Positions 1 to 64,000 of a stretch of 64,000 nucleotides of DNA are shown here, piece by piece. This stretch comes from Allofournierella massiliensis. Lineage in GTDB: Bacteria; Bacillota; Clostridia; Oscillospirales; Ruminococcaceae. Under the pieces are notes generated by a model. The model had not been told where the DNA came from and searched no databases. It saw only the letters and a program-made list of their open reading frames with translations. The stretch is taken from positions 62,001-126,000 of the forward strand of contig NZ_SLUM01000007.1 of assembly GCF_004345265.1 (NCBI RefSeq). Reading direction: 5' to 3'. The stretch's first letter is position 1; each line of letters opens with the position of its first letter. The position numbers and the translations under genes were made by a program.

Positions 1-1
1 G

Positions 2-544
2 GGGGCCGATGCCATGCACGTAAAGCTGGCGCAGATCGACCCGGAGTACGCGGCCACGGTTCACCCCAACAATGTGGGGCGGGTGCTGCGGGCGCTGGAG
101 CTGTTCCAGATCACCGGCGTTACCATGACCCGGCAGCGGGCAGAATCAAAACCGAGCGAGCCACCCTACGACAGTCTGTTGTTTTGCATCGGCTTTGAGG
201 ACCGAAGCGTTTTGTATCAGCGGATTGACCGCCGGGTGGATCTGATGCTGGAGCAGGGAATTCTGAAGGAGGCCCGGCTGGTCTATGATCATCGGGATAC
301 CTACCATACAGCTGCTCAGGCCATCGGCTATAAGGAATTCTTTCCGTATTTCTGCGGAGAAAACCCGCTGGAGCCCTGTGTGGACAAGCTCAAACAGGCT
401 TCCCGAAATTATGCAAAGCGGCAGCTCACCTGGTTTCGCCGTATGCCCCAGACCCTTTGGCTGGATGGAATTCAGGGCAATCTGGAGGCGCAGGCACTTG
501 CCCATATTCACGCGCACTGGCCGCAAGTGGAGCCTGGTGTGTGA
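2..544 (+). CDS. miaA: tRNA dimethylallyltransferase, C-terminal part (5' end outside window)
   Basis: MiaA transfers a dimethylallyl group to A37 of tRNAs reading UNN codons. The frame is open to the window edge, so the gene is truncated by the window. The visible ~180 residues match the C-terminal half: an HPNNVGRVLRALE block near the start, an AIGYKEF block in the middle and the basic NYAKRQLTWFRR motif near the end. The N-terminal P-loop is not in view. An in-frame ATG at 14 falls inside the conserved domain and is not the true start. The family identification is firm from these motifs. Confidence 0.93.
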   Translation, partial: GADAMHVKLAQIDPEYAATVHPNNVGRVLRALELFQITGVTMTRQRAESKPSEPPYDSLLFCIGFEDRSVLYQRIDRRVDLMLEQGILKEARLVYDHRDTYHTAAQAIGYKEFFPYFCGENPLEPCVDKLKQASRNYAKRQLTWFRRMPQTLWLDGIQGNLEAQALAHIHAHWPQVEPGV

Positions 545-619
545 ACCACTGAATCCATAAAACAGGGGCAGCCATCAGGCGGCTCTGACCCAAATCTATT
601 GCAACAGGAGGAGCGAAGC

Positions 620-1837
620 ATGCGAAGCTCCAAGCAAAAAATCATCACGGCAATCGTTCTGGCGATTCTCGTAGTGCCGGCGGTCTATCTGGGGGTTCAA
701 TTGTTTGCCATTCTGAACCGGCCCTACCGCACCGAAACAGCGGTGGAATATGTCATGTCCGACAGCGTCTTTGCAGACGGTTATGTGGTGTTCGATCAGA
801 CTCCCGTGGAAGGCAGCGGGGATCTGGGTTATCTGGTGGAAAACGGCGAACGGGTTGCCTCCGGAACTGCAGTAGCGGAAGTTTACACCAGCACGGAACA
901 GGCCCAGAGCCGCCAGCAGCTGGAGGAGATCGAGACCCAGCTCAGCCTGCTGGAAAAGTCTGAAAACACCAGTGGTACCGATGTGGACATGCTCTATAAG
1001 CAGCAGCAGAACGCTCTGTATGACCTGCTGGACTGTATCGACATGCAGGCTTACGATCAGGTCGGGGAGGCCGGTAACCAGTATTTGCTGGCAGCCAACA
1101 AGATTCAGATCATGACTGGCGCCGTAAGCAATTTTGCACAGGCCAAGCAGGAGCTGCAAACTCTGAAGGATCAGGTGCAGGCCCAGCTGGGGCAGCCTGC
1201 AACCATCTCGGCCCCGGTGGGCGGCTATTTTGTGGCGGCCGATTCGGCAGATATACTTTCGCTGACCCGGGAAGATCTGGATGCAATGGACGCGACTACT
1301 CTGGCGCAGTCGATTCAGAATGGTGACGGGGTTCAGCCGCTGGAAGGCGCAGGCAAGATCGTGACCAGCTATACCTGGTATTTCTATGGAACCTGCAGCC
1401 TGGAAGAGGGCAAGAAGTTCCAGAATGCTTCCAGTGTGGAAATCAGCTTTCCCGGTGTGGCGGAAAAAACTCTGCCGGCAACAGTGGAATCCATTGAGCT
1501 GGACGAGGAACAGGGGCTTGCCAAATTTGTGCTGCACTGCGAATACATCGGCGCGGATGTGCTGGGGCTCTCGCTGGAAGAAGCCAAAATCGATTTTGAA
1601 TCCTATGAGGGGCTCCGGGTGGACGCGGATGCACTTCACATTGTGGACGGCGAAAAGGGCGTTTATGTGAAGTACGGAAATCTGGCCCGCTGGCGAAAAA
1701 TTCAGATCGTTTATCAGAATGAGGAATATCTGCTGGTGGCGGAGGACGGAAAGGTTGGTACCGACAATGAGCTGCGTATGTTTGACGAAGTGATTGTGGA
1801 AGGCACCGATCTGAAGGATGGAAAAATCCTGAGCTGA
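620..1837 (+). CDS. HlyD-like membrane-anchored protein next to sepF
   Basis: A 405-residue protein with one N-terminal membrane helix (about residues 12-33) and a large extracytoplasmic part. A biotinyl/lipoyl-like hairpin segment (YLVENGERVASGTAVAEV, near residue 75), a helical hairpin rich in Gln/Glu (about 95-190) and a second barrel-like half follow the order of HlyD/RND periplasmic adaptors. No transporter gene is adjacent. The ATG at 620 is chosen because AGGAGG lies 8 bases upstream; a TTG at 599 has no such site. It sits directly before sepF, so a role in division or envelope is possible but is inference. Function unknown. Confidence 0.8.
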   Translation: MRSSKQKIITAIVLAILVVPAVYLGVQLFAILNRPYRTETAVEYVMSDSVFADGYVVFDQTPVEGSGDLGYLVENGERVASGTAVAEVYTSTEQAQSRQQLEEIETQLSLLEKSENTSGTDVDMLYKQQQNALYDLLDCIDMQAYDQVGEAGNQYLLAANKIQIMTGAVSNFAQAKQELQTLKDQVQAQLGQPATISAPVGGYFVAADSADILSLTREDLDAMDATTLAQSIQNGDGVQPLEGAGKIVTSYTWYFYGTCSLEEGKKFQNASSVEISFPGVAEKTLPATVESIELDEEQGLAKFVLHCEYIGADVLGLSLEEAKIDFESYEGLRVDADALHIVDGEKGVYVKYGNLARWRKIQIVYQNEEYLLVAEDGKVGTDNELRMFDEVIVEGTDLKDGKILS

Positions 1838-1883
1838 TTCCGAGGAAAATTTATGGCGGCAGGCAAAAAAATGATTTTTGTTT

Positions 1884-1905
1884 GTTGACAGGCTGTTGAC
1901 AGGCT
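1884..1905 (+). repeat. tandem 11-bp duplication containing the -35 box of the sepF promoter
   Basis: The 11-mer GTTGACAGGCT occurs twice in direct succession (1884-1894 and 1895-1905), so a perfect TTGACA appears at both 1885 and 1896. Only the second copy has a well-spaced -10 box. Confidence 0.85.
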
Positions 1906-1924
1906 ACTGAAAAACAGCGATAAT
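1896..1924 (+). promoter_or_regulatory. sigma-A promoter of sepF cluster
   Basis: TTGACA (1896-1901), a 17-base spacer and GATAAT (1919-1924), about 80 bases before the sepF start. This separates sepF and downstream genes from the HlyD-like gene. Confidence 0.75.
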
Positions 1925-2002
1925 ATATACTAACTGATTCTATATTTTTCTTGCATGAAAAAGGGCAATCTTATCAATGCACATTGGAAGGAGCAATGAA
2001 AG

Positions 2003-2449
2003 ATGTTTGATAAAGTGAAGAGCATGCTGGGCGTGGGCGATGACGCCGACGACGATTACTACGATACCGATGATATGTTTATTAACCCCTCCCGCGGCGG
2101 CGCCGCTCCGGAGGAGGATTATCCGCCGGAGAATACCGGTAAGCGGAATAAAGTGGTGAACATCAACGCCACCACGCAGCTGCAGGTGGTTCTGGTCAAG
2201 CCCGAGCGGTTTGACGATGCCAGCACCGTGGCAGATCATCTGAACGCAAAGCGTACCGTTGTATTGAATCTGGAATCCACCAACAAAGAGGTTTCCCGCC
2301 GTCTGGTGGACTTCCTGTCCGGTGTTGCCTATGCGAACAATGGTCAGATGAAGCGTGTTGCCAACAGCACCTTCATCATCACTCCCTATAACGTGGATAT
2401 CATGGGCGATCTGCTGGACGAGCTGGAGAGCAATGGCGTATTCTTCTGA
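2003..2449 (+). CDS. sepF: cell division protein SepF
   Basis: SepF (148 residues) binds FtsZ bundles and the membrane and supports septum formation. The N-terminal MFDKVKSMLG amphipathic segment would be the membrane anchor. An acidic linker follows, and the C-terminal ~90 residues carry the SepF fold with KPERFDDASTVADHL and a VSRRLVDFLSGVAYA helix. Length fits the family. The start has AAGGAG 9 bases upstream; a nearby ATG at 1996 is out of frame. It overlaps the next gene by 17 bases, and the sepF-ylmH-divIVA order matches the Gram-positive ylm cluster. Confidence 0.96.
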   Translation: MFDKVKSMLGVGDDADDDYYDTDDMFINPSRGGAAPEEDYPPENTGKRNKVVNINATTQLQVVLVKPERFDDASTVADHLNAKRTVVLNLESTNKEVSRRLVDFLSGVAYANNGQMKRVANSTFIITPYNVDIMGDLLDELESNGVFF

Positions 2450-3230
2450 TCCGGCTGCCCAGAGGGGCTTTGTTCCGCCTCAGAATGATCAGGAGCGGCT
2501 GCTGATGCGGCGGGTCCTGGATCTGTGTGCCATCGCCATGAACCGGGGAATTGCGCGCTACAGCTCTTTTTTGAGTGATCGCGAGCAGACGCTGGCACTG
2601 GCAGCCCTGAACAGGGAAGGCTGTGAGGAATATTCCTTTGATGGAGGCTATCCGTTTGCAGAACGCAGAGTACTGTGTATCGAGCCTGCGGGGGCCTGCG
2701 GCTTTTCGCCCATTGCCTGTGTTCGAATGGAATGCCTTCATGTACAGGACATACCTGGGCATAAGGACTATCTGGGGGCGGTTCTGGGCCTTGGTCTGGA
2801 CCGTTCCAGCATTGGTGATATCGTGTTGGATCCCAATGCTCCGGGCACGGCCTATGTGTTTGCGCTGGAGCCGGCGGCAGAGCTGATTTGCAGTGAGCTG
2901 ACCGGTGTAGGGCGCTGCTCTGTTCACACCGAGCGGTTTTATGACCAGATCCCGGTGCAGGAGCCGGAGCGGGTCCGGCAGAGCGCCACGGTTTCCTCCC
3001 TTCGGGCGGATGCCGTTCTGGCAGCGATGCTGCGGTGCAGCCGCGGTCAGGCGTCAGACCTTGTGCGCGGCGGCCGACTGAAGATCAACCATGTGGCCGT
3101 GAGCAATCCGCATGCGCCGGTGTATCAGGGAGATCTGTTCACCGTGCGGGGCAGCGGACGCTTTCGTCTGGAGGAAATTGGCGGAAAAAGCAAAAAGGAT
3201 CGCCAGTTTATTACATTTTTTCAATATTGA
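2433..3230 (+). CDS. ylmH: YlmH-like S4-domain RNA-binding protein
   Basis: A 265-residue protein whose C-terminal ~70 residues form an S4 RNA-binding domain (LRADAVLAAMLRCSRGQASD followed by LVRGGRLKINHV). The N-terminal part matches the YlmH family, including the GYPFAERRVL and LGLDRSSIGDI segments. In Bacillota YlmH is encoded in the division cluster and has been linked to ribosome rescue and division. The ATG at 2433 lies inside the 3' end of sepF with GGAGAG just upstream, implying translational coupling. An ATG further upstream in this frame would only translate out-of-frame sepF sequence. Confidence 0.92.
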   Translation: MAYSSDPAAQRGFVPPQNDQERLLMRRVLDLCAIAMNRGIARYSSFLSDREQTLALAALNREGCEEYSFDGGYPFAERRVLCIEPAGACGFSPIACVRMECLHVQDIPGHKDYLGAVLGLGLDRSSIGDIVLDPNAPGTAYVFALEPAAELICSELTGVGRCSVHTERFYDQIPVQEPERVRQSATVSSLRADAVLAAMLRCSRGQASDLVRGGRLKINHVAVSNPHAPVYQGDLFTVRGSGRFRLEEIGGKSKKDRQFITFFQY

Positions 3231-3257
3231 TACCAGAAGCACTGGAGGAATTAAATT

Positions 3258-4037
3258 ATGATCTCACCGCAGGAAATCCGCAGCGTCACATTCGACAAGG
3301 TTATGCGTGGATATCGGCCGGAGGATGTGGACGCATTTTTGCAGCAGGTAGCTCAGGATATGGAGCAGCTGGCCGCGGACAACGCCGACAAGGAAAAGAA
3401 ACTGTATATCCTTGCGGAGAAGATCGAAGAGTATCGCCGCGATGAAGATAACTTGAAGACGGCTCTTCTGAATGCGCAGCGTATGGGCGAAAGCGTGATT
3501 CGGGAAGCAAAGCAGAAGGCGGAATCTCTGCTGCGCGAAGCCGGTATTCGTGCCGACACCCTGACCCGGGTGGCGCAGGAGCAGAGCGAAGAACAGCAGC
3601 AGGAGCTGGAGCGGGTCAAGGCGGAAGTGGCCCACTTCAAGAATACTCTTCTGGCGATGTACAAGCAGCACATTGAACTGATCAGCGGGCTGCCTGGCGA
3701 TGAAGAGGTTGAAGAGCCTGCTCCTGTGGAAGAGCCTGTTGTGGAACCGGTTCAGGAGGCAGAACAGCCTCAGGTTGAGGAACAGTCTGCTCCGGAAACT
3801 CCCGCTATGGAGGAGCCGAAGGAGGAGACCATGCAGTTCCCGGATCTGTCTGAACTGTATGGGGAGCAGAATTCCGAGCAGTCCGGCAATATGCTGGACA
3901 CGGTGGAGGAATTCTTTGAGGAGGATTTCTCCGCACAGACCTTCAGCCCGGAACATGCCGAGGAGCCCAAACAGGCGGAGCAGCTGGAGCAGACTCCGGC
4001 CTTCCAGGGCTTCAAGGGAATCCAGTTTACCGATTGA
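3258..4037 (+). CDS. divIVA: DivIVA-family cell-pole/septum protein
   Basis: DivIVA senses curved membrane at septa and poles. The N-terminus (SPQEIRSVTFDKVMRGYRPE, then VDAFL) is the typical membrane-binding and first coiled-coil region; strongly charged coiled coil continues to about residue 135. The C-terminal ~110 residues are an acidic Glu/Pro/Gln-rich low-complexity tail, making the protein longer (259 residues) than the Bacillus form. A GGAGGA ribosome site precedes the ATG. It ends the sepF-ylmH-divIVA trio. Confidence 0.94.
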   Translation: MISPQEIRSVTFDKVMRGYRPEDVDAFLQQVAQDMEQLAADNADKEKKLYILAEKIEEYRRDEDNLKTALLNAQRMGESVIREAKQKAESLLREAGIRADTLTRVAQEQSEEQQQELERVKAEVAHFKNTLLAMYKQHIELISGLPGDEEVEEPAPVEEPVVEPVQEAEQPQVEEQSAPETPAMEEPKEETMQFPDLSELYGEQNSEQSGNMLDTVEEFFEEDFSAQTFSPEHAEEPKQAEQLEQTPAFQGFKGIQFTD

Positions 4038-4055
4038 TTGGAATAAAAAGCTTGA

Positions 4056-4087
4056 AAAGGCGGCGTTTTGAAAAAGGCGCCGCCTTT
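4056..4087 (+). terminator. hairpin after divIVA
   Basis: AAAGGCGGCG (4056-4065) pairs with CGCCGCCTTT (4078-4087). Only three T follow, so termination is probably partial and lspA may be read through. Confidence 0.45.
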
Positions 4088-4116
4088 GCTGCGAATCGGA
4101 AGATTAAAGGAGAACA

Positions 4117-4620
4117 TTGGTTTTGACAACTGTATTGATTACTGCCGTTGTGGTGGCTCTGCTTGTGATTCTGGATCAGGCTGTAAAGCTTTGGGCAACG
4201 GCTGTGCTCGCACCGGTGGGGGCGATGCCGCTCATTCCCGGGGTGGTGGAGCTGCGTTATTATCTGAATGACGGCGCAGCCTTCAGCAGCTTCAGTGGCC
4301 AGCAGATTTTTCTGATTGCATTCACAAGTGTGGCGATGTTGGCCATTGCGGCCTATCTGCTGATCAAACGCCCGGCACGGAAACTGGAGTACTGGGCCTG
4401 GGTGCTGGTTCTGGCAGGTGGAATCGGCAACTGGATCGACCGGGTGTTCAATCACCAGGTAGTGGACTACATCAATTTTCTGTTTATCCGCTTTGCGATC
4501 TTTAACCTGGCAGACGTATTGGTCTGCACGGGAATCGGCCTGCTTGTCCTGAACCTGATTCTGGAAGAGCTGGCTGCCAAAAAGAAGGCTTCTGGAGAAA
4601 AAACGGATGGAACGATTTGA
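4117..4620 (+). CDS. lspA: lipoprotein signal peptidase (signal peptidase II)
   Basis: LspA is a membrane aspartyl protease that removes signal peptides from diacylglyceryl-modified prolipoproteins. The 167-residue protein has four hydrophobic segments and the family blocks: LDQAVK near residue 20, the NDGAAFS loop, GGIGNWIDR with the first catalytic Asp, and FNLADVLV with the second. No ATG is well placed. TTG at 4117 or 4123 follows AAGGAG (4107-4112); the second gives the better spacing (10 bases), so the true start may be 4123. It overlaps the next gene by 14 bases. Confidence 0.93.
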   Translation: MVLTTVLITAVVVALLVILDQAVKLWATAVLAPVGAMPLIPGVVELRYYLNDGAAFSSFSGQQIFLIAFTSVAMLAIAAYLLIKRPARKLEYWAWVLVLAGGIGNWIDRVFNHQVVDYINFLFIRFAIFNLADVLVCTGIGLLVLNLILEELAAKKKASGEKTDGTI

Positions 4621-5539
4621 ATTTGTGGTGCAGCCTGAGCAGGCGGGTGAACGGCTTGACCGGTTCCTGGCTGCCCAAACCGGGCTTTCCCGCAGCGCCC
4701 TGCAGCAGCTGATGGAGCAGGGCGGAGTGCTTTACGCTGGCAAGTCTGCCGCGAAAAATCAGAAAATCCAGCCCGGGATCACCATCTGTGTGGAGGTTCC
4801 CGACGCCCAGCCGCTGGATGCAGTTCCTCAAAACATCCCGGTGGATATTGTTTATGAGGATGAACATCTTCTGGTGGTGAACAAGCCCAAGGGGATGGTG
4901 GTGCATCCTGCGCCGGGCAACCCGGATGGAACGCTGGTCAATGCGTTGCTATACCATTGTGCGGGGCGGCTGTCCAGCATTGGGGGCGTGGTTCGCCCCG
5001 GTATTGTTCACCGCATCGATAAGGACACCAGTGGCCTTCTGGTGGTGGCGAAGGACGATGTGACCCATACCGGTCTGTCTGAGCAGATGGCGGTGCACAG
5101 CATTAACCGGGTTTATCAGACGGTGGTATATGGCGGGTTTGCGCAGGATGAAGGCTTTGTGGAAGCGCCCATTGGCCGCCACAAAACAGACCGGAAGAAG
5201 ATGGCGGTCACCGAGCAGAATTCCAAGTATGCCTACACTGCCTACCATGTGCTGGGGCGTTATCAGGGGTTCAGCCATCTGGAATGCCGCCTGAAAACCG
5301 GGCGTACCCATCAGATCCGGGTACACATGGCAAGCATTGGGCATCCGGTGGCGGGTGACCCGGTTTACGGGCCCAAAAATGTGATCAAGAGCCTGCAGGG
5401 GCAGTGCCTGCATGCAAAAACGCTTGGCTTTGTGCATCCGATTACCGGGCAATATCTGGAATTCGACAGTGAGCTGCCGGAGTATTTCACCCGGTTCCTG
5501 CGCTCGCTGGGAAAGGAGCAGGAAGAATGGAATCGCTGA
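4607..5539 (+). CDS. RluD-family 23S rRNA pseudouridine synthase
   Basis: A 310-residue enzyme that isomerises uridines in rRNA. The N-terminal ~65 residues are an S4 domain (ERLDRFLAAQTGLSRS), and the catalytic domain has the RluA/RluD signature GIVHRIDKDTSGLLVVAK, whose aspartate is the nucleophile, plus the TGRTHQIRVH block. The order lspA then rluD-like is very common in Bacillota (ylyB in Bacillus). Overlaps at both ends suggest one operon. Exact uridine targets cannot be told from sequence. Confidence 0.93.
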   Translation: MERFEFVVQPEQAGERLDRFLAAQTGLSRSALQQLMEQGGVLYAGKSAAKNQKIQPGITICVEVPDAQPLDAVPQNIPVDIVYEDEHLLVVNKPKGMVVHPAPGNPDGTLVNALLYHCAGRLSSIGGVVRPGIVHRIDKDTSGLLVVAKDDVTHTGLSEQMAVHSINRVYQTVVYGGFAQDEGFVEAPIGRHKTDRKKMAVTEQNSKYAYTAYHVLGRYQGFSHLECRLKTGRTHQIRVHMASIGHPVAGDPVYGPKNVIKSLQGQCLHAKTLGFVHPITGQYLEFDSELPEYFTRFLRSLGKEQEEWNR

Positions 5540-6369
5540 AAAAGTACCTTGTAGTATGCGATATGGATAACACCCTGCTCACGGCCAGAGAAGGTATTCC
5601 GGCCTGCAATCTGGCGGCGATCCGGTTGTTTATGGCCATGGGTGGCCGCTTTACGGTGGCTACCGGCCGGCCGCCGGAATCGATCCGTGCAGCGCTTCAG
5701 GGGCTGGAACTTTCCTGCCCGGCTATTGCATGTGGCGGTTCTGTGTTGTATGATATTCACGCGGACGAAGCGGTGGATCTGCATTTTCTGAATGAGGAGT
5801 CTGCCCGGCAGGCCATTGAAGAAGCAATGGCAGCCTTCCCGGATCTGGGTGTGGAAATTATGGTGGAGGAAGGCCGCCCCTATGTGGTGCGGGCCAACCA
5901 GTATACCACCGCTCACATGAAGGATGAGAAGATGGGGTGTGTACTCTGTCCGCTGGAGCAGGTGCCGCCCAATTGGGCCAAGGTTGTTTTTGCGGCACAT
6001 CCTGCCGCGTTGTTCAAGGTACAGCAGTATTTTGCAGACAAGACCTACCCCGGGCTGCAGTTTGTGCCTACGAATTTTATCTATTTCGAAATCATGCCGG
6101 AGCATGTTTCGAAAGCGTCCGCACTGAAAGAGCTTTGCCGCAGGGAACTCATCCCTATGGAATATACCGTCGTGATCGGGGATTATTTCAACGATCTGGA
6201 GCTGATGGCTGCCGCCGGATATGCGGTGGCCGTGGGCAATGCACCGCCGGAGGTGCAGAATGCAGCCGATGAGGTGGTCGCACGCTGCACAGATGGCGGT
6301 GTGGGAGAGTACCTGTATGCATTGGTGAAAAAACATGAGGGAAAACAACGGGAGGAACAGCATGGATAA
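5527..6369 (+). CDS. HAD-superfamily Cof-type hydrolase
   Basis: A 280-residue haloacid-dehalogenase-type phosphatase. Motif I is DMDNTLL (D12 nucleophile, D14 acid/base), motif II is VATGRPP, and motif IV is GDYFNDLELM with the Mg-binding acidic residues. The size and type IIB cap place it in the Cof/YidA group, whose substrates are usually small sugar or cofactor phosphates. The substrate cannot be predicted. It overlaps the preceding pseudouridine synthase gene by 13 bases and also reaches 8 bases into the transketolase gene. Confidence 0.88.
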   Translation: MESLKKYLVVCDMDNTLLTAREGIPACNLAAIRLFMAMGGRFTVATGRPPESIRAALQGLELSCPAIACGGSVLYDIHADEAVDLHFLNEESARQAIEEAMAAFPDLGVEIMVEEGRPYVVRANQYTTAHMKDEKMGCVLCPLEQVPPNWAKVVFAAHPAALFKVQQYFADKTYPGLQFVPTNFIYFEIMPEHVSKASALKELCRRELIPMEYTVVIGDYFNDLELMAAAGYAVAVGNAPPEVQNAADEVVARCTDGGVGEYLYALVKKHEGKQREEQHG

Positions 6370-7204
6370 ACAGACGATGAACCACCTGAAGCGAATGGCG
6401 AATCAGGTCCGGCAGGACGTTCTGAATGAGGTATACGAGGCCGCTTCCGGCCATCCGGGTGGCTCACTCTCAGTGGCCGATACCCTGACCTATCTCTATG
6501 AGGTACAGATGCGGGTGGATCCCAAGAACCCTTCCTGGGAGCAGCGGGATCGGCTGGTGCTTTCCAAGGGACACACCTGCCCGGCACTTTATTCTGTGCT
6601 GGCTCAGAAGGGCTTCTTTGACCGGGAAGAGCTGAAGAAGTTCCGTCATCTGGGCGCAATGCTTCAGGGTCATCCGGATATGAAGGGAACTCCCGGTGTG
6701 GATATGAGCACCGGCAGCCTGGGGCAGGGCATCTCTGCTGCTGTGGGTATGGCGCTTGCAGCAAAGACCCAGGGCGCTGACTGGCGCGTGTTCACTGTGC
6801 TGGGCGACGGCGAGCTGCAGGAAGGCCAGGTATGGGAGGCTGCCATGTTTGCGGCTCATCACAAGCTGGACAACCTGATTGCTGTGGTGGACAACAACAA
6901 CCTGCAGATCGACGGTAACGTGAGCGATGTTTGCTCGGTTTATCCCATCGATGAGAAATTCCGTGCCTTTGGCTGGGAAGTGTTTGCCGCAGATGCCCAT
7001 GACTTCGAGAGCCTGGATGCTGCCTTCACTGCAGCACGTCAGGTAAAGGGCAAGCCCAGTGTGATTGTACAGAAGTCGGTAAAGGGCAAGGGCGTATCCT
7101 TTATGGAGAATCAGGCCGGCTGGCATGGCAAGGCCCCCAATCAGCAGCAGTATGAACAGGCCATGGAAGAGCTCCGCGCTGCGGCGGCCGAACTGGAGGT
7201 ATAA
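6362..7204 (+). CDS. transketolase, N-terminal (TPP-binding) subunit
   Basis: First half of a split transketolase, moving two-carbon ketol units in the non-oxidative pentose phosphate pathway. The 280 residues carry the thiamine-diphosphate/Mg motif starting GDGELQEGQVWEA and ending with the NNNLQ segment, plus the HPGGSLS block near residue 30. The ATG at 6362 follows GGAGGA; an in-frame ATG at 6335 has no ribosome site. The partner half follows after 5 bases. Two-gene transketolases are common in Clostridia. Confidence 0.94.
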   Translation: MDKQTMNHLKRMANQVRQDVLNEVYEAASGHPGGSLSVADTLTYLYEVQMRVDPKNPSWEQRDRLVLSKGHTCPALYSVLAQKGFFDREELKKFRHLGAMLQGHPDMKGTPGVDMSTGSLGQGISAAVGMALAAKTQGADWRVFTVLGDGELQEGQVWEAAMFAAHHKLDNLIAVVDNNNLQIDGNVSDVCSVYPIDEKFRAFGWEVFAADAHDFESLDAAFTAARQVKGKPSVIVQKSVKGKGVSFMENQAGWHGKAPNQQQYEQAMEELRAAAAELEV

Positions 7205-7209
7205 AAACG

Positions 7210-8157
7210 ATGATGCAGACTAAACCGATCGCTACCCGTGAGAGCTATGGCCGTACTCTGGCGCAGCTGGGCGCGGAGAATGACAAGATTGTAGTTCTGG
7301 ACGCCGATCTGGCGGAATCCACCAAGACCTGTATGTTCCAGGAGAAATTCCCCGAACGCCATTTCGACTGCGGCATCGCAGAGGCCAACATGGTTTCCAT
7401 TGCGGCCGGCATGGCTGCTGCGGGAATGATCCCCTTTGTTTCCAGTTTTGCTATGTTTGCCACCGGACGTGCCTATGAGCAGATCCGCAACTCGGTAGGC
7501 TACCCCCATCTGAACGTGAAGATCTGTGCCAGCCACGCGGGCATTTCCGTGGGTGAGGATGGCGCGACCCATCAGTGCGTGGAGGATATTGCCCTGATGC
7601 GCGGTATTCCCGGCATGGTTGTGGTAAATCCTGCTGACGATACCGAAGCCTGCCAGGCCGTGCGTGCACTGGCAGAGTATTATGGCCCTGCTTATCTGCG
7701 CCTGGGCCGTCTGGCAGTTCCTGTGGTCAATGACCCGGAAAGCTATCACTTCGAGCTGGGTCGTGCAGTTACCCTGCGCGAGGGCAAGGATGCAACTGTT
7801 ATTGCCACCGGCCTGATGGTTGCCCGTGCGCTGGAGGCGGCAGAACAGCTGGCCCAGGAAGGCGTGCAGGTTCGCGTGGTGAACATGCACACCATCAAGC
7901 CTCTGGATGTGCAGGCTGTGGTGAATGCTGCCAACGAGACCGGCTGCATCGTAACCGCTGAAGAGCACAGTGTGATCGGCGGTCTTTACAGCGCAGTCTG
8001 CGAGGCAATGGTTGGGGAAGGTGTTTCCTGCCCGGTTGCTCCTGTGGCAATTATGGATGCGTTTGGCCAGTCCGGCCCCGCAAACGCTCTGCTGGAGTAT
8101 TATGGTCTTACTGCTTCCGCAATCGCGCAGAAGGTGCGCGACTGCCTGGCACGCTGA
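7210..8157 (+). CDS. transketolase, C-terminal subunit
   Basis: Second half of the split transketolase (315 residues): the pyrimidine-binding domain (VLDADLAEST near residue 27, FDCGIAEANMVSIAAGMAAAG with the conserved Glu) and the C-terminal transketolase domain. It lacks the lipoyl and E1 features of pyruvate dehydrogenase, and pairing with the upstream gene supports transketolase rather than DXP synthase. GGAGG lies 10 bases before the ATG at 7210; a second ATG follows immediately. The unit is closed by a strong terminator. Confidence 0.94.
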   Translation: MMQTKPIATRESYGRTLAQLGAENDKIVVLDADLAESTKTCMFQEKFPERHFDCGIAEANMVSIAAGMAAAGMIPFVSSFAMFATGRAYEQIRNSVGYPHLNVKICASHAGISVGEDGATHQCVEDIALMRGIPGMVVVNPADDTEACQAVRALAEYYGPAYLRLGRLAVPVVNDPESYHFELGRAVTLREGKDATVIATGLMVARALEAAEQLAQEGVQVRVVNMHTIKPLDVQAVVNAANETGCIVTAEEHSVIGGLYSAVCEAMVGEGVSCPVAPVAIMDAFGQSGPANALLEYYGLTASAIAQKVRDCLAR

Positions 8158-8173
8158 TCAGATTGATTGAATG

Positions 8174-8215
8174 AAAATCTCCCGTTTCGCATTTTGTCGA
8201 ATCGGGAGATTTTTG
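8174..8215 (+). terminator. intrinsic terminator of transketolase operon
   Basis: AAAATCTCCCG (8174-8184) pairs perfectly with CGGGAGATTTT (8203-8213), with an inner TCG/CGA pairing and a T-rich end. Confidence 0.88.
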
Positions 8216-8245
8216 TATATCTTTACAAACAATGGCAGGGTTTTG

Positions 8246-8254
8246 TGCTATAAT
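8246..8254 (+). promoter_or_regulatory. extended -10 promoter of comEA-like gene
   Basis: TGCTATAAT, an extended -10 element, lies between the terminator at 8174-8215 and the comEA-like start. TTTACA at 8222 is too far (21 bases) to be an ideal -35. Confidence 0.5.
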
Positions 8255-8321
8255 AGAAAAAAGACCGTGTTCGGACAAAAGGGGTCGGAATACGGCCGAA
8301 CAGGGAAGGATGCAGCACGGG

Positions 8322-8693
8322 ATGACAAAGGAGCGAAATACCAGGAAGGTATTGCTGTGCTGTGCGGCAGCACTGCTGTTATTGCTGACGGGGGCGCTCT
8401 GGTTCAGCGTACCGTTCTGGCAGCCGGGGTATCGAACCGTTGCATCCGAGCCCTTTGATGCACATCAGATGGAGATGGTCGAATTGAACTCGGCCGGGAT
8501 CGACGCTCTGTGTTCGCTTCCCGGTGTGGGGGAGAAAAAGGCCCGGGCGATTCTGGAATATCGGGAAGTTCATGGGCCGTTTTCCAGTTTGGATGAACTG
8601 GAGCAGGTCGACGGAATATCCACAAAAAGCATCGAGGAATGGCGTTCCAGGCTTTACATCGAAGCAGATGAGATGCAAAAAGAGGAGAGATAG
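8322..8693 (+). CDS. ComEA-like helix-hairpin-helix DNA-binding protein
   Basis: A 123-residue protein with an N-terminal membrane segment (about residues 10-27), a short linker and a C-terminal helix-hairpin-helix domain: VELNSAGIDALCSLPGVGEKKA followed by ILEYREVHGPFSSLDELEQV is the ComEA/T2SK-type motif that binds double-stranded DNA. ComEA is the surface DNA receptor for natural transformation, but this protein lacks the N-terminal SLBB-like half and has no comEC neighbour, so a competence role is uncertain. The ATG at 8322 is set 11 bases after GGAAGGA; the ATG at 8310 overlaps that site. Confidence 0.78.
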   Translation: MTKERNTRKVLLCCAAALLLLLTGALWFSVPFWQPGYRTVASEPFDAHQMEMVELNSAGIDALCSLPGVGEKKARAILEYREVHGPFSSLDELEQVDGISTKSIEEWRSRLYIEADEMQKEER

Positions 8694-8696
8694 ATC

Positions 8697-10835
8697 GTGA
8701 TGACACAAAACAACATCTACATCAACCGCGAGCTCAGCTGGCTTGATTTCAATAAGCGTGTGCTGGCGTTGAGCAAGGACAAGACGGTTCCTCTTGCGGA
8801 ACAGATGAAGTTTGCGGCAATTTACGGCAGCAATCTGGATGAGTTTTTTATGGTTCGTGTGGGTTCGCTGTATGACCGCACGCTGCTGAAAAATGAGATT
8901 ACCGAAAACAAGACCAACATGACGGCAGCTCAGCAACTGGCAGCGATTATGCCTAAAACAGCCCTGCTGCAGGATCAGTGCGACAAATACGTGGCAAAGC
9001 TGCGGGATAATCTGGCTCAGATCGGTTATCGGAAGATTGATTTTGAGAAGCTGGACAAAGAGGACGAAAAATTCTGGAAAAAGTATTTCCAGAGCGAGCT
9101 GTTTCCTGTGCTGTCTCCGCAGATTATCGATCATCGGCACCCGTTCCCGTTCCTGCGCAATCAGGAAATTTACTTATGTGCCACACTGAAGGCGAAAGGC
9201 GATGCGAGTCTGTCCTTTGGCCTGATTCCCATTGGCAGCCAGTTTGAGCGTGTGCTGTACCTGAAGAAGGATGATGCGCTGTATTACGGCCTGGTGGAAG
9301 AGCTGATCTACCACTATGCGGAGCTGGTTTTCCCGATCCTTCAGAAAAAGTGCCTGTTCCGGGTAACCCGAAACGCAGATATCGATGTGAAGGAGGGCAT
9401 GTTCGATCAGGACATTGACTACCGGCAGGTTATGAGCGAGCTGCTGAAGAAGCGCCGTAAGCTGGCTGCAGTTCGCATCCAGTTCTGGAACCAGCCCCCG
9501 CAGGAAGTGAAAAACTATCTGTGCGAAAAACTGGTTCTGCCTGCGCAGCAGTGCTTCAACCAGAGCAGCCCTCTGGATCTTTCCTACTGCTTTAAGCTCA
9601 CAGCCCGGCTGCAGAATGAAGGCCACAGCGAGCTGTTCTATGCTCCGGCAAAGCCGATGCAGGCACCTCATGGCTATAAGCTGAGCGAGGCAGTGCAGAA
9701 AAATGATGTGTTGATTGCCTACCCCTATCAGAGCATGCGCCCCTTCATCAAGATGCTGATGGCGGCGGCCTTTGATCCGGAGGTTATCTCCATCAAGATG
9801 ACTCTGTATCGTATGGCGCGGGATTCCCAGATTGTGCAGGCCCTGATTGCCGCGGCGGAAAATGGCAAAGAGGTCGTAGCGGTGGTGGAGCTGCGTGCCC
9901 GTTTTGATGAGCAGAACAACATTGACTGGTCCAAACAGCTGGAAGAGGCTGGCTGTACGGTGCTGTACGGTCTGGATGACTACAAGGTTCATTCCAAGCT
10001 GACCCTGATTACCCGCCGCACCAAGGACGGTTATCGTTACACCACCCAGATCGGTACCGGCAACTACAACGAAAAGACCAGTGAGCAGTATACCGATCTT
10101 TCCTACGTGACCACCCGCACGGAAATTGGTGAAGAAGCATCGGCTGTGTTCAACAACCTGGCGGTAGAACGGCTCACAAACAATACCAAATATCTGCTGG
10201 TGGCTCCGCTGTGCTTTAAGAGCGTTCTGCTGGAGGAGATGGATCGGGAGATTCAGAAGGCCAAGGAGGGTAAGCCTGCCCGCATTATCCTGAAGAATAA
10301 CTCGGTCAGCGATAAAAACGTGATCGAAAAGCTGTCCGAGGCGTCCTGTGCAGGCGTTTCGGTAGATATGATCGTGCGTGGCATCTGCTGCGTGACCGCA
10401 GGGGTACCCGGCAGCACAGACAATCTGCGAATCCGGAGCATTGTGGGGCGGTATCTGGAACACTCCCGTATCTACTGCTTTGGCGACGGTGACGACATGC
10501 GTGTCTATATTGCTTCCGGCGATTTCCTCACCCGCAATACCGAACGCCGGGTAGAGGTTGGCTTGAAGGTGCCGGATCGGGCACTGGCCAACAAGCTGCG
10601 CCAAATTCTGGAGCTTCAGTTGAGCGACAATGTAAATGCCCGGGAGATGAAGCCGGATGGAAGCTATTCCAAGGTAAAGGCAGAGCCGGGTGCACCTCGC
10701 GTGGACAGCCAGATGGCCCTGTATGATCTGTTCCGGGATAGCTTTGTACTGCCGGTAGCGCAGACAGTGCAGGCACCTGCGCCGAAAACTGGTCTGCTGC
10801 AAAAGATCGCCAACCTTCTGCATGGCAAGAAGTAA
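8697..10835 (+). CDS. ppk1: polyphosphate kinase 1
   Basis: PPK1 makes inorganic polyphosphate reversibly from ATP. The 712-residue protein begins with the conserved NIYINRELSWLDFNKRVL and has the phospholipase-D-like halves containing the two catalytic-site histidines in YKVHSKLTLITRR (autophosphorylated His) and LEHSRIYCFGDGDD. Length fits the family. The start is GTG at 8697 (GAGGAG 9 bases upstream) or ATG at 8700; the difference is one residue. No exopolyphosphatase gene is nearby. A strong terminator follows. Confidence 0.97.
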   Translation: MMTQNNIYINRELSWLDFNKRVLALSKDKTVPLAEQMKFAAIYGSNLDEFFMVRVGSLYDRTLLKNEITENKTNMTAAQQLAAIMPKTALLQDQCDKYVAKLRDNLAQIGYRKIDFEKLDKEDEKFWKKYFQSELFPVLSPQIIDHRHPFPFLRNQEIYLCATLKAKGDASLSFGLIPIGSQFERVLYLKKDDALYYGLVEELIYHYAELVFPILQKKCLFRVTRNADIDVKEGMFDQDIDYRQVMSELLKKRRKLAAVRIQFWNQPPQEVKNYLCEKLVLPAQQCFNQSSPLDLSYCFKLTARLQNEGHSELFYAPAKPMQAPHGYKLSEAVQKNDVLIAYPYQSMRPFIKMLMAAAFDPEVISIKMTLYRMARDSQIVQALIAAAENGKEVVAVVELRARFDEQNNIDWSKQLEEAGCTVLYGLDDYKVHSKLTLITRRTKDGYRYTTQIGTGNYNEKTSEQYTDLSYVTTRTEIGEEASAVFNNLAVERLTNNTKYLLVAPLCFKSVLLEEMDREIQKAKEGKPARIILKNNSVSDKNVIEKLSEASCAGVSVDMIVRGICCVTAGVPGSTDNLRIRSIVGRYLEHSRIYCFGDGDDMRVYIASGDFLTRNTERRVEVGLKVPDRALANKLRQILELQLSDNVNAREMKPDGSYSKVKAEPGAPRVDSQMALYDLFRDSFVLPVAQTVQAPAPKTGLLQKIANLLHGKK

Positions 10836-10846
10836 AATTACATTTC

Positions 10847-10891
10847 ATTCCCCCGTCGGGATGCGCTTGCATCCGGGCGGGGGATTTTTTT
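10847..10891 (+). terminator. intrinsic terminator of ppk1
   Basis: A GC-rich inverted repeat (about 10850-10865 with 10870-10884, one mismatch and one wobble) is followed by seven T. Confidence 0.88.
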
Positions 10892-10971
10892 GCAGAGAAG
10901 AGGGCTATCCCGGCGGGAAATGGAATAGAAATGCAATAGTGTTCTTGCCGCAGAAAAAAGGAGGATCGCCC

Positions 10972-11793
10972 ATGTGGAATGTGGAAACAAACGAGACAAT
11001 GCCCCCGGTGCTTGCCAGCCGACAGGAAGTAGAGCAGCTGCTGCGCCCGCCGACTCAGAGGCAGAACCCGGAACGGAAGAATCCGGTTCTTACGTTACAG
11101 ATTTTGATCTGTGGTCTGATTTTGCTTTGTGTTGTTGCCGTCCGCACGATTTCGCCACCCCTCTATGAGACGTTTCAGGCCGGTTACCGGCAGCTGCGCT
11201 ATCAGGGAATTGCTCTGTCCGGAGAGGAGGAGCTGGTGAAATTTGCAAGTGCAGCAGTTCGGGATTTGAGTGTACAGGCCATGGAGACAATGCAACGACT
11301 TTCCGGGGAAAATACACTGACTTTAGGGTATGGCGCTGGGGGATGGAGCCGCCGGGCAGCGCCGGAAGGGAACTCTCTGGAAACGTTGGTGCCAGGAAAT
11401 ACGCTTTCTCTGCCCGTTCGCGGGTATACCGTCACATCCGATTATGGCTGGCGCAGTGACCCTTTTACCGGAAAGGCAGATTTTCACACCGGAATTGATC
11501 TGGCGGTGGCAGAGGGAACCGGCATTCACCCGGCATGGAGTGGTATTGTACAGAAGAGCGCATGGAATGCCTCTTATGGGAATTATGTACAGGTTCTTCA
11601 CGAAAATGGTCTGGTAACCCGCTATTGCCACATGCAGTATATTTTTGTGCGGCAGGGGCAGCGGGTAACTCTGGATGATGTGTTGGGTACCGTGGGGCAG
11701 ACCGGGGCGGCCACCGGCCCGCATCTGCATTTTGAATTGTTCTGCAATGATGTGCGCTACGATCCCGCAAAAGCACTGGAGGCAGGCGTTTGA
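10972..11793 (+). CDS. M23 (LytM) peptidase-domain membrane protein, SpoIVFA-like
   Basis: A 273-residue protein with one transmembrane helix (about residues 40-58) and a C-terminal M23 domain. The zinc ligands are intact: H172 and D176 in FHTGIDL and H251-L-H253 in GPHLHFE, so it could be an active endopeptidase. Because it overlaps an M50 protease gene, the pair matches the spoIVFA-spoIVFB arrangement, where SpoIVFA tethers and inhibits SpoIVFB in the forespore membrane. The ATG at 10972 follows AAAGGAGGA. Assignment to SpoIVFA rests mostly on context; it could be a general cell-wall hydrolase. Confidence 0.82.
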   Translation: MWNVETNETMPPVLASRQEVEQLLRPPTQRQNPERKNPVLTLQILICGLILLCVVAVRTISPPLYETFQAGYRQLRYQGIALSGEEELVKFASAAVRDLSVQAMETMQRLSGENTLTLGYGAGGWSRRAAPEGNSLETLVPGNTLSLPVRGYTVTSDYGWRSDPFTGKADFHTGIDLAVAEGTGIHPAWSGIVQKSAWNASYGNYVQVLHENGLVTRYCHMQYIFVRQGQRVTLDDVLGTVGQTGAATGPHLHFELFCNDVRYDPAKALEAGV

Positions 11794-12206
11794 TCCGGCT
11801 GCGACAGCCGGAATTGATGCTGCTGGGCCTGTGGTTTGGACTGACGCACGATCATCTGGGAATTCTGCGAATCAGCCTCCTGTGTTCACTGCTTCACGAG
11901 AGCGGGCATATTGCGGCGTGGATCCTTTTCACCGGGACGCTTCCGGTGCTGGAGCTTTCGCCCGGTGGAATCGGACTGTGTCTGGGTACTGTGCAGCTTT
12001 CGCCCCGGAGAGAAGGAATCCTTGCCGCAGCAGGCCCGGCGGTCAACCTGATGGCAGCAGGGGCAGCATACCTGTGGATGCAGCAAAGTGCCAGTTACTG
12101 GGGGTGGTTCTTTTTGGGAACCAACCTTCTGGTGGGCGGATTTAACCTGCTTCCGGTGGGGCCACTGGACGGCAAACGGATCTGGAACAATTTCTTCGGC
12201 GGATAA
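11790..12206 (+). CDS. M50-family intramembrane metalloprotease, SpoIVFB-like
   Basis: A small (138-residue) site-2 protease. H36-E37-x-x-H40 (HESGH) in a hydrophobic helix and N119-LLPVGPLD127-G are the two parts of the zinc site of M50 proteases. It is shorter than Bacillus SpoIVFB (~288 residues) and has no CBS domain. SpoIVFB cleaves pro-sigma-K during sporulation. The start is TTG at 11790, overlapping the TGA of the M23 gene, with GGAGG 7 bases upstream, so translation is probably coupled. Confidence 0.82.
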   Translation: MIRLRQPELMLLGLWFGLTHDHLGILRISLLCSLLHESGHIAAWILFTGTLPVLELSPGGIGLCLGTVQLSPRREGILAAAGPAVNLMAAGAAYLWMQQSASYWGWFFLGTNLLVGGFNLLPVGPLDGKRIWNNFFGG

Positions 12207-12207
12207 A

Positions 12208-12236
12208 TTGCATTTCCCGCGCAAATCGGTTACAAT
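12208..12236 (+). promoter_or_regulatory. sigma-A promoter of radical-SAM pair
   Basis: TTGCAT (12208-12213), 17-base spacer, TACAAT (12231-12236), starting right after the stop of the M50 gene. Confidence 0.75.
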
Positions 12237-12272
12237 GAACTGTAACATTCAAATTGCAAAGGAATGAAGCAA

Positions 12273-14135
12273 GTGTTTGATCCGAAATTAAAGGAGGCCC
12301 TGGCCCGGGTGCAGAAGCCCGGCCGCTATACCGGCGGTGAGCCCGGGTGCATCATAAAAAACAAGGAAGACGTGGATCTCCGGTTTGCGTTCTGCTTTCC
12401 GGATACCTATGAGGTGGGCATGTCCTTTCTGGGCATGAAGATCCTGTATGAGCTGCTGAACGAGCGCCCCAACTGGTGGTGTGAGCGTGCCTTCATGCCC
12501 TGGCTGGATATGAAGCAGGAGATGGAACGCCTGCACATCCCCACTTATGCGCTGGAAAGCAAGGATCCGTTGACGGCATTCGATATTGTGGGCTTTACCC
12601 TGCAATACGAGCTGTCCTACACCAACATTCTGGCCATGCTGGATCTGGCGGGAATTCCGCTGTACAGCAAGGACCGGGACGAAAGCTGGCCTTTGGTGGT
12701 AGCCGGCGGCCCCTGCGTGTGCAACGCCGAGCCCATTGCCGACTTCATTGACATGATGATGCTGGGCGAGGGTGAGCTGCAGCTGCCCGAGGTGTGTGCC
12801 ACTGTGGAGCAGGCCAAGAAGGAAGGCATCAGCAAGAAGGAACTGCTGCGTCGTCTGGCTAAGATCGAAGGCTGCTATGTGCCGTCCTTCTACGATGTGA
12901 GCTACAAAGAGGATGGCCGCATTCAGGCCATCACCCCCAATGAGGACTGCGCCCCGGCGGTGATTCACAAGGCAATCATCAAGGATATGAATACCCAGAA
13001 GCTGCCCACCAATTTCGTGGTGCCCATGGTGGGTGCGGTGCACGACCGCGCCCAGATCGAGGTGCTGCGCGGCTGTGTGCGCGGCTGCCGCTTCTGCCAG
13101 GCGGGCTTCATCTACCGGCCCATGCGTCAGCGTGATGCCCAGCTGCTGAACCGCGCCGCACAGGATCTGTGCGCCAATACCGGCTATGAGGAGATCAGCC
13201 TGACCAGTCTGTCCACTTCGGACCACAGCCAGCTGGAGACCCTGCTGGACGATATGGCCCCCTGGACGGAAAAGGAACATGTGAGCATTTCGCTGCCCTC
13301 GCTGCGCATTGACAACTTCACCGAAAGCCTGATTGAAAAGACCACCAAGGTACGCAAGAGCGGTCTGACCTTCGCTCCGGAGGCGGGTACACAGCGCCTG
13401 CGGGATGTAATCAATAAAAACATCACCTGGGACGAGATCGAAAAAACCTGCACGCTGGCCTTTAACGCAGGCTACACTTCAGTAAAGCTGTACTTTATGA
13501 TGGGCCTGCCCACCGAGACGCTGGAGGACATTGAGGGTATCGCCAAAACCGCTCAGCAGATCGTGGAGCTGTATTACGCCAACCCCAACAAGCCCAAGGG
13601 CCGCGGGGTGCAGGTGACCATCAGCTGCGCCTGTTTCGTGCCCAAGCCTCACACTCCCTTCCAGTTTGTTCCTCAGGACACTGAACAGATGCTGCGGGAA
13701 AAGCAGCAGCATCTGCTGCACAGCGTTCACAGCAAGAAGATTCATGTGAACTATCACGACAGCAAGACCAGTTTCCTGGAGGCTGTGTTCGCCAAGGGCG
13801 ACCGGCGGCTGGCTCCTGTGATCGAGGCTGCTTATCGCAAGGGCTGCTTCTTCGACGGCTGGGACGAGTGCTTCCAGTACGATACCTGGCTGGAGACCTT
13901 CCGGGAATTCAATATGGACACCGCTTTTTATGCCAACCGGTTCATTGAACTGGACGAGCTCACTCCCTGGAGTCATCTGGACTACGGTGTGAGCCATGAG
14001 TTCCTGGTGCGGGAATACAAAAAAGCCACCATGGCGCAGACCACGCAGCCCTGCAACCGGGTATGCAGCGCCTGTGGTGCAAATAAACTGTTGGGAGGTG
14101 CCTGCTTTGACTACAGTAAGGATCTGGTTCACTAA
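12273..14135 (+). CDS. B12-binding-domain radical SAM protein (TIGR03960 type)
   Basis: About 620 residues. An N-terminal region resembling a B12-binding domain (FCFPDTYEVGMSFLGMK) precedes a radical SAM domain whose cluster motif CxxxCxxC is seen in RGCVRGCRFCQAG. The C-terminal CNRVCSACG segment may bind more metal. The TIGR03960 family is paired with a TIGR03936/DUF2344 gene, as here, in many Clostridia; its reaction is not established. GTG at 12273 is preferred because AAAGGA is 9 bases upstream; the ATG at 12264 sits directly on that site but cannot be excluded. Confidence 0.9.
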   Translation: MFDPKLKEALARVQKPGRYTGGEPGCIIKNKEDVDLRFAFCFPDTYEVGMSFLGMKILYELLNERPNWWCERAFMPWLDMKQEMERLHIPTYALESKDPLTAFDIVGFTLQYELSYTNILAMLDLAGIPLYSKDRDESWPLVVAGGPCVCNAEPIADFIDMMMLGEGELQLPEVCATVEQAKKEGISKKELLRRLAKIEGCYVPSFYDVSYKEDGRIQAITPNEDCAPAVIHKAIIKDMNTQKLPTNFVVPMVGAVHDRAQIEVLRGCVRGCRFCQAGFIYRPMRQRDAQLLNRAAQDLCANTGYEEISLTSLSTSDHSQLETLLDDMAPWTEKEHVSISLPSLRIDNFTESLIEKTTKVRKSGLTFAPEAGTQRLRDVINKNITWDEIEKTCTLAFNAGYTSVKLYFMMGLPTETLEDIEGIAKTAQQIVELYYANPNKPKGRGVQVTISCACFVPKPHTPFQFVPQDTEQMLREKQQHLLHSVHSKKIHVNYHDSKTSFLEAVFAKGDRRLAPVIEAAYRKGCFFDGWDECFQYDTWLETFREFNMDTAFYANRFIELDELTPWSHLDYGVSHEFLVREYKKATMAQTTQPCNRVCSACGANKLLGGACFDYSKDLVH

Positions 14136-14751
14136 GACAGGGGAGGCATCCTACATTTCTCTGCTGGATCTGCAGCGTGTCATGCAGAGATCCATCAAGC
14201 GCAGCGGAATTCCGGTGTGGTACACCATGGGCTTCAACCCCCATATCTATATGACCTTTGCCAATCCTTTGCCTCTGGGACAGGAGAGTCTGGTGGAGAG
14301 CGTGGATGTGAAAACCGAGCTGGAGCAGGTACCGCTGGAGGACTGGCGGCAGGCTCTGGACCGGGTAATGCCTCTGGGCATCAAGGTGACCCGCGTCACG
14401 CTGCCCCAGTACAAGGCGGAAAAGATCAGCTTTGCGCGTTATCAGCTGCGCATGCCGCTGAGCGCACAGGCCAGTGTGGATGCATACAATCAGTTGGAAA
14501 CCGCCGTGATTCAGAAAAAGACCAAGCGCGGCCACAAGGAGATTGACCTGAAGCAGGCACTACCCCGCATTGAGACCGAACAGAAGGAGAATGAACTGCA
14601 GGCAGAGCTGCTGCTGACTGCGGGTGAGGGAAACAATCTGAATCCTTCGCTCTGGCTGAATTTCATGCAGGAGCACTGCGGGCTCAATCCCACCGACGTT
14701 TCGGTGCTGCGCACCGCACTTTTACTGGAAGATCAGACGGATTTTCGGTAA
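14107..14751 (+). CDS. radical SAM-associated protein, TIGR03936/DUF2344 family
   Basis: A 214-residue protein beginning TVRIWFTKTGEASYISLLDL, matching the DUF2344 family, which is found as a separate gene or as a fused C-terminus after TIGR03960 radical SAM proteins. The MGFNPHIYMTFANPLPLG block is characteristic. Function is unknown; a tRNA or rRNA modification role is often guessed from context. TTG at 14107 is chosen because GGGAGG is 8 bases upstream and it overlaps the previous stop by 29 bases. Confidence 0.85.
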   Translation: MTTVRIWFTKTGEASYISLLDLQRVMQRSIKRSGIPVWYTMGFNPHIYMTFANPLPLGQESLVESVDVKTELEQVPLEDWRQALDRVMPLGIKVTRVTLPQYKAEKISFARYQLRMPLSAQASVDAYNQLETAVIQKKTKRGHKEIDLKQALPRIETEQKENELQAELLLTAGEGNNLNPSLWLNFMQEHCGLNPTDVSVLRTALLLEDQTDFR

Positions 14752-14758
14752 AAAAGCC

Positions 14759-14787
14759 TTGCAAAAGCAAACAGGCTATGATACAAT
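14759..14787 (+). promoter_or_regulatory. strong sigma-A promoter of rplS
   Basis: TTGCAA (14759-14764), 17-base spacer ending in TGA, TACAAT (14782-14787): a consensus-like promoter with extended -10. Confidence 0.82.
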
Positions 14788-14793
14788 ATTCAG

Positions 14794-14911
14794 GCGTTAG
14801 TGTTCGCTGGCTCCAACCAGCGGGGTTAATGTATATCATTAAAACAGGCGGTCCTCTGCTGTGCGGCCATTTGCACGGGTACGAACGTCGATAAAAATGG
14901 AGGATTTTACA
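14794..14911 (+). promoter_or_regulatory. rplS 5' leader, candidate L19 autoregulatory RNA
   Basis: About 118 bases of leader between the promoter and rplS. It contains a perfect CGCTGG/CCAGCG hairpin (14805-14822) followed by GGGGTTAAT. An L19 leader family is known in low-GC Gram-positives; membership here is suggested by position and the hairpin only. Confidence 0.5.
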
Positions 14912-15253
14912 ATGGACGCAATGAAGATTATCACCGAGGGCATGATTAAAGAGAACCAGCCCAAGTTCGAAGTCGGCGACACCGTTCGCGTGTCCGTTCG
15001 CATCAAGGAAGGCGAGCGTGAGCGTATCCAGGCCTTCGAGGGCACTGTGATCGCCAAGAAGCATGGCGGCGTGGCTGAGACCTTTACCGTTCGCCGTTCT
15101 TCCTACGGCGTTGGCGTGGAGCGCGTGTTCCCCGTGAACTCCCCCTTCGTTGAGAAGGTTGAGGTTGTTCGCTGCGGTAAGGTTCGCCGTGCGAAGCTGT
15201 TCTACCTGCGTAGCCGCACCGGTAAGGCTGCCAAGGTTAAGGAGCAGATCTGA
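14912..15253 (+). CDS. rplS: 50S ribosomal protein L19
   Basis: L19 (113 residues, normal length) lies at the interface of the ribosomal subunits. [20 protein letters not shown], the following IQAFEG and the [11 protein letters not shown] block are diagnostic. The ATG at 14912 has GGAGG 8 bases upstream. It is transcribed alone from its own promoter and closed by a strong terminator. In Bacillus rplS follows trmD; here it follows the radical-SAM pair. Confidence 0.98.
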
Positions 15254-15261
15254 TAATCGAC

Positions 15262-15293
15262 AAAAAAGGGGCAATTTATATTGCCCCTTTTTT
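15262..15293 (+). terminator. intrinsic terminator of rplS
   Basis: AAAAAAGGGGCAAT (15262-15275) pairs with ATTGCCCCTTTTTT (15280-15293), a perfect hairpin with U tract. Confidence 0.92.
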
Positions 15294-15309
15294 CGTTATA
15301 TGATAAAAT
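15281..15309 (+). promoter_or_regulatory. probable promoter of lepB cluster, overlapping the rplS terminator
   Basis: TTGCCC (15281-15286), which is inside the 3' arm of the rplS terminator, 17-base spacer, then TGA-TAAAAT (extended -10, 15304-15309). Confidence 0.5.
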
Positions 15310-15351
15310 GTGAAATACGTTCTGTAAATCCCTGGAAAGAGGGTGTATCCA

Positions 15352-15891
15352 ATGGAAGAAAAACGTTTTCGCAAAAATGTGGATCTGCTGGACTGGTACG
15401 ATGCTCTTGTGTTTGCGTTGGCGGCTCTGGTTCTGATTTTTGCGTTTTGTGTTCGTGTGGTGGTGGTGGATGGTCATTCTATGGAGCCCACGCTCCATGA
15501 ACAGGATCGTCTGCTGGTGCAGAGCACCTTTTACAAGCCCCAGCGCGGAGATGTGGTTGTGGTAGATGGCTACATTAATTACGGAAAACCGCTGGTCAAA
15601 CGTGTGATTGCCGTAGGTGGTGATACGGTGGATATTGATGAGGAACAGGGAATCGTTTATGTGAATGGCGAAGCTCTGGACGAGCCCTATACCGCCGAAC
15701 CTACCTATACCGAAGGCAATATCGGATTTCCTCTGACTGTGCCGGAAGGCCAGCTGTTTCTGATGGGCGATAACCGTCAGCATTCCACCGACAGCCGCTT
15801 TGTAAGCGTTGGCCTGATCGATGAACGGGATATCCTGGGTAAGGTGCTGTGGCGCATCTTCCCCCTGAACGCATTTGGGAGGATCAAATGA
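15352..15891 (+). CDS. lepB: signal peptidase I
   Basis: Type I signal peptidase (179 residues) that cleaves secreted preproteins at the outer membrane face. One N-terminal helix (about residues 18-38), the catalytic serine S43 in DGHSMEPTL and the general-base lysine K83 in LVKRVIAVGGD are seen, followed by GDNRQHSTDSRF. This is the small Gram-positive SipS-like form. The ATG at 15352 follows GAGGG by 8 bases; a GTG at 15343 overlaps that site. The stop overlaps the next start (ATGA). Confidence 0.95.
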   Translation: MEEKRFRKNVDLLDWYDALVFALAALVLIFAFCVRVVVVDGHSMEPTLHEQDRLLVQSTFYKPQRGDVVVVDGYINYGKPLVKRVIAVGGDTVDIDEEQGIVYVNGEALDEPYTAEPTYTEGNIGFPLTVPEGQLFLMGDNRQHSTDSRFVSVGLIDERDILGKVLWRIFPLNAFGRIK

Positions 15892-16796
15892 GTAACGATA
15901 TGATCAACCGCCGCAACATCCAGTGGTTCCCCGGTCACATGATGAAGACCCTGCGGCTGATGGAAGCGAATATTAAGAATGTGGATGCGGTTCTACAGCT
16001 GCTGGATGCCCGCATTCCCATGAGCAGCCTGAACCCGGAGATTCAGCGGATCACCGAGCAGAAACCCCGTCTGTATGTGATGAACAAGGCGGATCTGGCG
16101 GACCCGGCGCTGACAGCTGCTTGGGTGAAATATTTCCGGGATTCCGGCGCCGGATGTGTCGCCATCAGCGCCAAGCAGAAGGGCAGTGCCGCGCAGGTGC
16201 GCACGGCCATCGAAAAGGAGCTGGAAGATCTGATTGCCCGCCGGGCTATCAAGGGTATGGGCGGCGCCCGCATCCGGGTCATGGTAGTGGGCATCCCCAA
16301 TGTGGGCAAGTCCACCTTTATCAATAACTTTGCAGGGCAGGTGCGCGCCAAGGCGGCGGACCGTCCGGGCGTGACCCGCGGCAAGCAGTGGGTTACCGTG
16401 GGCAATTACGACCTGTTGGACATGCCCGGTGTGCTGTGGAAAAAGTTCGACAGTCTGGAAACCGCCACCAATCTGGCGTTTATCGGTTCCATCAAGGATG
16501 ATATTCTGGACATTGAAGAACTGGCCATGGGTCTGCTCAGTCAGATGCAGAAAATCTATCCGGAAAAGCTGGCAGAGCGTTACAAGCTCAGCGAAGAGCA
16601 GTTGCAGCTGGGCCCCTGGGAGCTGCTGGAGGCCATCGGCCGCAAGCGCGGTATGCTGATCAGCGGCGGCGAAGTGAACACCGAGCGTGCGGCGATTATG
16701 CTGGTGGATGAGTTTCGCGCCAGCAAGTGGGGCCGTATTACGCTGGAAAAGCCCTATCAGATGGAGCAGGCTCAGGAGCAAGAGGTGCAGGAATGA
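15888..16796 (+). CDS. rbgA: ribosome biogenesis GTPase RbgA (YlqF)
   Basis: A circularly permuted GTPase (302 residues) needed for late assembly of the 50S subunit. The permuted order is visible: MNKADL (G4), then SAKQKG (G5), then [10 protein letters not shown] (G1), PGVTRG (G2) and DMPG (G3). The N-terminal [13 protein letters not shown] block is also typical. The ATG overlaps the lepB stop and is preceded by GGGAGGA. The lepB-rbgA-rnhB order is the same as in Bacillus. Confidence 0.97.
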
Positions 16797-17395
16797 ACGC
16801 ATTGTATGAGTTTGACGAGCAGCTCCGCCGGGAAAAAGGTGTTTTCTGCGGTGTGGACGAGGCAGGTCGCGGCCCACTGTGTGGCCCGGTCTGCTGTGCG
16901 GCTGTCATTCTGGATCCGGAAAATCCCATTGAGGGAATTAACGATTCCAAAAAGCTCAGTGAGAAAAAACGGGAACAGCTGTTTGATGTGATTCGGGAAA
17001 AAGCTCTGGCATACAGCATTGTGATGGTGGAGCCTGCCGTGATCGACGAAAAAAACATTTTGTGGGCTACCATGGGTGGAATGCGCCAGGCGGTGGAAGA
17101 GCTTTCCATCCGGCCGGAGTATGTTCTGGTGGATGGCAACCGCGTTCCGCCGGAGCTTTCCATTCCGGCGGGCGCTCAGGTGAAAGGAGATGCCACCAGC
17201 GCAAGCATCGGTGCGGCATCCATTCTGGCCAAGGTCAGCCGGGATCGGTTCATGCTGGAGCTGGATCGGCAGTATCCTCAGTATCAGCTGGCAAAACACA
17301 AAGGATACCCCACAAAGCTGCATTATGAACTGATTCAGCAATACGGCATCCAGCCCTTTTATCGCCGGTCTTTTTTGAAAAAACTGGGGTATTGA
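16793..17395 (+). CDS. rnhB: ribonuclease HII
   Basis: RNase HII (200 residues) removes single ribonucleotides and RNA primers from DNA hybrids. The catalytic D22-E23 pair is in [14 protein letters not shown], followed by [12 protein letters not shown] and a further conserved Asp in [15 protein letters not shown] is near the C-terminus. The start overlaps the rbgA stop (ATGA), indicating coupled expression. Length is normal for a protein without the N-terminal extension of HIII. Confidence 0.96.
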
Positions 17396-17397
17396 GG

Positions 17398-17757
17398 ATG
17401 AATACCCAGGATACGGGCCGTCGCGGCGAAGCTGCTGCCGCCCGTTATTACATGAACCGCGGCTACAAACTGCTGGATCACAACTATAAAACCCGTCAGG
17501 GTGAACTGGATCTGGTTCTGCAAAAGGGTGAGCTGGTGGTCATTGCGGAAGTGAAAACCCGTGCGGAAAATGCCTGGTACCGGCCGCAGGAGGCAGTAAC
17601 CCGGGCAAAGCAGCGGCGAATTTTGCTGGCTGCACAATCTTATCTGCAAACCAACGGATTGCTGGAAAAAATGATCCGATTTGACGTGGTGGAGGCACTG
17701 ACTCTGCCCCAGGGTGGTTTTGCAATACACTGCATTCGAGATGCCTTTCAGGCGTGA
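17398..17757 (+). CDS. UPF0102 (YraN) endonuclease-like protein
   Basis: A 119-residue YraN/UPF0102 protein with an Endonuclease_NS-like fold. GRRGEAAAARYYMNRGYKLL, then RQGELDLVLQ and VVIAEVKTR give the E...D...ExK pattern of restriction-like nucleases. Function is not firmly known; the family very often lies next to rnhB, as here. ATG at 17398 is two bases after the rnhB stop; a TTG at 17392 is an alternative start with weaker support. Confidence 0.9.
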   Translation: MNTQDTGRRGEAAAARYYMNRGYKLLDHNYKTRQGELDLVLQKGELVVIAEVKTRAENAWYRPQEAVTRAKQRRILLAAQSYLQTNGLLEKMIRFDVVEALTLPQGGFAIHCIRDAFQA

Positions 17758-17794
17758 GACTGCAGATCCACAGAAAAGAAAGGGGACAACTACC

Positions 17795-19261
17795 ATGCAA
17801 TTTTTCAGTACGCGGAACGCGGGCAGCCGGGTATCGGCGGCTCAGGCCATCGTTCAGGGCCTTTCTTCCGAGGGCGGTCTTTTTGTGCCGGAATCCTTCC
17901 CTCAGGCGGATCTGAAAACTGCCTGTGAGAAGAGCAGCTATGCGGAGCTGGCTGCCTATGTACTTGGTCTTGTCCTTCCCGGTTACCCGCAGGAGTTTGT
18001 GTCTGAGGCTACGGAAAAGACCTATGGTACGGCGTTTCAGGGCAAAGCGGGATATCTGCATGCGGTGAATAAGGATCTGTACTCGCTGGAGCTCTGGCAT
18101 GGCCCCACCTGTGCCTTCAAGGATTATGCACTCCAGATCATGCCGAAACTTCTGGTCAAGGGTAAGGAGCTGCTGGGACGCAGTGAGCTGACCTATATTC
18201 TGGTGGCGACCTCCGGCGATACCGGCAAGGCAGCTCTGGCCGGTTATCAGGATGTTCCCGGTGTGAAAATTGCGGTGTTTTATCCCTCTCACGGCACCAG
18301 TCAGGTGCAGCGCCTGCAGATGACCACCCAGCAGGGCGATAATGTGGCGGTGTATGCGGTGAACGGCAACTTCGACGATGCGCAGACCGGTGTGAAAAAG
18401 GTCTTTGCGGATCAGGAGCTGGGCCGACAGCTGGCCGGGCAGAATGTGTGTCTGTCCAGTGCGAATTCCATCAACTGGGGACGTCTGGCTCCTCAGATTG
18501 TGTACTACTTTGCTGCTTACCGGCAGCTTCTGGAGCAGGGACGCATTCAGATGGGTGAAGCGGTAGATTTCTGCGTGCCCACCGGTAACTTCGGTGATAT
18601 TCTGGCCGGTTATTACGCCAAACGGATGGGGCTGCCCGTAGGTCGGCTGGTTTGCGCATCCAACCGAAACAATGTGCTTACTGAGTTTTTGAAAACCGGT
18701 CATTACGATGCCCGCCGCACCTTCTACCGTACCACCTCGCCCTCCATGGATATTCTGGTTTCCTCCAATCTGGAGCGTCTGCTGTACCATGTGTGCGAGG
18801 ACACCGAAAAGGTAAGCGGATGGATGGAGCAGCTGCGTACCCAGGGCCACTATCAGGTGGATGAGCAGTGCCTGAAGAAGATTCAGGAGATCTTCTCCGC
18901 AGGCTGCACAGATGACGAGCAGGCTGCTGAGGAGATCAGCGCCATGTTCCACGGTAATCAGTATCTGTGTGATCCCCACACAGCGGTGGCTTTCCGTGTA
19001 GCGCAGGAATACAAGAATGAAATCTCTTCCGGTGCACCCATGGTGGTATTGTCCACCGCCAGCCCCTTCAAGTTCCCCGGCGATGTGCTGGAGGCTTTGG
19101 GCCAGCCGGTGCCGGAGGATGAGTTTGAGGCGATGCGGCAGCTTGCTGCACACACCAACGCCCCTGTACCGCAGGCGCTTGCATCTCTGCAGGGGCAGAA
19201 GGAACGCTTTGACCGGGTGATCGAACCGGAACAGATCCGCGAGATTGCCCAAAGCCTGTAA
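17795..19261 (+). CDS. thrC: threonine synthase
   Basis: PLP-dependent enzyme converting O-phosphohomoserine to threonine. The 488-residue protein is the long (fungal/E. coli-like) class. K109 in GPTCAFKDYALQ binds PLP, and ATSGDTGKAAL and PTGNFGDILAGY are the phosphate-binding blocks. AAAGGGG lies upstream of the ATG at 17795. No homoserine dehydrogenase or kinase is adjacent; asd is elsewhere in the window. A hairpin that can act in both directions follows. Confidence 0.96.
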   Translation: MQFFSTRNAGSRVSAAQAIVQGLSSEGGLFVPESFPQADLKTACEKSSYAELAAYVLGLVLPGYPQEFVSEATEKTYGTAFQGKAGYLHAVNKDLYSLELWHGPTCAFKDYALQIMPKLLVKGKELLGRSELTYILVATSGDTGKAALAGYQDVPGVKIAVFYPSHGTSQVQRLQMTTQQGDNVAVYAVNGNFDDAQTGVKKVFADQELGRQLAGQNVCLSSANSINWGRLAPQIVYYFAAYRQLLEQGRIQMGEAVDFCVPTGNFGDILAGYYAKRMGLPVGRLVCASNRNNVLTEFLKTGHYDARRTFYRTTSPSMDILVSSNLERLLYHVCEDTEKVSGWMEQLRTQGHYQVDEQCLKKIQEIFSAGCTDDEQAAEEISAMFHGNQYLCDPHTAVAFRVAQEYKNEISSGAPMVVLSTASPFKFPGDVLEALGQPVPEDEFEAMRQLAAHTNAPVPQALASLQGQKERFDRVIEPEQIREIAQSL

Positions 19262-19310
19262 AAAAGCAGCAGTGCCGCTTCGCATATTTGCCGAAGCAGC
19301 ACTGCTGTTT
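19261..19310. terminator. bidirectional hairpin between thrC and DUF1540 gene
   Basis: CAGCAGTGC (19267-19275) pairs with GCACTGCTG (19299-19307), with an inner CTTCG/CGAAG pairing. It is followed by TTT on + and by a six-T tract on -, so it is stronger for the minus-strand gene. Confidence 0.65.
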
Positions 19311-19334
19311 CCCGGAGCGGAAAATTCTGATCTG

Positions 19335-19493
19335 TCAGATTTCCGCAAAGGTATCACATTTGGTTTTGCCCGGGTCGTCGGAGCAACGGTTCACATGGAT
19401 GGAATCGGCGGTGCAGCAGCACGAGCCGTCATTGTGAACACAGTTGCGTACATCACAGCAGACTCCCCGAATGACAGGTTCTTTGTGTTCCAT
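19335..19493 (-). CDS. small Cys-rich DUF1540 protein
   Basis: A 52-residue protein with eight cysteines in the DUF1540 spacing: GVCCDVRNCVHNDGSCCCTA, then RC, KC and a final CDTF. The family is abundant in Clostridia and probably binds metal; its function is unknown. AAAGGAGG lies just upstream of the ATG, a strong sign that it is a real gene. It is the only minus-strand gene in the first 32 kb, sits between two plus-strand genes and is closed by the hairpin shared with thrC. Confidence 0.88.
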   Translation of the reverse strand: MEHKEPVIRGVCCDVRNCVHNDGSCCCTADSIHVNRCSDDPGKTKCDTFAEI

Positions 19494-19555
19494 TTTCAAA
19501 ACCTCCTTTGTGAGGTTATTGTTTGCCGGATCGACAGGAATATGAGGAGAAATAT

Positions 19556-20236
19556 ATGGCAATTTACACGATTGGGGATCTGCACCTGTCGCTGGGATGC
19601 GAAAAGCCCATGGATATTTTTCCGGGCTGGCAGGGCTACATGGAAAAGCTGGAGCGGCACTGGAATACTTTGGTGCGCCCGGAGGATACGGTTGTGCTGG
19701 CGGGTGATACCAGTTGGGCCATGAAGCTGGAGGATGCCGTTGCGGACTTTTCCTTTTTGCAGCGTCTGCCCGGCCAGAAGCTTCTTTTGAAGGGTAACCA
19801 TGATTACTGGTGGACGACGGTGAAAAAGATGGAACGCTTTTTGCAGGAAAACGGATTCGACAGTCTGCACATTCTGCATAACAACTCCATTCTGGTCGAG
19901 GGGTTGGCCGTTTGTGGTACTCGCAGCTGGATGTTTGATGTGGGGGAAGCCCACGACGAGAAGGTGATGAACCGGGAACTGGGCCGACTGCGCGCCAGTC
20001 TGGATGCAGCGCAGGAAGGAGCCGAACGGGTAGCATTTCTGCATTATCCGCCGGTATACCCAAATGCCAACGCCCAGCAGGTAATCGATCTGCTGAAGGA
20101 ATACAATGTAAAACGCTGCTTTTATGGACATTTGCATGGCAATGCGATCCGATTTGCAGTGCAGGGAATGGTGGATGGCATCGAATATTGCCTGATTTCA
20201 GCAGATGCACTGGCATTTTGCCCATATAAAATTTAA
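19556..20236 (+). CDS. metallophosphoesterase
   Basis: A 226-residue calcineurin-like phosphoesterase. All metal-binding blocks are present in order: GDLHLS near the N-terminus, LAGDTSWAM, KGNHDYWW, LHYPPV and YGHLHGN. Close relatives in Clostridia are annotated only as metallophosphoesterases, and the substrate is unknown. GAGGAG lies 7 bases before the ATG at 19556. The upstream intergenic region is shared with the divergent DUF1540 gene. Confidence 0.9.
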   Translation: MAIYTIGDLHLSLGCEKPMDIFPGWQGYMEKLERHWNTLVRPEDTVVLAGDTSWAMKLEDAVADFSFLQRLPGQKLLLKGNHDYWWTTVKKMERFLQENGFDSLHILHNNSILVEGLAVCGTRSWMFDVGEAHDEKVMNRELGRLRASLDAAQEGAERVAFLHYPPVYPNANAQQVIDLLKEYNVKRCFYGHLHGNAIRFAVQGMVDGIEYCLISADALAFCPYKI

Positions 20237-20244
20237 CGAAAGTA

Positions 20245-20273
20245 TGGAAATTCCATGCACAGCATGGTATAAT
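20245..20273 (+). promoter_or_regulatory. sigma-A promoter of tig
   Basis: TATAAT (20268-20273) preceded by an extended TGG; a weak -35 TGGAAA at 20245-20250 is 17 bases away. Confidence 0.6.
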
Positions 20274-20304
20274 AAATTGAATTTCTTTGTATGGAGGAAA
20301 TAAA

Positions 20305-21603
20305 ATGAATCTCGTAAAAAGTGAAAAGCTCGAAAAGAGCATGCATGAGTTACAGTTTTCGGTGGATGCCGAGGCTTTTAAGGCTGCCATTGACAAGGCG
20401 TTCAAGCGCGAAGGCAAGAAGTACAACGTGCCCGGCTTCCGCAAGGGCCACGCTCCCCGCGCTGTGATCGAAAAGATGTATGGCGCTGATATCTTCCACT
20501 ACGATGCCATCAATGATCTGTTCCCCGAGGCTTTTGAGGCTGCGGTGAAGGAAGCCGGCATCGAGCCCGTGGGCCGCCCCGAGGCCGACGTTGTTTCCCA
20601 GAGCCTGGAGGACGGCGTAGTGCTGAAGGTGGTTGTGGCTGTGAAGCCCGAGATCAAGCTGGGCCAGTACACCGGTTTAAAGGCCACCAAGAAGGTCAAT
20701 ACTGTTGAGGACGCTGATGTGGATGCCGAGCTGGCCCGCATGCAGGACCGCAACGGCCGCATCGTTACCCGCGATGGCAAGGCTGAGAATGGCGATACCG
20801 CTGATATCGACTTCGAGGGCTTTGTGGATGGCGTCGCCTTTGAGGGCGGCAAGGCCGAGCATTACAGCCTGGTTCTGGGTTCCGGCAGCTTTATCCCCGG
20901 TTTCGAGGAGCAGGTTGTTGGCCACGCTGCCGGCGAGGAGTTCGACGTGAACGTGACCTTCCCCGAGGAGTACCAGGCCAAGGAGCTGGCTGGCAAGGCT
21001 GCTGTGTTCAAGATCAAGCTGCACGAGGTAAAGACCAAGGAGCTGCCTCTGCTGGATGACGAGTTCGCCAAGGACGTGAGCGAGTTCGATACTCTGGATG
21101 AGCTGAAGGCCAACATCCGCAAGGGTATGGAGGAGCAGAACGAGAAGCAGGCTGCTCTGGCTGTGGAGAACGATCTGGTTGACCAGGTAATCGGTACCAT
21201 CGAGGGCGATATCCCCGAGGTAATGTACGAGAACCGTATGGACGAGATGGTTCGTGACTTCGAGTACCGTCTGGCTCAGCAGGGCCTGAAGCTGGATATG
21301 TACCTGCAGTACATGGGTCAGACCATGGACAGCTTCCGTGCTTCCTTCAAGGAGCAGGCTGAGAAGCAGGTTAAGATCCGTCTGGCTCTGGAGGCTGTTG
21401 CTGCCGCTGAGAACATCACTGCCAGCGACGAGGAGTACGAGAACGAGATGCAGCGCATTGCCGATCAGTACAAGATGGAGATCGACAAGGTGAAGTCTCT
21501 GGTCAATGCCGACGAGGTGAAGAAGGATCTGGCTGTGAACAAGGCCATCGACTTCATCAAGGAGAAGGCTGAGATCACCGAGGAGAAGGTTAGCAAGGAG
21601 TAA
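20305..21603 (+). CDS. tig: trigger factor (peptidyl-prolyl isomerase chaperone)
   Basis: Ribosome-bound chaperone (432 residues). The ribosome-docking signature is VPGFRKGHAPR near residue 45; the FKBP-type domain (GDTADIDFEGFVDGVAFEGG, ending in LVLGSGSFIPGFEEQ) occupies the centre and the helical arms follow. GGAGGA precedes the ATG at 20305. It begins the proteostasis block tig-clpP-clpX-lon. Codon use is strongly biased, as expected for a highly expressed protein. Confidence 0.98.
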   Translation: MNLVKSEKLEKSMHELQFSVDAEAFKAAIDKAFKREGKKYNVPGFRKGHAPRAVIEKMYGADIFHYDAINDLFPEAFEAAVKEAGIEPVGRPEADVVSQSLEDGVVLKVVVAVKPEIKLGQYTGLKATKKVNTVEDADVDAELARMQDRNGRIVTRDGKAENGDTADIDFEGFVDGVAFEGGKAEHYSLVLGSGSFIPGFEEQVVGHAAGEEFDVNVTFPEEYQAKELAGKAAVFKIKLHEVKTKELPLLDDEFAKDVSEFDTLDELKANIRKGMEEQNEKQAALAVENDLVDQVIGTIEGDIPEVMYENRMDEMVRDFEYRLAQQGLKLDMYLQYMGQTMDSFRASFKEQAEKQVKIRLALEAVAAAENITASDEEYENEMQRIADQYKMEIDKVKSLVNADEVKKDLAVNKAIDFIKEKAEITEEKVSKE

Positions 21604-21643
21604 TTCCTGCAGAATCTTTCCCCTTACATAAGCGGAATCAATC

Positions 21644-21684
21644 TGACCGATACGCGCAATGTGACTGCTCGTATCGGTCATTTT
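21644..21684 (+). terminator. hairpin between tig and clpP
   Basis: TGACCGATACG (21644-21654) pairs perfectly with CGTATCGGTCA (21670-21680), followed by TTTT. Probably a partial terminator, since no clear clpP promoter follows. Confidence 0.65.
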
Positions 21685-21721
21685 GCAGGCGCTTGATTTT
21701 ATCAACAGGAGGCGACGAATC

Positions 21722-22306
21722 ATGAGTTTGGTTCCTTACGTCATTGAACAAACCGCTCGAGGTGAGCGTTCTTACGACATTTTTTCCCGTTTGCTGAACG
21801 ACCGCATCATTATGCTGTGCGATGAGGTAAACGACACCACCGCCAGTCTGGTTGTGGCTCAGCTGCTGTATCTGGAAGGCCAGGATCCGGACAAAGATAT
21901 CAGCCTGTACATCAACAGCCCCGGTGGCTCCATCAGTGCAGGTATGGCCATCCATGATACGATGAAATACATCAAGTGTGATGTTTCCACCATCTGCATG
22001 GGTATGGCTGCCTCCATGGGCGCGTTTTTGCTGGCCAGTGGCACCAAGGGCAAGCGCCTGGCTCTGCCCAATGCCGAGATCATGATCCATCAGCCGCTGA
22101 TGAGCGGTCTGCAGGGTCAGACTACTGACATTAAGATCCACGCGGATCATCTGGTGCGCACTCGTGAGCGTATGAACCGTATGCTTAGCGAATACACCGG
22201 CCAGCCTTATGAGACCATTGTGGCGGATACCGAACGCGACAACTTCCTGTCTGCGCAGCAGGCTGCAGATTATGGCCTGATCGACGCAGTGATCACTCAT
22301 CGATAA
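21722..22306 (+). CDS. clpP: ATP-dependent Clp protease proteolytic subunit
   Basis: ClpP (194 residues) forms the barrel-shaped serine peptidase that works with ClpX. The catalytic serine S98 is in [12 protein letters not shown] and H123 in EIMIHQP; the catalytic Asp lies in the C-terminal third. AGGAGG lies 9 bases upstream of the ATG, directly after a small TTGAT/ATCAA inverted repeat (21693-21705). The gene is followed after 15 bases by clpX. Confidence 0.98.
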
Positions 22307-22321
22307 AGGAAAGCTGATTGT

Positions 22322-23647
22322 ATGGCAAATATCAACTCCGGAAAAGATAAGGAAAAAACACTCCATTGCAGTTTCTGCGGCAAAAGCCAGGACGAAGTGG
22401 AGCGCATGATCATTGGCCCGGGCGTAAACATCTGTAATGAGTGCATCACCCTGTGCCACTCGCTGCTGGATGAAGAAGGCGTGCCGGAGCCGCCGCGTCA
22501 GCAGCAGCCGACTGCCAAGCCCCGGGGCGGTGCAAGCCGCCCGGCTGCCACGGAATCCATCAATATTCTGACTCCTGCCGAAATCAAGGCAGGCCTGGAT
22601 CAGTATGTGATTGGTCAGGATGATGCAAAGCGCGTGTTGGCGGTTTCGGTTTACAACCACTACAAGCGCATTCTCAGTGGCGACGATAAGGACGTGGAGC
22701 TGCAGAAGAGCAATGTTCTGCTGCTTGGTCCTTCCGGCGTGGGTAAAACTCTGCTGGCGCAAACCCTGGCCAAGATGCTGGGCGTTCCCTTTGCAATTGC
22801 GGATGCTACCACTTTGACTGAGGCTGGCTATGTGGGTGAGGATGTGGAGAACATCCTTCTGAAGCTGATTCAGGCTGCGGATTTCGATATCCAGAAGGCG
22901 GAGATCGGCATCATTTACATCGACGAGATCGATAAGATCACCCGCAAGAGCGAAAACCCCTCTATTACCCGCGATGTGGGTGGCGAGGGCGTACAGCAGG
23001 CCCTGCTGAAAATTCTGGAAGGTACTGTGAGTAACGTTCCTCCTCAGGGTGGCCGTAAGCATCCTCAGCAGGAGTTCATTCAGATCAATACCAAGAACAT
23101 TCTGTTCATCTGCGGCGGTGCCTTCGATGGCCTGGAGAAATATATCCAGCGCCGTACCGAGACTTCGGTTCTGGGCTTCGGCGGTCAGCTGAAGAGCAGT
23201 GAGGAGAAGGAGCGGGAGGCCCTGCTGCGCAAGGTAGAACCTCATGACCTGGTTAAGTTCGGCCTGATTCCCGAGCTGATTGGTCGTATTCCCGTGATTA
23301 CCGTTCTGGAAGCACTGGATGAGGAAGCTCTGGTACGGGTTCTGAAAGAGCCCAAGAACAGCATCGTGAAGCAGTATCAGGCACTGTTCAAGATGGACAA
23401 TGTGGATCTGGACTTTACCGATGACGCTCTGCGTATGGTGGCCCGCAAGACCATTGAGCGTAAGAGCGGTGCACGCGGTCTGCGCAGCGTGATGGAAAAC
23501 ATGCTGATTCCCATCATGTACGAGATTCCCAGCGATCCCACCATTATCCGGGTGACGATTACCGAGGATACGGTGAACGGCGGCAAGCCGGAGCTGGAAT
23601 ACGGTGCGGTGCGTAAACGTTACAAAAATAATATGCCGATCCTGTGA
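22322..23647 (+). CDS. clpX: ATP-dependent Clp protease ATP-binding subunit ClpX
   Basis: AAA+ unfoldase (441 residues) that feeds substrates to ClpP. The N-terminal C4 zinc domain ([15 protein letters not shown], then CNECITLC) is followed by an AAA+ module with Walker [16 protein letters not shown], Walker [11 protein letters not shown] and the RIPVITVLE/sensor region. Length is normal. It is co-transcribed with clpP and ends with a hairpin before the lon promoter. Confidence 0.98.
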
Positions 23648-23659
23648 TCGACTGAAATG

Positions 23660-23697
23660 CCAAAAGGGGTTCTCTGTTTTCAAGAGGGCCCCTTTGG
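23660..23697 (+). terminator. hairpin after clpX
   Basis: CCAAAAGGGG pairs with CCCCTTTGG, with an inner CTCT/AGAG pairing. There is no T tract, so confidence as a terminator is moderate. Confidence 0.45.
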
Positions 23698-23731
23698 TGC
23701 ATTCATCCCCCGGATGTTCACAGGGGATTAC

Positions 23732-23760
23732 TTGAATTAACTCTACTTTTTGTGTATAAT
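23732..23760 (+). promoter_or_regulatory. sigma-A promoter of lon
   Basis: TTGAAT (23732-23737), 17-base spacer ending in TGTG, TATAAT (23755-23760). Confidence 0.8.
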
Positions 23761-23787
23761 ATAAAGTCAAATACACTATATTGATCC

Positions 23788-23806
23788 GTCTCTTTTTTAA
23801 AGAGAC
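23788..23806 (+). promoter_or_regulatory. inverted repeat in the lon leader next to the ribosome site
   Basis: GTCTCTTT (23788-23795) and AAAGAGAC (23799-23806) form a perfect 8-bp palindrome with a 3-base centre, ending 3 bases before AGGAGG. It is downstream of the promoter, so it could be an operator or an mRNA hairpin affecting translation. It does not match CIRCE or the CtsR heptad repeat. Confidence 0.6.
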
Positions 23807-23824
23807 AACAGGAGGTTCCTGGAT

Positions 23825-26266
23825 ATGTCTGAGCGTGTGAAGATAAAAGTGGAGCATAATGTGGAGCGCCTGCCCGCCATTGCGCTGCGCGGATTGGTGC
23901 TGTTTCCTAATAATGTTGTACATTTTGAAGTAGGCCGTGCAAAAAGCATTGCAGCCATTGAGTGGGCTATGGCCAACAGCAGCCCGATTTTTCTGATTGC
24001 CCAACGGGATATGGAAACGGAAGATCCCACTACGGATGACCTGTACAAACATGGTGTGGTAGCGGAAATCAAGCAGATTCTGCGAGTATCCGACGAGCTG
24101 GTCAAGGTGTTGGTGGAAGGCAAGAGCCGGGCACGCCTGCTTGCAGTGGAAAGCAACGAGCAGATGATGGTAGCTTCCATCAAGCCGGCGCCCGTACGAG
24201 GCGTAAAGGCGGAGAAAAGTGTGGAGGCTGAAGCGCTGGTTCGCAGTCTGAAGGGTCTGTTTGAGGAGTACCTCACCCTGAACAGCCGCTTGTCCAAGGA
24301 TGTGGTCTATAATATTGTAACCAACAACGATCCGGTATTTTTAAGCGAATATATTCCGGCCAATCTGCTGTTCAAATACCAGGATAAGCAGGCGATTCTG
24401 GACGAAGGCACCCTGATGGGGCGTTTGCAGAAGCTGGTAGATCTGCTTAAGCGGGAGAATCAGGTTCTGGCCATTGAGCAGGACATCCACGAGCGTGTGA
24501 ATGACCAGATGGACAAAAACCAGCGGGATTACTATCTGCGTGAGCAGATGCGAGTGATTGCGCAGGAGCTGGATGAAGAGGAGGATACCCGCTTTGAGGC
24601 GGATCGCTATCGCCAGCAGATGGAAGCGCTGAACCTGCCTCAGGAAGCAGTGGAGAAGCTGGACAAGGAGATTGACCGGCTGAGCCGTATGCCCGGTAAC
24701 AGCCAGGAAGCGGCGGTAATTCGCACCTATCTGGATACCTGCCTGGGTCTGCCCTGGGGCCAGTACACAGTGGACGATCTGGATATCCGCCGGGCTGAGA
24801 ATATTCTCAATAAGGAGCATTATGGTCTGAAGAAGGTCAAGGACCGCATTCTGGAGATTCTGGCAGTGCGTAAGCTCAATCCGGAACTGAAGGGGCAGAT
24901 CATCTGTCTGGTAGGCCCTCCGGGTGTGGGTAAGACCTCCATCGCCCGTTCCATTGCCACCTGCATCGGGCGCAAATACGCCCGGATGAGCCTGGGCGGC
25001 GTACGGGACGAAGCGGAGATTCGTGGCCACAGAAGAACCTACATTGGGGCAATGCCCGGCAAGATCATCAGCGCCATCAATACAGCCAAAAGCATGAATC
25101 CGCTGCTGCTGCTGGACGAGATCGACAAGCTGGCCAGTGATTTCCGGGGCGATCCCGCAGCGGCATTGCTGGAGGCCCTGGATCCGGAACAGAACAAGAC
25201 CTTCCGCGATCATTATCTGGATATTCCCTTTGATCTGAGTCAGGTTCTGTTCATCACCACTGCGAACAATCTGGATACCATTCCGGCCCCTCTTCTGGAC
25301 CGTATGGATGTGATTGAGCTGCCCAGCTATACCCGCGTGGAAAAGTTCAACATCGCCAAGCGGCATCTGCTGCCCAAACAGCTGAAGAGCAATGGGATGG
25401 AGGGAATGGTCACCATCACCAACAGCGGCCTGTATGGTCTGATTGATGGTTATACCCGCGAGGCAGGTGTGCGGCGTCTGGAGCGCCGGATCGCAGAGGT
25501 ATTGCGTAAGTGTGCCCGTCAGATTGCCAGCGGTGAAGCGGAAAAGATTTCGATTGGCGCCGCAGATCTGGAAGGTCTGCTCGGACCCCGCCGGGTAAAA
25601 CCGGATTTCTATAACCGAACTAACGCGGTGGGCATTGCCAACGGTTTGGCCTGGACCAGTGTGGGCGGTGAGATTCTGCCCATTGAGGTACTGGTTATTC
25701 CGGATGGAACCGGGAAAATTGAATTGACCGGTTCTCTGGGCGATGTAATGAAGGAAAGCGCCAAGCTGGCGGTAAGCTATGTACGGGTGCACGGTGCCGA
25801 GTATCACATTGACCCGGCGGTTCTCAAAAAAGCGGATATTCACATCCATGCGCCGGAGGGAGCAGTTCCCAAGGACGGACCTTCCGCTGGTGTTACGCTC
25901 ACCACTGCGCTGGTTTCCTGTCTGTCCGGTATGGCAGTGCGGGCTGATGTGGCAATGACCGGAGAGATTACTCTCCATGGCAATGTGCTGCCCATTGGAG
26001 GGCTGAAGGAAAAGAGCATGGCTGCTTATCGGGAAGGAATCAAGACGGTTCTGATTCCCAAGGATAATGTGAGCGATCTGTTTGAAGTGGATGATGAAGT
26101 GAAGAAAGCGGTTGAGTTCCTGCCCATGAGCAATCTGGAGCAGGTGCTGAAAGCTGCTTTGGTGTGGCCGAAGGCTTCGGAAAAAAAGAGCCGTTCGAAA
26201 AAAGCGGCGGCACCCATTGCAGGCGGGGATCGAAAGGATCCGCTGGAAAATGTGGTGCAGCAGTAA
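23825..26266 (+). CDS. lon: ATP-dependent protease Lon
   Basis: LonA-type protease (813 residues): N-terminal LAN substrate-binding domain, coiled coil, AAA+ domain with Walker [10 protein letters not shown] and Walker [13 protein letters not shown], and a C-terminal serine-lysine peptidase domain with the catalytic serine in [10 protein letters not shown] and lysine in the following KEK region. A basic, Lys/Ser/Ala-rich tail follows the peptidase domain. AGGAGG is 9 bases upstream of the ATG. The order clpX-lon-engB is as in Bacillus. Confidence 0.98.
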
Positions 26267-26281
26267 GGAGAGAATGTGCAA

Positions 26282-26890
26282 ATGCTGAATTACAACAAGG
26301 CGGATTTTCAGGCGTCCTATGGTTTATCCAGCCAGCTGCCAGACAGTGATCGGCCGGAGTTTGTGTTTTCCGGCCGATCCAATGTGGGAAAATCCAGCCT
26401 GATCAATAAGCTGTGCAACCGGAAGAATCTGGCGCGGGTGAGTGCTACCCCGGGCAAAACCGCCACCATCAATTTCTACACGGTGGATAATGCCTATTTT
26501 GTGGATTTGCCGGGGTATGGATATGCCAAGGTATCCAATGCCGATCGCCGTCGTTGGGATGAACTGATTAACAGCTACTTTGATGCAGAGCGTAACCGCA
26601 TGCTGCTTGTACAGCTGCTGGACAGCCGCCATATGCCTTCCGCAGATGATATGCAGATGCTGGAGTACCTGCAATATCGCCAGATTCCCTTTGTGGTGGC
26701 TCTCACCAAGGCGGATAAGCTGAAGAAAAGTGAGATCGAGCCCACAAAGCAGCGGTTTGCGGAGCTTTGTGAAGGATATGGATGCAGTGCTGTTATCCTG
26801 ACCAGCAGTGAGAAGGGAACCGGCATTCCGGAGTTGCAGGCTCTGTTTGAGCAATGCCTTCAGCAGGGGGAAACAGCGGATGGCGTATAA
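26282..26890 (+). CDS. engB: ribosome biogenesis GTPase EngB (YsxC/YihA)
   Basis: Small GTPase (about 202 residues) for 50S assembly. G1 is GRSNVGKSSL (residues 31-40), G2 includes TPGKTATINF, G3 is DLPGYGYA and G4 is TKADK. ATG at 26282 is 11 bases after GGAG; a GTG at 26276 two codons earlier is also possible. It lies 15 bases after lon, as ysxC follows lonA in Bacillus, and overlaps the methyltransferase gene by 11 bases. Confidence 0.96.
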   Translation: MLNYNKADFQASYGLSSQLPDSDRPEFVFSGRSNVGKSSLINKLCNRKNLARVSATPGKTATINFYTVDNAYFVDLPGYGYAKVSNADRRRWDELINSYFDAERNRMLLVQLLDSRHMPSADDMQMLEYLQYRQIPFVVALTKADKLKKSEIEPTKQRFAELCEGYGCSAVILTSSEKGTGIPELQALFEQCLQQGETADGV

Positions 26891-27638
26891 TGAGTTTGCC
26901 TACTTCTATGATGAGCTGAATGGCGCGGCGGACTACGATGCGCTTTATCTGTATGTGAAAAGCCAGTTGGAGCAGAACGGCATTCATGATGGCATCGTAG
27001 TGGATTTGGGATGCGGTACCGGCGAATTGACGCTGATGCTTACCCAGGCAGGCTACGATATGATTGGTGTGGACCAGTCGGAAGAGATGTTAGCCGTTTT
27101 GCGGGAAAAAGCTGACGAGCTGGAGATTTCGGAACGGCTGCTTCTGTTGCGGCAGGATATTCTGCATCTGGATTTGTATGGCACCATTCGTGCAGCGATC
27201 TCCACCTTTGATACCTATAATCACATTGGCCCTCGGGAGAATTTTGAGAAGGCCATCGAAAAAGCAGCTTTTTTCATGGAAAAGGACGGCGTGTTCCTGT
27301 TTGATTTGAATACGCCCTACAAGCACCGGGAGATTCTTGCCGACAATGTGTTCGATCTGGAAGGGCCTGATGCCACCTGTTGCTGGACCAATCATTACGA
27401 TGAGCAGGAGCAGGCGGTGAGCATCCGGATTAGAATTCATTATCTGGATACCGATGAACGCTTTGAAGAGAATTTTAAGGAATATACCTATCCGTTGGAT
27501 TATGTGGAAGAGGTACTTCAGCGTTACGGCTTCCGCGTGGAAAAGGTATGTGATGGAGAAACGTTTGGCCCGCTTACAGAGGAGAGCCAGAGGTATATTA
27601 TCACGGCAATCAAACAATATACACAAATGGAGAAATGA
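26880..27638 (+). CDS. class I SAM-dependent methyltransferase
   Basis: A 252-residue Rossmann-fold methyltransferase: motif I VVDLGCGTGELTLML, then the acidic GVDQSEEML, and the post-motif region AAISTFDTYNHI. The N-terminal MAYNEFAYFYDELN is typical of a broad Bacillota family with no assigned substrate. It overlaps engB by 11 bases and touches hslO, so it is expressed with proteostasis genes. Substrate unknown. Confidence 0.88.
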   Translation: MAYNEFAYFYDELNGAADYDALYLYVKSQLEQNGIHDGIVVDLGCGTGELTLMLTQAGYDMIGVDQSEEMLAVLREKADELEISERLLLLRQDILHLDLYGTIRAAISTFDTYNHIGPRENFEKAIEKAAFFMEKDGVFLFDLNTPYKHREILADNVFDLEGPDATCCWTNHYDEQEQAVSIRIRIHYLDTDERFEENFKEYTYPLDYVEEVLQRYGFRVEKVCDGETFGPLTEESQRYIITAIKQYTQMEK

Positions 27639-27643
27639 TAGTT

Positions 27644-28513
27644 ATGGGAAATATGATTCGCGGCATTTCGGAGAATGGCGGCGTGATCTTCTGCGGAGTT
27701 GATTCCACCAATCTGGTACGCACCATGGAGCAGATCCACAAAACCAGCGCAGTGACCAGCGCAGCATTGGGCCGTTTGCTGACAGCAGCATCCATCATGG
27801 GGATTATGCTGAAGAACAGTAAGGATTCCATCACTCTGCGAGTAAATGGCGGAGGCCCGGCGGGCACCGTTCTGGCAGTGGCAGACGGCATGGGCTGTGT
27901 AAAAGGTTATGTGGAACATCCTGTGGTGGAGATCCCTCTGCGCCCGGATGGAAAGCTGAATGTGGGCGGCGCAGTGGGCCGGGATGGTACTCTGAGCATT
28001 GTGCGTGATCTGGGCCTGAAAGAGCCTTATGTGGGGCAGATTCCACTGGTTTCCGGCGAGATTGCAGAGGATATTACCAGCTATTATGCAACCAGTGAGC
28101 AGATTCCTACGGTATGCGCACTGGGTGTTCTGGTGGATCCTGACCTGACTATTTCCTGCGCCGGTGGTTATCTGCTTCAGCTGCTGCCCGGTGCCACTGA
28201 GGAAGAAATCACCATGCTGGAAAAGAACATTGCAAATGTTCCCAGTGTGACCACTTTGCTGCAACAGGACAAAACCATGAAGGATATTATGGAAATGGTT
28301 ATGCAGGGATTTGATCCACAGGTTCTGGACGAGTATGATGTGGAATACCGTTGCGATTGCACTGAGCAGCGTGTGGAACGCGCACTGATCAGCATGGGGC
28401 GCGCCGAACTGGAAAAGCTGGCTGCAGAGGAACCGGTAGTAGAGGTAAACTGTCAGTTCTGCGATAAGAAGTATCACGTGGATGTGAATAAGCTCCTGAA
28501 GAGTCTGGACTGA
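27644..28513 (+). CDS. hslO: redox-regulated chaperone Hsp33
   Basis: Hsp33 (289 residues) is activated by oxidation and unfolding. The C-terminal zinc/redox switch is complete: C237-x-C239 in YRCDC and C270-x-x-C273 in NCQFCDKKYH. The N-terminal domain shows LRVNGGGPAGTVLAVADG. ATG at 27644 is 11 bases after GGAG; an ATG at 27635 overlaps the previous stop but sits too near the site. Confidence 0.96.
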   Translation: MGNMIRGISENGGVIFCGVDSTNLVRTMEQIHKTSAVTSAALGRLLTAASIMGIMLKNSKDSITLRVNGGGPAGTVLAVADGMGCVKGYVEHPVVEIPLRPDGKLNVGGAVGRDGTLSIVRDLGLKEPYVGQIPLVSGEIAEDITSYYATSEQIPTVCALGVLVDPDLTISCAGGYLLQLLPGATEEEITMLEKNIANVPSVTTLLQQDKTMKDIMEMVMQGFDPQVLDEYDVEYRCDCTEQRVERALISMGRAELEKLAAEEPVVEVNCQFCDKKYHVDVNKLLKSLD

Positions 28514-28531
28514 TTCTCGGGTATTTGAAGG

Positions 28532-28564
28532 CCCCGCCGGGGACATAAACGCGGCCCGGCGGGG
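28532..28564 (+). terminator. GC-rich hairpin after hslO
   Basis: CCCCGCCGGG (28532-28541) pairs with CCCGGCGGGG (28555-28564). No T tract follows directly. Confidence 0.5.
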
Positions 28565-28600
28565 TAAAATAAAAATGTGAAAATATTTTTCAAAAACCTG

Positions 28601-28629
28601 TTGACAAAACAAGGAATCTGCGGTAAAAT
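28601..28629 (+). promoter_or_regulatory. strong sigma-A promoter of tRNA operon
   Basis: TTGACA (28601-28606), 17-base spacer, TAAAAT (28624-28629). The predicted transcript starts next to a GTCGCTG/CAGCGAC hairpin (28637-28655). Confidence 0.85.
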
Positions 28630-28674
28630 AAACAACGTCGCTGAGAGACAGCGACACAAAAACCACATCGTTAA

Positions 28675-28750
28675 GCGGCTTTAGCTCATCTGGTAGAGCG
28701 CCACCTTGCCAAGGTGGAGGTAGCGAGTTCGAGCCTCGTAAGCCGCTCCA
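28675..28750 (+). tRNA. tRNA-Gly (GCC), copy 1
   Basis: Full cloverleaf: acceptor GCGGCTT/AAGCCGC, anticodon stem CCACC/GGTGG with loop TTGCCAA (anticodon GCC at 28708-28710), TTCGAGC T-loop, encoded CCA. Identical in sequence to the copy at 29000. Confidence 0.97.
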
Positions 28751-28754
28751 ACGT

Positions 28755-28830
28755 GGAAGTTTAGCTCAGCTGGGAGAGCATCTGCCTTACAAGCAGAGGG
28801 TCACAGGTTCGAGCCCTGTAACTTCCACCA
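28755..28830 (+). tRNA. tRNA-Val (TAC)
   Basis: Acceptor GGAAGTT/AACTTCC, anticodon stem TCTGC/GCAGA with loop CTTACAA (anticodon TAC at 28788-28790), TTCGAGC T-loop, encoded CCA. Confidence 0.97.
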
Positions 28831-28833
28831 TGT

Positions 28834-28910
28834 GGCCCGGTAGTTCAGTTGGTTAGAACGCTAGCCTGTCACGCTAGAGGTCGTGGGTTCGAGCCCCATC
28901 CGGGTCGCCA
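28834..28910 (+). tRNA. tRNA-Asp (GTC)
   Basis: Acceptor GGCCCGG/CCGGGTC, anticodon stem CTAGC/GCTAG with loop CTGTCAC (anticodon GTC at 28868-28870), TTCGAGC T-loop, discriminator G73 as expected for Asp, encoded CCA. Confidence 0.97.
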
Positions 28911-28916
28911 ATTTTT

Positions 28917-28992
28917 GCCTCTGTAGCTCAGTTGGTAGAGCAGGGGACTGAAAATCCCCGTGTCATTGGTTCGATTCCGATCGGAGGCACCA
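28917..28992 (+). tRNA. tRNA-Phe (GAA)
   Basis: Acceptor GCCTCTG/CGGAGGC, anticodon stem GGGGA/TCCCC with loop CTGAAAA (anticodon GAA at 28950-28952), discriminator A, encoded CCA. Confidence 0.97.
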
Positions 28993-28999
28993 TTTATAA

Positions 29000-29075
29000 G
29001 CGGCTTTAGCTCATCTGGTAGAGCGCCACCTTGCCAAGGTGGAGGTAGCGAGTTCGAGCCTCGTAAGCCGCTCCA
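29000..29075 (+). tRNA. tRNA-Gly (GCC), copy 2
   Basis: Exact 76-base duplicate of the tRNA-Gly at 28675-28750, including the encoded CCA. A recent duplication within the operon, or gene conversion between copies, would explain the identity. Confidence 0.97.
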
Positions 29076-29083
29076 TTTTTTTT

Positions 29084-29158
29084 GGTGCTGTGGCCAAGTG
29101 GTAAGGCAAAGGTCTGCAAAACCTTCATTCACCAGTTCAAATCTGGTCAGCACCTCCA
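29084..29158 (+). tRNA. tRNA-Cys (GCA)
   Basis: Acceptor GGTGCTG/CAGCACC, anticodon stem AAGGT/ACCTT with loop CTGCAAA (anticodon GCA at 29116-29118), discriminator T typical of Cys, encoded CCA. Last gene of the operon. Confidence 0.97.
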
Positions 29159-29162
29159 GGAG

Positions 29163-29194
29163 ATCCCGGTTGCAGTTTGCAGCCGGGATTTTTT
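29163..29194 (+). terminator. intrinsic terminator of tRNA operon
   Basis: ATCCCGG pairs with CCGGGAT, with inner TGCA/TGCA pairing, followed by six T. Confidence 0.92.
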
Positions 29195-29226
29195 GTTAGT
29201 ACATCTGTGCTTTTAACAAATAGCTA

Positions 29227-29235
29227 TGCTATAAT
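29227..29235 (+). promoter_or_regulatory. extended -10 promoter of dCMP deaminase-radA unit
   Basis: TGCTATAAT (29227-29235), 35 bases before the deaminase start and just after the tRNA terminator; no good -35 box. Confidence 0.55.
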
Positions 29236-29269
29236 ACCACTAGAAAAAGATCAGGGAGGGGTTGCCAAT

Positions 29270-29758
29270 ATGGAGCGCCGCGATAAAATTAACTACTATC
29301 TGGATCTTGCAGAGATCGTTCTGCAGCGGGGAACCTGCCTGCGTCGAAATTACGGCGCGGTAATCGTGAAAAACGATGAGGTAATCTCTACGGGCTATGT
29401 GGGAGCACCACGAGGAAGAAAAAACTGTACGGACTTGAATGTGTGTATTCGCCAGAAGCTGCAGATTCCCCGCGGCGAACGATACGAGATTTGTCGCAGT
29501 GTTCATGCGGAAGCCAATGCAATCATCAGCGCACCCCGCGATAAGATGCTGGGCAGTCAACTGTATCTGGTGGGCATTGATATGGCCACCAAAGACTATG
29601 TACAGAATGCCAACAGCTGCTCCATGTGTAAACGAATGATCATTAATGCAGGCATTGAGCGGGTATATATCCGGGACAGCAAGGATGAGTATCGCGCGAT
29701 CGAGGTGCAGGAGTGGATCGATCAGGATGAATCCCTGGAAGGCGTATTCGGATATTAA
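29270..29758 (+). CDS. dCMP deaminase family protein (ComEB-like)
   Basis: Zinc-dependent deoxycytidylate deaminase (162 residues), which supplies dUMP for thymidylate synthesis. The zinc site is H79-A-E81 in SVHAEANAI and C117-x-x-C120 in NSCSMCKRM. The extra cysteine-containing insertion (KNCTDLNVC) is typical of the dCMP rather than the cytidine deaminase group. GGGAGGG lies 9 bases upstream of the ATG. radA follows after 21 bases. Confidence 0.9.
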   Translation: MERRDKINYYLDLAEIVLQRGTCLRRNYGAVIVKNDEVISTGYVGAPRGRKNCTDLNVCIRQKLQIPRGERYEICRSVHAEANAIISAPRDKMLGSQLYLVGIDMATKDYVQNANSCSMCKRMIINAGIERVYIRDSKDEYRAIEVQEWIDQDESLEGVFGY

Positions 29759-29779
29759 GCAGAGAGGGAATACCGGCGA

Positions 29780-31183
29780 ATGAAGGATGGAAAACTGAAA
29801 TCCATTTATGTGTGCTCCAATTGTGGGGAAACCAGTCCCCGCTGGATGGGCCGCTGCCCCTCCTGCGGAGAATGGAATACCATGACCGAGGATGTGGTTA
29901 TGGTAGAAAGCAAATCTACAGCAGCAAAACGAAGCGCCAGCACGGGAACCGGCCGTGTGCAGGGGCAAACTTCCCTTAAGGCGGATCGACTGGCGGATAT
30001 CAGCACTGATGAGGAAAAAAGCCGTATTGTAACCGGTATCCATGAGCTGGATCGGGTTTTGGGCGGCGGTATCGTGCTGGGCAGTGTTGTACTGTTGGGC
30101 GGTGAACCCGGCGCGGGTAAATCCACACTGCTTTTGCAGTTGTGTGGCGCAATTTCCGGCAGCCACCATGTTTTGTATGTGACCGGTGAGGAATCCACCC
30201 GTCAGATCAAGCTGCGTGCAAACCGGCTTCGGGTAGCCCAGGAAAACATCAGTCTGGTGGCAGAAACTGAGATCGACGAGATTTGCGGTTTGATCGAACA
30301 GATGCGACCGGATCTGGTTGTGATCGACTCTATCCAGACGATGCACTGCTCGGACGTTTCTTCGTCGGCAGGCAGTGTATCCCAGGTGAAGGAATGTTCT
30401 GCCAGATTGCTGGCCGTAGCCAAAAGCTGCGAGATCCCCACATTCATTGTGGGGCATGTAAACAAGGATGGCGCAATTGCCGGCCCCAAAGTAATGGAAC
30501 ACATTGTGGACACTGTACTGTATTTTGAAGGGGATAAGACCCTTCCGTATCGAATCCTGCGTGGTGTAAAAAACCGCTATGGCTCTACCAATGAGATTGG
30601 CATGTTCGATATGACAGGAACCGGCCTGACGGAGATCGAGAACCCCTCTCAGCTGCTTCTGGATGGCCGTCCACTTGGAATCAGCGGAAACTGTGTTGCC
30701 TGTACCATGGAAGGCACCAGACCCATTCTGAGTGAGGTACAGGCCCTTGTGACGAAGAGCGGCTTTGGTACGCCGCGTCGTGCTGCCAGCGGGTTTGACT
30801 TCAATCGGACCAATCTGTTGCTTGCGGTGCTGGAAAAGCGGGCAGGCTACTTCTTTGCAAATCTGGACGTCTACATCAATATTGTGGGCGGATTGGATTT
30901 GAATGAAACGGCCTGTGATCTGGCGGTCTGCCTGGCGATGGCTTCAGCGCTGATGGATAAACCCATTGGAGACAAGACCATTGCCATTGGAGAAGTGGGT
31001 CTGGCTGGCGAAATCCGTAATGTGACGTTCTTGGAAAACCGGCTGCGGGAAGCGCAGCGAATCGGCTTCACGAAAGCCATTGTGCCGAAGCATAGCTTGA
31101 AGCAGCTGGAACTCAGCGAATTTTCGGATATGGAGCTGATCGGTGTTTCGTATATTCGAGATGCCATTCAGGCCATTAAGTAA
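29780..31183 (+). CDS. radA: DNA repair protein RadA
   Basis: RadA (467 residues) is a RecA-like motor for branch migration in recombination. N-terminal C4 zinc finger (CSNCGETSPRWMGRCPSC), Walker A GGEPGAGKSTLL, the RadA-specific KNRYGSTNEIGMF and a C-terminal Lon-like domain ending in a region with AIGEVGLAGEIR are all present. In Bacillus radA is followed by disA; here a non-coding stretch follows. Confidence 0.97.
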   Translation: MKDGKLKSIYVCSNCGETSPRWMGRCPSCGEWNTMTEDVVMVESKSTAAKRSASTGTGRVQGQTSLKADRLADISTDEEKSRIVTGIHELDRVLGGGIVLGSVVLLGGEPGAGKSTLLLQLCGAISGSHHVLYVTGEESTRQIKLRANRLRVAQENISLVAETEIDEICGLIEQMRPDLVVIDSIQTMHCSDVSSSAGSVSQVKECSARLLAVAKSCEIPTFIVGHVNKDGAIAGPKVMEHIVDTVLYFEGDKTLPYRILRGVKNRYGSTNEIGMFDMTGTGLTEIENPSQLLLDGRPLGISGNCVACTMEGTRPILSEVQALVTKSGFGTPRRAASGFDFNRTNLLLAVLEKRAGYFFANLDVYINIVGGLDLNETACDLAVCLAMASALMDKPIGDKTIAIGEVGLAGEIRNVTFLENRLREAQRIGFTKAIVPKHSLKQLELSEFSDMELIGVSYIRDAIQAIK

Positions 31184-31197
31184 TAACAAAAAAGCTC

Positions 31198-31237
31198 AGC
31201 GGCGCTGGAATGCAGAAGTTGTGGTACCAGCGCCGCT
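31198..31237 (+). terminator. hairpin after radA
   Basis: AGCGGCGCTGG (31198-31208) pairs with CCAGCGCCGCT (31227-31237). The hairpin is strong but lacks a T tract. Confidence 0.45.
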
Positions 31238-31342
31238 GCATTAAAAAATCAGATGAGAAATTTGAAAAGGCAAAACCTCGGTATGAAATGAGGAATAGGA
31301 AGAAGGTATGGGGCAGGGGCCCTTCTATTTTGTTCCATATAG

Positions 31343-31372
31343 TATTTCGCTAAATGCAAATTTAGCGAAATA
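31343..31372. repeat. perfect 13-bp inverted repeat, possible recombinase site or operator
   Basis: TATTTCGCTAAAT (31343-31355) and ATTTAGCGAAATA (31360-31372) with a 4-base centre. Read as 11-bp arms ending TAA and TTA around 8 bases, it has the general shape of a tyrosine-recombinase core site. It lies 180 bases before a tyrosine recombinase gene. No T tract follows, which argues against a terminator. Confidence 0.85.
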
Positions 31373-31507
31373 GAGGGGAGCGAAAAACAGAGGTTTCTTC
31401 TGATATGGCCTTTCTGAGCTGTCGGTATTCAAGTTGGTTCGTACAGCTCATCAGACTGATTGAGTACAAAAATCATTGATTTTATAAAAAACAAATTCAA
31501 ATGTTTC

Positions 31508-31516
31508 TGTTATAAT
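31508..31516 (+). promoter_or_regulatory. extended -10 promoter of recombinase gene
   Basis: TGTTATAAT, 35 bases upstream of the start codon, with no clear -35 box. Confidence 0.5.
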
Positions 31517-31551
31517 AATATAGTCAGTTTACTTTGGGATGTGATTATCTT

Positions 31552-32664
31552 ATGAGCACTTACATCAATCCACTTCATCCGAATCGTCATGCACCGTATG
31601 ATGATATTCCGCGGGATGTTCGGGATTTTTTGAATTATCTGGGCGCAATTCTGAACCGCTCGCCACGCACAGTTAACGGTTACTATATTGACCTGCGTAC
31701 GTTCTTTCGCTTTATGGTTCAATATCGTGGATTGGCCCCAGATACCGCTTTTGACGAGATCAATACTTCCGGGCTGGATCTGGAATTTATTGGTTCGATT
31801 ACTACGAGTGATATTTATGAATATCTGTATTTTCTGAAAAATGAACGGCTTAACGAGCCTGCAGCCCGTGCGCGTAAGCTCAGTGCCGTAAAAAGCCTGT
31901 ACCGGTTCCTTACGGTTAAAGCAAACCGGTTGAGCAATGATCCGGCGAAGGATGTATCTGTTCCTACGACCAAACGGGCTTTACCCAAGTATTTGTCGCT
32001 GGAAGAAAGTATGGAATTGTTAAAAAATATACAAAGTGACTTTTATGAACGGGATTACTGTATCATCACACTTTTTCTGAATTGCGGGATGCGTCTGGTT
32101 GAGCTTGTAGGCATCAATATGACGGACTTCAAGGAAGATACGATCCGAATTGTCGGCAAAGGCAATAAAGAGCGGCTGGTATACCTGAATCAGGCCTGTA
32201 TCCATGCACTGGAGCGGTATTGTGAAGCCCGGGCAAAATTAATGAATTTGCAGGATAAGGATGCACTTTTTGTATCTCGCAGAACTGGAAAACGCATCGG
32301 TGCACGGCGTGTGGAACAGATTGTAGAGCGTTGCCTGAAGCTGGCGGGCCTTTCCGGGAAAGGGTATTCTCCCCATAAGCTGCGTCATACCGCTGCCACA
32401 TTGATGTACCGTCACGGTAATGTGGATATGCTGGAGCTGAAGGAGATTCTGGGCCACGAGCATGTTTCCACCACCGAGATCTACACACACATCAACACGG
32501 AAAAGCTGCGCACAGCGGCCAGTTCGACTCCCCTGTCCCGTGTGGAATTTACCCAGAAAAGGGATGTGCCCATGCCGCAGGAAGATTTTGAGATGGAGGC
32601 GGAAGCGCCGGAAGTGCCGGAGCTGTTCGAAGATTTGGAGGATGAACTGTCAAGCCGGAAATAA
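31552..32664 (+). CDS. Xer-family tyrosine recombinase
   Basis: A 370-residue phage-integrase-family recombinase of XerC/XerD type. An N-terminal SAM-like DNA-binding domain (about residues 20-125) precedes the catalytic domain. The full active site is present: R181 (CGMRLVEL), K203 (VGKGNKER), H275 and R278 (SPHKLRH), H302 (LGHEHVSTTEIYTH) and Y311. An acidic tail of ~35 residues extends it beyond the usual ~300. spoIIM and xerD are also near neighbours in Bacillus. It overlaps spoIIM tail to tail by 15 bases. Whether it resolves chromosome dimers alone is not known. Confidence 0.9.
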   Translation: MSTYINPLHPNRHAPYDDIPRDVRDFLNYLGAILNRSPRTVNGYYIDLRTFFRFMVQYRGLAPDTAFDEINTSGLDLEFIGSITTSDIYEYLYFLKNERLNEPAARARKLSAVKSLYRFLTVKANRLSNDPAKDVSVPTTKRALPKYLSLEESMELLKNIQSDFYERDYCIITLFLNCGMRLVELVGINMTDFKEDTIRIVGKGNKERLVYLNQACIHALERYCEARAKLMNLQDKDALFVSRRTGKRIGARRVEQIVERCLKLAGLSGKGYSPHKLRHTAATLMYRHGNVDMLELKEILGHEHVSTTEIYTHINTEKLRTAASSTPLSRVEFTQKRDVPMPQEDFEMEAEAPEVPELFEDLEDELSSRK

Positions 32665-33420
32665 TCCTGCAAAAAGGACGGAGCATATACAGGAAAGAAT
32701 ACAGGGCAGCAAAGCAGCGCAACAGCAAAGCAGTAGTCTGCTTAAAACGCGTTTGCTTTCTATCAAGGGTCGTGTGCCTCGATTGTGGATACATACGGCC
32801 AAAAGCTCACGAGAAAGGCGCCACGCGGCAACGCTTTGACTGAGCATTAGAAACAGTCCCAGAAGTTGTGGAAAAAAGAAAAGCAGCAGTGCCATGCCGG
32901 CCCCCCTTGCAAGCCCATATTCCAGATACAGACAGGCGGTAAAAAATCCGACGCCAATTCCCTTCAACAGAATGAGTGCGGGCAGCAGTGCAATACCAAA
33001 AACGCAGAAGCCAGCCAGAGCGGTCAGTATCAGCTGTGTAAGCAATGCCAGGAATTGCGCGCAAAAGATCTGAGAAAGCTGGTGCTCCAGGTGTCGTGTG
33101 ATTTGCAGATTTACATAATACTGAGCATATTCCCACAGCCAGCCCTTTATGGCAGGTCGCCAGACAGCCCCTAAAAGTATGCCGGTCAGATAAAGCGATG
33201 CCCCAAGTACAAAGGTCCCAAACTGTTTTTTGGGACGAATCGTACGTTGAGAAGGTGAAGCTTTTCCTACTGCTGTTACCGGACTGTGGAAGCTGGGCGG
33301 AAAAGCGTTTTCTGAAGGCGATGATTTTGAAGATGGGTGTGCAGATGGATTGGTGCTGAAGGTAAAGTGCGGGTTCTGATCCATGGATTTGGATGCCGAT
33401 TCATTTCGATACGTCCACAT
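32650..33420 (-). CDS. spoIIM: stage II sporulation protein M
   Basis: SpoIIM forms, with SpoIID and SpoIIP, the complex that remodels peptidoglycan during engulfment. The 256-residue protein has about five membrane segments from residue 70 onward, beginning FVLGASLYLTGILLGAVW, as in the SpoIIM/DUF95 family. The first ~68 residues are an unusual Ser/Pro-rich soluble extension not found in the ~214-residue Bacillus protein. AGAGGG precedes the ATG. The 3' end overlaps the recombinase gene on the other strand. Confidence 0.82.
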   Translation of the reverse strand: MWTYRNESASKSMDQNPHFTFSTNPSAHPSSKSSPSENAFPPSFHSPVTAVGKASPSQRTIRPKKQFGTFVLGASLYLTGILLGAVWRPAIKGWLWEYAQYYVNLQITRHLEHQLSQIFCAQFLALLTQLILTALAGFCVFGIALLPALILLKGIGVGFFTACLYLEYGLARGAGMALLLFFFPQLLGLFLMLSQSVAAWRLSRELLAVCIHNRGTRPLIESKRVLSRLLLCCCAALLPCILSCICSVLFAGLFPA

Positions 33421-33475
33421 AAACTTGTCCCTCTTTGTTGTTTCTTTTGTTTTATTCTATTCAGATAATCCAATA

Positions 33476-33508
33476 AAAAGAACCAGAGCTTTTGCCCTGG
33501 CTCTTTTT
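33476..33508 (-). terminator. intrinsic terminator after TIGR04086 gene
   Basis: On the minus strand, AAGAGCCAG pairs with CTGGTTCTT (one wobble), followed by a T tract. Confidence 0.75.
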
Positions 33509-33509
33509 A

Positions 33510-33935
33510 TCAGCGTGAAACACGCATATTTCGTTTTGCCCGCTCGCTGGAAAGCAGGCCGATATACCCGCCCAATGCGCCGGCCAACCCGTAACATACG
33601 CATTTGATAGCAGCAAACGCAGTATACTCATAGCTTCCGCTCAGCATTGCAGCAAGAAGAAAAATCAAAAAGAAAAACAGTCCGCAGCACAGCCCACAAA
33701 ACAGGCCGTTCTGCCCGATCCGCCGGGCTAAGATATAGCCGCTGACAAGGCACCCTGCCATGACAGCACCGGCAGACATGGGAATTGCCCACCAGGCGGA
33801 TGGATGTGCAGAAACAATCAATTTGGCGAGCATACACAGCATAGCTGTACAGATGATTCCCCCGGCTCCTGCAGCAAAAAGAATGGAGAATAATAATTGC
33901 TTCCCGGAATGCTCCGATGACGTTCGTTTTTGCAT
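33510..33935 (-). CDS. TIGR04086-family membrane protein
   Basis: A 141-residue protein with four predicted transmembrane helices (about residues 13-42, 45-70, 77-100 and 105-127), a short basic N-terminus and a basic C-terminal tail (SSERAKRNMR). It fits the TIGR04086 family, which in Clostridia is found next to yajC as here. Function is unknown. Terminators on both sides suggest it can be transcribed on its own, though read-through from yajC is possible. Confidence 0.75.
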   Translation of the reverse strand: MQKRTSSEHSGKQLLFSILFAAGAGGIICTAMLCMLAKLIVSAHPSAWWAIPMSAGAVMAGCLVSGYILARRIGQNGLFCGLCCGLFFFLIFLLAAMLSGSYEYTAFAAIKCVCYGLAGALGGYIGLLSSERAKRNMRVSR

Positions 33936-33937
33936 AC

Positions 33938-33978
33938 AAAAACACCCCCTGCATCATATCTATGCAGAGGGTGTTTTG
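33938..33978 (-). terminator. intrinsic terminator of yajC
   Basis: On the minus strand, ACACCCTCTGCAT pairs with ATGCAGGGGGTGT (one mismatch), followed by TTTTTG. Confidence 0.85.
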
Positions 33979-33988
33979 ATATGCTTAC

Positions 33989-34318
33989 TTATTTGGAAGA
34001 GGTCTGAGCGCCTTCCATGTTCAGCTTCTCGATGGACTGGATTGCCGCACGTCGGAAACGGATCTTGGTGCGGTCGCTGCCGGTCTCCAGAACGAAGGTG
34101 TCCTCTTTGATGGCCACTACGCGACCAACGATACCGCCAATGGTGGTTACTTCGTCGCCAATTTCCAGCGAGTTGCGCATCTCGGTTTCCTTCTGCTGCT
34201 GCTTCTTCTGGGGCCGGTAAATGAACAGCCACATGAACAGCACCATGACCAGGATCATGATAAAGGGGCTATAAAAAGAAAGTGCGTCGGTGGAAGTGCT
34301 CAAAAGATTCAGTGCCAT
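33989..34318 (-). CDS. yajC: preprotein translocase subunit YajC
   Basis: YajC (109 residues) is a small accessory subunit of the Sec translocase. One transmembrane helix (about residues 15-35) is followed by the signature YRPQKKQQQKE and the GDEVTTIGGIVGRVVAI domain. It has its own promoter directly downstream of tgt, which matches the tgt-yajC order of many bacteria. Confidence 0.95.
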   Translation of the reverse strand: MALNLLSTSTDALSFYSPFIMILVMVLFMWLFIYRPQKKQQQKETEMRNSLEIGDEVTTIGGIVGRVVAIKEDTFVLETGSDRTKIRFRRAAIQSIEKLNMEGAQTSSK

Positions 34319-34356
34319 GTGTTGTAAACTCCTCTCGAATTCGATCGAATAAATTT

Positions 34357-34385
34357 ATTATAGCGGATTGTTGCCGGATATGCAA
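34357..34385 (-). promoter_or_regulatory. sigma-A promoter of yajC
   Basis: On the minus strand: TTGCAT (34385-34380), 17-base spacer, TATAAT (34362-34357). Confidence 0.8.
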
Positions 34386-34407
34386 GAGCGCACATCTGAA
34401 GTTTTGA

Positions 34408-35565
<1,158 letters not shown>

Positions 35566-35573
35566 CTATACAA

Positions 35574-36602
35574 TCAAAGAATCAGCATGGCATCGCCAAA
35601 GCTGAAAAAGCGGTAACGCTGTTCCACGGCGGTTTTGTAAGCTGCCATGGTTTTTTCGTACCCGTAGAAGGCGCTGACCAGCATGATCAGGGTGCTTTCC
35701 GGCAGATGGAAATTGGTGATCAGGCCATCCAGACACAGGAATTTGCAGCCGGGATACAAAAAGATGCTGGTATCGCCGCTGCAGGCCTGGATTTTACCGT
35801 ATTTGGCAGCCACCGATTCCAGTGTACGGCAGCTGGTGGTACCAACGGCAATAACCCGATGACCTGCTTCCTTGGTCTCGTTGATCAGCCGGGCGGTTTC
35901 CTCGCTTACGCTGTACCATTCCGAGTGCATCAGATGATCTTCGATTTCATCTTCCTTCACCGGGCGGAAGGTGCCAAGACCGACATGCAGGGTAACCTCA
36001 GTGATTTTGATGCCCTTGTCCTGCAGGCGCTGCATCAGTTCCGGAGTAAAGTGCAGGCCGGCAGTGGGAGCAGCTGCACTGCCCAACTCCTTAGCGTACA
36101 CGGTCTGATACTGACTCTGATCCTCCAGCTGTTTGGTGATATAGGGAGGAAGCGGCATCTTGCCGAACTCGTCCAGCTTTTCATAAAGGGTCTGGGTGTT
36201 GTACTCGAAGGACACCAGCTTGTTGCCGTCCTCTTTGGTTTCCTGAATGGTCGCAATCAGTGAACCATCGCCAAACAGAATGCGCATACCGGGCTTCAAC
36301 CGTTTGCCGGGGCGTGCCAGGCACTCCCAAACGTCATTGCTTTCCTGATGCAGTAAAAGCAATTCACACACAGCACCGGTATGTTCCTTCTGTCCGATCA
36401 GTCGGGCGGGCAGAACCTTGGAATTGTTCACTACCAGCAGGTCGCCGGGCTCAAGCAGATCCACCAGATCCCGGAAAACACGGTGCTGGATCTGATCGTT
36501 GGAACGATCGAGGCACATCAGCCGTGCGGCATCGCGGGGGCTGCAGGGTTCCTGCGCAATCAGTTCCTGCGGCAGGTCGAACCAGAAATCTTTTTTCAGC
36601 AT
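35574..36602 (-). CDS. queA: S-adenosylmethionine:tRNA ribosyltransferase-isomerase
   Basis: QueA (342 residues) converts preQ1-34 in tRNA to epoxyqueuosine. The N-terminal FDLPQELIAQEPCSPRDAAR and central SAAAPTAGLHFTPEL, as well as NFHLPESTLIMLVSAF, are hallmark blocks. The ATG at 36602 starts at the usual position of the family; GGAG lies 13 bases upstream, which is long. It is first in the queA-tgt operon behind a strong promoter. Confidence 0.97.
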   Translation of the reverse strand: MLKKDFWFDLPQELIAQEPCSPRDAARLMCLDRSNDQIQHRVFRDLVDLLEPGDLLVVNNSKVLPARLIGQKEHTGAVCELLLLHQESNDVWECLARPGKRLKPGMRILFGDGSLIATIQETKEDGNKLVSFEYNTQTLYEKLDEFGKMPLPPYITKQLEDQSQYQTVYAKELGSAAAPTAGLHFTPELMQRLQDKGIKITEVTLHVGLGTFRPVKEDEIEDHLMHSEWYSVSEETARLINETKEAGHRVIAVGTTSCRTLESVAAKYGKIQACSGDTSIFLYPGCKFLCLDGLITNFHLPESTLIMLVSAFYGYEKTMAAYKTAVEQRYRFFSFGDAMLIL

Positions 36603-36700
36603 AGAAATAATGCATCTCCTTACATTGACATTACCTGCCGGCAATGCTATATTTAAAACAAAGCACAGAACCGCTGTGCATGTGTTATGCAATCTAATTT

Positions 36701-36729
36701 ATTATATTGCATACGTTGCCGGTTTTCAA
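36701..36729 (-). promoter_or_regulatory. sigma-A promoter of queA-tgt
   Basis: On the minus strand: TTGAAA (36729-36724), 17-base spacer, TATAAT (36706-36701). A GCACAG/CTGTGC hairpin (36663-36679) lies in the leader. Confidence 0.78.
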
Positions 36730-36782
36730 GCCGGTTTTTTTTTATATCTGGCGATATTGCCCGGATATATCCCCACAGGGGG

Positions 36783-36806
36783 CCGGCATAAACATGAAAA
36801 TGCCGG
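36783..36806 (+). promoter_or_regulatory. hairpin in the asd leader
   Basis: CCGGCAT (36783-36789) pairs with ATGCCGG (36800-36806), 29 bases before the asd start. No clear promoter or known riboswitch (lysine or other) was recognised in 36730-36834. Confidence 0.4.
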
Positions 36807-36834
36807 GAGGGAAACGGAAAGGATGATGTAAGCA

Positions 36835-37914
36835 ATGAAAAAGTATCAAGTTGGTGTAGTAGGCGCTACCGGAATGGTCGGCCAGCGATTTGTTTCCTTA
36901 TTGGAAAATCATCCTTGGTTTGAGCTGGTGGTTGTGGCTGCTTCTCCCCGCTCTGCGGGAAAAACCTATGCGGAAGCGGTTGGAGCCCGGTGGGCGATGC
37001 CCACGCCCATGCCGCAGGATGCTGCAAAGCTGATTGTGATGGATGCTTCCCATGTGGAAGAAGTTGCCCAAAAGGTAGATTTCGTATTCTGCGCAGTGGA
37101 CATGAAAAAGGATGAGATCAAGGCTCTGGAAGAGGCTTACGCCAAGGCGGAGTGTCCGGTGATCTCCAACAACAGTGCCAACCGCTTTACCGATGATGTT
37201 CCCATGATCGTGCCGGAAATCAATGCGGATCATGCGCAGATCATTGAAGCGCAGCGCCGCCGTTTGGGAACTACCCGCGGATTCATTGCCGTGAAATCCA
37301 ACTGCTCTCTGCAGAGCTATGTTCCTGCACTCCATCCCCTGCGTGAGGAGTTTGGGCTCAAGAACGTGCTGGTTTGCACCTATCAGGCGATTTCCGGTGC
37401 GGGCAAGACCTTTGAAACCTGGCCGGAAATGGTGGATAACTGTATCCCCTACATCGGCGGTGAGGAGGAAAAGAGCGAGCAGGAGCCGCTGAAGCTGTGG
37501 GGCCATATCGAGGGCGATCACATCGTAAAAGCTGCCTCCCCTGCCATTACCGCGCAATGCCTGCGCATTCCTGTGTCTGACGGACACATGGCTGCAGTAT
37601 TCATGAGTTTTGAGAAGAAACCCACCAAGGAGCAGATTCTGGAACGGTGGGCTGCATTCCAGGGCGAAGCTCAGCGTCTGCAGCTCCCCAGCGCACCCAA
37701 GCAGTTCCTGCACTATTTCGAAGAAAATGACCGTCCGCAGACCAAGCTGGATCGTAATCTGGAGAACGGCATGGCGGTATCCATCGGTCGTCTGCGTGAA
37801 GACACCCAATACGATTACAAGTTTGTCTGCCTTTCCCACAACACCCTGCGTGGCGCTGCCGGTGGCGGCGTACTGCTGGCAGAGCTGCTGGCAGCGAAGG
37901 GCTACCTGGACTGA
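36835..37914 (+). CDS. asd: aspartate-semialdehyde dehydrogenase
   Basis: Asd (359 residues) reduces aspartyl phosphate to aspartate semialdehyde, the branch point to lysine, diaminopimelate, threonine and methionine. The NADP-binding GVVGATGMVGQRF opens the protein, the catalytic cysteine is in AVKSNCSLQSYVPAL, and a conserved histidine is in PVSDGHMAAV. It begins the asd-dapA-dapB series, which supplies meso-diaminopimelate for cell wall and dipicolinate for spores. An AAGGATG sequence serves as a weak ribosome site. Confidence 0.96.
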   Translation: MKKYQVGVVGATGMVGQRFVSLLENHPWFELVVVAASPRSAGKTYAEAVGARWAMPTPMPQDAAKLIVMDASHVEEVAQKVDFVFCAVDMKKDEIKALEEAYAKAECPVISNNSANRFTDDVPMIVPEINADHAQIIEAQRRRLGTTRGFIAVKSNCSLQSYVPALHPLREEFGLKNVLVCTYQAISGAGKTFETWPEMVDNCIPYIGGEEEKSEQEPLKLWGHIEGDHIVKAASPAITAQCLRIPVSDGHMAAVFMSFEKKPTKEQILERWAAFQGEAQRLQLPSAPKQFLHYFEENDRPQTKLDRNLENGMAVSIGRLREDTQYDYKFVCLSHNTLRGAAGGGVLLAELLAAKGYLD

Positions 37915-37956
37915 TTTGAACCACCGGATTGATTTGAACCAAAGGAGATGACAGCA

Positions 37957-38844
37957 ATGAAAGAGCTTATTTTCACCGGAAGTGCAGTTGCCATGATCAC
38001 CCCTATGTGCGATGATGGCTCTGTAAATTTTGCGGAATTGAAGAAGATGGCGGAATTTCAGGTGGAAAGCGGCACGGACGCGCTGGTCGTGTGTGGAACC
38101 ACAGGTGAATCTGCAACGCTGGAGGATGATGAGCATCTGGAGTGTATCCGTTGTGTTGTGGAAGCGGTACAGGGACGTGTACCGGTAATCGCCGGAACCG
38201 GATCCAACAACACTGCCCATGCGGTGATGATGTCCAAGGAAGCTGCTGCCCTGGGTGCGGATGCACTGTTGCTGGTCACCCCCTATTACAACAAAACCAG
38301 TCAGGCCGGACTCGTAAAGAGCTTTTTCACCATTGCGGATTCCACAAATCTGCCGGCTATCATCTACAATGTGCCTTCCCGCACCGGAGTAAATATTCAG
38401 CCGGAGACGGCGCTGGAGCTTTCCCGCCATCCCATGATCCGAGGGCTCAAAGAGGCCAGCGGAAACATCTCTCAGGTGGTTCGAATTGCTGCCCTGTGCG
38501 GGGATGAGCTGCCGCTTTATTCCGGCAACGACGATCAGGTGGTTCCCCTGCTTTCGGTTGGCGGCAAAGGTGTGATTTCGGTGGTGGGCAATGTGGCCCC
38601 CGCGCAGATGCACCAGATGTGTCAGCTGTGGTTCGATGGTAAAACCAAAGAAAGTGCAGCAATGCAGCTGGAGCTCAGTGAGCTGTGTGGTGCAATGTTC
38701 TGTGATGTGAATCCGGTTCCTGTAAAGGCTGCAATGAATATGCTGGGTTGGGACGCCGGCGAGTGCAGATTGCCGCTGGTTGAGCCCAGTGAAGCAAATC
38801 AGGCACGGATTGAAACAGCGCTGCGAAATGCAGGTCTGCTCTGA
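37957..38844 (+). CDS. dapA: 4-hydroxy-tetrahydrodipicolinate synthase
   Basis: DapA (295 residues) condenses pyruvate with aspartate semialdehyde. CGTTGESATL binds the substrate, the tyrosine in YNVPSRTG and the Schiff-base lysine in GLKEASGN are in place. ATG at 37957 has AAAGGAG 9 bases upstream; an in-frame ATG at 37948 directly abuts that site. It follows asd by 42 bases. Confidence 0.97.
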   Translation: MKELIFTGSAVAMITPMCDDGSVNFAELKKMAEFQVESGTDALVVCGTTGESATLEDDEHLECIRCVVEAVQGRVPVIAGTGSNNTAHAVMMSKEAAALGADALLLVTPYYNKTSQAGLVKSFFTIADSTNLPAIIYNVPSRTGVNIQPETALELSRHPMIRGLKEASGNISQVVRIAALCGDELPLYSGNDDQVVPLLSVGGKGVISVVGNVAPAQMHQMCQLWFDGKTKESAAMQLELSELCGAMFCDVNPVPVKAAMNMLGWDAGECRLPLVEPSEANQARIETALRNAGLL

Positions 38845-38879
38845 TCTTGCTGGAATAAAAAACGACGGATAAAATTTCT

Positions 38880-38951
38880 GCCCGGCGGCTGGCCGCAGAA
38901 GCAACGGCGTGAGCTGTTTGCCGCACCTGCGCGTCAGCGTCGGGCTTTTTT
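38880..38951 (+). terminator. terminator-like structure between dapA and dapB
   Basis: A long imperfect stem starting GCCCGGCGGCTGG and ending CAGCGTCGGGC is followed by six T (38946-38951), only 19 bases before dapB. A CGGC/GCCG pairing lies inside. It looks like an internal terminator or attenuator within the dap operon. Confidence 0.55.
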
Positions 38952-38970
38952 ACAAAGGGGAGTACGAAAA

Positions 38971-39729
38971 ATGACGGATATTATCATTCAGGGCATCAAT
39001 GGACGGATGGGAAAGGTGCTGTGTGAGCTGATTGCACAGCGGGAGGATTGCCGCATTGTGGGTGGTGTGGATGTGTCTGCGCAGAGCGGGCCGATTCCTG
39101 TGGCGGCCAGTCTGGAAGAGCTGAATGCAAAAGCGGATGTGATCATCGACTTCTCTACCACTGAGGCTACGAAATCTATGCTGCGCTATTGCCAGAGCAC
39201 TGGTACTGCCTGCGTGGTATGCACGACCGGGTTGGACGAAGAATGTGAACAACTGATTCACCAGACGGCGGAAAAGGCTCCGGTTTTCAAGAGTGCCAAT
39301 ATGTCTATGGGAATCAACCTGCTGGCAGAGCTGGCGCAGAAGGCAGCGCAGGTTCTGGGAATGGACTACGACATTGAAATCATTGAAAAGCATCATCACA
39401 ATAAGGTGGATGCACCCAGCGGGACTGCCCTGCTTCTGGCCGATGAGATCAATGAGGCCACGGGAAACCGGTATCATTATGTTTATGATCGTCATTCTGT
39501 ACGGCAGAAGCGGGACCCTCATGAGTTGGGGCTGCATGCAATTCGCGGTGGCAGCATTGTGGGCGATCATGATGTTCTGTTCTGCGGTCCGGACGAAGTG
39601 ATTACCCTTTCTCACAGTGCGGGATCCCGTGCGGTATTCGCCAACGGCGCAATTAATGCAGCCATCTTCCTGACAGGGTATGAAAAAGGTCTCTACAACA
39701 TGAAGGATCTGATGCGGTCTCTGCTGTGA
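38971..39729 (+). CDS. dapB: 4-hydroxy-tetrahydrodipicolinate reductase
   Basis: DapB (252 residues) reduces the DapA product on the way to diaminopimelate. The nucleotide-binding IIIQGINGRMGK is at the N-terminus and the substrate motif EIIEKHHHNKVDAPSGTA contains the catalytic histidines and lysine. AAAGGGGAG lies upstream of the ATG. A terminator-like structure separates it from dapA. Confidence 0.97.
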   Translation: MTDIIIQGINGRMGKVLCELIAQREDCRIVGGVDVSAQSGPIPVAASLEELNAKADVIIDFSTTEATKSMLRYCQSTGTACVVCTTGLDEECEQLIHQTAEKAPVFKSANMSMGINLLAELAQKAAQVLGMDYDIEIIEKHHHNKVDAPSGTALLLADEINEATGNRYHYVYDRHSVRQKRDPHELGLHAIRGGSIVGDHDVLFCGPDEVITLSHSAGSRAVFANGAINAAIFLTGYEKGLYNMKDLMRSLL

Positions 39730-39736
39730 GGTTATT

Positions 39737-40978
39737 ATGAAACGAACGATTGCTGCTGCCCTGATGGCATTTTCTGTATGCTGCCTGATCGTTTGTGCGG
39801 TTTGTTTCTTTCGGGACAGCACAGAAACGAGCCCTGTTTTTGCACAGTCCACATCGGAGCAGAAGGCGGAACCGGAAGAGGAAACCCTTCCCTCCCCCAC
39901 TACGGGACCGCAGATTACGACACTTCGATTTTCTGCCACAGGAGATAATCTGATTCATAACGGAATCTATGAACAGGCAAAACGGCGGGCAGAGCAAAAT
40001 GGGACTGGCGGGTACGATTTTTCCTACTGTTATGACCAGGTGCGGCAGTTTTATAGTGATTTCGACATCAACTGGATTAATCAGGAAACGCTTGTAAGTG
40101 ATACGCTGGAGCCCAGTACCTATCCGTGCTTTTCCACGCCCGGCGATATGGGGCGTCAGTTGTATAAGCTGGGCTTCCGTGCGTTCAATCTTTCCAATAA
40201 CCACACCTACGATAAAGGAACACAGGGGTTACAGGCTACCATGGATTTCTGGTCCTCTATGCCGGAGGATGTGATTACTGCCGGTCTGTATACAGAAGAT
40301 TCCACTTCTCCTGTGATTCAGACAGTGAACGGAGTGCGAATCGCTTATCTGGGGTTTACCGAGCACACCAATGGAATCAAAACACCTTCTGATGCACCGT
40401 CGCATGTGATCTATACCAGTGAACTGGATGTGATGCAGCAGATGTTGGAGCAGGCGCGCAGCGATGCAGATCTGGTGGTGGTAAGTGTGCACTGGGGTGT
40501 GGAAGGAAGCCATTCCGTGACACAGGCACAGCGCAATCTGGCCCAGAAAATGGCTGACTGGGGTGCAGATGTAATCATCGGTACGCACCCTCATGTGGTA
40601 CAGACCGCCCAGTGGCTTACAGCAGCAGACGGACGACAGGCGTTCGTTGCCTATTCCCTGGGGAATTTTTTGAATGCACAGTCTACAGCGGATACAATGA
40701 TCGGAATGATCCTTACTTTTACCATCGAAAAAACAACTCAGCCGGATGGCACCAGCAGCACTGTAATTCGTGATCCCCTGTTCTACCCAACGGTCAATCA
40801 CTACGATGCGAATTATGCCAACATCCGCATATATCTTCTGAAAGATTACTCCGATGAGTTGGCTGCCGCCCACGGAGTACGCGGTAATTTTCCGGGATTT
40901 AGCCTGAGCTACATCACATCGATGCTTCAGGAAAATGTGGATCCGGAATTTCTGGCTTTGCCGAAAGAAACTGTATAA
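39737..40978 (+). CDS. CapA-family metallophosphatase-like surface protein
   Basis: A 413-residue CapA/PgsA-type protein. The N-terminal hydrophobic segment (residues 5-25) is a signal peptide or anchor, followed by an acidic/Pro/Thr linker and the CapA domain with ATGDNLIHNGIY, NWINQETL, NLSNNHTYDKG, VVSVHWGVE and GTHPHVVQ. CapA proteins act in poly-gamma-glutamate capsule systems, but no capB/capC genes are near, so the role here is unknown. It starts 7 bases after dapB and is probably co-transcribed. Confidence 0.88.
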   Translation: MKRTIAAALMAFSVCCLIVCAVCFFRDSTETSPVFAQSTSEQKAEPEEETLPSPTTGPQITTLRFSATGDNLIHNGIYEQAKRRAEQNGTGGYDFSYCYDQVRQFYSDFDINWINQETLVSDTLEPSTYPCFSTPGDMGRQLYKLGFRAFNLSNNHTYDKGTQGLQATMDFWSSMPEDVITAGLYTEDSTSPVIQTVNGVRIAYLGFTEHTNGIKTPSDAPSHVIYTSELDVMQQMLEQARSDADLVVVSVHWGVEGSHSVTQAQRNLAQKMADWGADVIIGTHPHVVQTAQWLTAADGRQAFVAYSLGNFLNAQSTADTMIGMILTFTIEKTTQPDGTSSTVIRDPLFYPTVNHYDANYANIRIYLLKDYSDELAAAHGVRGNFPGFSLSYITSMLQENVDPEFLALPKETV

Positions 40979-40981
40979 TCA

Positions 40982-41025
40982 AATACCCCCGCCGAAACGA
41001 TGAGTCGTTTTGGCGGGGGTATTAT
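40982..41025. terminator. bidirectional terminator between capA-like gene and tyrS
   Basis: AATACCCCCGCC pairs with GGCGGGGGTATT, with inner AAACGA/TCGTTT pairing and AT-rich flanks on both sides. It serves two convergent genes. Confidence 0.85.
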
Positions 41026-41046
41026 TTTATAAAAGTGGCGTCAGGC

Positions 41047-42267
41047 TCACAGCTGAACCTTATGGTAGGTCTTTTTGCCTTTCTTGATCACAACGCCGTT
41101 TGCGAGCTGCTCGGCGGTGATGGGCATGGTGGGATCGGTGACCTTTTCGCCGTCCAGCAGAATACCGCCCTGCTGGATCAGCTGACGGGCTTCGCGCTTG
41201 CTGGGAACCAGCTTGGCAGTCATCATCAGATCCAGAATGCCAATGCGGCCGTCCTGCAGCTGGTCAGCGGTCAGAGTGGTGCTGGGCATGTTGGCCATGT
41301 CAGCAGCGCCGCTGAACAGACCGCGGGCGGTCTCCTGTGCCTTGCCAGCTTCTTCCTCGCTGTGAACCAGCTTGGTCAGCTCAAAGGCAAGCAGCTCCTT
41401 CGCCTTGTTCAGCTGGCTGCCTTCCCAATCAGACATGGCGTCGATCTCTTCCAGAGGCACGTCGGTCAGCATACGCAGGCACTTGAGGACATCGGCGTCA
41501 TCCACATTGCGCCAGTACTGGTAGAACTCGTAGGGGCTGGTCTTTTCGGGGTCCAGCCACACAGCGCCCTTCTGGGTTTTGCCCATCTTCTTACCCTCAG
41601 AGGTGAGCAGCAGGGTGATGGTCATGGCATAGGCATCCTTGCCCAGCTTACGGCGGATCAGCTCGGTGCCGCCCAGCATGTTGGACCACTGGTCATCGCC
41701 GCCGCACTGCAGATTACAGCCCAGTTCCTGGAACATGTGGTAGAAGTCGTAGGACTGCATGATCATGTAGTTGAATTCCAGGAAGGACAGACCCTTTTCC
41801 ATGCGCTGCTTGTAGCATTCTGCACGCAGCATGTTGTTGACGGAGAAGCAGGGGCCCACTTCGCGCAGCAGCTCAATGTAGTTCAGCTTCATCAGCCAGT
41901 CAGCGTTGTTCAGCATCAGAGCCTTGCCGTCCGAGAAGTCGATGAACTTGCTCATCTGCTTTTTGAAGCACTCACAGTTATGCTGAATGGTTTCGGTGGT
42001 CATCATGCTGCGCATGTCGGTGCGGCCGGAAGGGTCGCCAACCATGGCAGTGCCACCGCCGATCAGAGCAATGGGGCGGTTGCCGGCGCGCTGCATCCGG
42101 CGCATCAGATTCAGGGCCATGAAGTGACCAACATGCAGAGAATCGGCGGTGGGGTCAAAGCCGATGTAAAAAGTGGCCTTGCCATTGTTGATCAGATCCT
42201 TGATCTCTTCCTCGTCGGTTACCTGGGCAACCAGGCCACGGGCAACCAGTTCATCGTACAAAGTCAT
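41047..42267 (-). CDS. tyrS: tyrosyl-tRNA synthetase
   Basis: TyrRS (406 residues) of the bacterial class Ic type. The HIGH motif appears as H45-V-G-H48 in DSLHVGHFMAL and the KMSKS motif as KMGKTQKG; the C-terminal ~70 residues form an S4 domain (SKREARQLIQQGGILLDGEK). GGAGGAG lies 8 bases upstream of the ATG. It is preceded by a T-box leader with a tyrosine specifier, so it is induced by uncharged tRNA-Tyr. Confidence 0.98.
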   Translation of the reverse strand: MTLYDELVARGLVAQVTDEEEIKDLINNGKATFYIGFDPTADSLHVGHFMALNLMRRMQRAGNRPIALIGGGTAMVGDPSGRTDMRSMMTTETIQHNCECFKKQMSKFIDFSDGKALMLNNADWLMKLNYIELLREVGPCFSVNNMLRAECYKQRMEKGLSFLEFNYMIMQSYDFYHMFQELGCNLQCGGDDQWSNMLGGTELIRRKLGKDAYAMTITLLLTSEGKKMGKTQKGAVWLDPEKTSPYEFYQYWRNVDDADVLKCLRMLTDVPLEEIDAMSDWEGSQLNKAKELLAFELTKLVHSEEEAGKAQETARGLFSGAADMANMPSTTLTADQLQDGRIGILDLMMTAKLVPSKREARQLIQQGGILLDGEKVTDPTMPITAEQLANGVVIKKGKKTYHKVQL

Positions 42268-42289
42268 TGCGTGTTCTCCTCCTGTGTTT

Positions 42290-42582
42290 TGCGGCAAAAG
42301 GCATAGAAAAAGCCCTCTGCCAAACTTGAATTTGGCAGAGGGCGAAAATTCGCGGTACCACCTCTGTTCGCCCGCTTCTCGCGAGAACGGGCCTTGCGGA
42401 GTGCTGAAATCTACACTCCTGCGCGGTAACGGGCGCACACGGCACAGCCTAATTGCCTTAGGGCGTTCAGCCTGCTGCTCAGGGAGGTATTCGTCAATCC
42501 ACTGCGTTACCCTTTTCACCAAACCAGGGCTTCTCTGCGCCGCACATGAACCGATTACTTGTTCCCGTCGTTGCATTTGATA
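42290..42582 (-). promoter_or_regulatory. tyrosine T-box riboswitch
   Basis: Leader of tyrS. The T-box sequence AGGTGGTACCGCG lies at 42363-42351 on the minus strand and is followed by a perfect terminator hairpin. Upstream, in the stem I region, GACGAATACCTCCCTGAGC places a TAC (Tyr) codon at 42489-42487 in the specifier position. Uncharged tRNA-Tyr would pair with both elements and favour the antiterminator. Confidence 0.93.
42307..42343 (-). terminator. T-box-controlled terminator
   Basis: On the minus strand, GCCCTCTGCCAAA pairs with TTTGGCAGAGGGC, followed by TTTTT. Confidence 0.92.
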
Positions 42583-42588
42583 TTAAGC

Positions 42589-42617
42589 AGTATAGCGCAA
42601 ACCATTTGCGTTGTCAA
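42589..42617 (-). promoter_or_regulatory. sigma-A promoter of tyrS T-box transcript
   Basis: On the minus strand: TTGACA (42617-42612), 17-base spacer, TATACT (42594-42589). The -35 box begins 4 bases after the recN stop codon. Confidence 0.88.
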
Positions 42618-42620
42618 GGG

Positions 42621-44279
42621 TTACAGCGACAGCATCTCACGGGCATTTGCCAGACTCAGATCGGTGATATGGTCGCCGGAAATAATGCGTGCCAGTTCCT
42701 GCACACGGCCGGCCTGATCCAGCGGATGAATCTGGGTAAAGGTGCGCTGCCCCTCCACATTTTTCTGAATGAGCAGATGGCTGGTTGCCAGAGCTGCAAT
42801 TTGTGCAGTATGGGTAATGCAGAGCACCTGACGCCCCTTGGAAGTCTGACGAAGTTTTTCGCCAATTCGCCCGGCGGCAAGGCCGGAAACACCGGTGTCG
42901 ATTTCGTCGTAAATAACGGTGGGGATGGCGTCCTTTTCCGCCAGTGCACTCTTCAGCGCCAGCATGATGCGGGAAAGCTCACCGCCGGATGCGATTTTTG
43001 CCAAAGGCTTCGGCGCTTCGCCCAGGTTGGTGGAAATATAAAATTCCACGGTATCCTGGCCGGAACCAGCAAGCGGTCCACGACTGTGTTGAAGTACAAA
43101 ACGGGTGCCCGGCATGTTCAGGAAGGTGCATGCTTCCACCAGCTGCTGCTCCATTCGCTCAAAAGCAGTCAACCGGGTCTGGGTAAGCTTTTCGGCCAGA
43201 ATTTTGGCTTCTTTATAAAGAGCCTGCTTCTGCTTATTCAGCTGTTCCAGGGTTTCGTCTGCCCTCTCAATATGCTCCAGCTCTTCCCGAGATTTCTCTG
43301 CCATCTTGAGCAGTTCTTCCACCGAATCTGCGCCGTACTTGTTTTTCAGCCGGTAGATGATGTCCAACCGTTGTTCCAGCTGGTCCAGTTCGGCGGGATC
43401 AAAACCATAATCGTCCAGCCGGGAGGCCAGATCTACAGCCAGCTCCCGGGCGTTGTAATAAAGATCAGCCAGCCGTTCCTGCAAGGGTTGGAGGGATTCA
43501 TCCAGTACGGCAGCCTGTTCCAATGCGCCGTTTGCACCGCCCAGAAGATCTGCAGCACCAGAGAATTCATCACCGCCAGAAAGGGCCCCGTGAGCCGATG
43601 CAATCTGTTCCAGAATTGTCTGAGCATGGGAAATAATCTGCCGGCGGGCAACCAGCCGTTCTTCCTCACCGATCTGAAGAGAGGCGTCCTCGATTTCATT
43701 CAATTGAAACCGAAGAAGCTCCATCTTCCGTTGCTTTTCAGCCTCGTCCAGCTGGAGGGCATCGGCCTGTCGCTTCACCGCGATGAGCTCCTTGTACACC
43801 TTCCGATAGGCGTTGAACTCGTTTTGGTTCTGCGCAAAGGCATCCAGAATTCCCAGATGCTTTGCAGGGTCGGTCAGACCCTGACTGTCGTGCTGGCCAT
43901 GAATGTTGATCAATCCGGCGGTGATATCCCGCAGGACGGATACAGTGGCAGGCATTCCGTTGATACGGCAATGACTTTTGCCCTCGGCGGTGATTTCACG
44001 GTAAATCAAAAGCTCTTCGCCAGCGTCGTAACCGGCCTGTTCCAGCTGCATTTTTACCTGTTTGGGCAATTGGTCGAAGGTTGCCCAGATACAGGCTTTC
44101 GGTGCACCGGTACGCACCAGGTCACGGCTGATCCGGTTGCCCAGAATAGCACTGATGGAGTCGATCAGAATCGACTTACCCGCGCCGGTCTCACCGGTCA
44201 GAACGTTCAGACCGGCAGTAAACTGTACCTGTACCTTTTCGATCACGGCCACATTTTCAATTCGTAATGAGGTTAACAT
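42621..44279 (-). CDS. recN: DNA repair protein RecN
   Basis: RecN (552 residues) is an SMC-like ATPase acting early in double-strand-break repair. Walker A is GETGAGKS (residues 29-36), long coiled-coil arms fill the centre, and the C-terminal half has the ABC signature LASGGELSRIMLALK and Walker B VIYDEIDTGVSG. It is the last gene of the cluster; argR-recN adjacency is as in Bacillus (ahrC-recN). Confidence 0.97.
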   Translation of the reverse strand: MLTSLRIENVAVIEKVQVQFTAGLNVLTGETGAGKSILIDSISAILGNRISRDLVRTGAPKACIWATFDQLPKQVKMQLEQAGYDAGEELLIYREITAEGKSHCRINGMPATVSVLRDITAGLINIHGQHDSQGLTDPAKHLGILDAFAQNQNEFNAYRKVYKELIAVKRQADALQLDEAEKQRKMELLRFQLNEIEDASLQIGEEERLVARRQIISHAQTILEQIASAHGALSGGDEFSGAADLLGGANGALEQAAVLDESLQPLQERLADLYYNARELAVDLASRLDDYGFDPAELDQLEQRLDIIYRLKNKYGADSVEELLKMAEKSREELEHIERADETLEQLNKQKQALYKEAKILAEKLTQTRLTAFERMEQQLVEACTFLNMPGTRFVLQHSRGPLAGSGQDTVEFYISTNLGEAPKPLAKIASGGELSRIMLALKSALAEKDAIPTVIYDEIDTGVSGLAAGRIGEKLRQTSKGRQVLCITHTAQIAALATSHLLIQKNVEGQRTFTQIHPLDQAGRVQELARIISGDHITDLSLANAREMLSL

Positions 44280-44315
44280 GGAACCCGATCAATCCTTCCT
44301 GTGATGGTGCCCGGC

Positions 44316-44783
44316 TCAGCGCTTGGCCACATACTGGCTCAGGGTCTGACACAAATGCTGCGCATCCGCTTCAGTGCGCATCAGAATCAGGAAAGTGTCG
44401 TCACCGGAAAGAGTGCCGACGACCTCTTCCTCCCATTTCATGGAGTCGAACAGTTCGCAAGCGGCATTGGCCATGCCGGAGAAGCATTTGACCAGAACCG
44501 TGTGGCCGGCATAATCGATTTTTAACACCGATTCCCGGAAGATCATTTCGAACCGGCCAGGCGAATGCAGCTGTTGGCTGCTGGCTGCGGCTGCAGACAC
44601 ATAACGATACTGGCCGCCGCCAGCAGCGACCTTAACCAGGTGAAGCTCCCGGATATCCCGGGATACAGTGGCCTGCGTAACCTGGAATCCGGCCTCCTTC
44701 AGATAGCGCAGAAGATCCTCCTGCCGGTCGATTGCGTGCTGTTGGATCAATTCAAGAATTTTGTTATGGCGTTCACCTTTCAC
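44316..44783 (-). CDS. argR: arginine repressor
   Basis: ArgR/AhrC (155 residues) represses arginine biosynthesis and activates catabolism when bound to arginine. The N-terminal winged helix contains the diagnostic VTQATVSRDIRELHLVK; the C-terminal hexamerisation domain has GTLSGDDTFLILMR with the arginine-contacting GDD. No arginine genes are in the window, so its targets lie elsewhere. Its frame starts 5 bases after the nadK stop. Confidence 0.97.
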   Translation of the reverse strand: MKGERHNKILELIQQHAIDRQEDLLRYLKEAGFQVTQATVSRDIRELHLVKVAAGGGQYRYVSAAAASSQQLHSPGRFEMIFRESVLKIDYAGHTVLVKCFSGMANAACELFDSMKWEEEVVGTLSGDDTFLILMRTEADAQHLCQTLSQYVAKR

Positions 44784-44788
44784 CGGCG

Positions 44789-45634
44789 TTACCTCCCTCG
44801 TAATTTTCTGTCGATGGCGTCAAACTGATCAGCCAGGCTAAAGGTAACCAGGCGGATACTTTGATGGGAGAGCTCTACTTCCACATGCCCTCCGTCCCGC
44901 AGAGAGCGTTCTTCTTCTCCGTCGGTACTGATAAAAATCTCGTTTCTTCCCTTTGCATTCACTTCGATACGGATGCATCGGTCGGCTGCGAATACCATGG
45001 ATGGCTGATGCAGGCTGTGGGCACAGATCATGCTGACCACAATCCCCTCAATGTGCGCATCTAAAATCGGTCCCCCGGCAGAAAGCGAATATGCCGTTGA
45101 GCCGGTGGGAGTGGAAATGATTACGCCGTCTCCGGAGCAGTGATTAACCAGAATGGCGTCGCAGTAAATATTAAAATCAATGGTTTGAAGCCGGTGACCT
45201 TTATAGATCACCACATCGTTCAATGCGGTTTGTGCATTCGAAACATCATCGTCCACAATTGCGTTCAGGAGCATCCGTTTGTCACACTGAAACTGCCCCT
45301 TGGCAAGACGGGTGAGTTTTGCCTGCATTTCATTGACTTCACAGGTAGCAAGGAATCCCATCCGACCCAGATTGATTCCCAGAATCGGTTTGTCGTATTC
45401 CAGGCAATCCTTTGCCGTGTGCAGAATGGTTCCGTCGCCGCCGATGGTGATTACAACATCACAGTCTGTGAAAGCCTGATCTTTGGGCAGATAACGCACG
45501 CCGGGAAGAGTTTCCACATCGGAACCAATTGCCAGAATTACGTTGGCACCGGCGCTTCGCAGAATCCGCACCGCTTGTGCAGTTACCGTTCGAGCACGGG
45601 GTTTTGTGGTATTGGGAATAATAAAAACAGTCAT
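44789..45634 (-). CDS. nadK: NAD kinase
   Basis: NAD kinase (281 residues) makes NADP. The family signature GGDGTILHTA is near residue 65, followed by the ILGINLGRMGFLA block and GDGVIISTPTGSTAYSLSAGG. It lies between tlyA and argR, a placement shared by many Clostridia although absent in Bacillus subtilis. NADPH supply for Asd, DapB and isoprenoid genes makes the setting sensible. Confidence 0.97.
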   Translation of the reverse strand: MTVFIIPNTTKPRARTVTAQAVRILRSAGANVILAIGSDVETLPGVRYLPKDQAFTDCDVVITIGGDGTILHTAKDCLEYDKPILGINLGRMGFLATCEVNEMQAKLTRLAKGQFQCDKRMLLNAIVDDDVSNAQTALNDVVIYKGHRLQTIDFNIYCDAILVNHCSGDGVIISTPTGSTAYSLSAGGPILDAHIEGIVVSMICAHSLHQPSMVFAADRCIRIEVNAKGRNEIFISTDGEEERSLRDGGHVEVELSHQSIRLVTFSLADQFDAIDRKLRGR

Positions 45635-45668
45635 GCGGATCGTTCCTTTCGCAGACTTTATGGGGAAA

Positions 45669-46475
45669 TTACAAATCCAGCGCTCCGTGTGCGGCGCTTA
45701 CCACCTGATCGGCCAGTTCCTCCTGCAACAATACAGGCTCATCCTTTGCTTTTTCCACAAACAGCAGGAACTCAATGTTCCCTTCCGGCCCTTTAATTGG
45801 GGAATAATCCAGCCCCAGCACGGAAAAGCCGTTGGATGCTGCATAGCCTGCAGCCTGCAGGATTACTTCCTTATGGGTTTCAGGCTCACGAACAACGCCT
45901 TTTTTGCCAACCTTTTCTCTGCCTGCCTCGAACTGAGGCTTAACCAGGCAGACACCGGTAGCCTGATCGGCGGTAACCGCCTGAGCCACGGGGAAAATAT
46001 GCTTCAAGGAAATAAACGATACATCCACGCTGAAAAATTCAACCGGCTCTTCAAGCATATCCAGAGTAACATTCCGGATGTTTGTGCGTTCCATGTTGAC
46101 GACCCGTTCATCCGTGCGCAGTTTCCATGCCAGCTGACCGTAACCCACGTCCACCGCATACACCTTCCGGGCGCCGTTTTGCAGCATGCAATCGGTGAAT
46201 CCTCCCGTAGATGCACCAATATCCATGCAAACCTTCCCGTTGGGAGTAAGCGGAAAAGCGCGCATGGCTTTTTCCAGCTTCAGCCCACCACGGCTCACAT
46301 AACCGATATCATGACCGCGAACCTCCACTTTTGCGTCCGGAGAAATCATTTCACCGGCCTTGTCGGCTTTCTGTTCGTTTACAAATACGATGCCGGACAT
46401 GATTAAAGCCTTGGCACGCTCCCGGCTTTGTACCAGACCATTCTGGCACAGGTATTGATCCAATCGAATTTTCAA
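45669..46475 (-). CDS. tlyA: TlyA-family rRNA methyltransferase
   Basis: A 268-residue protein with an N-terminal S4 domain (RLDQYLCQNGLVQSRERAKA) and an FtsJ/RrmJ-type methyltransferase domain (VCMDIGASTGGFTDCMLQ, VYAVDVGYGQL). TlyA proteins 2'-O-methylate cytidines in 16S and/or 23S rRNA; the Bacillus counterpart is yqxC. It follows dxs by 3 bases in the same operon. Confidence 0.94.
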   Translation of the reverse strand: MKIRLDQYLCQNGLVQSRERAKALIMSGIVFVNEQKADKAGEMISPDAKVEVRGHDIGYVSRGGLKLEKAMRAFPLTPNGKVCMDIGASTGGFTDCMLQNGARKVYAVDVGYGQLAWKLRTDERVVNMERTNIRNVTLDMLEEPVEFFSVDVSFISLKHIFPVAQAVTADQATGVCLVKPQFEAGREKVGKKGVVREPETHKEVILQAAGYAASNGFSVLGLDYSPIKGPEGNIEFLLFVEKAKDEPVLLQEELADQVVSAAHGALDL

Positions 46476-46478
46476 AGC

Positions 46479-48338
46479 TCAGTCCCTTTCTATTGCGTTT
46501 GCAAGGCTGACAGCATCCAGCCCAAGAACTTCCCGAAGCTCCGCTACGGAAGCGTGCGGAATGGCACGGCCGCTGCGCACGCCGCGCAGAGTCAGATGAC
46601 CCGGCCAACGATACTCCGACAAAGCTGCACCAAGTGAGCCGCCGATACCGCCATTTTCAATGCATTCCTCCGCAAAGAGAATATGGTCGTAGCGGGTCAG
46701 TTCCTCGCACAGGCCATCCGGCAGAGGATTAATCTGAACGAGTTTATAAACATCCACAGAAACACCCTGCTGCCGGAGCAGCTCCGCGGCTTTCAGAACC
46801 TCGGCAGTCAGTGTTCCATAGGTAACAATGGCGGTCTTTGCCGGGCTTTCCGAAGCATATACATCATAGGGCTGTTTGCTGCACCCCAGCGCAGAAAGCA
46901 ACTCCGGTTCACCACCTCGTGCGTATCGAATGGCACGGGGTCCATGTCCCTGATCCAGAAGCTGTTCCAGCCAGTAAGTCAGCTCTGCATAGTTGCAGGG
47001 AGAGTAGACCGGGATTCCGATCTGACGGAAAAAGGCAGGATCATAAATGCCCTGATGAGTTTCGCCATCACCGGGGACAAGGCCGGCACGATCCACAGCA
47101 AACACCACATCCAGATCCATCAGACATACGTCATGAATCATCTGGTCATAAGCCCGCTGCAGGAAGGTGGAATAGATGGCCACAACAGGGAGCATTCCCT
47201 GGCTGGCCAATCCGGCAGCAAAGGTCACCGCGTGCTGCTCTGCCATGCCCACATCAAAGAAACGCTCCGGGAAATGGCGGTAGAAATATTGCAACCCGGT
47301 ACCATATTTCATGGCGGCAGTAATGGCACAGACGTTGGTACGGCTTTCCGACAGAGTTTCCAGGTGCTGCCCGAAACAGGTGGAGAAAGAGGCGGCGGGG
47401 GCCACATCCGGATCCAGTGCATGGGAAGGATCAAAGGAGGAAACACCGTGGAATTCGCCGGGATTCTCCTCAGCGGGCTTAAAGCCTTTTCCCTTTACAG
47501 TGACTGCATGGACAAAAACCGGTGCGGTTTGATGGTGCAGGTTCCGGAACAGCTCAGTCAGTTTGATTACATCGTGACCGTCCACCGGGCCAAGGTACTG
47601 GAACCCCATCTCTTCAAACATGGTGGAGTGATACAGGCCGCGGCGCAGCAGCGCCTTGCCGCCCTGTAATGCCCGTACCAGCGGTGCACCCACCAGAGGA
47701 ATGGCAGACAGAATACTTTCGGTATTGGCTTTTGCACGGTTATATTCCGGATTCGTACGCAGTACGGTCAGGTAACGGGACAGAGAGCCGACATTTTTGG
47801 AGATCGACATTTTATTGTCGTTCAGAACAACAATCAGGTTGTTCAGGGTATCAATGTTGTTCACGCCCTCATAGACCATGCCGCCGGTAAACGCACCGTC
47901 GCCAACCAGAGCAATGACCTTGCCGGGTTCATTTTTCAGTTTTTTGGCGCGGGCCATGCCAATGGCCACTGAAATGGCAGTATTGCCATGGCCTGCGATA
48001 AAGGCATCGTGCTCGCTTTCCCGGGGACTGGGAAAACCGGAAAGCCCGTTCAGCTTACGCAGTACATCAAACTGCTGTCGGCGACCGGTCAGCAGTTTAT
48101 GCGTATAGCACTGATGCCCCACATCAAATACGATTTTATCGCTGGGGGTGGTGAATGCCCGATGCATTGCCACCGTAAGTTCGATGGTGCCCAGATTGGA
48201 GGAAAGATGTCCTCCGGTTTTGGAAACACTTTCGATCAGAAACGCCCGGATTTCTTCACACAGGGGCGCCAGCTGCCCGGCAGGAAGCTGCTTCAGATCC
48301 TGCGGGCTGTTGATTCGTTCCAACAGTGAATATGCCAT
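46479..48338 (-). CDS. dxs: 1-deoxy-D-xylulose-5-phosphate synthase
   Basis: DXS (619 residues) makes the first intermediate of the MEP isoprenoid pathway from pyruvate and glyceraldehyde 3-phosphate. The TPP motif GDGAFTGGMVYEGVNN is followed by the NDNKMSI block, and the pyrimidine-domain glutamate is in DVGMAEQHAVTFAAG. It is grouped with ispA, the next prenyl step in the window. Unlike the transketolase in this window it is a single polypeptide. Confidence 0.97.
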   Translation of the reverse strand: MAYSLLERINSPQDLKQLPAGQLAPLCEEIRAFLIESVSKTGGHLSSNLGTIELTVAMHRAFTTPSDKIVFDVGHQCYTHKLLTGRRQQFDVLRKLNGLSGFPSPRESEHDAFIAGHGNTAISVAIGMARAKKLKNEPGKVIALVGDGAFTGGMVYEGVNNIDTLNNLIVVLNDNKMSISKNVGSLSRYLTVLRTNPEYNRAKANTESILSAIPLVGAPLVRALQGGKALLRRGLYHSTMFEEMGFQYLGPVDGHDVIKLTELFRNLHHQTAPVFVHAVTVKGKGFKPAEENPGEFHGVSSFDPSHALDPDVAPAASFSTCFGQHLETLSESRTNVCAITAAMKYGTGLQYFYRHFPERFFDVGMAEQHAVTFAAGLASQGMLPVVAIYSTFLQRAYDQMIHDVCLMDLDVVFAVDRAGLVPGDGETHQGIYDPAFFRQIGIPVYSPCNYAELTYWLEQLLDQGHGPRAIRYARGGEPELLSALGCSKQPYDVYASESPAKTAIVTYGTLTAEVLKAAELLRQQGVSVDVYKLVQINPLPDGLCEELTRYDHILFAEECIENGGIGGSLGAALSEYRWPGHLTLRGVRSGRAIPHASVAELREVLGLDAVSLANAIERD

Positions 48339-48371
48339 GATACAATCCTTCTAAAAAAGATAGTGGTTCAA

Positions 48372-48839
48372 TCACATCATTGGGATCAGCAAACCGGTGG
48401 CAACGCCCACGGCAGCGCCGCCAAAAACTTCAAAGGGAGTGTGGCCAACCATTTCCTTCAGCTTTTTGTCGCCAAGGATAGGAGTACGTTTGGCCTCCTC
48501 ATCCAGCCAGTCAGACAGCAGCTGATTCAAAATCTTGGCCTGTTCGCCAGTCTCCCGGCGCACGCCCATGGCGTCGTACATTACGATTACTGCCATGACT
48601 GCCGCAAGAGCAAAAACTTCGGAATGCGTTCCCTGGGAGCGCCCGGCAGCAATCACCAGCGCACATACTGTGGCAGAGTGTGCGCTGGGCATTCCTCCGG
48701 AGCCCCACATGCGCTCAACCCGGAATTTTCCCATTAAGATGAAATTGATGATCGTTTTCAATACCTGAGCAATCAGCCAGGCCGTAAGCGAGACCGAAAG
48801 CAGATAATTCCAACAATATATTTCCTTGAGCCAGTCCAT
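48372..48839 (-). CDS. YuiD-like PAP2-family membrane protein
   Basis: A 155-residue membrane protein of the DUF212/YuiD (divergent PAP2) family. WGSGGMPSAHSATVCAL and the later GHTPFEVFGGAAVG are the conserved blocks, with a soluble helix containing RRETGEQAKILNQL between. ATG at 48839 follows GAGAGG. Its position between ispA and dxs suggests a link with prenyl phosphate metabolism, but that is inference. Confidence 0.85.
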   Translation of the reverse strand: MDWLKEIYCWNYLLSVSLTAWLIAQVLKTIINFILMGKFRVERMWGSGGMPSAHSATVCALVIAAGRSQGTHSEVFALAAVMAVIVMYDAMGVRRETGEQAKILNQLLSDWLDEEAKRTPILGDKKLKEMVGHTPFEVFGGAAVGVATGLLIPMM

Positions 48840-48858
48840 TGCATCCTCTCCTGTATGA

Positions 48859-49743
48859 TTATTTGCGCCGTGTGACGAGCTGCCCGGCAAGGTGGATCAA
48901 AAAGTCCGCACGATCACCATACACTTTTTTTAAGGCTTCACAGCTTTCGTCATTGATTTTTTGCGCAAGTTCCAGCGCACCCTGCGGACCATAGAGGGTT
49001 GCAAAGGTCACTTTACCGTTCTCCTGATCGCTGCCGATGGGTTTGCCCAGTTCCTCCGGTGTGGAGATTACATCCAGCACATCGTCCACAATCTGAAAAA
49101 CAAGGCCAAGATCAAACGCATATCGCTCCAGATACGATGCATCCTCCCGGGTTCCGCCGGCAGCGCAGACACCCATCTGAACCGAGGCATTGATCAGTGC
49201 GCCAGTCTTATTCTTATGAATGGTGCGAAGCAACGCTTCATCCAGGGGTTTCCCTTCATAGGTTACATCCAGCTCCTGCCCCCAGATCATGCCTCTGCTT
49301 CCGCCACCCACAGCAAGCAAACGGGCCGCTTCAATACGGGCGTGTTCAGAAAGAGGGGCATTTGCGATGACCTCAAAGGCTTCGGTAAGGAGGACGTCTC
49401 CTGCAAGAAGCGCGGTTGCTTCGTCAAACGCCTTGTGGCAGGAGGGCTTGCCCCGGCGAAAATCATCGTTATCCATACAGGGCAAATCGTCGTGGATCAG
49501 AGAGAAACAATGAAGCATCTCCACTGCAGCGGCAAAATGAGCCGCCGCCCGCCAGTCGCCGCCCAGCATGTCACAGCAGGCAAGCGTCAGAACGGCCCGG
49601 ATACGCTTGCCGCCCCCCATCAGGCTGTATCGTGCTGCCTGACATACCCGGGAATCTTCCGGCAGATATGTGTCGCAGGCATTTTCGAGCGCTGCCTGAA
49701 TTTCCTTCAAATAAACATCATACTGTTGTTCATAGGCTGTCAT
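48859..49743 (-). CDS. ispA: polyprenyl (farnesyl) diphosphate synthase
   Basis: A 294-residue trans-prenyltransferase. The first Asp-rich motif is DDLPCMDNDDFRRG and the second is QIVDDVLDV, with the GGGKRIRAVLTLA block near the N-terminus. The residues before the first motif (CFSLIH) fit a short-chain farnesyl or geranyl synthase. The start overlaps the xseB stop by 4 bases, as in the Bacillus yqiC-yqiD pair. Confidence 0.95.
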   Translation of the reverse strand: MTAYEQQYDVYLKEIQAALENACDTYLPEDSRVCQAARYSLMGGGKRIRAVLTLACCDMLGGDWRAAAHFAAAVEMLHCFSLIHDDLPCMDNDDFRRGKPSCHKAFDEATALLAGDVLLTEAFEVIANAPLSEHARIEAARLLAVGGGSRGMIWGQELDVTYEGKPLDEALLRTIHKNKTGALINASVQMGVCAAGGTREDASYLERYAFDLGLVFQIVDDVLDVISTPEELGKPIGSDQENGKVTFATLYGPQGALELAQKINDESCEALKKVYGDRADFLIHLAGQLVTRRK

Positions 49744-49979
49744 GCAAGGATGTCCTCCTCTCCTGCTTCCGCCACGCTGGAACGTTGCGAAAGCGTCAGG
49801 TCAATTCGCTCCATTTCCAACCTGGCCTGCTCCAGAGTTTCACTGCAATAGGCAATCAAGCTGGCTGCGTCACTGTAAAGCTTAATTGCTTTATCCAGTG
49901 GAGTGGCCGGATCAGCAAGCTGATCCAGCACCTGCTGCAGAGCAGCGCTGCCCTCTTCAAAACTTTTGGGTTTTCTCAT
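49740..49979 (-). CDS. xseB: exodeoxyribonuclease VII small subunit
   Basis: XseB (79 residues) is the small helical subunit of exonuclease VII. KSFEEGSAALQQVLDQLADP, then LDKAIKLYSDA follow the family pattern. The ATG at 49979 has GGAG upstream and lies inside the 3' end of xseA (23-base overlap). Confidence 0.94.
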   Translation of the reverse strand: MRKPKSFEEGSAALQQVLDQLADPATPLDKAIKLYSDAASLIAYCSETLEQARLEMERIDLTLSQRSSVAEAGEEDILA

Positions 49980-51192
49980 TCTGTTCTCCCTCGATTTCGT
50001 GCACATGTTCCACAAGGCAGCCAACGGAGACCTTGTCACCGGTCAGCAAAATCCGATCTCCGGGGGTAACCTGATTCAATGTAATGGCGTTTCCCTTTAC
50101 AGATCTTGGGATGGCATATCCCCGCGCTAAAACAGTGTAGGGGCTCAGAGAATGGGCAAGCTGTATGGCATGCTGCATGGAAAGCATACGATCCTGATAG
50201 ATCTGTTCCATTTTGCCATGCAAAAACTGCTCCTGTTCATTCAGGCGTGCTGCCCGTGCGGAACACAGTGAGCCAGGAGTCAGGGATTCCCATCGTTCTG
50301 CCAGTGGATCAAATCTATTATAGCACATTTCGAGCTTTGTCTGCATATTTTTATGAATATTATCCGAAATATTCATAAGCTTGGCCATCATTTCCCGGCG
50401 ATCCGGTGTTGCCAGTTCAGCAGCGGCCGAAGGAGTGGGAGCGCGAAGATCCGCAACAAAGTCAAGAATAGTAAAATCAATTTCATGACCAACTGCAGAA
50501 ATCAGCGGAGTTTTGCAACCATAGGCAGCCCGGGCGATGCCCTCGTCATTAAATACCCACAGGTCTTCCCTGCTGCCTCCGCCCCGGGCCACAATGATCA
50601 CATCGACCTTTCCAGAACGATCCAGGATCTGGATACCACGGGCAATTTGAGCCGCAGCCTGATCCCCCTGCACATTGACAGGCGCCAGCAACAGCCTGGT
50701 TAAGGGCCAGCGACGACTGAGCACGTTGCGAATATCCTGAAGAGCAGCACCGGTTTCGCTGGTCACAACACCGATGCAGCGAGGACAGGCGGGAATAGGC
50801 TGTTTTGCTTCCGGGCGAAATAGCCCCTCCTGCTCCAGCCGCGCCTTTAACTGTTCAAAGGCCATCTGCGCAGCACCAATGCCATCCGGAAACATATCCT
50901 GAACATAGATCTGAAACGCACCGGTGTTTTCGTACAGGCTGACCCGGCAGCGAACGATGACCCGCATTCCCTCCTGAGGGGTGAACGCCAGCCGCCGGGC
51001 GTCCTGCCGGAACATGACAGCTTTCACACTGGCGGAATCATCCCGCAGAGAGAAGTAAAAATGCCCACTTTTATAGTGGTGGACAAAGTTGGCGATTTCG
51101 CCCTTGATGGCAATGCCAGACAAAAAACGGTCGCTGTCCAGCAGCGACCGAACATAGCGGTTCAGTGCGGAAACGGTGATCATCTCAGCCAT
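49957..51192 (-). CDS. xseA: exodeoxyribonuclease VII large subunit
   Basis: XseA (411 residues) degrades single-stranded DNA. The N-terminal OB-fold is followed by the catalytic domain (CIGVVTSETGAALQDI, then VIIVARGGGSREDLWVFN and SAVGHEIDFTILDFVADLRA) and a coiled-coil C-terminus that binds XseB. It overlaps the TsaD-paralogue gene by 8 bases. Confidence 0.97.
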   Translation of the reverse strand: MAEMITVSALNRYVRSLLDSDRFLSGIAIKGEIANFVHHYKSGHFYFSLRDDSASVKAVMFRQDARRLAFTPQEGMRVIVRCRVSLYENTGAFQIYVQDMFPDGIGAAQMAFEQLKARLEQEGLFRPEAKQPIPACPRCIGVVTSETGAALQDIRNVLSRRWPLTRLLLAPVNVQGDQAAAQIARGIQILDRSGKVDVIIVARGGGSREDLWVFNDEGIARAAYGCKTPLISAVGHEIDFTILDFVADLRAPTPSAAAELATPDRREMMAKLMNISDNIHKNMQTKLEMCYNRFDPLAERWESLTPGSLCSARAARLNEQEQFLHGKMEQIYQDRMLSMQHAIQLAHSLSPYTVLARGYAIPRSVKGNAITLNQVTPGDRILLTGDKVSVGCLVEHVHEIEGEQNEKTQKF

Positions 51193-52117
51193 GGATTACC
51201 TCCCGTGCTGCGATACACGCCACGCCGATGGCGTTATCGCTGGAAAATTTTCCGGGAACAAAATGAGCACCGGGCAATCGCCAGGTCACATACTCCCGAA
51301 TGATCTGGCTGCTCATTACGCCACCCGCAAAGACTACGGGCAGACCTGGATGTTCTTCCAGAGCCGCTTTTACCATGCGCAGCGCAGTTTCCGCCACACA
51401 GTTCAGGCAGTAACGGCAAACATATTCCGCGGATTTCCCCTGTTCAAGGAGCCGGTTACACTGGTTTTCCAGGCCGGACAGGCTGCAGCTGCTCCCCTTT
51501 ACGCTGACTTTTGGGCGAACGGTTTCCGAACAGCGTGCAGCCAATTCACTGACCATGGCACCCGCCGGAAAGTCAAACCCCAGTTTTACCCCCACCCGAT
51601 CCACTGCCTGACCTGCGTAGAGATCACTGCTGGTACCAATGCACCGGATTGAACCATAGCCTTCACACAAAAGCAGGTCAGTGGTTCCGCCGGATACATG
51701 AAATACCAGGCAGGAGCGCTCGAACAAATTCTCTTCGCCAGTGGCAAAAAGCGCCGCGGCAATGTGACCCTGTTGGTGAGTTGATTCTACCAGCGGAATG
51801 CCACGGGCAGCAGCAAATGCCACTGCTGCGCTGCGTCCGGCAAGAAAACAGGGCATGTAGGAGCCGTCCACCGGGCGCGGGCGGGTGGAAACACCCACCG
51901 CCTGAATCCGGCTAAGATCCACCTGCTGTGCAAGCTGGCTCAAAAGCTCCGGCAGAGCCGCTGTGTGGTGAAACAGCGCATCGCTCTGACGCAGCCCCAG
52001 TTGCCCCTGTTTGACGGGCAAAAACTGCTTTTTATCGCAAACAACCTCTTTGGCACAAGAGTCGTACACGGCCAAAGAGGTTGCATAGTTGCTGGTATCG
52101 ATGCCCAGTGTGAGCAT
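51185..52117 (-). CDS. TsaD/Kae1-like ASKHA protein (M22 paralogue)
   Basis: A 310-residue ASKHA-fold protein related to TsaD/Gcp. It begins LGIDTSNYATSLAVYD, has the metal-binding HxxxH as THQQGH, a phosphate/ATP-binding FHVSGGTTDLLL and a C-terminal VVFAGGVMSS. The GVSTRPRPVDGSYMPCFLAG segment differs from true TsaD and defines a clostridial group usually annotated as M22 peptidase. The canonical tsaB/tsaE neighbours are missing, so it is probably a paralogue, function unknown. It occupies the place of folD in the Bacillus nusB-xseA order. Confidence 0.82.
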   Translation of the reverse strand: MLTLGIDTSNYATSLAVYDSCAKEVVCDKKQFLPVKQGQLGLRQSDALFHHTAALPELLSQLAQQVDLSRIQAVGVSTRPRPVDGSYMPCFLAGRSAAVAFAAARGIPLVESTHQQGHIAAALFATGEENLFERSCLVFHVSGGTTDLLLCEGYGSIRCIGTSSDLYAGQAVDRVGVKLGFDFPAGAMVSELAARCSETVRPKVSVKGSSCSLSGLENQCNRLLEQGKSAEYVCRYCLNCVAETALRMVKAALEEHPGLPVVFAGGVMSSQIIREYVTWRLPGAHFVPGKFSSDNAIGVACIAAREVIHG

Positions 52118-52548
52118 TATTCCGAAGCGGAGTCCTGATCCGCCAGACCCAGTTCGCGCACCACAGAGCCAAGCAGGCCATTCACAAACTGGTAATCCTC
52201 GTTTCCGCCGAATTTCTTGGTCAGTTCCACCGCTTCGTTGATGGTGACGCTGGGCAGTTTTTCGTCTCCATACAGAATTTCGCTCAGAGCCAGACGAAGC
52301 ACAGTAAGGCTTACCCGGGGAATACGATCAATGGTCCAGCCCTTCAGATGATCGCGGATTATATCGTTGATTTCAGCGCTGTGCTCGTAGTAATCGTTGA
52401 TCAGCTTGCGACCAAATTCATCCACCCGGTTTTCGCCCAGCTCGTTATTCAGGGCGATCACATCCTCCGGCATTGCATTGTCGAAGGTGGACGCAAATGC
52501 GGCCAGAAATGCGTTTTCGCGTGCGGTTCTGCGTGTCAGTTTTTCCAT
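52117..52548 (-). CDS. nusB: transcription antitermination factor NusB
   Basis: NusB (143 residues) is part of the rRNA antitermination complex. The helical fold is seen in TRRTARENAFLAAFAS, IPRVSLTVLRLALSEILY and TINEAVELTKKFGGNEDYQF, followed by VNGLLG. It shares one base with the following TsaD-like gene's ATG. It is the second gene of the asp23-nusB-xseAB-ispA cluster. Confidence 0.97.
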   Translation of the reverse strand: MEKLTRRTARENAFLAAFASTFDNAMPEDVIALNNELGENRVDEFGRKLINDYYEHSAEINDIIRDHLKGWTIDRIPRVSLTVLRLALSEILYGDEKLPSVTINEAVELTKKFGGNEDYQFVNGLLGSVVRELGLADQDSASE

Positions 52549-52575
52549 AAAATAAAATATCCTCTCACAGCCAAA

Positions 52576-52603
52576 GCCCCCCTGCGAACCGCGGGAGGGC
52601 CAA
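52576..52603 (-). terminator. weak hairpin between asp23-like gene and nusB
   Basis: On the minus strand, GCCCTCCCGCG pairs with CGCAGGGGGGC (imperfect). Only three T follow, so it is probably not a full terminator. Confidence 0.3.
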
Positions 52604-52607
52604 TTGG

Positions 52608-52982
52608 TTATTCTTCTTCAGCAGGCAGCTCCGGCTCCTGCAGGACGCCTACCACCACAATATTTACCCGGGCGACCGTGATGCTGGTCATATTCTGAAC
52701 CGCAGATTTCACGTTCTCCTGCACTTTTTCACAGACCGCCGGGATCTGGCTGCCGTAGCGCACCGTCAGGCTGACGGTAATCTCGGCCACATTCTCCAGC
52801 AGCTCCACCGAAACAGGCTTTTGCAGGTTCACCTTGCCCAAAAAGCTGCGCATTCCAGCGGAACCGGCACAAACGTCCACCACGCCATCGATCTCGGTGG
52901 CTGCAAGTTTTGCAATCTTACCGATCACATCCGTGGAGATCTGCAAGCTGCCGTTTACAACATTGGAATTTGAAACTTCCAT
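52608..52982 (-). CDS. Asp23/Gls24 family envelope stress protein (YqhY-like)
   Basis: A 124-residue Asp23/Gls24 protein: NGSLQISTDVIGKIAKLAA, followed by TEIDGV and TVRYGSQIPAVCEKVQENVK are the family blocks. In Bacillus the equivalent yqhY lies between accC and nusB and affects lipid metabolism. ATG at 52982 follows GGGAGG by 8 bases. It heads the large nusB-to-recN cluster behind its own promoter. Confidence 0.93.
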   Translation of the reverse strand: MEVSNSNVVNGSLQISTDVIGKIAKLAATEIDGVVDVCAGSAGMRSFLGKVNLQKPVSVELLENVAEITVSLTVRYGSQIPAVCEKVQENVKSAVQNMTSITVARVNIVVVGVLQEPELPAEEE

Positions 52983-53031
52983 ACCCGGTCCTCCCAAAGG
53001 TAATTATTTTCATGGCATTTGAATTGAAGAT

Positions 53032-53060
53032 ATTATACCATCTTTTTGCATAATCTACAA
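53032..53060 (-). promoter_or_regulatory. promoter of the asp23-nusB-recN cluster
   Basis: On the minus strand: TTGTAG (53060-53055), 17-base spacer ending in TGG, TATAAT (53037-53032). It sits right after the spoIIIAH stop, giving the cluster vegetative expression independent of the sporulation operon. Confidence 0.7.
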
Positions 53061-53062
53061 GG

Positions 53063-53671
53063 TCATTTTATTTCTACCACGGTAATATTCTGCGCGCTCA
53101 CCGCACACTCACTCAGCACTATATCCCGAATCTGGGCAACCTCACTCTGGGTCAGTCCGTCGCTGGTGGTCATAACCGTGATGTTTACCTTATCCCCATC
53201 AATAAAAGCCACACAGTCCACAAAACCTTTGGCTTTGATCCGGCTTTCCAGATCACTTTCCTTGGTAATGCTCTCGATTGTGGCAGTGAGCTCCTGTGTA
53301 AGCGCGTCTTTTTCCTCCTGGGTAAGTGCGCTGTTTTTCAGGCTTTTCTGCAGGGTATCCAGTGCTTCGTCCCGGGTTTTGGTACGGGAGAGTCTGGCCT
53401 GTTCAAAGAAATCACTGCCGGTCGGATCAGCTACGCTGACCAGTTGTGCTTCGCCGTAATTTTTATCGGCAGTTTCCTGGCCGGAGGCGGCTGTCTCCAC
53501 GGCCAGCTCATCGGTGATGATCCCTGTGCTGGCTGCTGCGTTGGCCTGAACAGTATCTCCCATCACCAGATCAGTACTTTTGGCATACTCCCAGTTCAGA
53601 TACACGGCTACACCCAGTGCCACCACCAGTGTGAGAAGCGTCATTTTCTGGTTGAGTTTTTTTGCTTGCAT
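53063..53671 (-). CDS. spoIIIAH: stage III sporulation protein AH
   Basis: SpoIIIAH (202 residues) is the mother-cell component that meets forespore SpoIIQ to form the feeding-tube channel. One N-terminal transmembrane helix (about residues 10-25), a long polar linker, and the C-terminal ring-building (YscJ/FliF-like) domain with ESRIKAKGFVDCVAFIDGDKV are seen. ATG at 53671 follows GGAGGG. It is the last gene of the spoIIIA operon and shares one base with spoIIIAG. Confidence 0.94.
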   Translation of the reverse strand: MQAKKLNQKMTLLTLVVALGVAVYLNWEYAKSTDLVMGDTVQANAAASTGIITDELAVETAASGQETADKNYGEAQLVSVADPTGSDFFEQARLSRTKTRDEALDTLQKSLKNSALTQEEKDALTQELTATIESITKESDLESRIKAKGFVDCVAFIDGDKVNITVMTTSDGLTQSEVAQIRDIVLSECAVSAQNITVVEIK

Positions 53672-54213
53672 TATGTTCCCTCCGATTCGTTCATTTTTGC
53701 AATGCTGATCCGGTTGCTTGATACACCGGTAAGCACCGAAACCGCTTCGGTGATCTGCGCCTGTACCTGAATATCGGCTGCACCCTCGCATACAACGGCG
53801 ATACCCCGGATTTCCGGTTCCCACACCATTTCCACCAGTGCGTTCTGCCCGGAAGAATCCTCTAACAGGATGTGCTGAATCTCGCTCCCGTTCTCTCCCC
53901 GATCTGTTTCGTCCAGTGCATAGACTGTTTGTGGGCCGGCTTCCAGTGTAACGGCAACCTTTACCTGCCCGGCACCCTGAATGCTGCCAATCACCTGAGT
54001 AAGGGTATCTTCCAGACTGTCGGCGTATTCCCTTGCGTATGTGGTCTGGTCAGCCGTGCTTTGAACTTCACTGGTTGTGCCTTTTTCAATGCGGGGAGAA
54101 AAGGCATTTCCGGCCAGAAGAAAAAACAGGCCAAGTGCACCGATAAAAACAAGGATGCTGCTTCGATTCCAGTTTTTTGATTTGAAAAGATCCTTGAAAA
54201 AATCACGTCCCAT
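53671..54213 (-). CDS. spoIIIAG: stage III sporulation protein AG
   Basis: SpoIIIAG (180 residues) forms a large ring in the channel between mother cell and forespore. A transmembrane helix (about residues 19-36) is followed by a YscJ/FliF-like domain: YADSLEDTLTQVIGSIQGAG then VKVAVTLE, and near the end EIRGIAVVCEGAADI. It overlaps spoIIIAF by 11 bases. Confidence 0.94.
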   Translation of the reverse strand: MGRDFFKDLFKSKNWNRSSILVFIGALGLFFLLAGNAFSPRIEKGTTSEVQSTADQTTYAREYADSLEDTLTQVIGSIQGAGQVKVAVTLEAGPQTVYALDETDRGENGSEIQHILLEDSSGQNALVEMVWEPEIRGIAVVCEGAADIQVQAQITEAVSVLTGVSSNRISIAKMNESEGT

Positions 54214-54631
54214 TGCCTGAGTCCTCCGCCCTGATCACGATTTGCTCCCCGTCACCCAGGGCCTGACGCAGGATTACCTGTGCCTGTTCCGGGGCATCGC
54301 AATCCACCGTTACAGTCAGTGGCGGCCCCACCAGGACTTGAACCTCGCCGTTAATTCCCTGAGCAAAAAGGGTTTGCTCCAGCTGTTCTTCCAGCGCCTG
54401 TTGCTCCAGCTGTGCGCGATAGCCGGAAAAATCCACTGCGTCGTCCTCCTTTGTGGGCCACAGCTCGTTCCAGCCGGAAATTACCGATTGAACGGGCTGC
54501 AAAACCGCTACTAAAATATACAGTGCCACAACGATTTTTATGCTTTTTTCATATTCCCTGCGCGGCATTAAAAGCTCCAGCCCGCCGGCCAGCACGCAGG
54601 CCATGCAAATGGTAAATGCCCATTCGTTCAT
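54203..54631 (-). CDS. spoIIIAF: stage III sporulation protein AF
   Basis: SpoIIIAF (142 residues): two N-terminal membrane helices (about residues 5-22 and 31-52) with the conserved ELLMPRREYEKSIKIVVALY between, then a soluble ring-building domain. It follows spoIIIAE by one base. Confidence 0.93.
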   Translation of the reverse strand: MNEWAFTICMACVLAGGLELLMPRREYEKSIKIVVALYILVAVLQPVQSVISGWNELWPTKEDDAVDFSGYRAQLEQQALEEQLEQTLFAQGINGEVQVLVGPPLTVTVDCDAPEQAQVILRQALGDGEQIVIRAEDSGNGT

Positions 54632-54632
54632 A

Positions 54633-55682
54633 TCAACTGCCTCCTCCGAGCAGAATCATCAGAGCCGTGGAGAGGACCGTGAGCATGAAAAAGAACACGA
54701 GAAACGAGATGCAAAGCCCAATGGCCTGTCCCAGTCCATTCATCACCCGTCCGGCCCGGGTGAGCCCAAAGGCTTTGGCCAGCGCCGCTCCCAAAAGATA
54801 GGCCAGATAAAAGCCGAAACATCGGATCAGAAGCGGTAAAAATGTGATGGTAAGCATTGCAATGGCTGCAAAGCCCAGCGAACCCTTCAGTACCCGCAGC
54901 CCACTGAGGACACTGCCCATTGCATCCGAGGCAAGGCTGCCAATGACCGGGACACCGCTGCTCAGGAGAAACTGCCCGGTTTTCATGGCAAGGGTATCGG
55001 TGTTTTGTGCCAGAATGCTCTGCAACCCCAAAATGCCGCCAAACAGGATGGAAAGGAAGCCAAGAATCCACTTCACTGCCCTATGCAGAACGGCACATCC
55101 GTCGGAAAGCCCGCCCAGATCACACAGGCCGCACGCCACATTTAAGGCGAGAAAAGCACGAACCAGCGGCATGGCTACTGCGCTGATAATCTGTGCGCAG
55201 AAAGCGGCCATGGTCAGAAACATGCCGCTGTAAACAGCAGCCTGCGTGGGCTGGCCGCAGCTGATCATTACGCCGGAAAAAACCGGCACAAAGCTGAGCA
55301 GATAGGTCTGGCATTCCTGAATTCGGCAGGTCAGATCCTCCAGCAGCGGCAGAACAGGCTGAAGTGCTGTCACGCATATTCCCAGCAGACAGACTGTTTC
55401 CAACGGTGTTCGCCAGTCAGAACCCGGCAAAAGGCTCAATGCAGCTGCCGCAATCAGCACGGTGGCGGAAATTGCCGTCAGGAGCTGGAAAGGCTGCTGA
55501 AACTGCTCTTTTGCGGTTCCCAACAGCTGTTCCAGCAATTGGGGAATTGAAATGGCCTGAAACTGCTCAGCTGATATTCCGGGGGAATCCAGAATTTTTT
55601 GGGCGGAATCCGGGAGATCCTCTGCAGAAACCACAGCCGGCAGCAACAGAAGAAGTAACAGAAAACCCAGCAGACGCCTCAT
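54633..55682 (-). CDS. spoIIIAE: stage III sporulation protein AE
   Basis: SpoIIIAE (349 residues) is the polytopic membrane component of the channel. A signal peptide (about residues 1-22, ending near VVSAE) precedes a short soluble region and about seven membrane helices; SFVPVFSGVMISCGQPTQA and SSGVPVIGSLASDAMGSVL are typical blocks. The ATG at 55682 overlaps the spoIIIAD stop (ATGA). The ribosome site is weak, consistent with coupling. Confidence 0.94.
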   Translation of the reverse strand: MRRLLGFLLLLLLLPAVVSAEDLPDSAQKILDSPGISAEQFQAISIPQLLEQLLGTAKEQFQQPFQLLTAISATVLIAAAALSLLPGSDWRTPLETVCLLGICVTALQPVLPLLEDLTCRIQECQTYLLSFVPVFSGVMISCGQPTQAAVYSGMFLTMAAFCAQIISAVAMPLVRAFLALNVACGLCDLGGLSDGCAVLHRAVKWILGFLSILFGGILGLQSILAQNTDTLAMKTGQFLLSSGVPVIGSLASDAMGSVLSGLRVLKGSLGFAAIAMLTITFLPLLIRCFGFYLAYLLGAALAKAFGLTRAGRVMNGLGQAIGLCISFLVFFFMLTVLSTALMILLGGGS

Positions 55683-56059
55683 TGAAGAAAGAACCCCAGG
55701 GATTCGGCGGCTGTTTGCAAAAGAGGCAGGGCGCACATGAGAATCAGGCAACGGCCGGCAAATTCCACTTTTCCGGCAAGACTGCTGAGTCCGGCGTCTT
55801 TGCAAAGGTCCTGCGTTGTTTGAGAGGCCAGCGCAATTCCGGCCGCTTTGATTACGGTGGAAAAACCGCTTTGCTCCCAATAGACTGCATAAGCGTGCAG
55901 TTGTTCGATGAGCGGGGTGGCCAGGTGCAGCAGGTAAATCAAAAGCACTACCGAGCATCCCAAGAGGCAAAGAATTCCATAGGAAGGCAGATACTCCCGT
56001 ACCAGACCGATCAGCACGGCCGACACCAGCACAAAAGCTGCAATTTGAAAAATTTCCAT
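55679..56059 (-). CDS. spoIIIAD: stage III sporulation protein AD
   Basis: SpoIIIAD (126 residues), a small polytopic membrane protein of the SpoIIIAC/AD family with helices at about 5-20, 28-48 and near the C-terminus. The STVIKAAGIALASQTTQDLC, then KDAGLSSLAGKVEFAGR sequences are highly characteristic. Lies between spoIIIAC and spoIIIAE. Confidence 0.95.
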   Translation of the reverse strand: MEIFQIAAFVLVSAVLIGLVREYLPSYGILCLLGCSVVLLIYLLHLATPLIEQLHAYAVYWEQSGFSTVIKAAGIALASQTTQDLCKDAGLSSLAGKVEFAGRCLILMCALPLLQTAAESLGFFLQ

Positions 56060-56068
56060 ATTCCATTG

Positions 56069-56263
56069 TTACAGATTAAACAGCGATTTTATGTTAACGA
56101 ACAGGTCGCTGATTTGCTGCACCAGCATGGATAGCACAACAATCAACCCCGCCAGGGTGGTCATCATGGCCTGATCTTCCCTCCCAGAACGGATGAGCAG
56201 TTGATTCAGGACCGCAACAATGATACCGATGGCGGCAATTTTAAATACCAGATCAATGTCCAT
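56069..56263 (-). CDS. spoIIIAC: stage III sporulation protein AC
   Basis: SpoIIIAC (64 residues) with two membrane helices. FKIAAIGIIVAVLNQLLIRS, then GREDQA and the hydrophobic MMTTLAGLIVVLSMLVQ are diagnostic. Normal length for the family. Confidence 0.95.
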   Translation of the reverse strand: MDIDLVFKIAAIGIIVAVLNQLLIRSGREDQAMMTTLAGLIVVLSMLVQQISDLFVNIKSLFNL

Positions 56264-56279
56264 CGCTCCAAACCTTCCT

Positions 56280-56750
56280 TCATAAAAGCAGCAGTGCAGC
56301 CATCAGGCCGGTGCAGATCCCGGCTTGAGGGTAGAGCCTTGCTGCTGCTTGATATTTCTTTTCCTGACGTGCGCTGTTCTGACGGGCCAGCTCCACATAA
56401 TAGGGAATCTGTTCGCATAGTTCCTGGGCGCTTATCTGACCAATCTGCATGAAAAGTGAGGAAAAGGAAGCCGTCTCCCCCGGCGGAATATATGCAGGGA
56501 AACAGTAGCTTTCCAGTGCGGTGCAGTTATTCAGAAGCAGGTGGGGATAATCCCCTGCCCGCAGTTCCTCCAGCAAACAGGGCGTGGCCAGTGCCCGGTA
56601 ATGTACAGCATCCTGAATCTGAGCCAGCATACGGGCCAGCTCTGCCCAAAAGAGGGCTTGTCTGTGCAATCCGGCAGCCTGCTCAGCCCCGAACAAAAAG
56701 CCTGAAATACTTACCAGAACGGCCCCGGACAGTTTTAGAACCCAGATCAT
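56280..56750 (-). CDS. spoIIIAB: stage III sporulation protein AB
   Basis: SpoIIIAB (156 residues), a membrane-linked, GspF-like component. Hydrophobic segments at both termini (about 5-23 and 142-156) flank a helical domain. Sequence is less conserved than the other subunits; assignment rests on length, topology and position between AA and AC. It overlaps spoIIIAA by 4 bases (ATGA). Confidence 0.9.
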   Translation of the reverse strand: MIWVLKLSGAVLVSISGFLFGAEQAAGLHRQALFWAELARMLAQIQDAVHYRALATPCLLEELRAGDYPHLLLNNCTALESYCFPAYIPPGETASFSSLFMQIGQISAQELCEQIPYYVELARQNSARQEKKYQAAARLYPQAGICTGLMAALLLL

Positions 56751-57655
56751 AAAACGATTGTCTCCCGGATTGTTCCAGCACTCTGAGAACCGTACAGAAA
56801 GGCACAGGCGGAAAAAAGTGTGCGCAGACGGGTGCGGCTTTGTTCCAGGCGCGCCTCCAACTCGTCCACATTTGCGGCGTGTACAGAACAGATAAAGCTG
56901 ACCCCCGATCGTATGCCCTGTTCCAGCTGCCGAAATTCCTTGCCGGAGCCAAGTTCATCACATACCACAATCTGTGGTCCAAGGCAGCGGACGGCAGTTT
57001 CGATGCCGAACGATTTGGGACAATTGGACAGAACATCACAATTCAAAGGAACCTGTGCGGAATGACCCCATGGGTCGCAGGGCCAAAGTTCCTGACGTTC
57101 ATCTATAACTGCCACTTTTTTCCCCCTGTCGCTGATGGCTTTGACGATGCTGCGCAGAAGCGTTGTTTTACCGCTGCCGGGAGGGCCGGCCAGAATCAGA
57201 CCATGAAAACAGTCCGAAAGGCAGACCTGCAGAGAATCCGGCAATGAGACAAAAATCATGCGGGCAATACGCAGATTCAGCGAGGTGATAACCTGAAAAC
57301 TGTTCTGTCCGTTGTCCGTTTGATGAAAGATTCCGGCAACGCCCACCCGATGACCGCCGGGAATCGTAAAAAAGCCCTGAGAAAGCTGGCGTTCGTAACT
57401 GTGAACCGACTTTTCACACAGCGAATAGAAGCACTCCTGAAGATCATGGGCACTCAGACGAAGAGCGGCAGCGTATTTGGGCAGGAGGTTGGATGCCAGC
57501 ACCGGTCCATTCGGGGTGGAAAAAACGATTGGCCGTTCGCTGCGCAGGCGGATCTCATGCACCTGCGCGGCAAATGCAGGAGGAAGCTGCGCAAGTGCTT
57601 CCCGCACCTGCGCGGGGAGCCGTTGGATTGCACTGTAATACTCGTCCATTTTCAT
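56747..57655 (-). CDS. spoIIIAA: stage III sporulation protein AA (ATPase)
   Basis: SpoIIIAA (302 residues) is the secretion-type ATPase of the channel. The Walker A motif GPPGSGKTTLL is at residues 157-167, followed by KKVAVIDERQEL and a Walker B-like IVVCDELGSG. ATG at 57655 has AAGGAG 6 bases upstream. As first gene of spoIIIAA-AH it should be under mother-cell sigma-E; a CATATACT element (57684-57677) upstream is a partial match to the sigma-E -10, but no convincing -35 is seen. Confidence 0.95.
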   Translation of the reverse strand: MKMDEYYSAIQRLPAQVREALAQLPPAFAAQVHEIRLRSERPIVFSTPNGPVLASNLLPKYAAALRLSAHDLQECFYSLCEKSVHSYERQLSQGFFTIPGGHRVGVAGIFHQTDNGQNSFQVITSLNLRIARMIFVSLPDSLQVCLSDCFHGLILAGPPGSGKTTLLRSIVKAISDRGKKVAVIDERQELWPCDPWGHSAQVPLNCDVLSNCPKSFGIETAVRCLGPQIVVCDELGSGKEFRQLEQGIRSGVSFICSVHAANVDELEARLEQSRTRLRTLFSACAFLYGSQSAGTIRETIVL

Positions 57656-57708
57656 TTCACGCTCCTTTGTGCTACAAGTATATGGCCCGGGCAGAGCTGG
57701 TAGAACAG

Positions 57709-57739
57709 AAAAATCCCCCGGGCTTTTGGCCCGGGGGAT
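57709..57739 (-). terminator. intrinsic terminator of ligA
   Basis: On the minus strand, ATCCCCCGGGC pairs perfectly with GCCCGGGGGAT, followed by TTTTT. It insulates spoIIIA from ligA transcription. Confidence 0.92.
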
Positions 57740-57749
57740 GAACGGAAGA

Positions 57750-59735
<1,986 letters not shown>

Positions 59736-59790
59736 TCACCTCTTAAAAGTCCAAAAGCAATGCTGTTTGGCATTATCATTCTGAATTCTC

Positions 59791-59799
59791 ATTATAACA
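59791..59799 (-). promoter_or_regulatory. extended -10 promoter of ligA
   Basis: On the minus strand TGTTATAAT (59799-59791), about 60 bases upstream of the ligA start, without a clear -35 box. Confidence 0.5.
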
Positions 59800-59817
59800 C
59801 ATTGGCCCATCCGGGGG

Positions 59818-60486
59818 CTAGGCTTTTTCGCCTGTCCAGCCGTTTTGAGCGTATAACTGAGGCACTTCGCCAACGATCAGGACTTGTGCGGCAAGTATTT
59901 CTGATTGAACGTCCACTGGAATCACTTCACCGGCCAGGAGGGCACCGATCTGAACGGAAAAACAAATGGTAATTTCAAGTCTGGTCTGATTAACACCGGC
60001 TTGGGAGAAATTGCTCCTTACCTGGCTGGTAACCAGTGAGAGCGGCTGCACCTGTACGGTAATTTCCGGCCCCAGCCCACTGAAGAATTGAATTCCACTC
60101 AAGGTACCCAGCGGGATACGAAGCGGATCCTGAGGAAGCTGGGTCAAAGACAGGTTGACCTGATCCACCAGCGCATCCTCCAGAGAATTGATGCGGGCAG
60201 AATCAACGGTCACACTCTGCACCCTGCCGGTATTGTCCCGCTGAATGCTGTACAGATCATTGTAAAGGGTGTGGTTTTCTTCCAGAATGGAATTGCAGGC
60301 ACCTTGAATGGTGCGTGCTGCCAATGCGCGGCACTGATACTGTAACACCTGCACGGTAAGGGGGCGGAGAGCCTGATCAGCCCTTTGCAGAAAGAACAGA
60401 GAGAGTGCAGTTATAAAAATGAGCCATAAGCCGGTTTTCCTTCGCTTGACCATCCGCTGCCGTGCGGAATGAGAAATACGGCGCAT
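59818..60486 (-). CDS. yunB: sporulation protein YunB
   Basis: A 222-residue YunB protein. After a basic N-terminus and one transmembrane helix (about residues 19-35) come the typical ARTIQGACNSILEEN and DSARINSLEDALVDQVNLSL blocks. In Bacillus YunB is made in the mother cell under sigma-E and is needed for normal spores. ATG at 60486 follows GGAGGGGGA. It lies between pfkA and ligA; a TATACT at about 60528-60523 is a possible but weak promoter element. Confidence 0.9.
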   Translation of the reverse strand: MRRISHSARQRMVKRRKTGLWLIFITALSLFFLQRADQALRPLTVQVLQYQCRALAARTIQGACNSILEENHTLYNDLYSIQRDNTGRVQSVTVDSARINSLEDALVDQVNLSLTQLPQDPLRIPLGTLSGIQFFSGLGPEITVQVQPLSLVTSQVRSNFSQAGVNQTRLEITICFSVQIGALLAGEVIPVDVQSEILAAQVLIVGEVPQLYAQNGWTGEKA

Positions 60487-60571
60487 CGCTTCCCCCTCCA
60501 TTGTTGGTAATCTCTCCAAGAGTATATTCGCAAAAGAGAGGAAACGTGAGCCATTATAGCCCTTTTTAATC

Positions 60572-60608
60572 AAAAAAGGCATGCCGCCAGCAAGCGACAT
60601 GCCCTTTG
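60572..60608 (-). terminator. intrinsic terminator of pfkA
   Basis: On the minus strand, AAGGGCATG pairs with CATGCCTTT, with an inner CGC/GCG pairing, followed by six T. Confidence 0.88.
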
Positions 60609-60619
60609 AATGACTAAAA

Positions 60620-61594
60620 TCAGATGGAAATGGTGTTGGCCACATCCAGCATCATGGTGTCGATGGTCTTGTGCATGGACAGAGCCACGTTGATATCGTA
60701 GTCCACGATCTTGTCGGCGGAAACGGCAACAACGCGATTGTAGATGCCCTTCTCCAGCAGGTTAACAGCATGGTAACCCATCTGAGAAGCGGTTACGCGG
60801 TCACGCAGAGTGGGAGAACCACCACGCTGTACATGGCCCAGAACAGTGGCACGGGAATCAATGCCGGTGCGGGCCTGAATCTCATTGGCCAGCTCCTGTG
60901 CATGGCCAACACCCTCGGCAACGATTACGATGAAATGCTTCTTGCCGGTCTTCTGGGTCTGGTTCATGCGGGAAATGATGTCGTGATCCAGATCGTAGGG
61001 ACGCTCGGGAATCAGGATAGCCAGAGCGCCGGTGGCGATGCCCACGTTCAGAGCGATGTAACCGGCGTTACGGCCCATAACCTCAACCACGCTGCAGCGG
61101 TCATGGCTCTGAGTGGTATCACGCAGCTTATCGATCATCTCAACGGCAGTGTTCATGGCAGTGTCGTAACCAATGGTGTACTCGCTGCAGGCGATGTCGT
61201 TGTCGATGGTACCGGGAATACCGATGCAGGGGATGCCCAGGTTTGCCAGAGCGCGGGCGCCCTTGAAGGAACCGTCACCGCCAACCACAACCATGGCGTC
61301 AATGCCCAGCTCTTTGCACTTTTCAGCGCCCTTCTTCTGGCCCTCAGCGGTAACAAACTCCAGGCAGCGGGCAGTGTAAAGGATGGTACCGCCACGGTGA
61401 ATGATCTCAGATACACTGCGCAGGTTCATCTCGCGAACCTCGCCGTTCAGCAGACCATTATAGCCGCGCTGAATGCCAATAACCTTGATGCCCTTGCTCA
61501 GAGCGGTACGAACAACTGCGCGAACCGCTGCGTTCATGCCGGGTGCGTCGCCGCCGCTGGTCAATACACCGATGGTTTTAATTTCCTTGTACAT
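60620..61594 (-). CDS. pfkA: ATP-dependent 6-phosphofructokinase
   Basis: PfkA (324 residues) commits fructose 6-phosphate to glycolysis. TSGGDAPGMNAAVRAVVR, VVVGGDGSFKGA with the ATP-specific GGDG, the catalytic PGTIDNDIA and the SVVEVMGRNAGYIAL substrate motif are all present, fitting the allosteric ATP-PFK class. AGGAGGGG lies upstream of the ATG. It follows dnaE, a linkage also found in Bacillus (dnaE ... pfkA). Confidence 0.98.
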   Translation of the reverse strand: MYKEIKTIGVLTSGGDAPGMNAAVRAVVRTALSKGIKVIGIQRGYNGLLNGEVREMNLRSVSEIIHRGGTILYTARCLEFVTAEGQKKGAEKCKELGIDAMVVVGGDGSFKGARALANLGIPCIGIPGTIDNDIACSEYTIGYDTAMNTAVEMIDKLRDTTQSHDRCSVVEVMGRNAGYIALNVGIATGALAILIPERPYDLDHDIISRMNQTQKTGKKHFIVIVAEGVGHAQELANEIQARTGIDSRATVLGHVQRGGSPTLRDRVTASQMGYHAVNLLEKGIYNRVVAVSADKIVDYDINVALSMHKTIDTMMLDVANTISI

Positions 61595-61638
61595 AGTAAT
61601 GCCCCTCCTAAATCAAATCGAAATTTGACATTGGTATA

Positions 61639-61667
61639 ATTATAACATCCAGGCAACATAAATGCAA
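61639..61667 (-). promoter_or_regulatory. sigma-A promoter of pfkA
   Basis: On the minus strand: TTGCAT (61667-61662), 17-base spacer ending in TGT, TATAAT (61644-61639). Confidence 0.83.
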
Positions 61668-61713
61668 AACATTCTACGCATTTTGCTGCCAAAAGGTTTG
61701 CCCAATCGGCCAA

Positions 61714-64000
61714 CTATTTTGTAGCAACATTTTTATCGCCCAAAATCCGGCGCAATTCCGGGTAAAGCAGCTCATGATCCAGTGCCCACAAACTGCGTGG
61801 TGCCAGAGTCAGCTGCTTGCGGTCCTCAAAATACATGTAGACCGGCATACTGCCGTCAAAGATACCGCTGAGCAGGTTTGTTACCTTGCGGAACTGCTCA
61901 CAGTTCTGGCTGGGCAGCTTGAGGTACAGCCCTTTTTTGGGTGGCTGCGGCTTTTCCGGCACGCTGGCTGCGGTCGATTTTTCCGGCCGGCGGGCCTGAT
62001 ACTGTTCGATGGGAACAATGGTTTCCGCCACAAGCTTGGTTGATTCATCCTCCTTCACCGAAACACGACCGGTGATTACCACAACCGCATTTTCCTGCAG
62101 GGCGTCGCGGCAGTTCATCAGGATCTTCGGGAAAACCAGAATTTCCATGGTGCCGCTCAGATCCTCCACGTTGGTAAAGGCCATCATGGTGTTGGAGCGA
62201 GTCGTCATAAATTTGCTTTTGATCACTGCGCAAACAATGTTGACTACTTTATTATCGTAAGCTTTTGCGCCTTCCCCTGTCAATTCACTAATATTGCAGC
62301 TGGATATATTTTTGATGATTTCCCGATATGCGTCCAGAGGATGGCCGCTCAGATACAGGCCGCTCACCTCTTTTTCCATCTGCAAAAGCTCCCCGGTGGG
62401 GAATTCCTCCAGAGAGGGAATTGCATAGTCGTTTACCGTTTCCTGCTCGCCGCTCTGGCTGAACAGATCCAGCTGGCCTTCCAGATTTTTACGGCTGTCG
62501 GTTTCCACACTCTTCAAAATGCCCTCGATACACTGGAGCATGGCCCTGCGTGTGGCACCCAATCCGTCAAACGCACCACATTTGATCAGGCTTTCCACCG
62601 CCCGGCGGTTGATTTCGCAGCCATACATCCGGCGGCAGAAGTCATACAGCGAGCGGAACGGCTTTTCCTTGCGCTCCCGAACTACTGCGGCAATCAGGTT
62701 ACGGCCCACGTTTTTGACTGCGTTCAGGCCAAAACGAATGTCGCTTCCGTCTACGGTGAAGCCGCCATCACTCACATTGATGTTGGGCGGCAGCACCTTG
62801 ATGCCAAGCCGCTGGCATTCGCCGGAATACTCGATCACCTTATCGGTGTTGTCCAGTACGCTGGTCAGCAGCGCTGCCATAAATTCATTGGGATAATGGC
62901 ATTTCAGATAGGCGGTCTGGTAAGCCACATAAGCATAGCAGGCCGCATGGGATTTGTTAAAGGCGTAAGACGCAAAGCTGGACATATCATCGAAGATCTC
63001 GTTGGCCGTTTTTTCGTCGATGCCGTTGGCAATGCAGCCCACACATTCCGATCCCGGTTCCTTGCTGCCATATACGAAGTTCTGACGCTCCCGCTCCATG
63101 ACATCGTGCTTTTTCTTGCTCATGGCGCGGCGCACCAGATCGGCCTGCCCCAAAGAGAAGCCTGCCAGTTCCCGGCAGATCTGCATGACCTGTTCCTGAT
63201 ACACAATACAGCCGTTGGTCACATCCAGAATGTGCGCCAGCTGGGGAACCTTGTAGTGAATCTTTCCCGGCTCATGGCGGTTGCGCAGGTAAGTGGGGAT
63301 GGAGTCCATGGGGCCCGGTCGATACAGCGAGATCAGGGCGATGATGTCTTCCAGATTCTGCGGGCGCAGCCCCAGAAGCACCTGCTTCATGCCGGTACTT
63401 TCCAGCTGGAACACACCCTCTGTTTCACTCTGGCCCAGCATCTCGTAGGTGGCCGGATCATCGTAGGGCATCTTTTCCACCGAGAACTCGGGAACACGGC
63501 GCTGAATCATCCGTTCCGCATCCCGAATCACGGTGAGGGTGCGCAGGCCCAGAAAGTCCATTTTGAGAAGGCCGAGCTCCTCGATGGTTGTCATGGTGAA
63601 CTGCGTTACGGGAACGCCATCGTTGCAGGCAAGCGGAACATATTCATTGGCCGCCTCCCGGGTAATTACCACGCCTGCCGCATGAGTGGAGGCGTGACGG
63701 GGCATGCCTTCAATTTTGATGGCAGTGTCCACCAGTTCTCTCACCTGCTCGTCGGAGTCGTAGCGGGCTTTCAGCTCCGGAGATACCTCCAAAGCCCGGT
63801 GCAGGGTCATTTTCAGCTCCATGGGAACCAGCTTGGCCACCGCGTCCACCGCAGCATAGGGCATGTCCATCACGCGGCCAACGTCCCGCAGGGCAGCGCG
63901 GGCGGCCATGGTTCCAAAGGTGATGATCTGCGCCACGTGGTCGTGCCCATATTTGTTGTTCACATAATCGATCACTTCCTGCCGGCGTTCGTAGCAGAAG
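61714..64000 (-). CDS. dnaE: DNA polymerase III alpha subunit DnaE, C-terminal part (5' end outside window)
   Basis: About 760 residues of DnaE are in view; the frame is open to the window edge, where FCYERRQEVIDYVNNKYGHD continues the palm motif, so the PHP domain and most of the active site lie outside. Visible are the IITFGTMAARAALRDVGRVM and LLKMDFLGLRTLTVI blocks, the fingers region (LYRPGPMDSIPTYLRNRHEP), a helix-hairpin-helix region (CGAFDGLG) and a C-terminal OB-fold (AFTNVEDLSGTMEILVFP). An in-frame ATG at 63975 is internal. Confidence 0.96.
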   Translation of the reverse strand, partial: FCYERRQEVIDYVNNKYGHDHVAQIITFGTMAARAALRDVGRVMDMPYAAVDAVAKLVPMELKMTLHRALEVSPELKARYDSDEQVRELVDTAIKIEGMPRHASTHAAGVVITREAANEYVPLACNDGVPVTQFTMTTIEELGLLKMDFLGLRTLTVIRDAERMIQRRVPEFSVEKMPYDDPATYEMLGQSETEGVFQLESTGMKQVLLGLRPQNLEDIIALISLYRPGPMDSIPTYLRNRHEPGKIHYKVPQLAHILDVTNGCIVYQEQVMQICRELAGFSLGQADLVRRAMSKKKHDVMERERQNFVYGSKEPGSECVGCIANGIDEKTANEIFDDMSSFASYAFNKSHAACYAYVAYQTAYLKCHYPNEFMAALLTSVLDNTDKVIEYSGECQRLGIKVLPPNINVSDGGFTVDGSDIRFGLNAVKNVGRNLIAAVVRERKEKPFRSLYDFCRRMYGCEINRRAVESLIKCGAFDGLGATRRAMLQCIEGILKSVETDSRKNLEGQLDLFSQSGEQETVNDYAIPSLEEFPTGELLQMEKEVSGLYLSGHPLDAYREIIKNISSCNISELTGEGAKAYDNKVVNIVCAVIKSKFMTTRSNTMMAFTNVEDLSGTMEILVFPKILMNCRDALQENAVVVITGRVSVKEDESTKLVAETIVPIEQYQARRPEKSTAASVPEKPQPPKKGLYLKLPSQNCEQFRKVTNLLSGIFDGSMPVYMYFEDRKQLTLAPRSLWALDHELLYPELRRILGDKNVATK

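Follow-up and report, generated by a model that had tools for sequence, protein, structure and literature searches.

The 28-bp palindrome at positions 31344-31371 of the window, the stretch of 64,000 nucleotides from Allofournierella massiliensis analysed here, is very probably the chromosomal dif of this bacterium, and the gene at 31552-32664 very probably encodes the Xer recombinase acting on it. This reading is based on the position of the site at the replication terminus and the GC-skew switch, on the convergence of the heptamer AGGGGAG towards it, on phage-like elements lying between site copies, and on genomes in which this protein is the lone tyrosine recombinase. The initial annotation had suggested a single-recombinase system whose dif-like site is linked to the gene, and the single copy, the gene linkage and the skew switch all support that suggestion.

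The site, the recombinase gene and their conservation

The core lies within a perfect 13-bp inverted repeat, TATTTCGCTAAAT-GCAA-ATTTAGCGAAATA (31343-31372), with GCAA as its 4-base centre; position and perfection had been given correctly in the initial annotation. With up to three mismatches allowed, the repeat has its sole match in the window at this place (none in 100 shuffles) and is found at one place on both strands of its own 3.73-Mb, 76-contig genome (control: none). The 30-mer, whose copy number the initial annotation had proposed to determine, is therefore single-copy in its own genome. Further upstream, right after radA, a G+C-rich hairpin at 31190-31245 appears terminator-like by eye.

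A 6-base centre between 11-bp arms (Table 1) is preferred over the 8-base spacer proposed earlier. The 11-8-11 layout was set aside because some relatives (L078, L085, L116 and L142) have the palindrome broken exactly at the bases inside the arms of the 11-6-11 reading. The inner T is nonetheless retained in 47 and the inner A in 46 of 50 sites recovered under a strict rule (see below), so that the 11-6-11 register is inferred. In all of these 50 sites a G occupies base 5 of each half-site, as it does in the arm sequence TTATG of classical dif. Within the core, bases 7 and 22 show no variation among the 50, and bases 9-11 and 18-20 form part of the strict selection rule.

The predicted recombinase starts 180 bp downstream of the repeat, as had been noted before. 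Its active site, described earlier as complete, consists of R181, K203, H275, R278, H302 and Y311, all invariant in an alignment of 21 rows. The protein stays below the NCBIfam cut-offs for XerC (TIGR02224, 214.4 bits against 335.15), XerD (TIGR02225, 183.7 against 329.6), XerS (NF003462, 143.9 against 267) and XerA (NF040815, 187.5 against 220), and its profile match amounts to 90 bits with the solved XerH versus 148 with E. coli XerD. In one tree of 37 rows, calculated without XerH and without the XerA-like protein of the same genome, the clade of the recombinase stood apart from XerD-like rows and from E. coli XerC and XerD with a support of 100/100; E. coli XerC sits on a long branch and its placement is therefore unsure. 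Weaker second copies of the recombinase occur at G056:C1:2831256-2832146 and at G067:C56:6822-7772 and 8637-9608. The copy in G056 is located far from the terminus, and no dif-like core was found in its surroundings.

Table 1 Features at and around the putative dif site (positions in the window unless a contig is named)
Feature	Position	Strand	Remarks
Putative dif core, 28 bp	31344..31371	.	ATTTCGCTAAA / TGCAAA / TTTAGCGAAAT; arms 31344-31354 and 31361-31371, centre TGCAAA 31355-31360
Xer-type tyrosine recombinase, 370 aa	31552..32664	+	ATG start; R-K-H-R-H-Y complete; Phage_integrase E 1.9e-34
AGGGGAG box by right arm	31374..31380	+	reading away from site
AGGGGAG heptamer	14139..14145	+	toward site
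AGGGGAG heptamer	32528..32534	-	toward site; within xer, antisense
AGGGGAG heptamer	37536..37542	-	toward site
AGGGGAG heptamer	38956..38962	+	away from site (exception)
AGGGGAG heptamer	51492..51498	-	toward site
AGGGGAG heptamer	58485..58491	-	toward site
Box-less viral copies of the 28-bp arms	L267:6326, L269:2476, L270:5071, L272:3483, L273:1177, L274:13433, L275:3623		

Orthologues of the recombinase are present in six of seven genus genomes (79-100% identity), the seventh, which is 88% complete, giving no good match, and the repeat precedes the gene in all six. In G003 the site is retained though the DNA farther upstream is unrelated to that of the window, and in G005 and G006 (about 80% protein identity) the flanks have diverged and the 30-mer differs in its centre only. 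Beyond the genus, 121 of 148 genomes of the family and 63 of 99 of the class have the orthologue. Arms with up to three mismatches occur in 80 of the 148 family genomes, mostly as one copy, and the reversed control pattern in one genome. Many of the listed arm copies lie within 0.3 kb of the gene (e.g. G026, G063, G139 and G144), and some lie kilobases from it or on a different contig (G017, G061, G067, G076 and G105).

Under the strict rule (at least 10 of 11 bases paired, an AAA/TTT core, and a position between -520 and +60 of the matched start), an 11-6-11 palindromic site stands beside the same recombinase gene in 50 of 80 Clostridia loci. The repeat is thus retained alongside the recombinase in relatives, a point on which the initial annotation had made its proposal depend. 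Any 11-6-11 repeat of that quality was detected in 56 of the 77 loci with enough upstream DNA, one of them a run of N and a few of them other repeats, against 1.1 expected from shuffles. Perfect arms at a spacing of 6 were counted in 46 loci, odd spacings in one to three each. A looser rule recognised a site in 58 of the 73 loci of a second locus set; 15 of these 73 loci and about one fifth of the first set of 80 lack a recognised site, and a scan scoring half-sites yielded further ones, some at -545 to -1366. Between lineages the arms vary and have changed symmetrically, reading ATTTCGCTAAA, GTTTCACTAAA, ATTATACAAAA or ACTCAACAAAA, with ATTATACGAAA in Thermoanaerobacter wiegelii and ATGTCGCTAAA in Clostridium intestinale.

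Replication terminus and the AGGGGAG motif

A dnaA gene was located in 20 genomes, 13 with xer on the same contig, four with it on a different contig and three with no such xer. In ten of the 13 usable chromosomes xer lies within 20 degrees of the antipode of dnaA; the remaining three deviate by 28 degrees (G144, a contig representing part of the genome only), 29 degrees (G242) and 70 degrees (G122). In seven genomes (G056, G118, G137, G176, G189, G242 and G243) the sign of the GC skew switches no more than about 4 kb from the palindrome; in G026 the distance is about 16 kb, and the cumulative skew of the window has its maximum near 42 kb, roughly 10 kb from the site. A location at the skew switch, which the initial annotation had named as a mark of a true site, is therefore seen to within about 4 kb in seven genomes and to 10-16 kb in two. 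The skew of G118 and G137 is noisy, with the wrong sign in some 20-kb samples. G122 has unequal chromosome arms, and its skew turns between samples taken at 2.08 and 2.34 Mb; the gene is located at this switch, at 2.09 Mb, with no site found. The clear exception is G177, which carries the gene without a palindrome and has no sign change within 50 kb (three 20-kb samples). Apart from G177 and the site-less G122, a single site of about 28 bp near the replication terminus, as demanded of a dif/Xer system, was thus encountered.

When heptamers are limited to those with 40 or more leading copies, AGGGGAG shows the strongest strand bias (78:8) in 1.07 Mb sampled from five genomes and oriented from origin to terminus. 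In 19 other regions of G056 that had been held out, one stretch reading N being left out, its leading:lagging ratio was 43:5 (p 1.4e-8), and it topped 6244 heptamers, level with TACTATG (25:3). Around 62 loci, that is the sites recognised in the first locus set by the looser rule, a few of them doubtful, AGGGGAG points toward the site 136:8 within 6 kb (left 70:6, right 66:2). It ranks third of 7003 heptamers in this convergence, after GGGGAGA and GGGGGAG. Shine-Dalgarno sequences or coding bias were rejected as the source of this polarity, since coding is directed toward the site in 71.6% and the motif in 94%, and inside ORFs transcribed away from the site (crude ORF calling) AGGGGAG still points toward it 37:1. 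The known FtsK-orienting motifs fit the five sampled genomes worse than the 78:8 of AGGGGAG, with 119:51 for E. coli KOPS, GGGNAGGG, and 11:11 for B. subtilis SRS, GAGAAGGG. The convergence appears KOPS-like. A polar motif switching its direction at the site, described in PMC13342612 as a structural hallmark of the KOPS/dif system, is thus found at these 62 loci.

An additional copy of the motif, unexpected and missed in the initial annotation, is placed directly beside the site. GGGGAG starts 3 bases past one arm, so that the AGGGGAG box stands 2-3 bp outside it. With at least five of six bases matching at offsets 2-4, the box accompanies 35 of the 50 strict sites, as well as 42 of 61 looser-rule sites of the first set and 43 of 58 of the second, in none of them on both sides; controls at distant offsets matched in 0-6 of 119. 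The reverse reading is absent at offsets 0-8 of the 50 strict sites. The direction of the box agrees with that of the centre, which is purine-rich accordingly in 32 of 35 cases (one contrary, two ties). The box is absent in the rows of T. wiegelii, C. intestinale and C. liquoris, and in seven viral contigs with the same arms (Table 1), several of which are near-copies of one another. Because these viral contigs lack it, the box could mark the chromosomal site against parasitic copies.

Number of recombinases and rival explanations

Twelve genomes were hand-picked for few candidates. In ten of them, seven of which are at least 91% complete, the single Phage_integrase match is the present gene, and eight of these ten have the site. 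XerD passes the NCBIfam cut-off in three of 148 family genomes and reaches at least 288 bits in eight. Given these lone-recombinase genomes and the rarity of XerD in the family, at least some of the family's members must manage with one recombinase. The initial annotation had stated that no second xer gene was present in the window. This holds in the genome insofar as no further match to the XerD model exists at E<=1e-50; it does not hold strictly, as the genome contains 22 Phage_integrase matches. Eight other integrases among them were scanned (L006 as a shortened frame): one (L003) passes the XerA/integron-type model with 243 versus 220 bits, and none reaches the XerC, XerD or XerS cut-off.

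A two-recombinase dif, in which the present Xer and a XerD-like partner would occupy one arm each as in XerC/XerD, is unlikely. XerD-like matches at E<=1e-70 exist in 57 of 99 class genomes, XerD passes the cut-off in 27 of the 99, and in five family genomes a XerD-like gene is situated about 1-2 kb from the gene or the site (G038:C19:19324, G089:C36:45121, G103:C37:90105, G121:C8:312983 and G065:C6:1151). Against a partner stand the few family genomes with a strong XerD match, the ten hand-picked genomes without another tyrosine recombinase, and the perfectly symmetric arms at a spacing of 6 in most strict sites. As to a normal XerC/XerD pair elsewhere, which the initial annotation had held to speak against its proposal, XerC passes its cut-off in none of the 99 class genomes (a strict measure, passed by two of 14 control genomes). 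Upstream of the gene, 18 of 29 examined class loci have a site, 16 of them perfect; 15 belong to the 22 loci whose genome has a XerD-like gene and three to the seven where none was found. Since the site is no rarer in genomes with a XerD-like gene, XerD may have a partner role in the wider class, outside the window's family.

It is improbable that the repeat is instead an operator, bound by the recombinase or a repressor to regulate xer, with dimers resolved elsewhere. The usual place of the strict-set sites, -57 to -508 upstream of the matched start, would suit such a role. However, the orientation to xer varies (box on one side in 26 sites and on the other in 9), the site lies 3' of the gene in G189 and G243 and is separated from it by a 10.7-kb insert in L183, and an operator leaves the heptamer and skew switches as well as the elements at the site unexplained. 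Autoregulation may be an extra role beside the dif function but is not needed. Very improbable is an RNA hairpin with a 13-bp stem and an often GNRA-like loop (GCAA in the window) that terminates or regulates a transcript: paired arm changes would preserve an RNA stem too, but the 11-6-11 layout does not vary, the site may face either way with respect to the gene, no T-run follows the repeat in the window, and single copy, terminus position and heptamer convergence would stay unexplained.

Phage-like elements lie between copies of the site. Locus L105 has three copies in one direction, two of them imperfect (3290-5942), with a phage-type Rep (PF23343) and a short integrase between the outer copies. 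In the IMG/VR contig L271 (114-5972), an imperfect copy is located at 114 and a full site at 5945; a xer-like gene follows just past the latter, and a Rep and a weak Zot-like match lie between the copies. In L183 (2011-12724) the insert that parts site and gene lies beside xer between a partial and a full copy. Exact arms were detected in nine IMG/VR contigs; L270 and L272 encode tailed-phage packaging genes, L267, L269, L273 and L275 have reading frames in common with L272 (by eye), and in several of the box-less contigs the site has a small helix-turn-helix-like gene on one side and the large terminase gene on the other. The elements between site copies are taken as natural signs of recombination at the site. 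CTX phage makes a comparable use of dif. Another comparable case is LME-1 at the dif of Legionella (PMC9765430). Between the filled site of G017 and that of G134, nothing beyond the xer side plus 35 bases of site and flank is shared; these species are too far apart for the comparison to prove a precise insertion. PADLOC gave no match. Extra dif-like repeats with other 6-bp centres occur away from xer (G119:C4:84, G024:C35:1310, G151:C78:49423 and G003:C15:21965) and may be att sites of elements. An integrase, domesticated or mobile, that has an att site but no part in dimer resolution would fit a tyrosine recombinase with elements at its site, but is hardly credible for a gene whose orthologue is as widespread in family and class as stated above, which lies at the terminus and which is kept as the sole tyrosine recombinase in genomes of 0.7-1.2 Mb.

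Proposed function and relation to known Xer systems

If the palindrome acts as dif, each of the two identical 11-bp arms would be bound by one of two identical Xer monomers, a pair of such complexes would come together once recombination has left a chromosome dimer, and strand exchange across the 6-bp centre would yield two monomer chromosomes at division. FtsK would probably be steered toward the site on both chromosome arms by the AGGGGAG signposts. Since the arms are identical, polarity would have to come from the non-palindromic centre and the AGGGGAG box outside one arm. Tentatively, and at somewhat less than an even chance in our estimate, the dif of this clade may be a composite in which a perfectly symmetric recombinase site is joined to a built-in FtsK-reading AGGGGAG that keeps a fixed distance of 2-3 bp from one arm, on its outer side, and points away from it. 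The DNA-reading domain of FtsK docked at the box would then, as we guess, single out and favour one of two chemically identical protomers, presumably by contact with the neighbouring one, and the box would replace the asymmetry obtained elsewhere from two recombinases or unequal arms. E. coli KOPS, according to PMC2680272, loads FtsK directionally and does not stop it.

The Xer types named in the consulted parts of the literature are XerC/D, XerS, XerH, XerA and XerL (PMC3025954, PMC5357621, PMC9765430, PMC8138268, PMC2680272, PMC5993296, PMC13342612). Close in design is XerL/dif of the Legionellales, as portrayed in excerpts of PMC9765430, with one recombinase, arms of perfect dyad symmetry and a site near the terminus that is used by an integrating element. 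Unlike the present site, which usually adjoins its gene, dif and xerL are more than 400 kb apart in L. pneumophila; the arms and probably the clade differ as well, and the same excerpts mention no fixed polar box for XerL/dif. XerS/difSL of streptococci and lactococci likewise combines one recombinase with a site adjoining its gene, and in Firmicutes. In contrast to the symmetric 28 bp described here, difSL, as outlined in PMC5357621, is 31 bp long, its arms are imperfect and unequal and its centre spans 11 bp, and the present protein does not reach the XerS cut-off. One recombinase with a site near its gene is also found in XerH/difH of Helicobacter and Campylobacter, where, in the same outline, the two imperfect arms are unequal, at 11 and 10 bp (PMC5357621). 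With XerC/XerD-dif the present site has in common a length of 28 bp with two 11-bp arms around a 6-bp centre, polar motifs switching at dif and use by filamentous phages, whereas that system has two recombinases and asymmetric arms. The nearest GGGCAGGG copy of E. coli KOPS is 124 bp from dif (PMC2680272, PMC13342612), unlike AGGGGAG, one copy of which is locked to the site.

A symmetric dif with a single recombinase (XerL) and the linkage of site and gene (XerS, XerH) are hence already known. As far as searched, the clade, the combination, the AGGGGAG polarity motif and the box are new. The open literature, with subscription papers and supplements outside the scope of the search, yielded no dif, recombinase or FtsK-orienting motif for these gut Clostridia. 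PMC3025954 covered only genomes with XerCD orthologues, and some of the present sites may be listed in its tables.

For a large group of gut Clostridia, the results supply a probable dif together with its recombinase and a motif that is a candidate for orienting FtsK. The site aids in locating the terminus in draft assemblies and shows where these genomes harbour filamentous-phage-like elements. Nature has here pared the system down to a single recombinase with a symmetric site, so that the choice of the first-acting protomer could be examined by altering the seven-base box.
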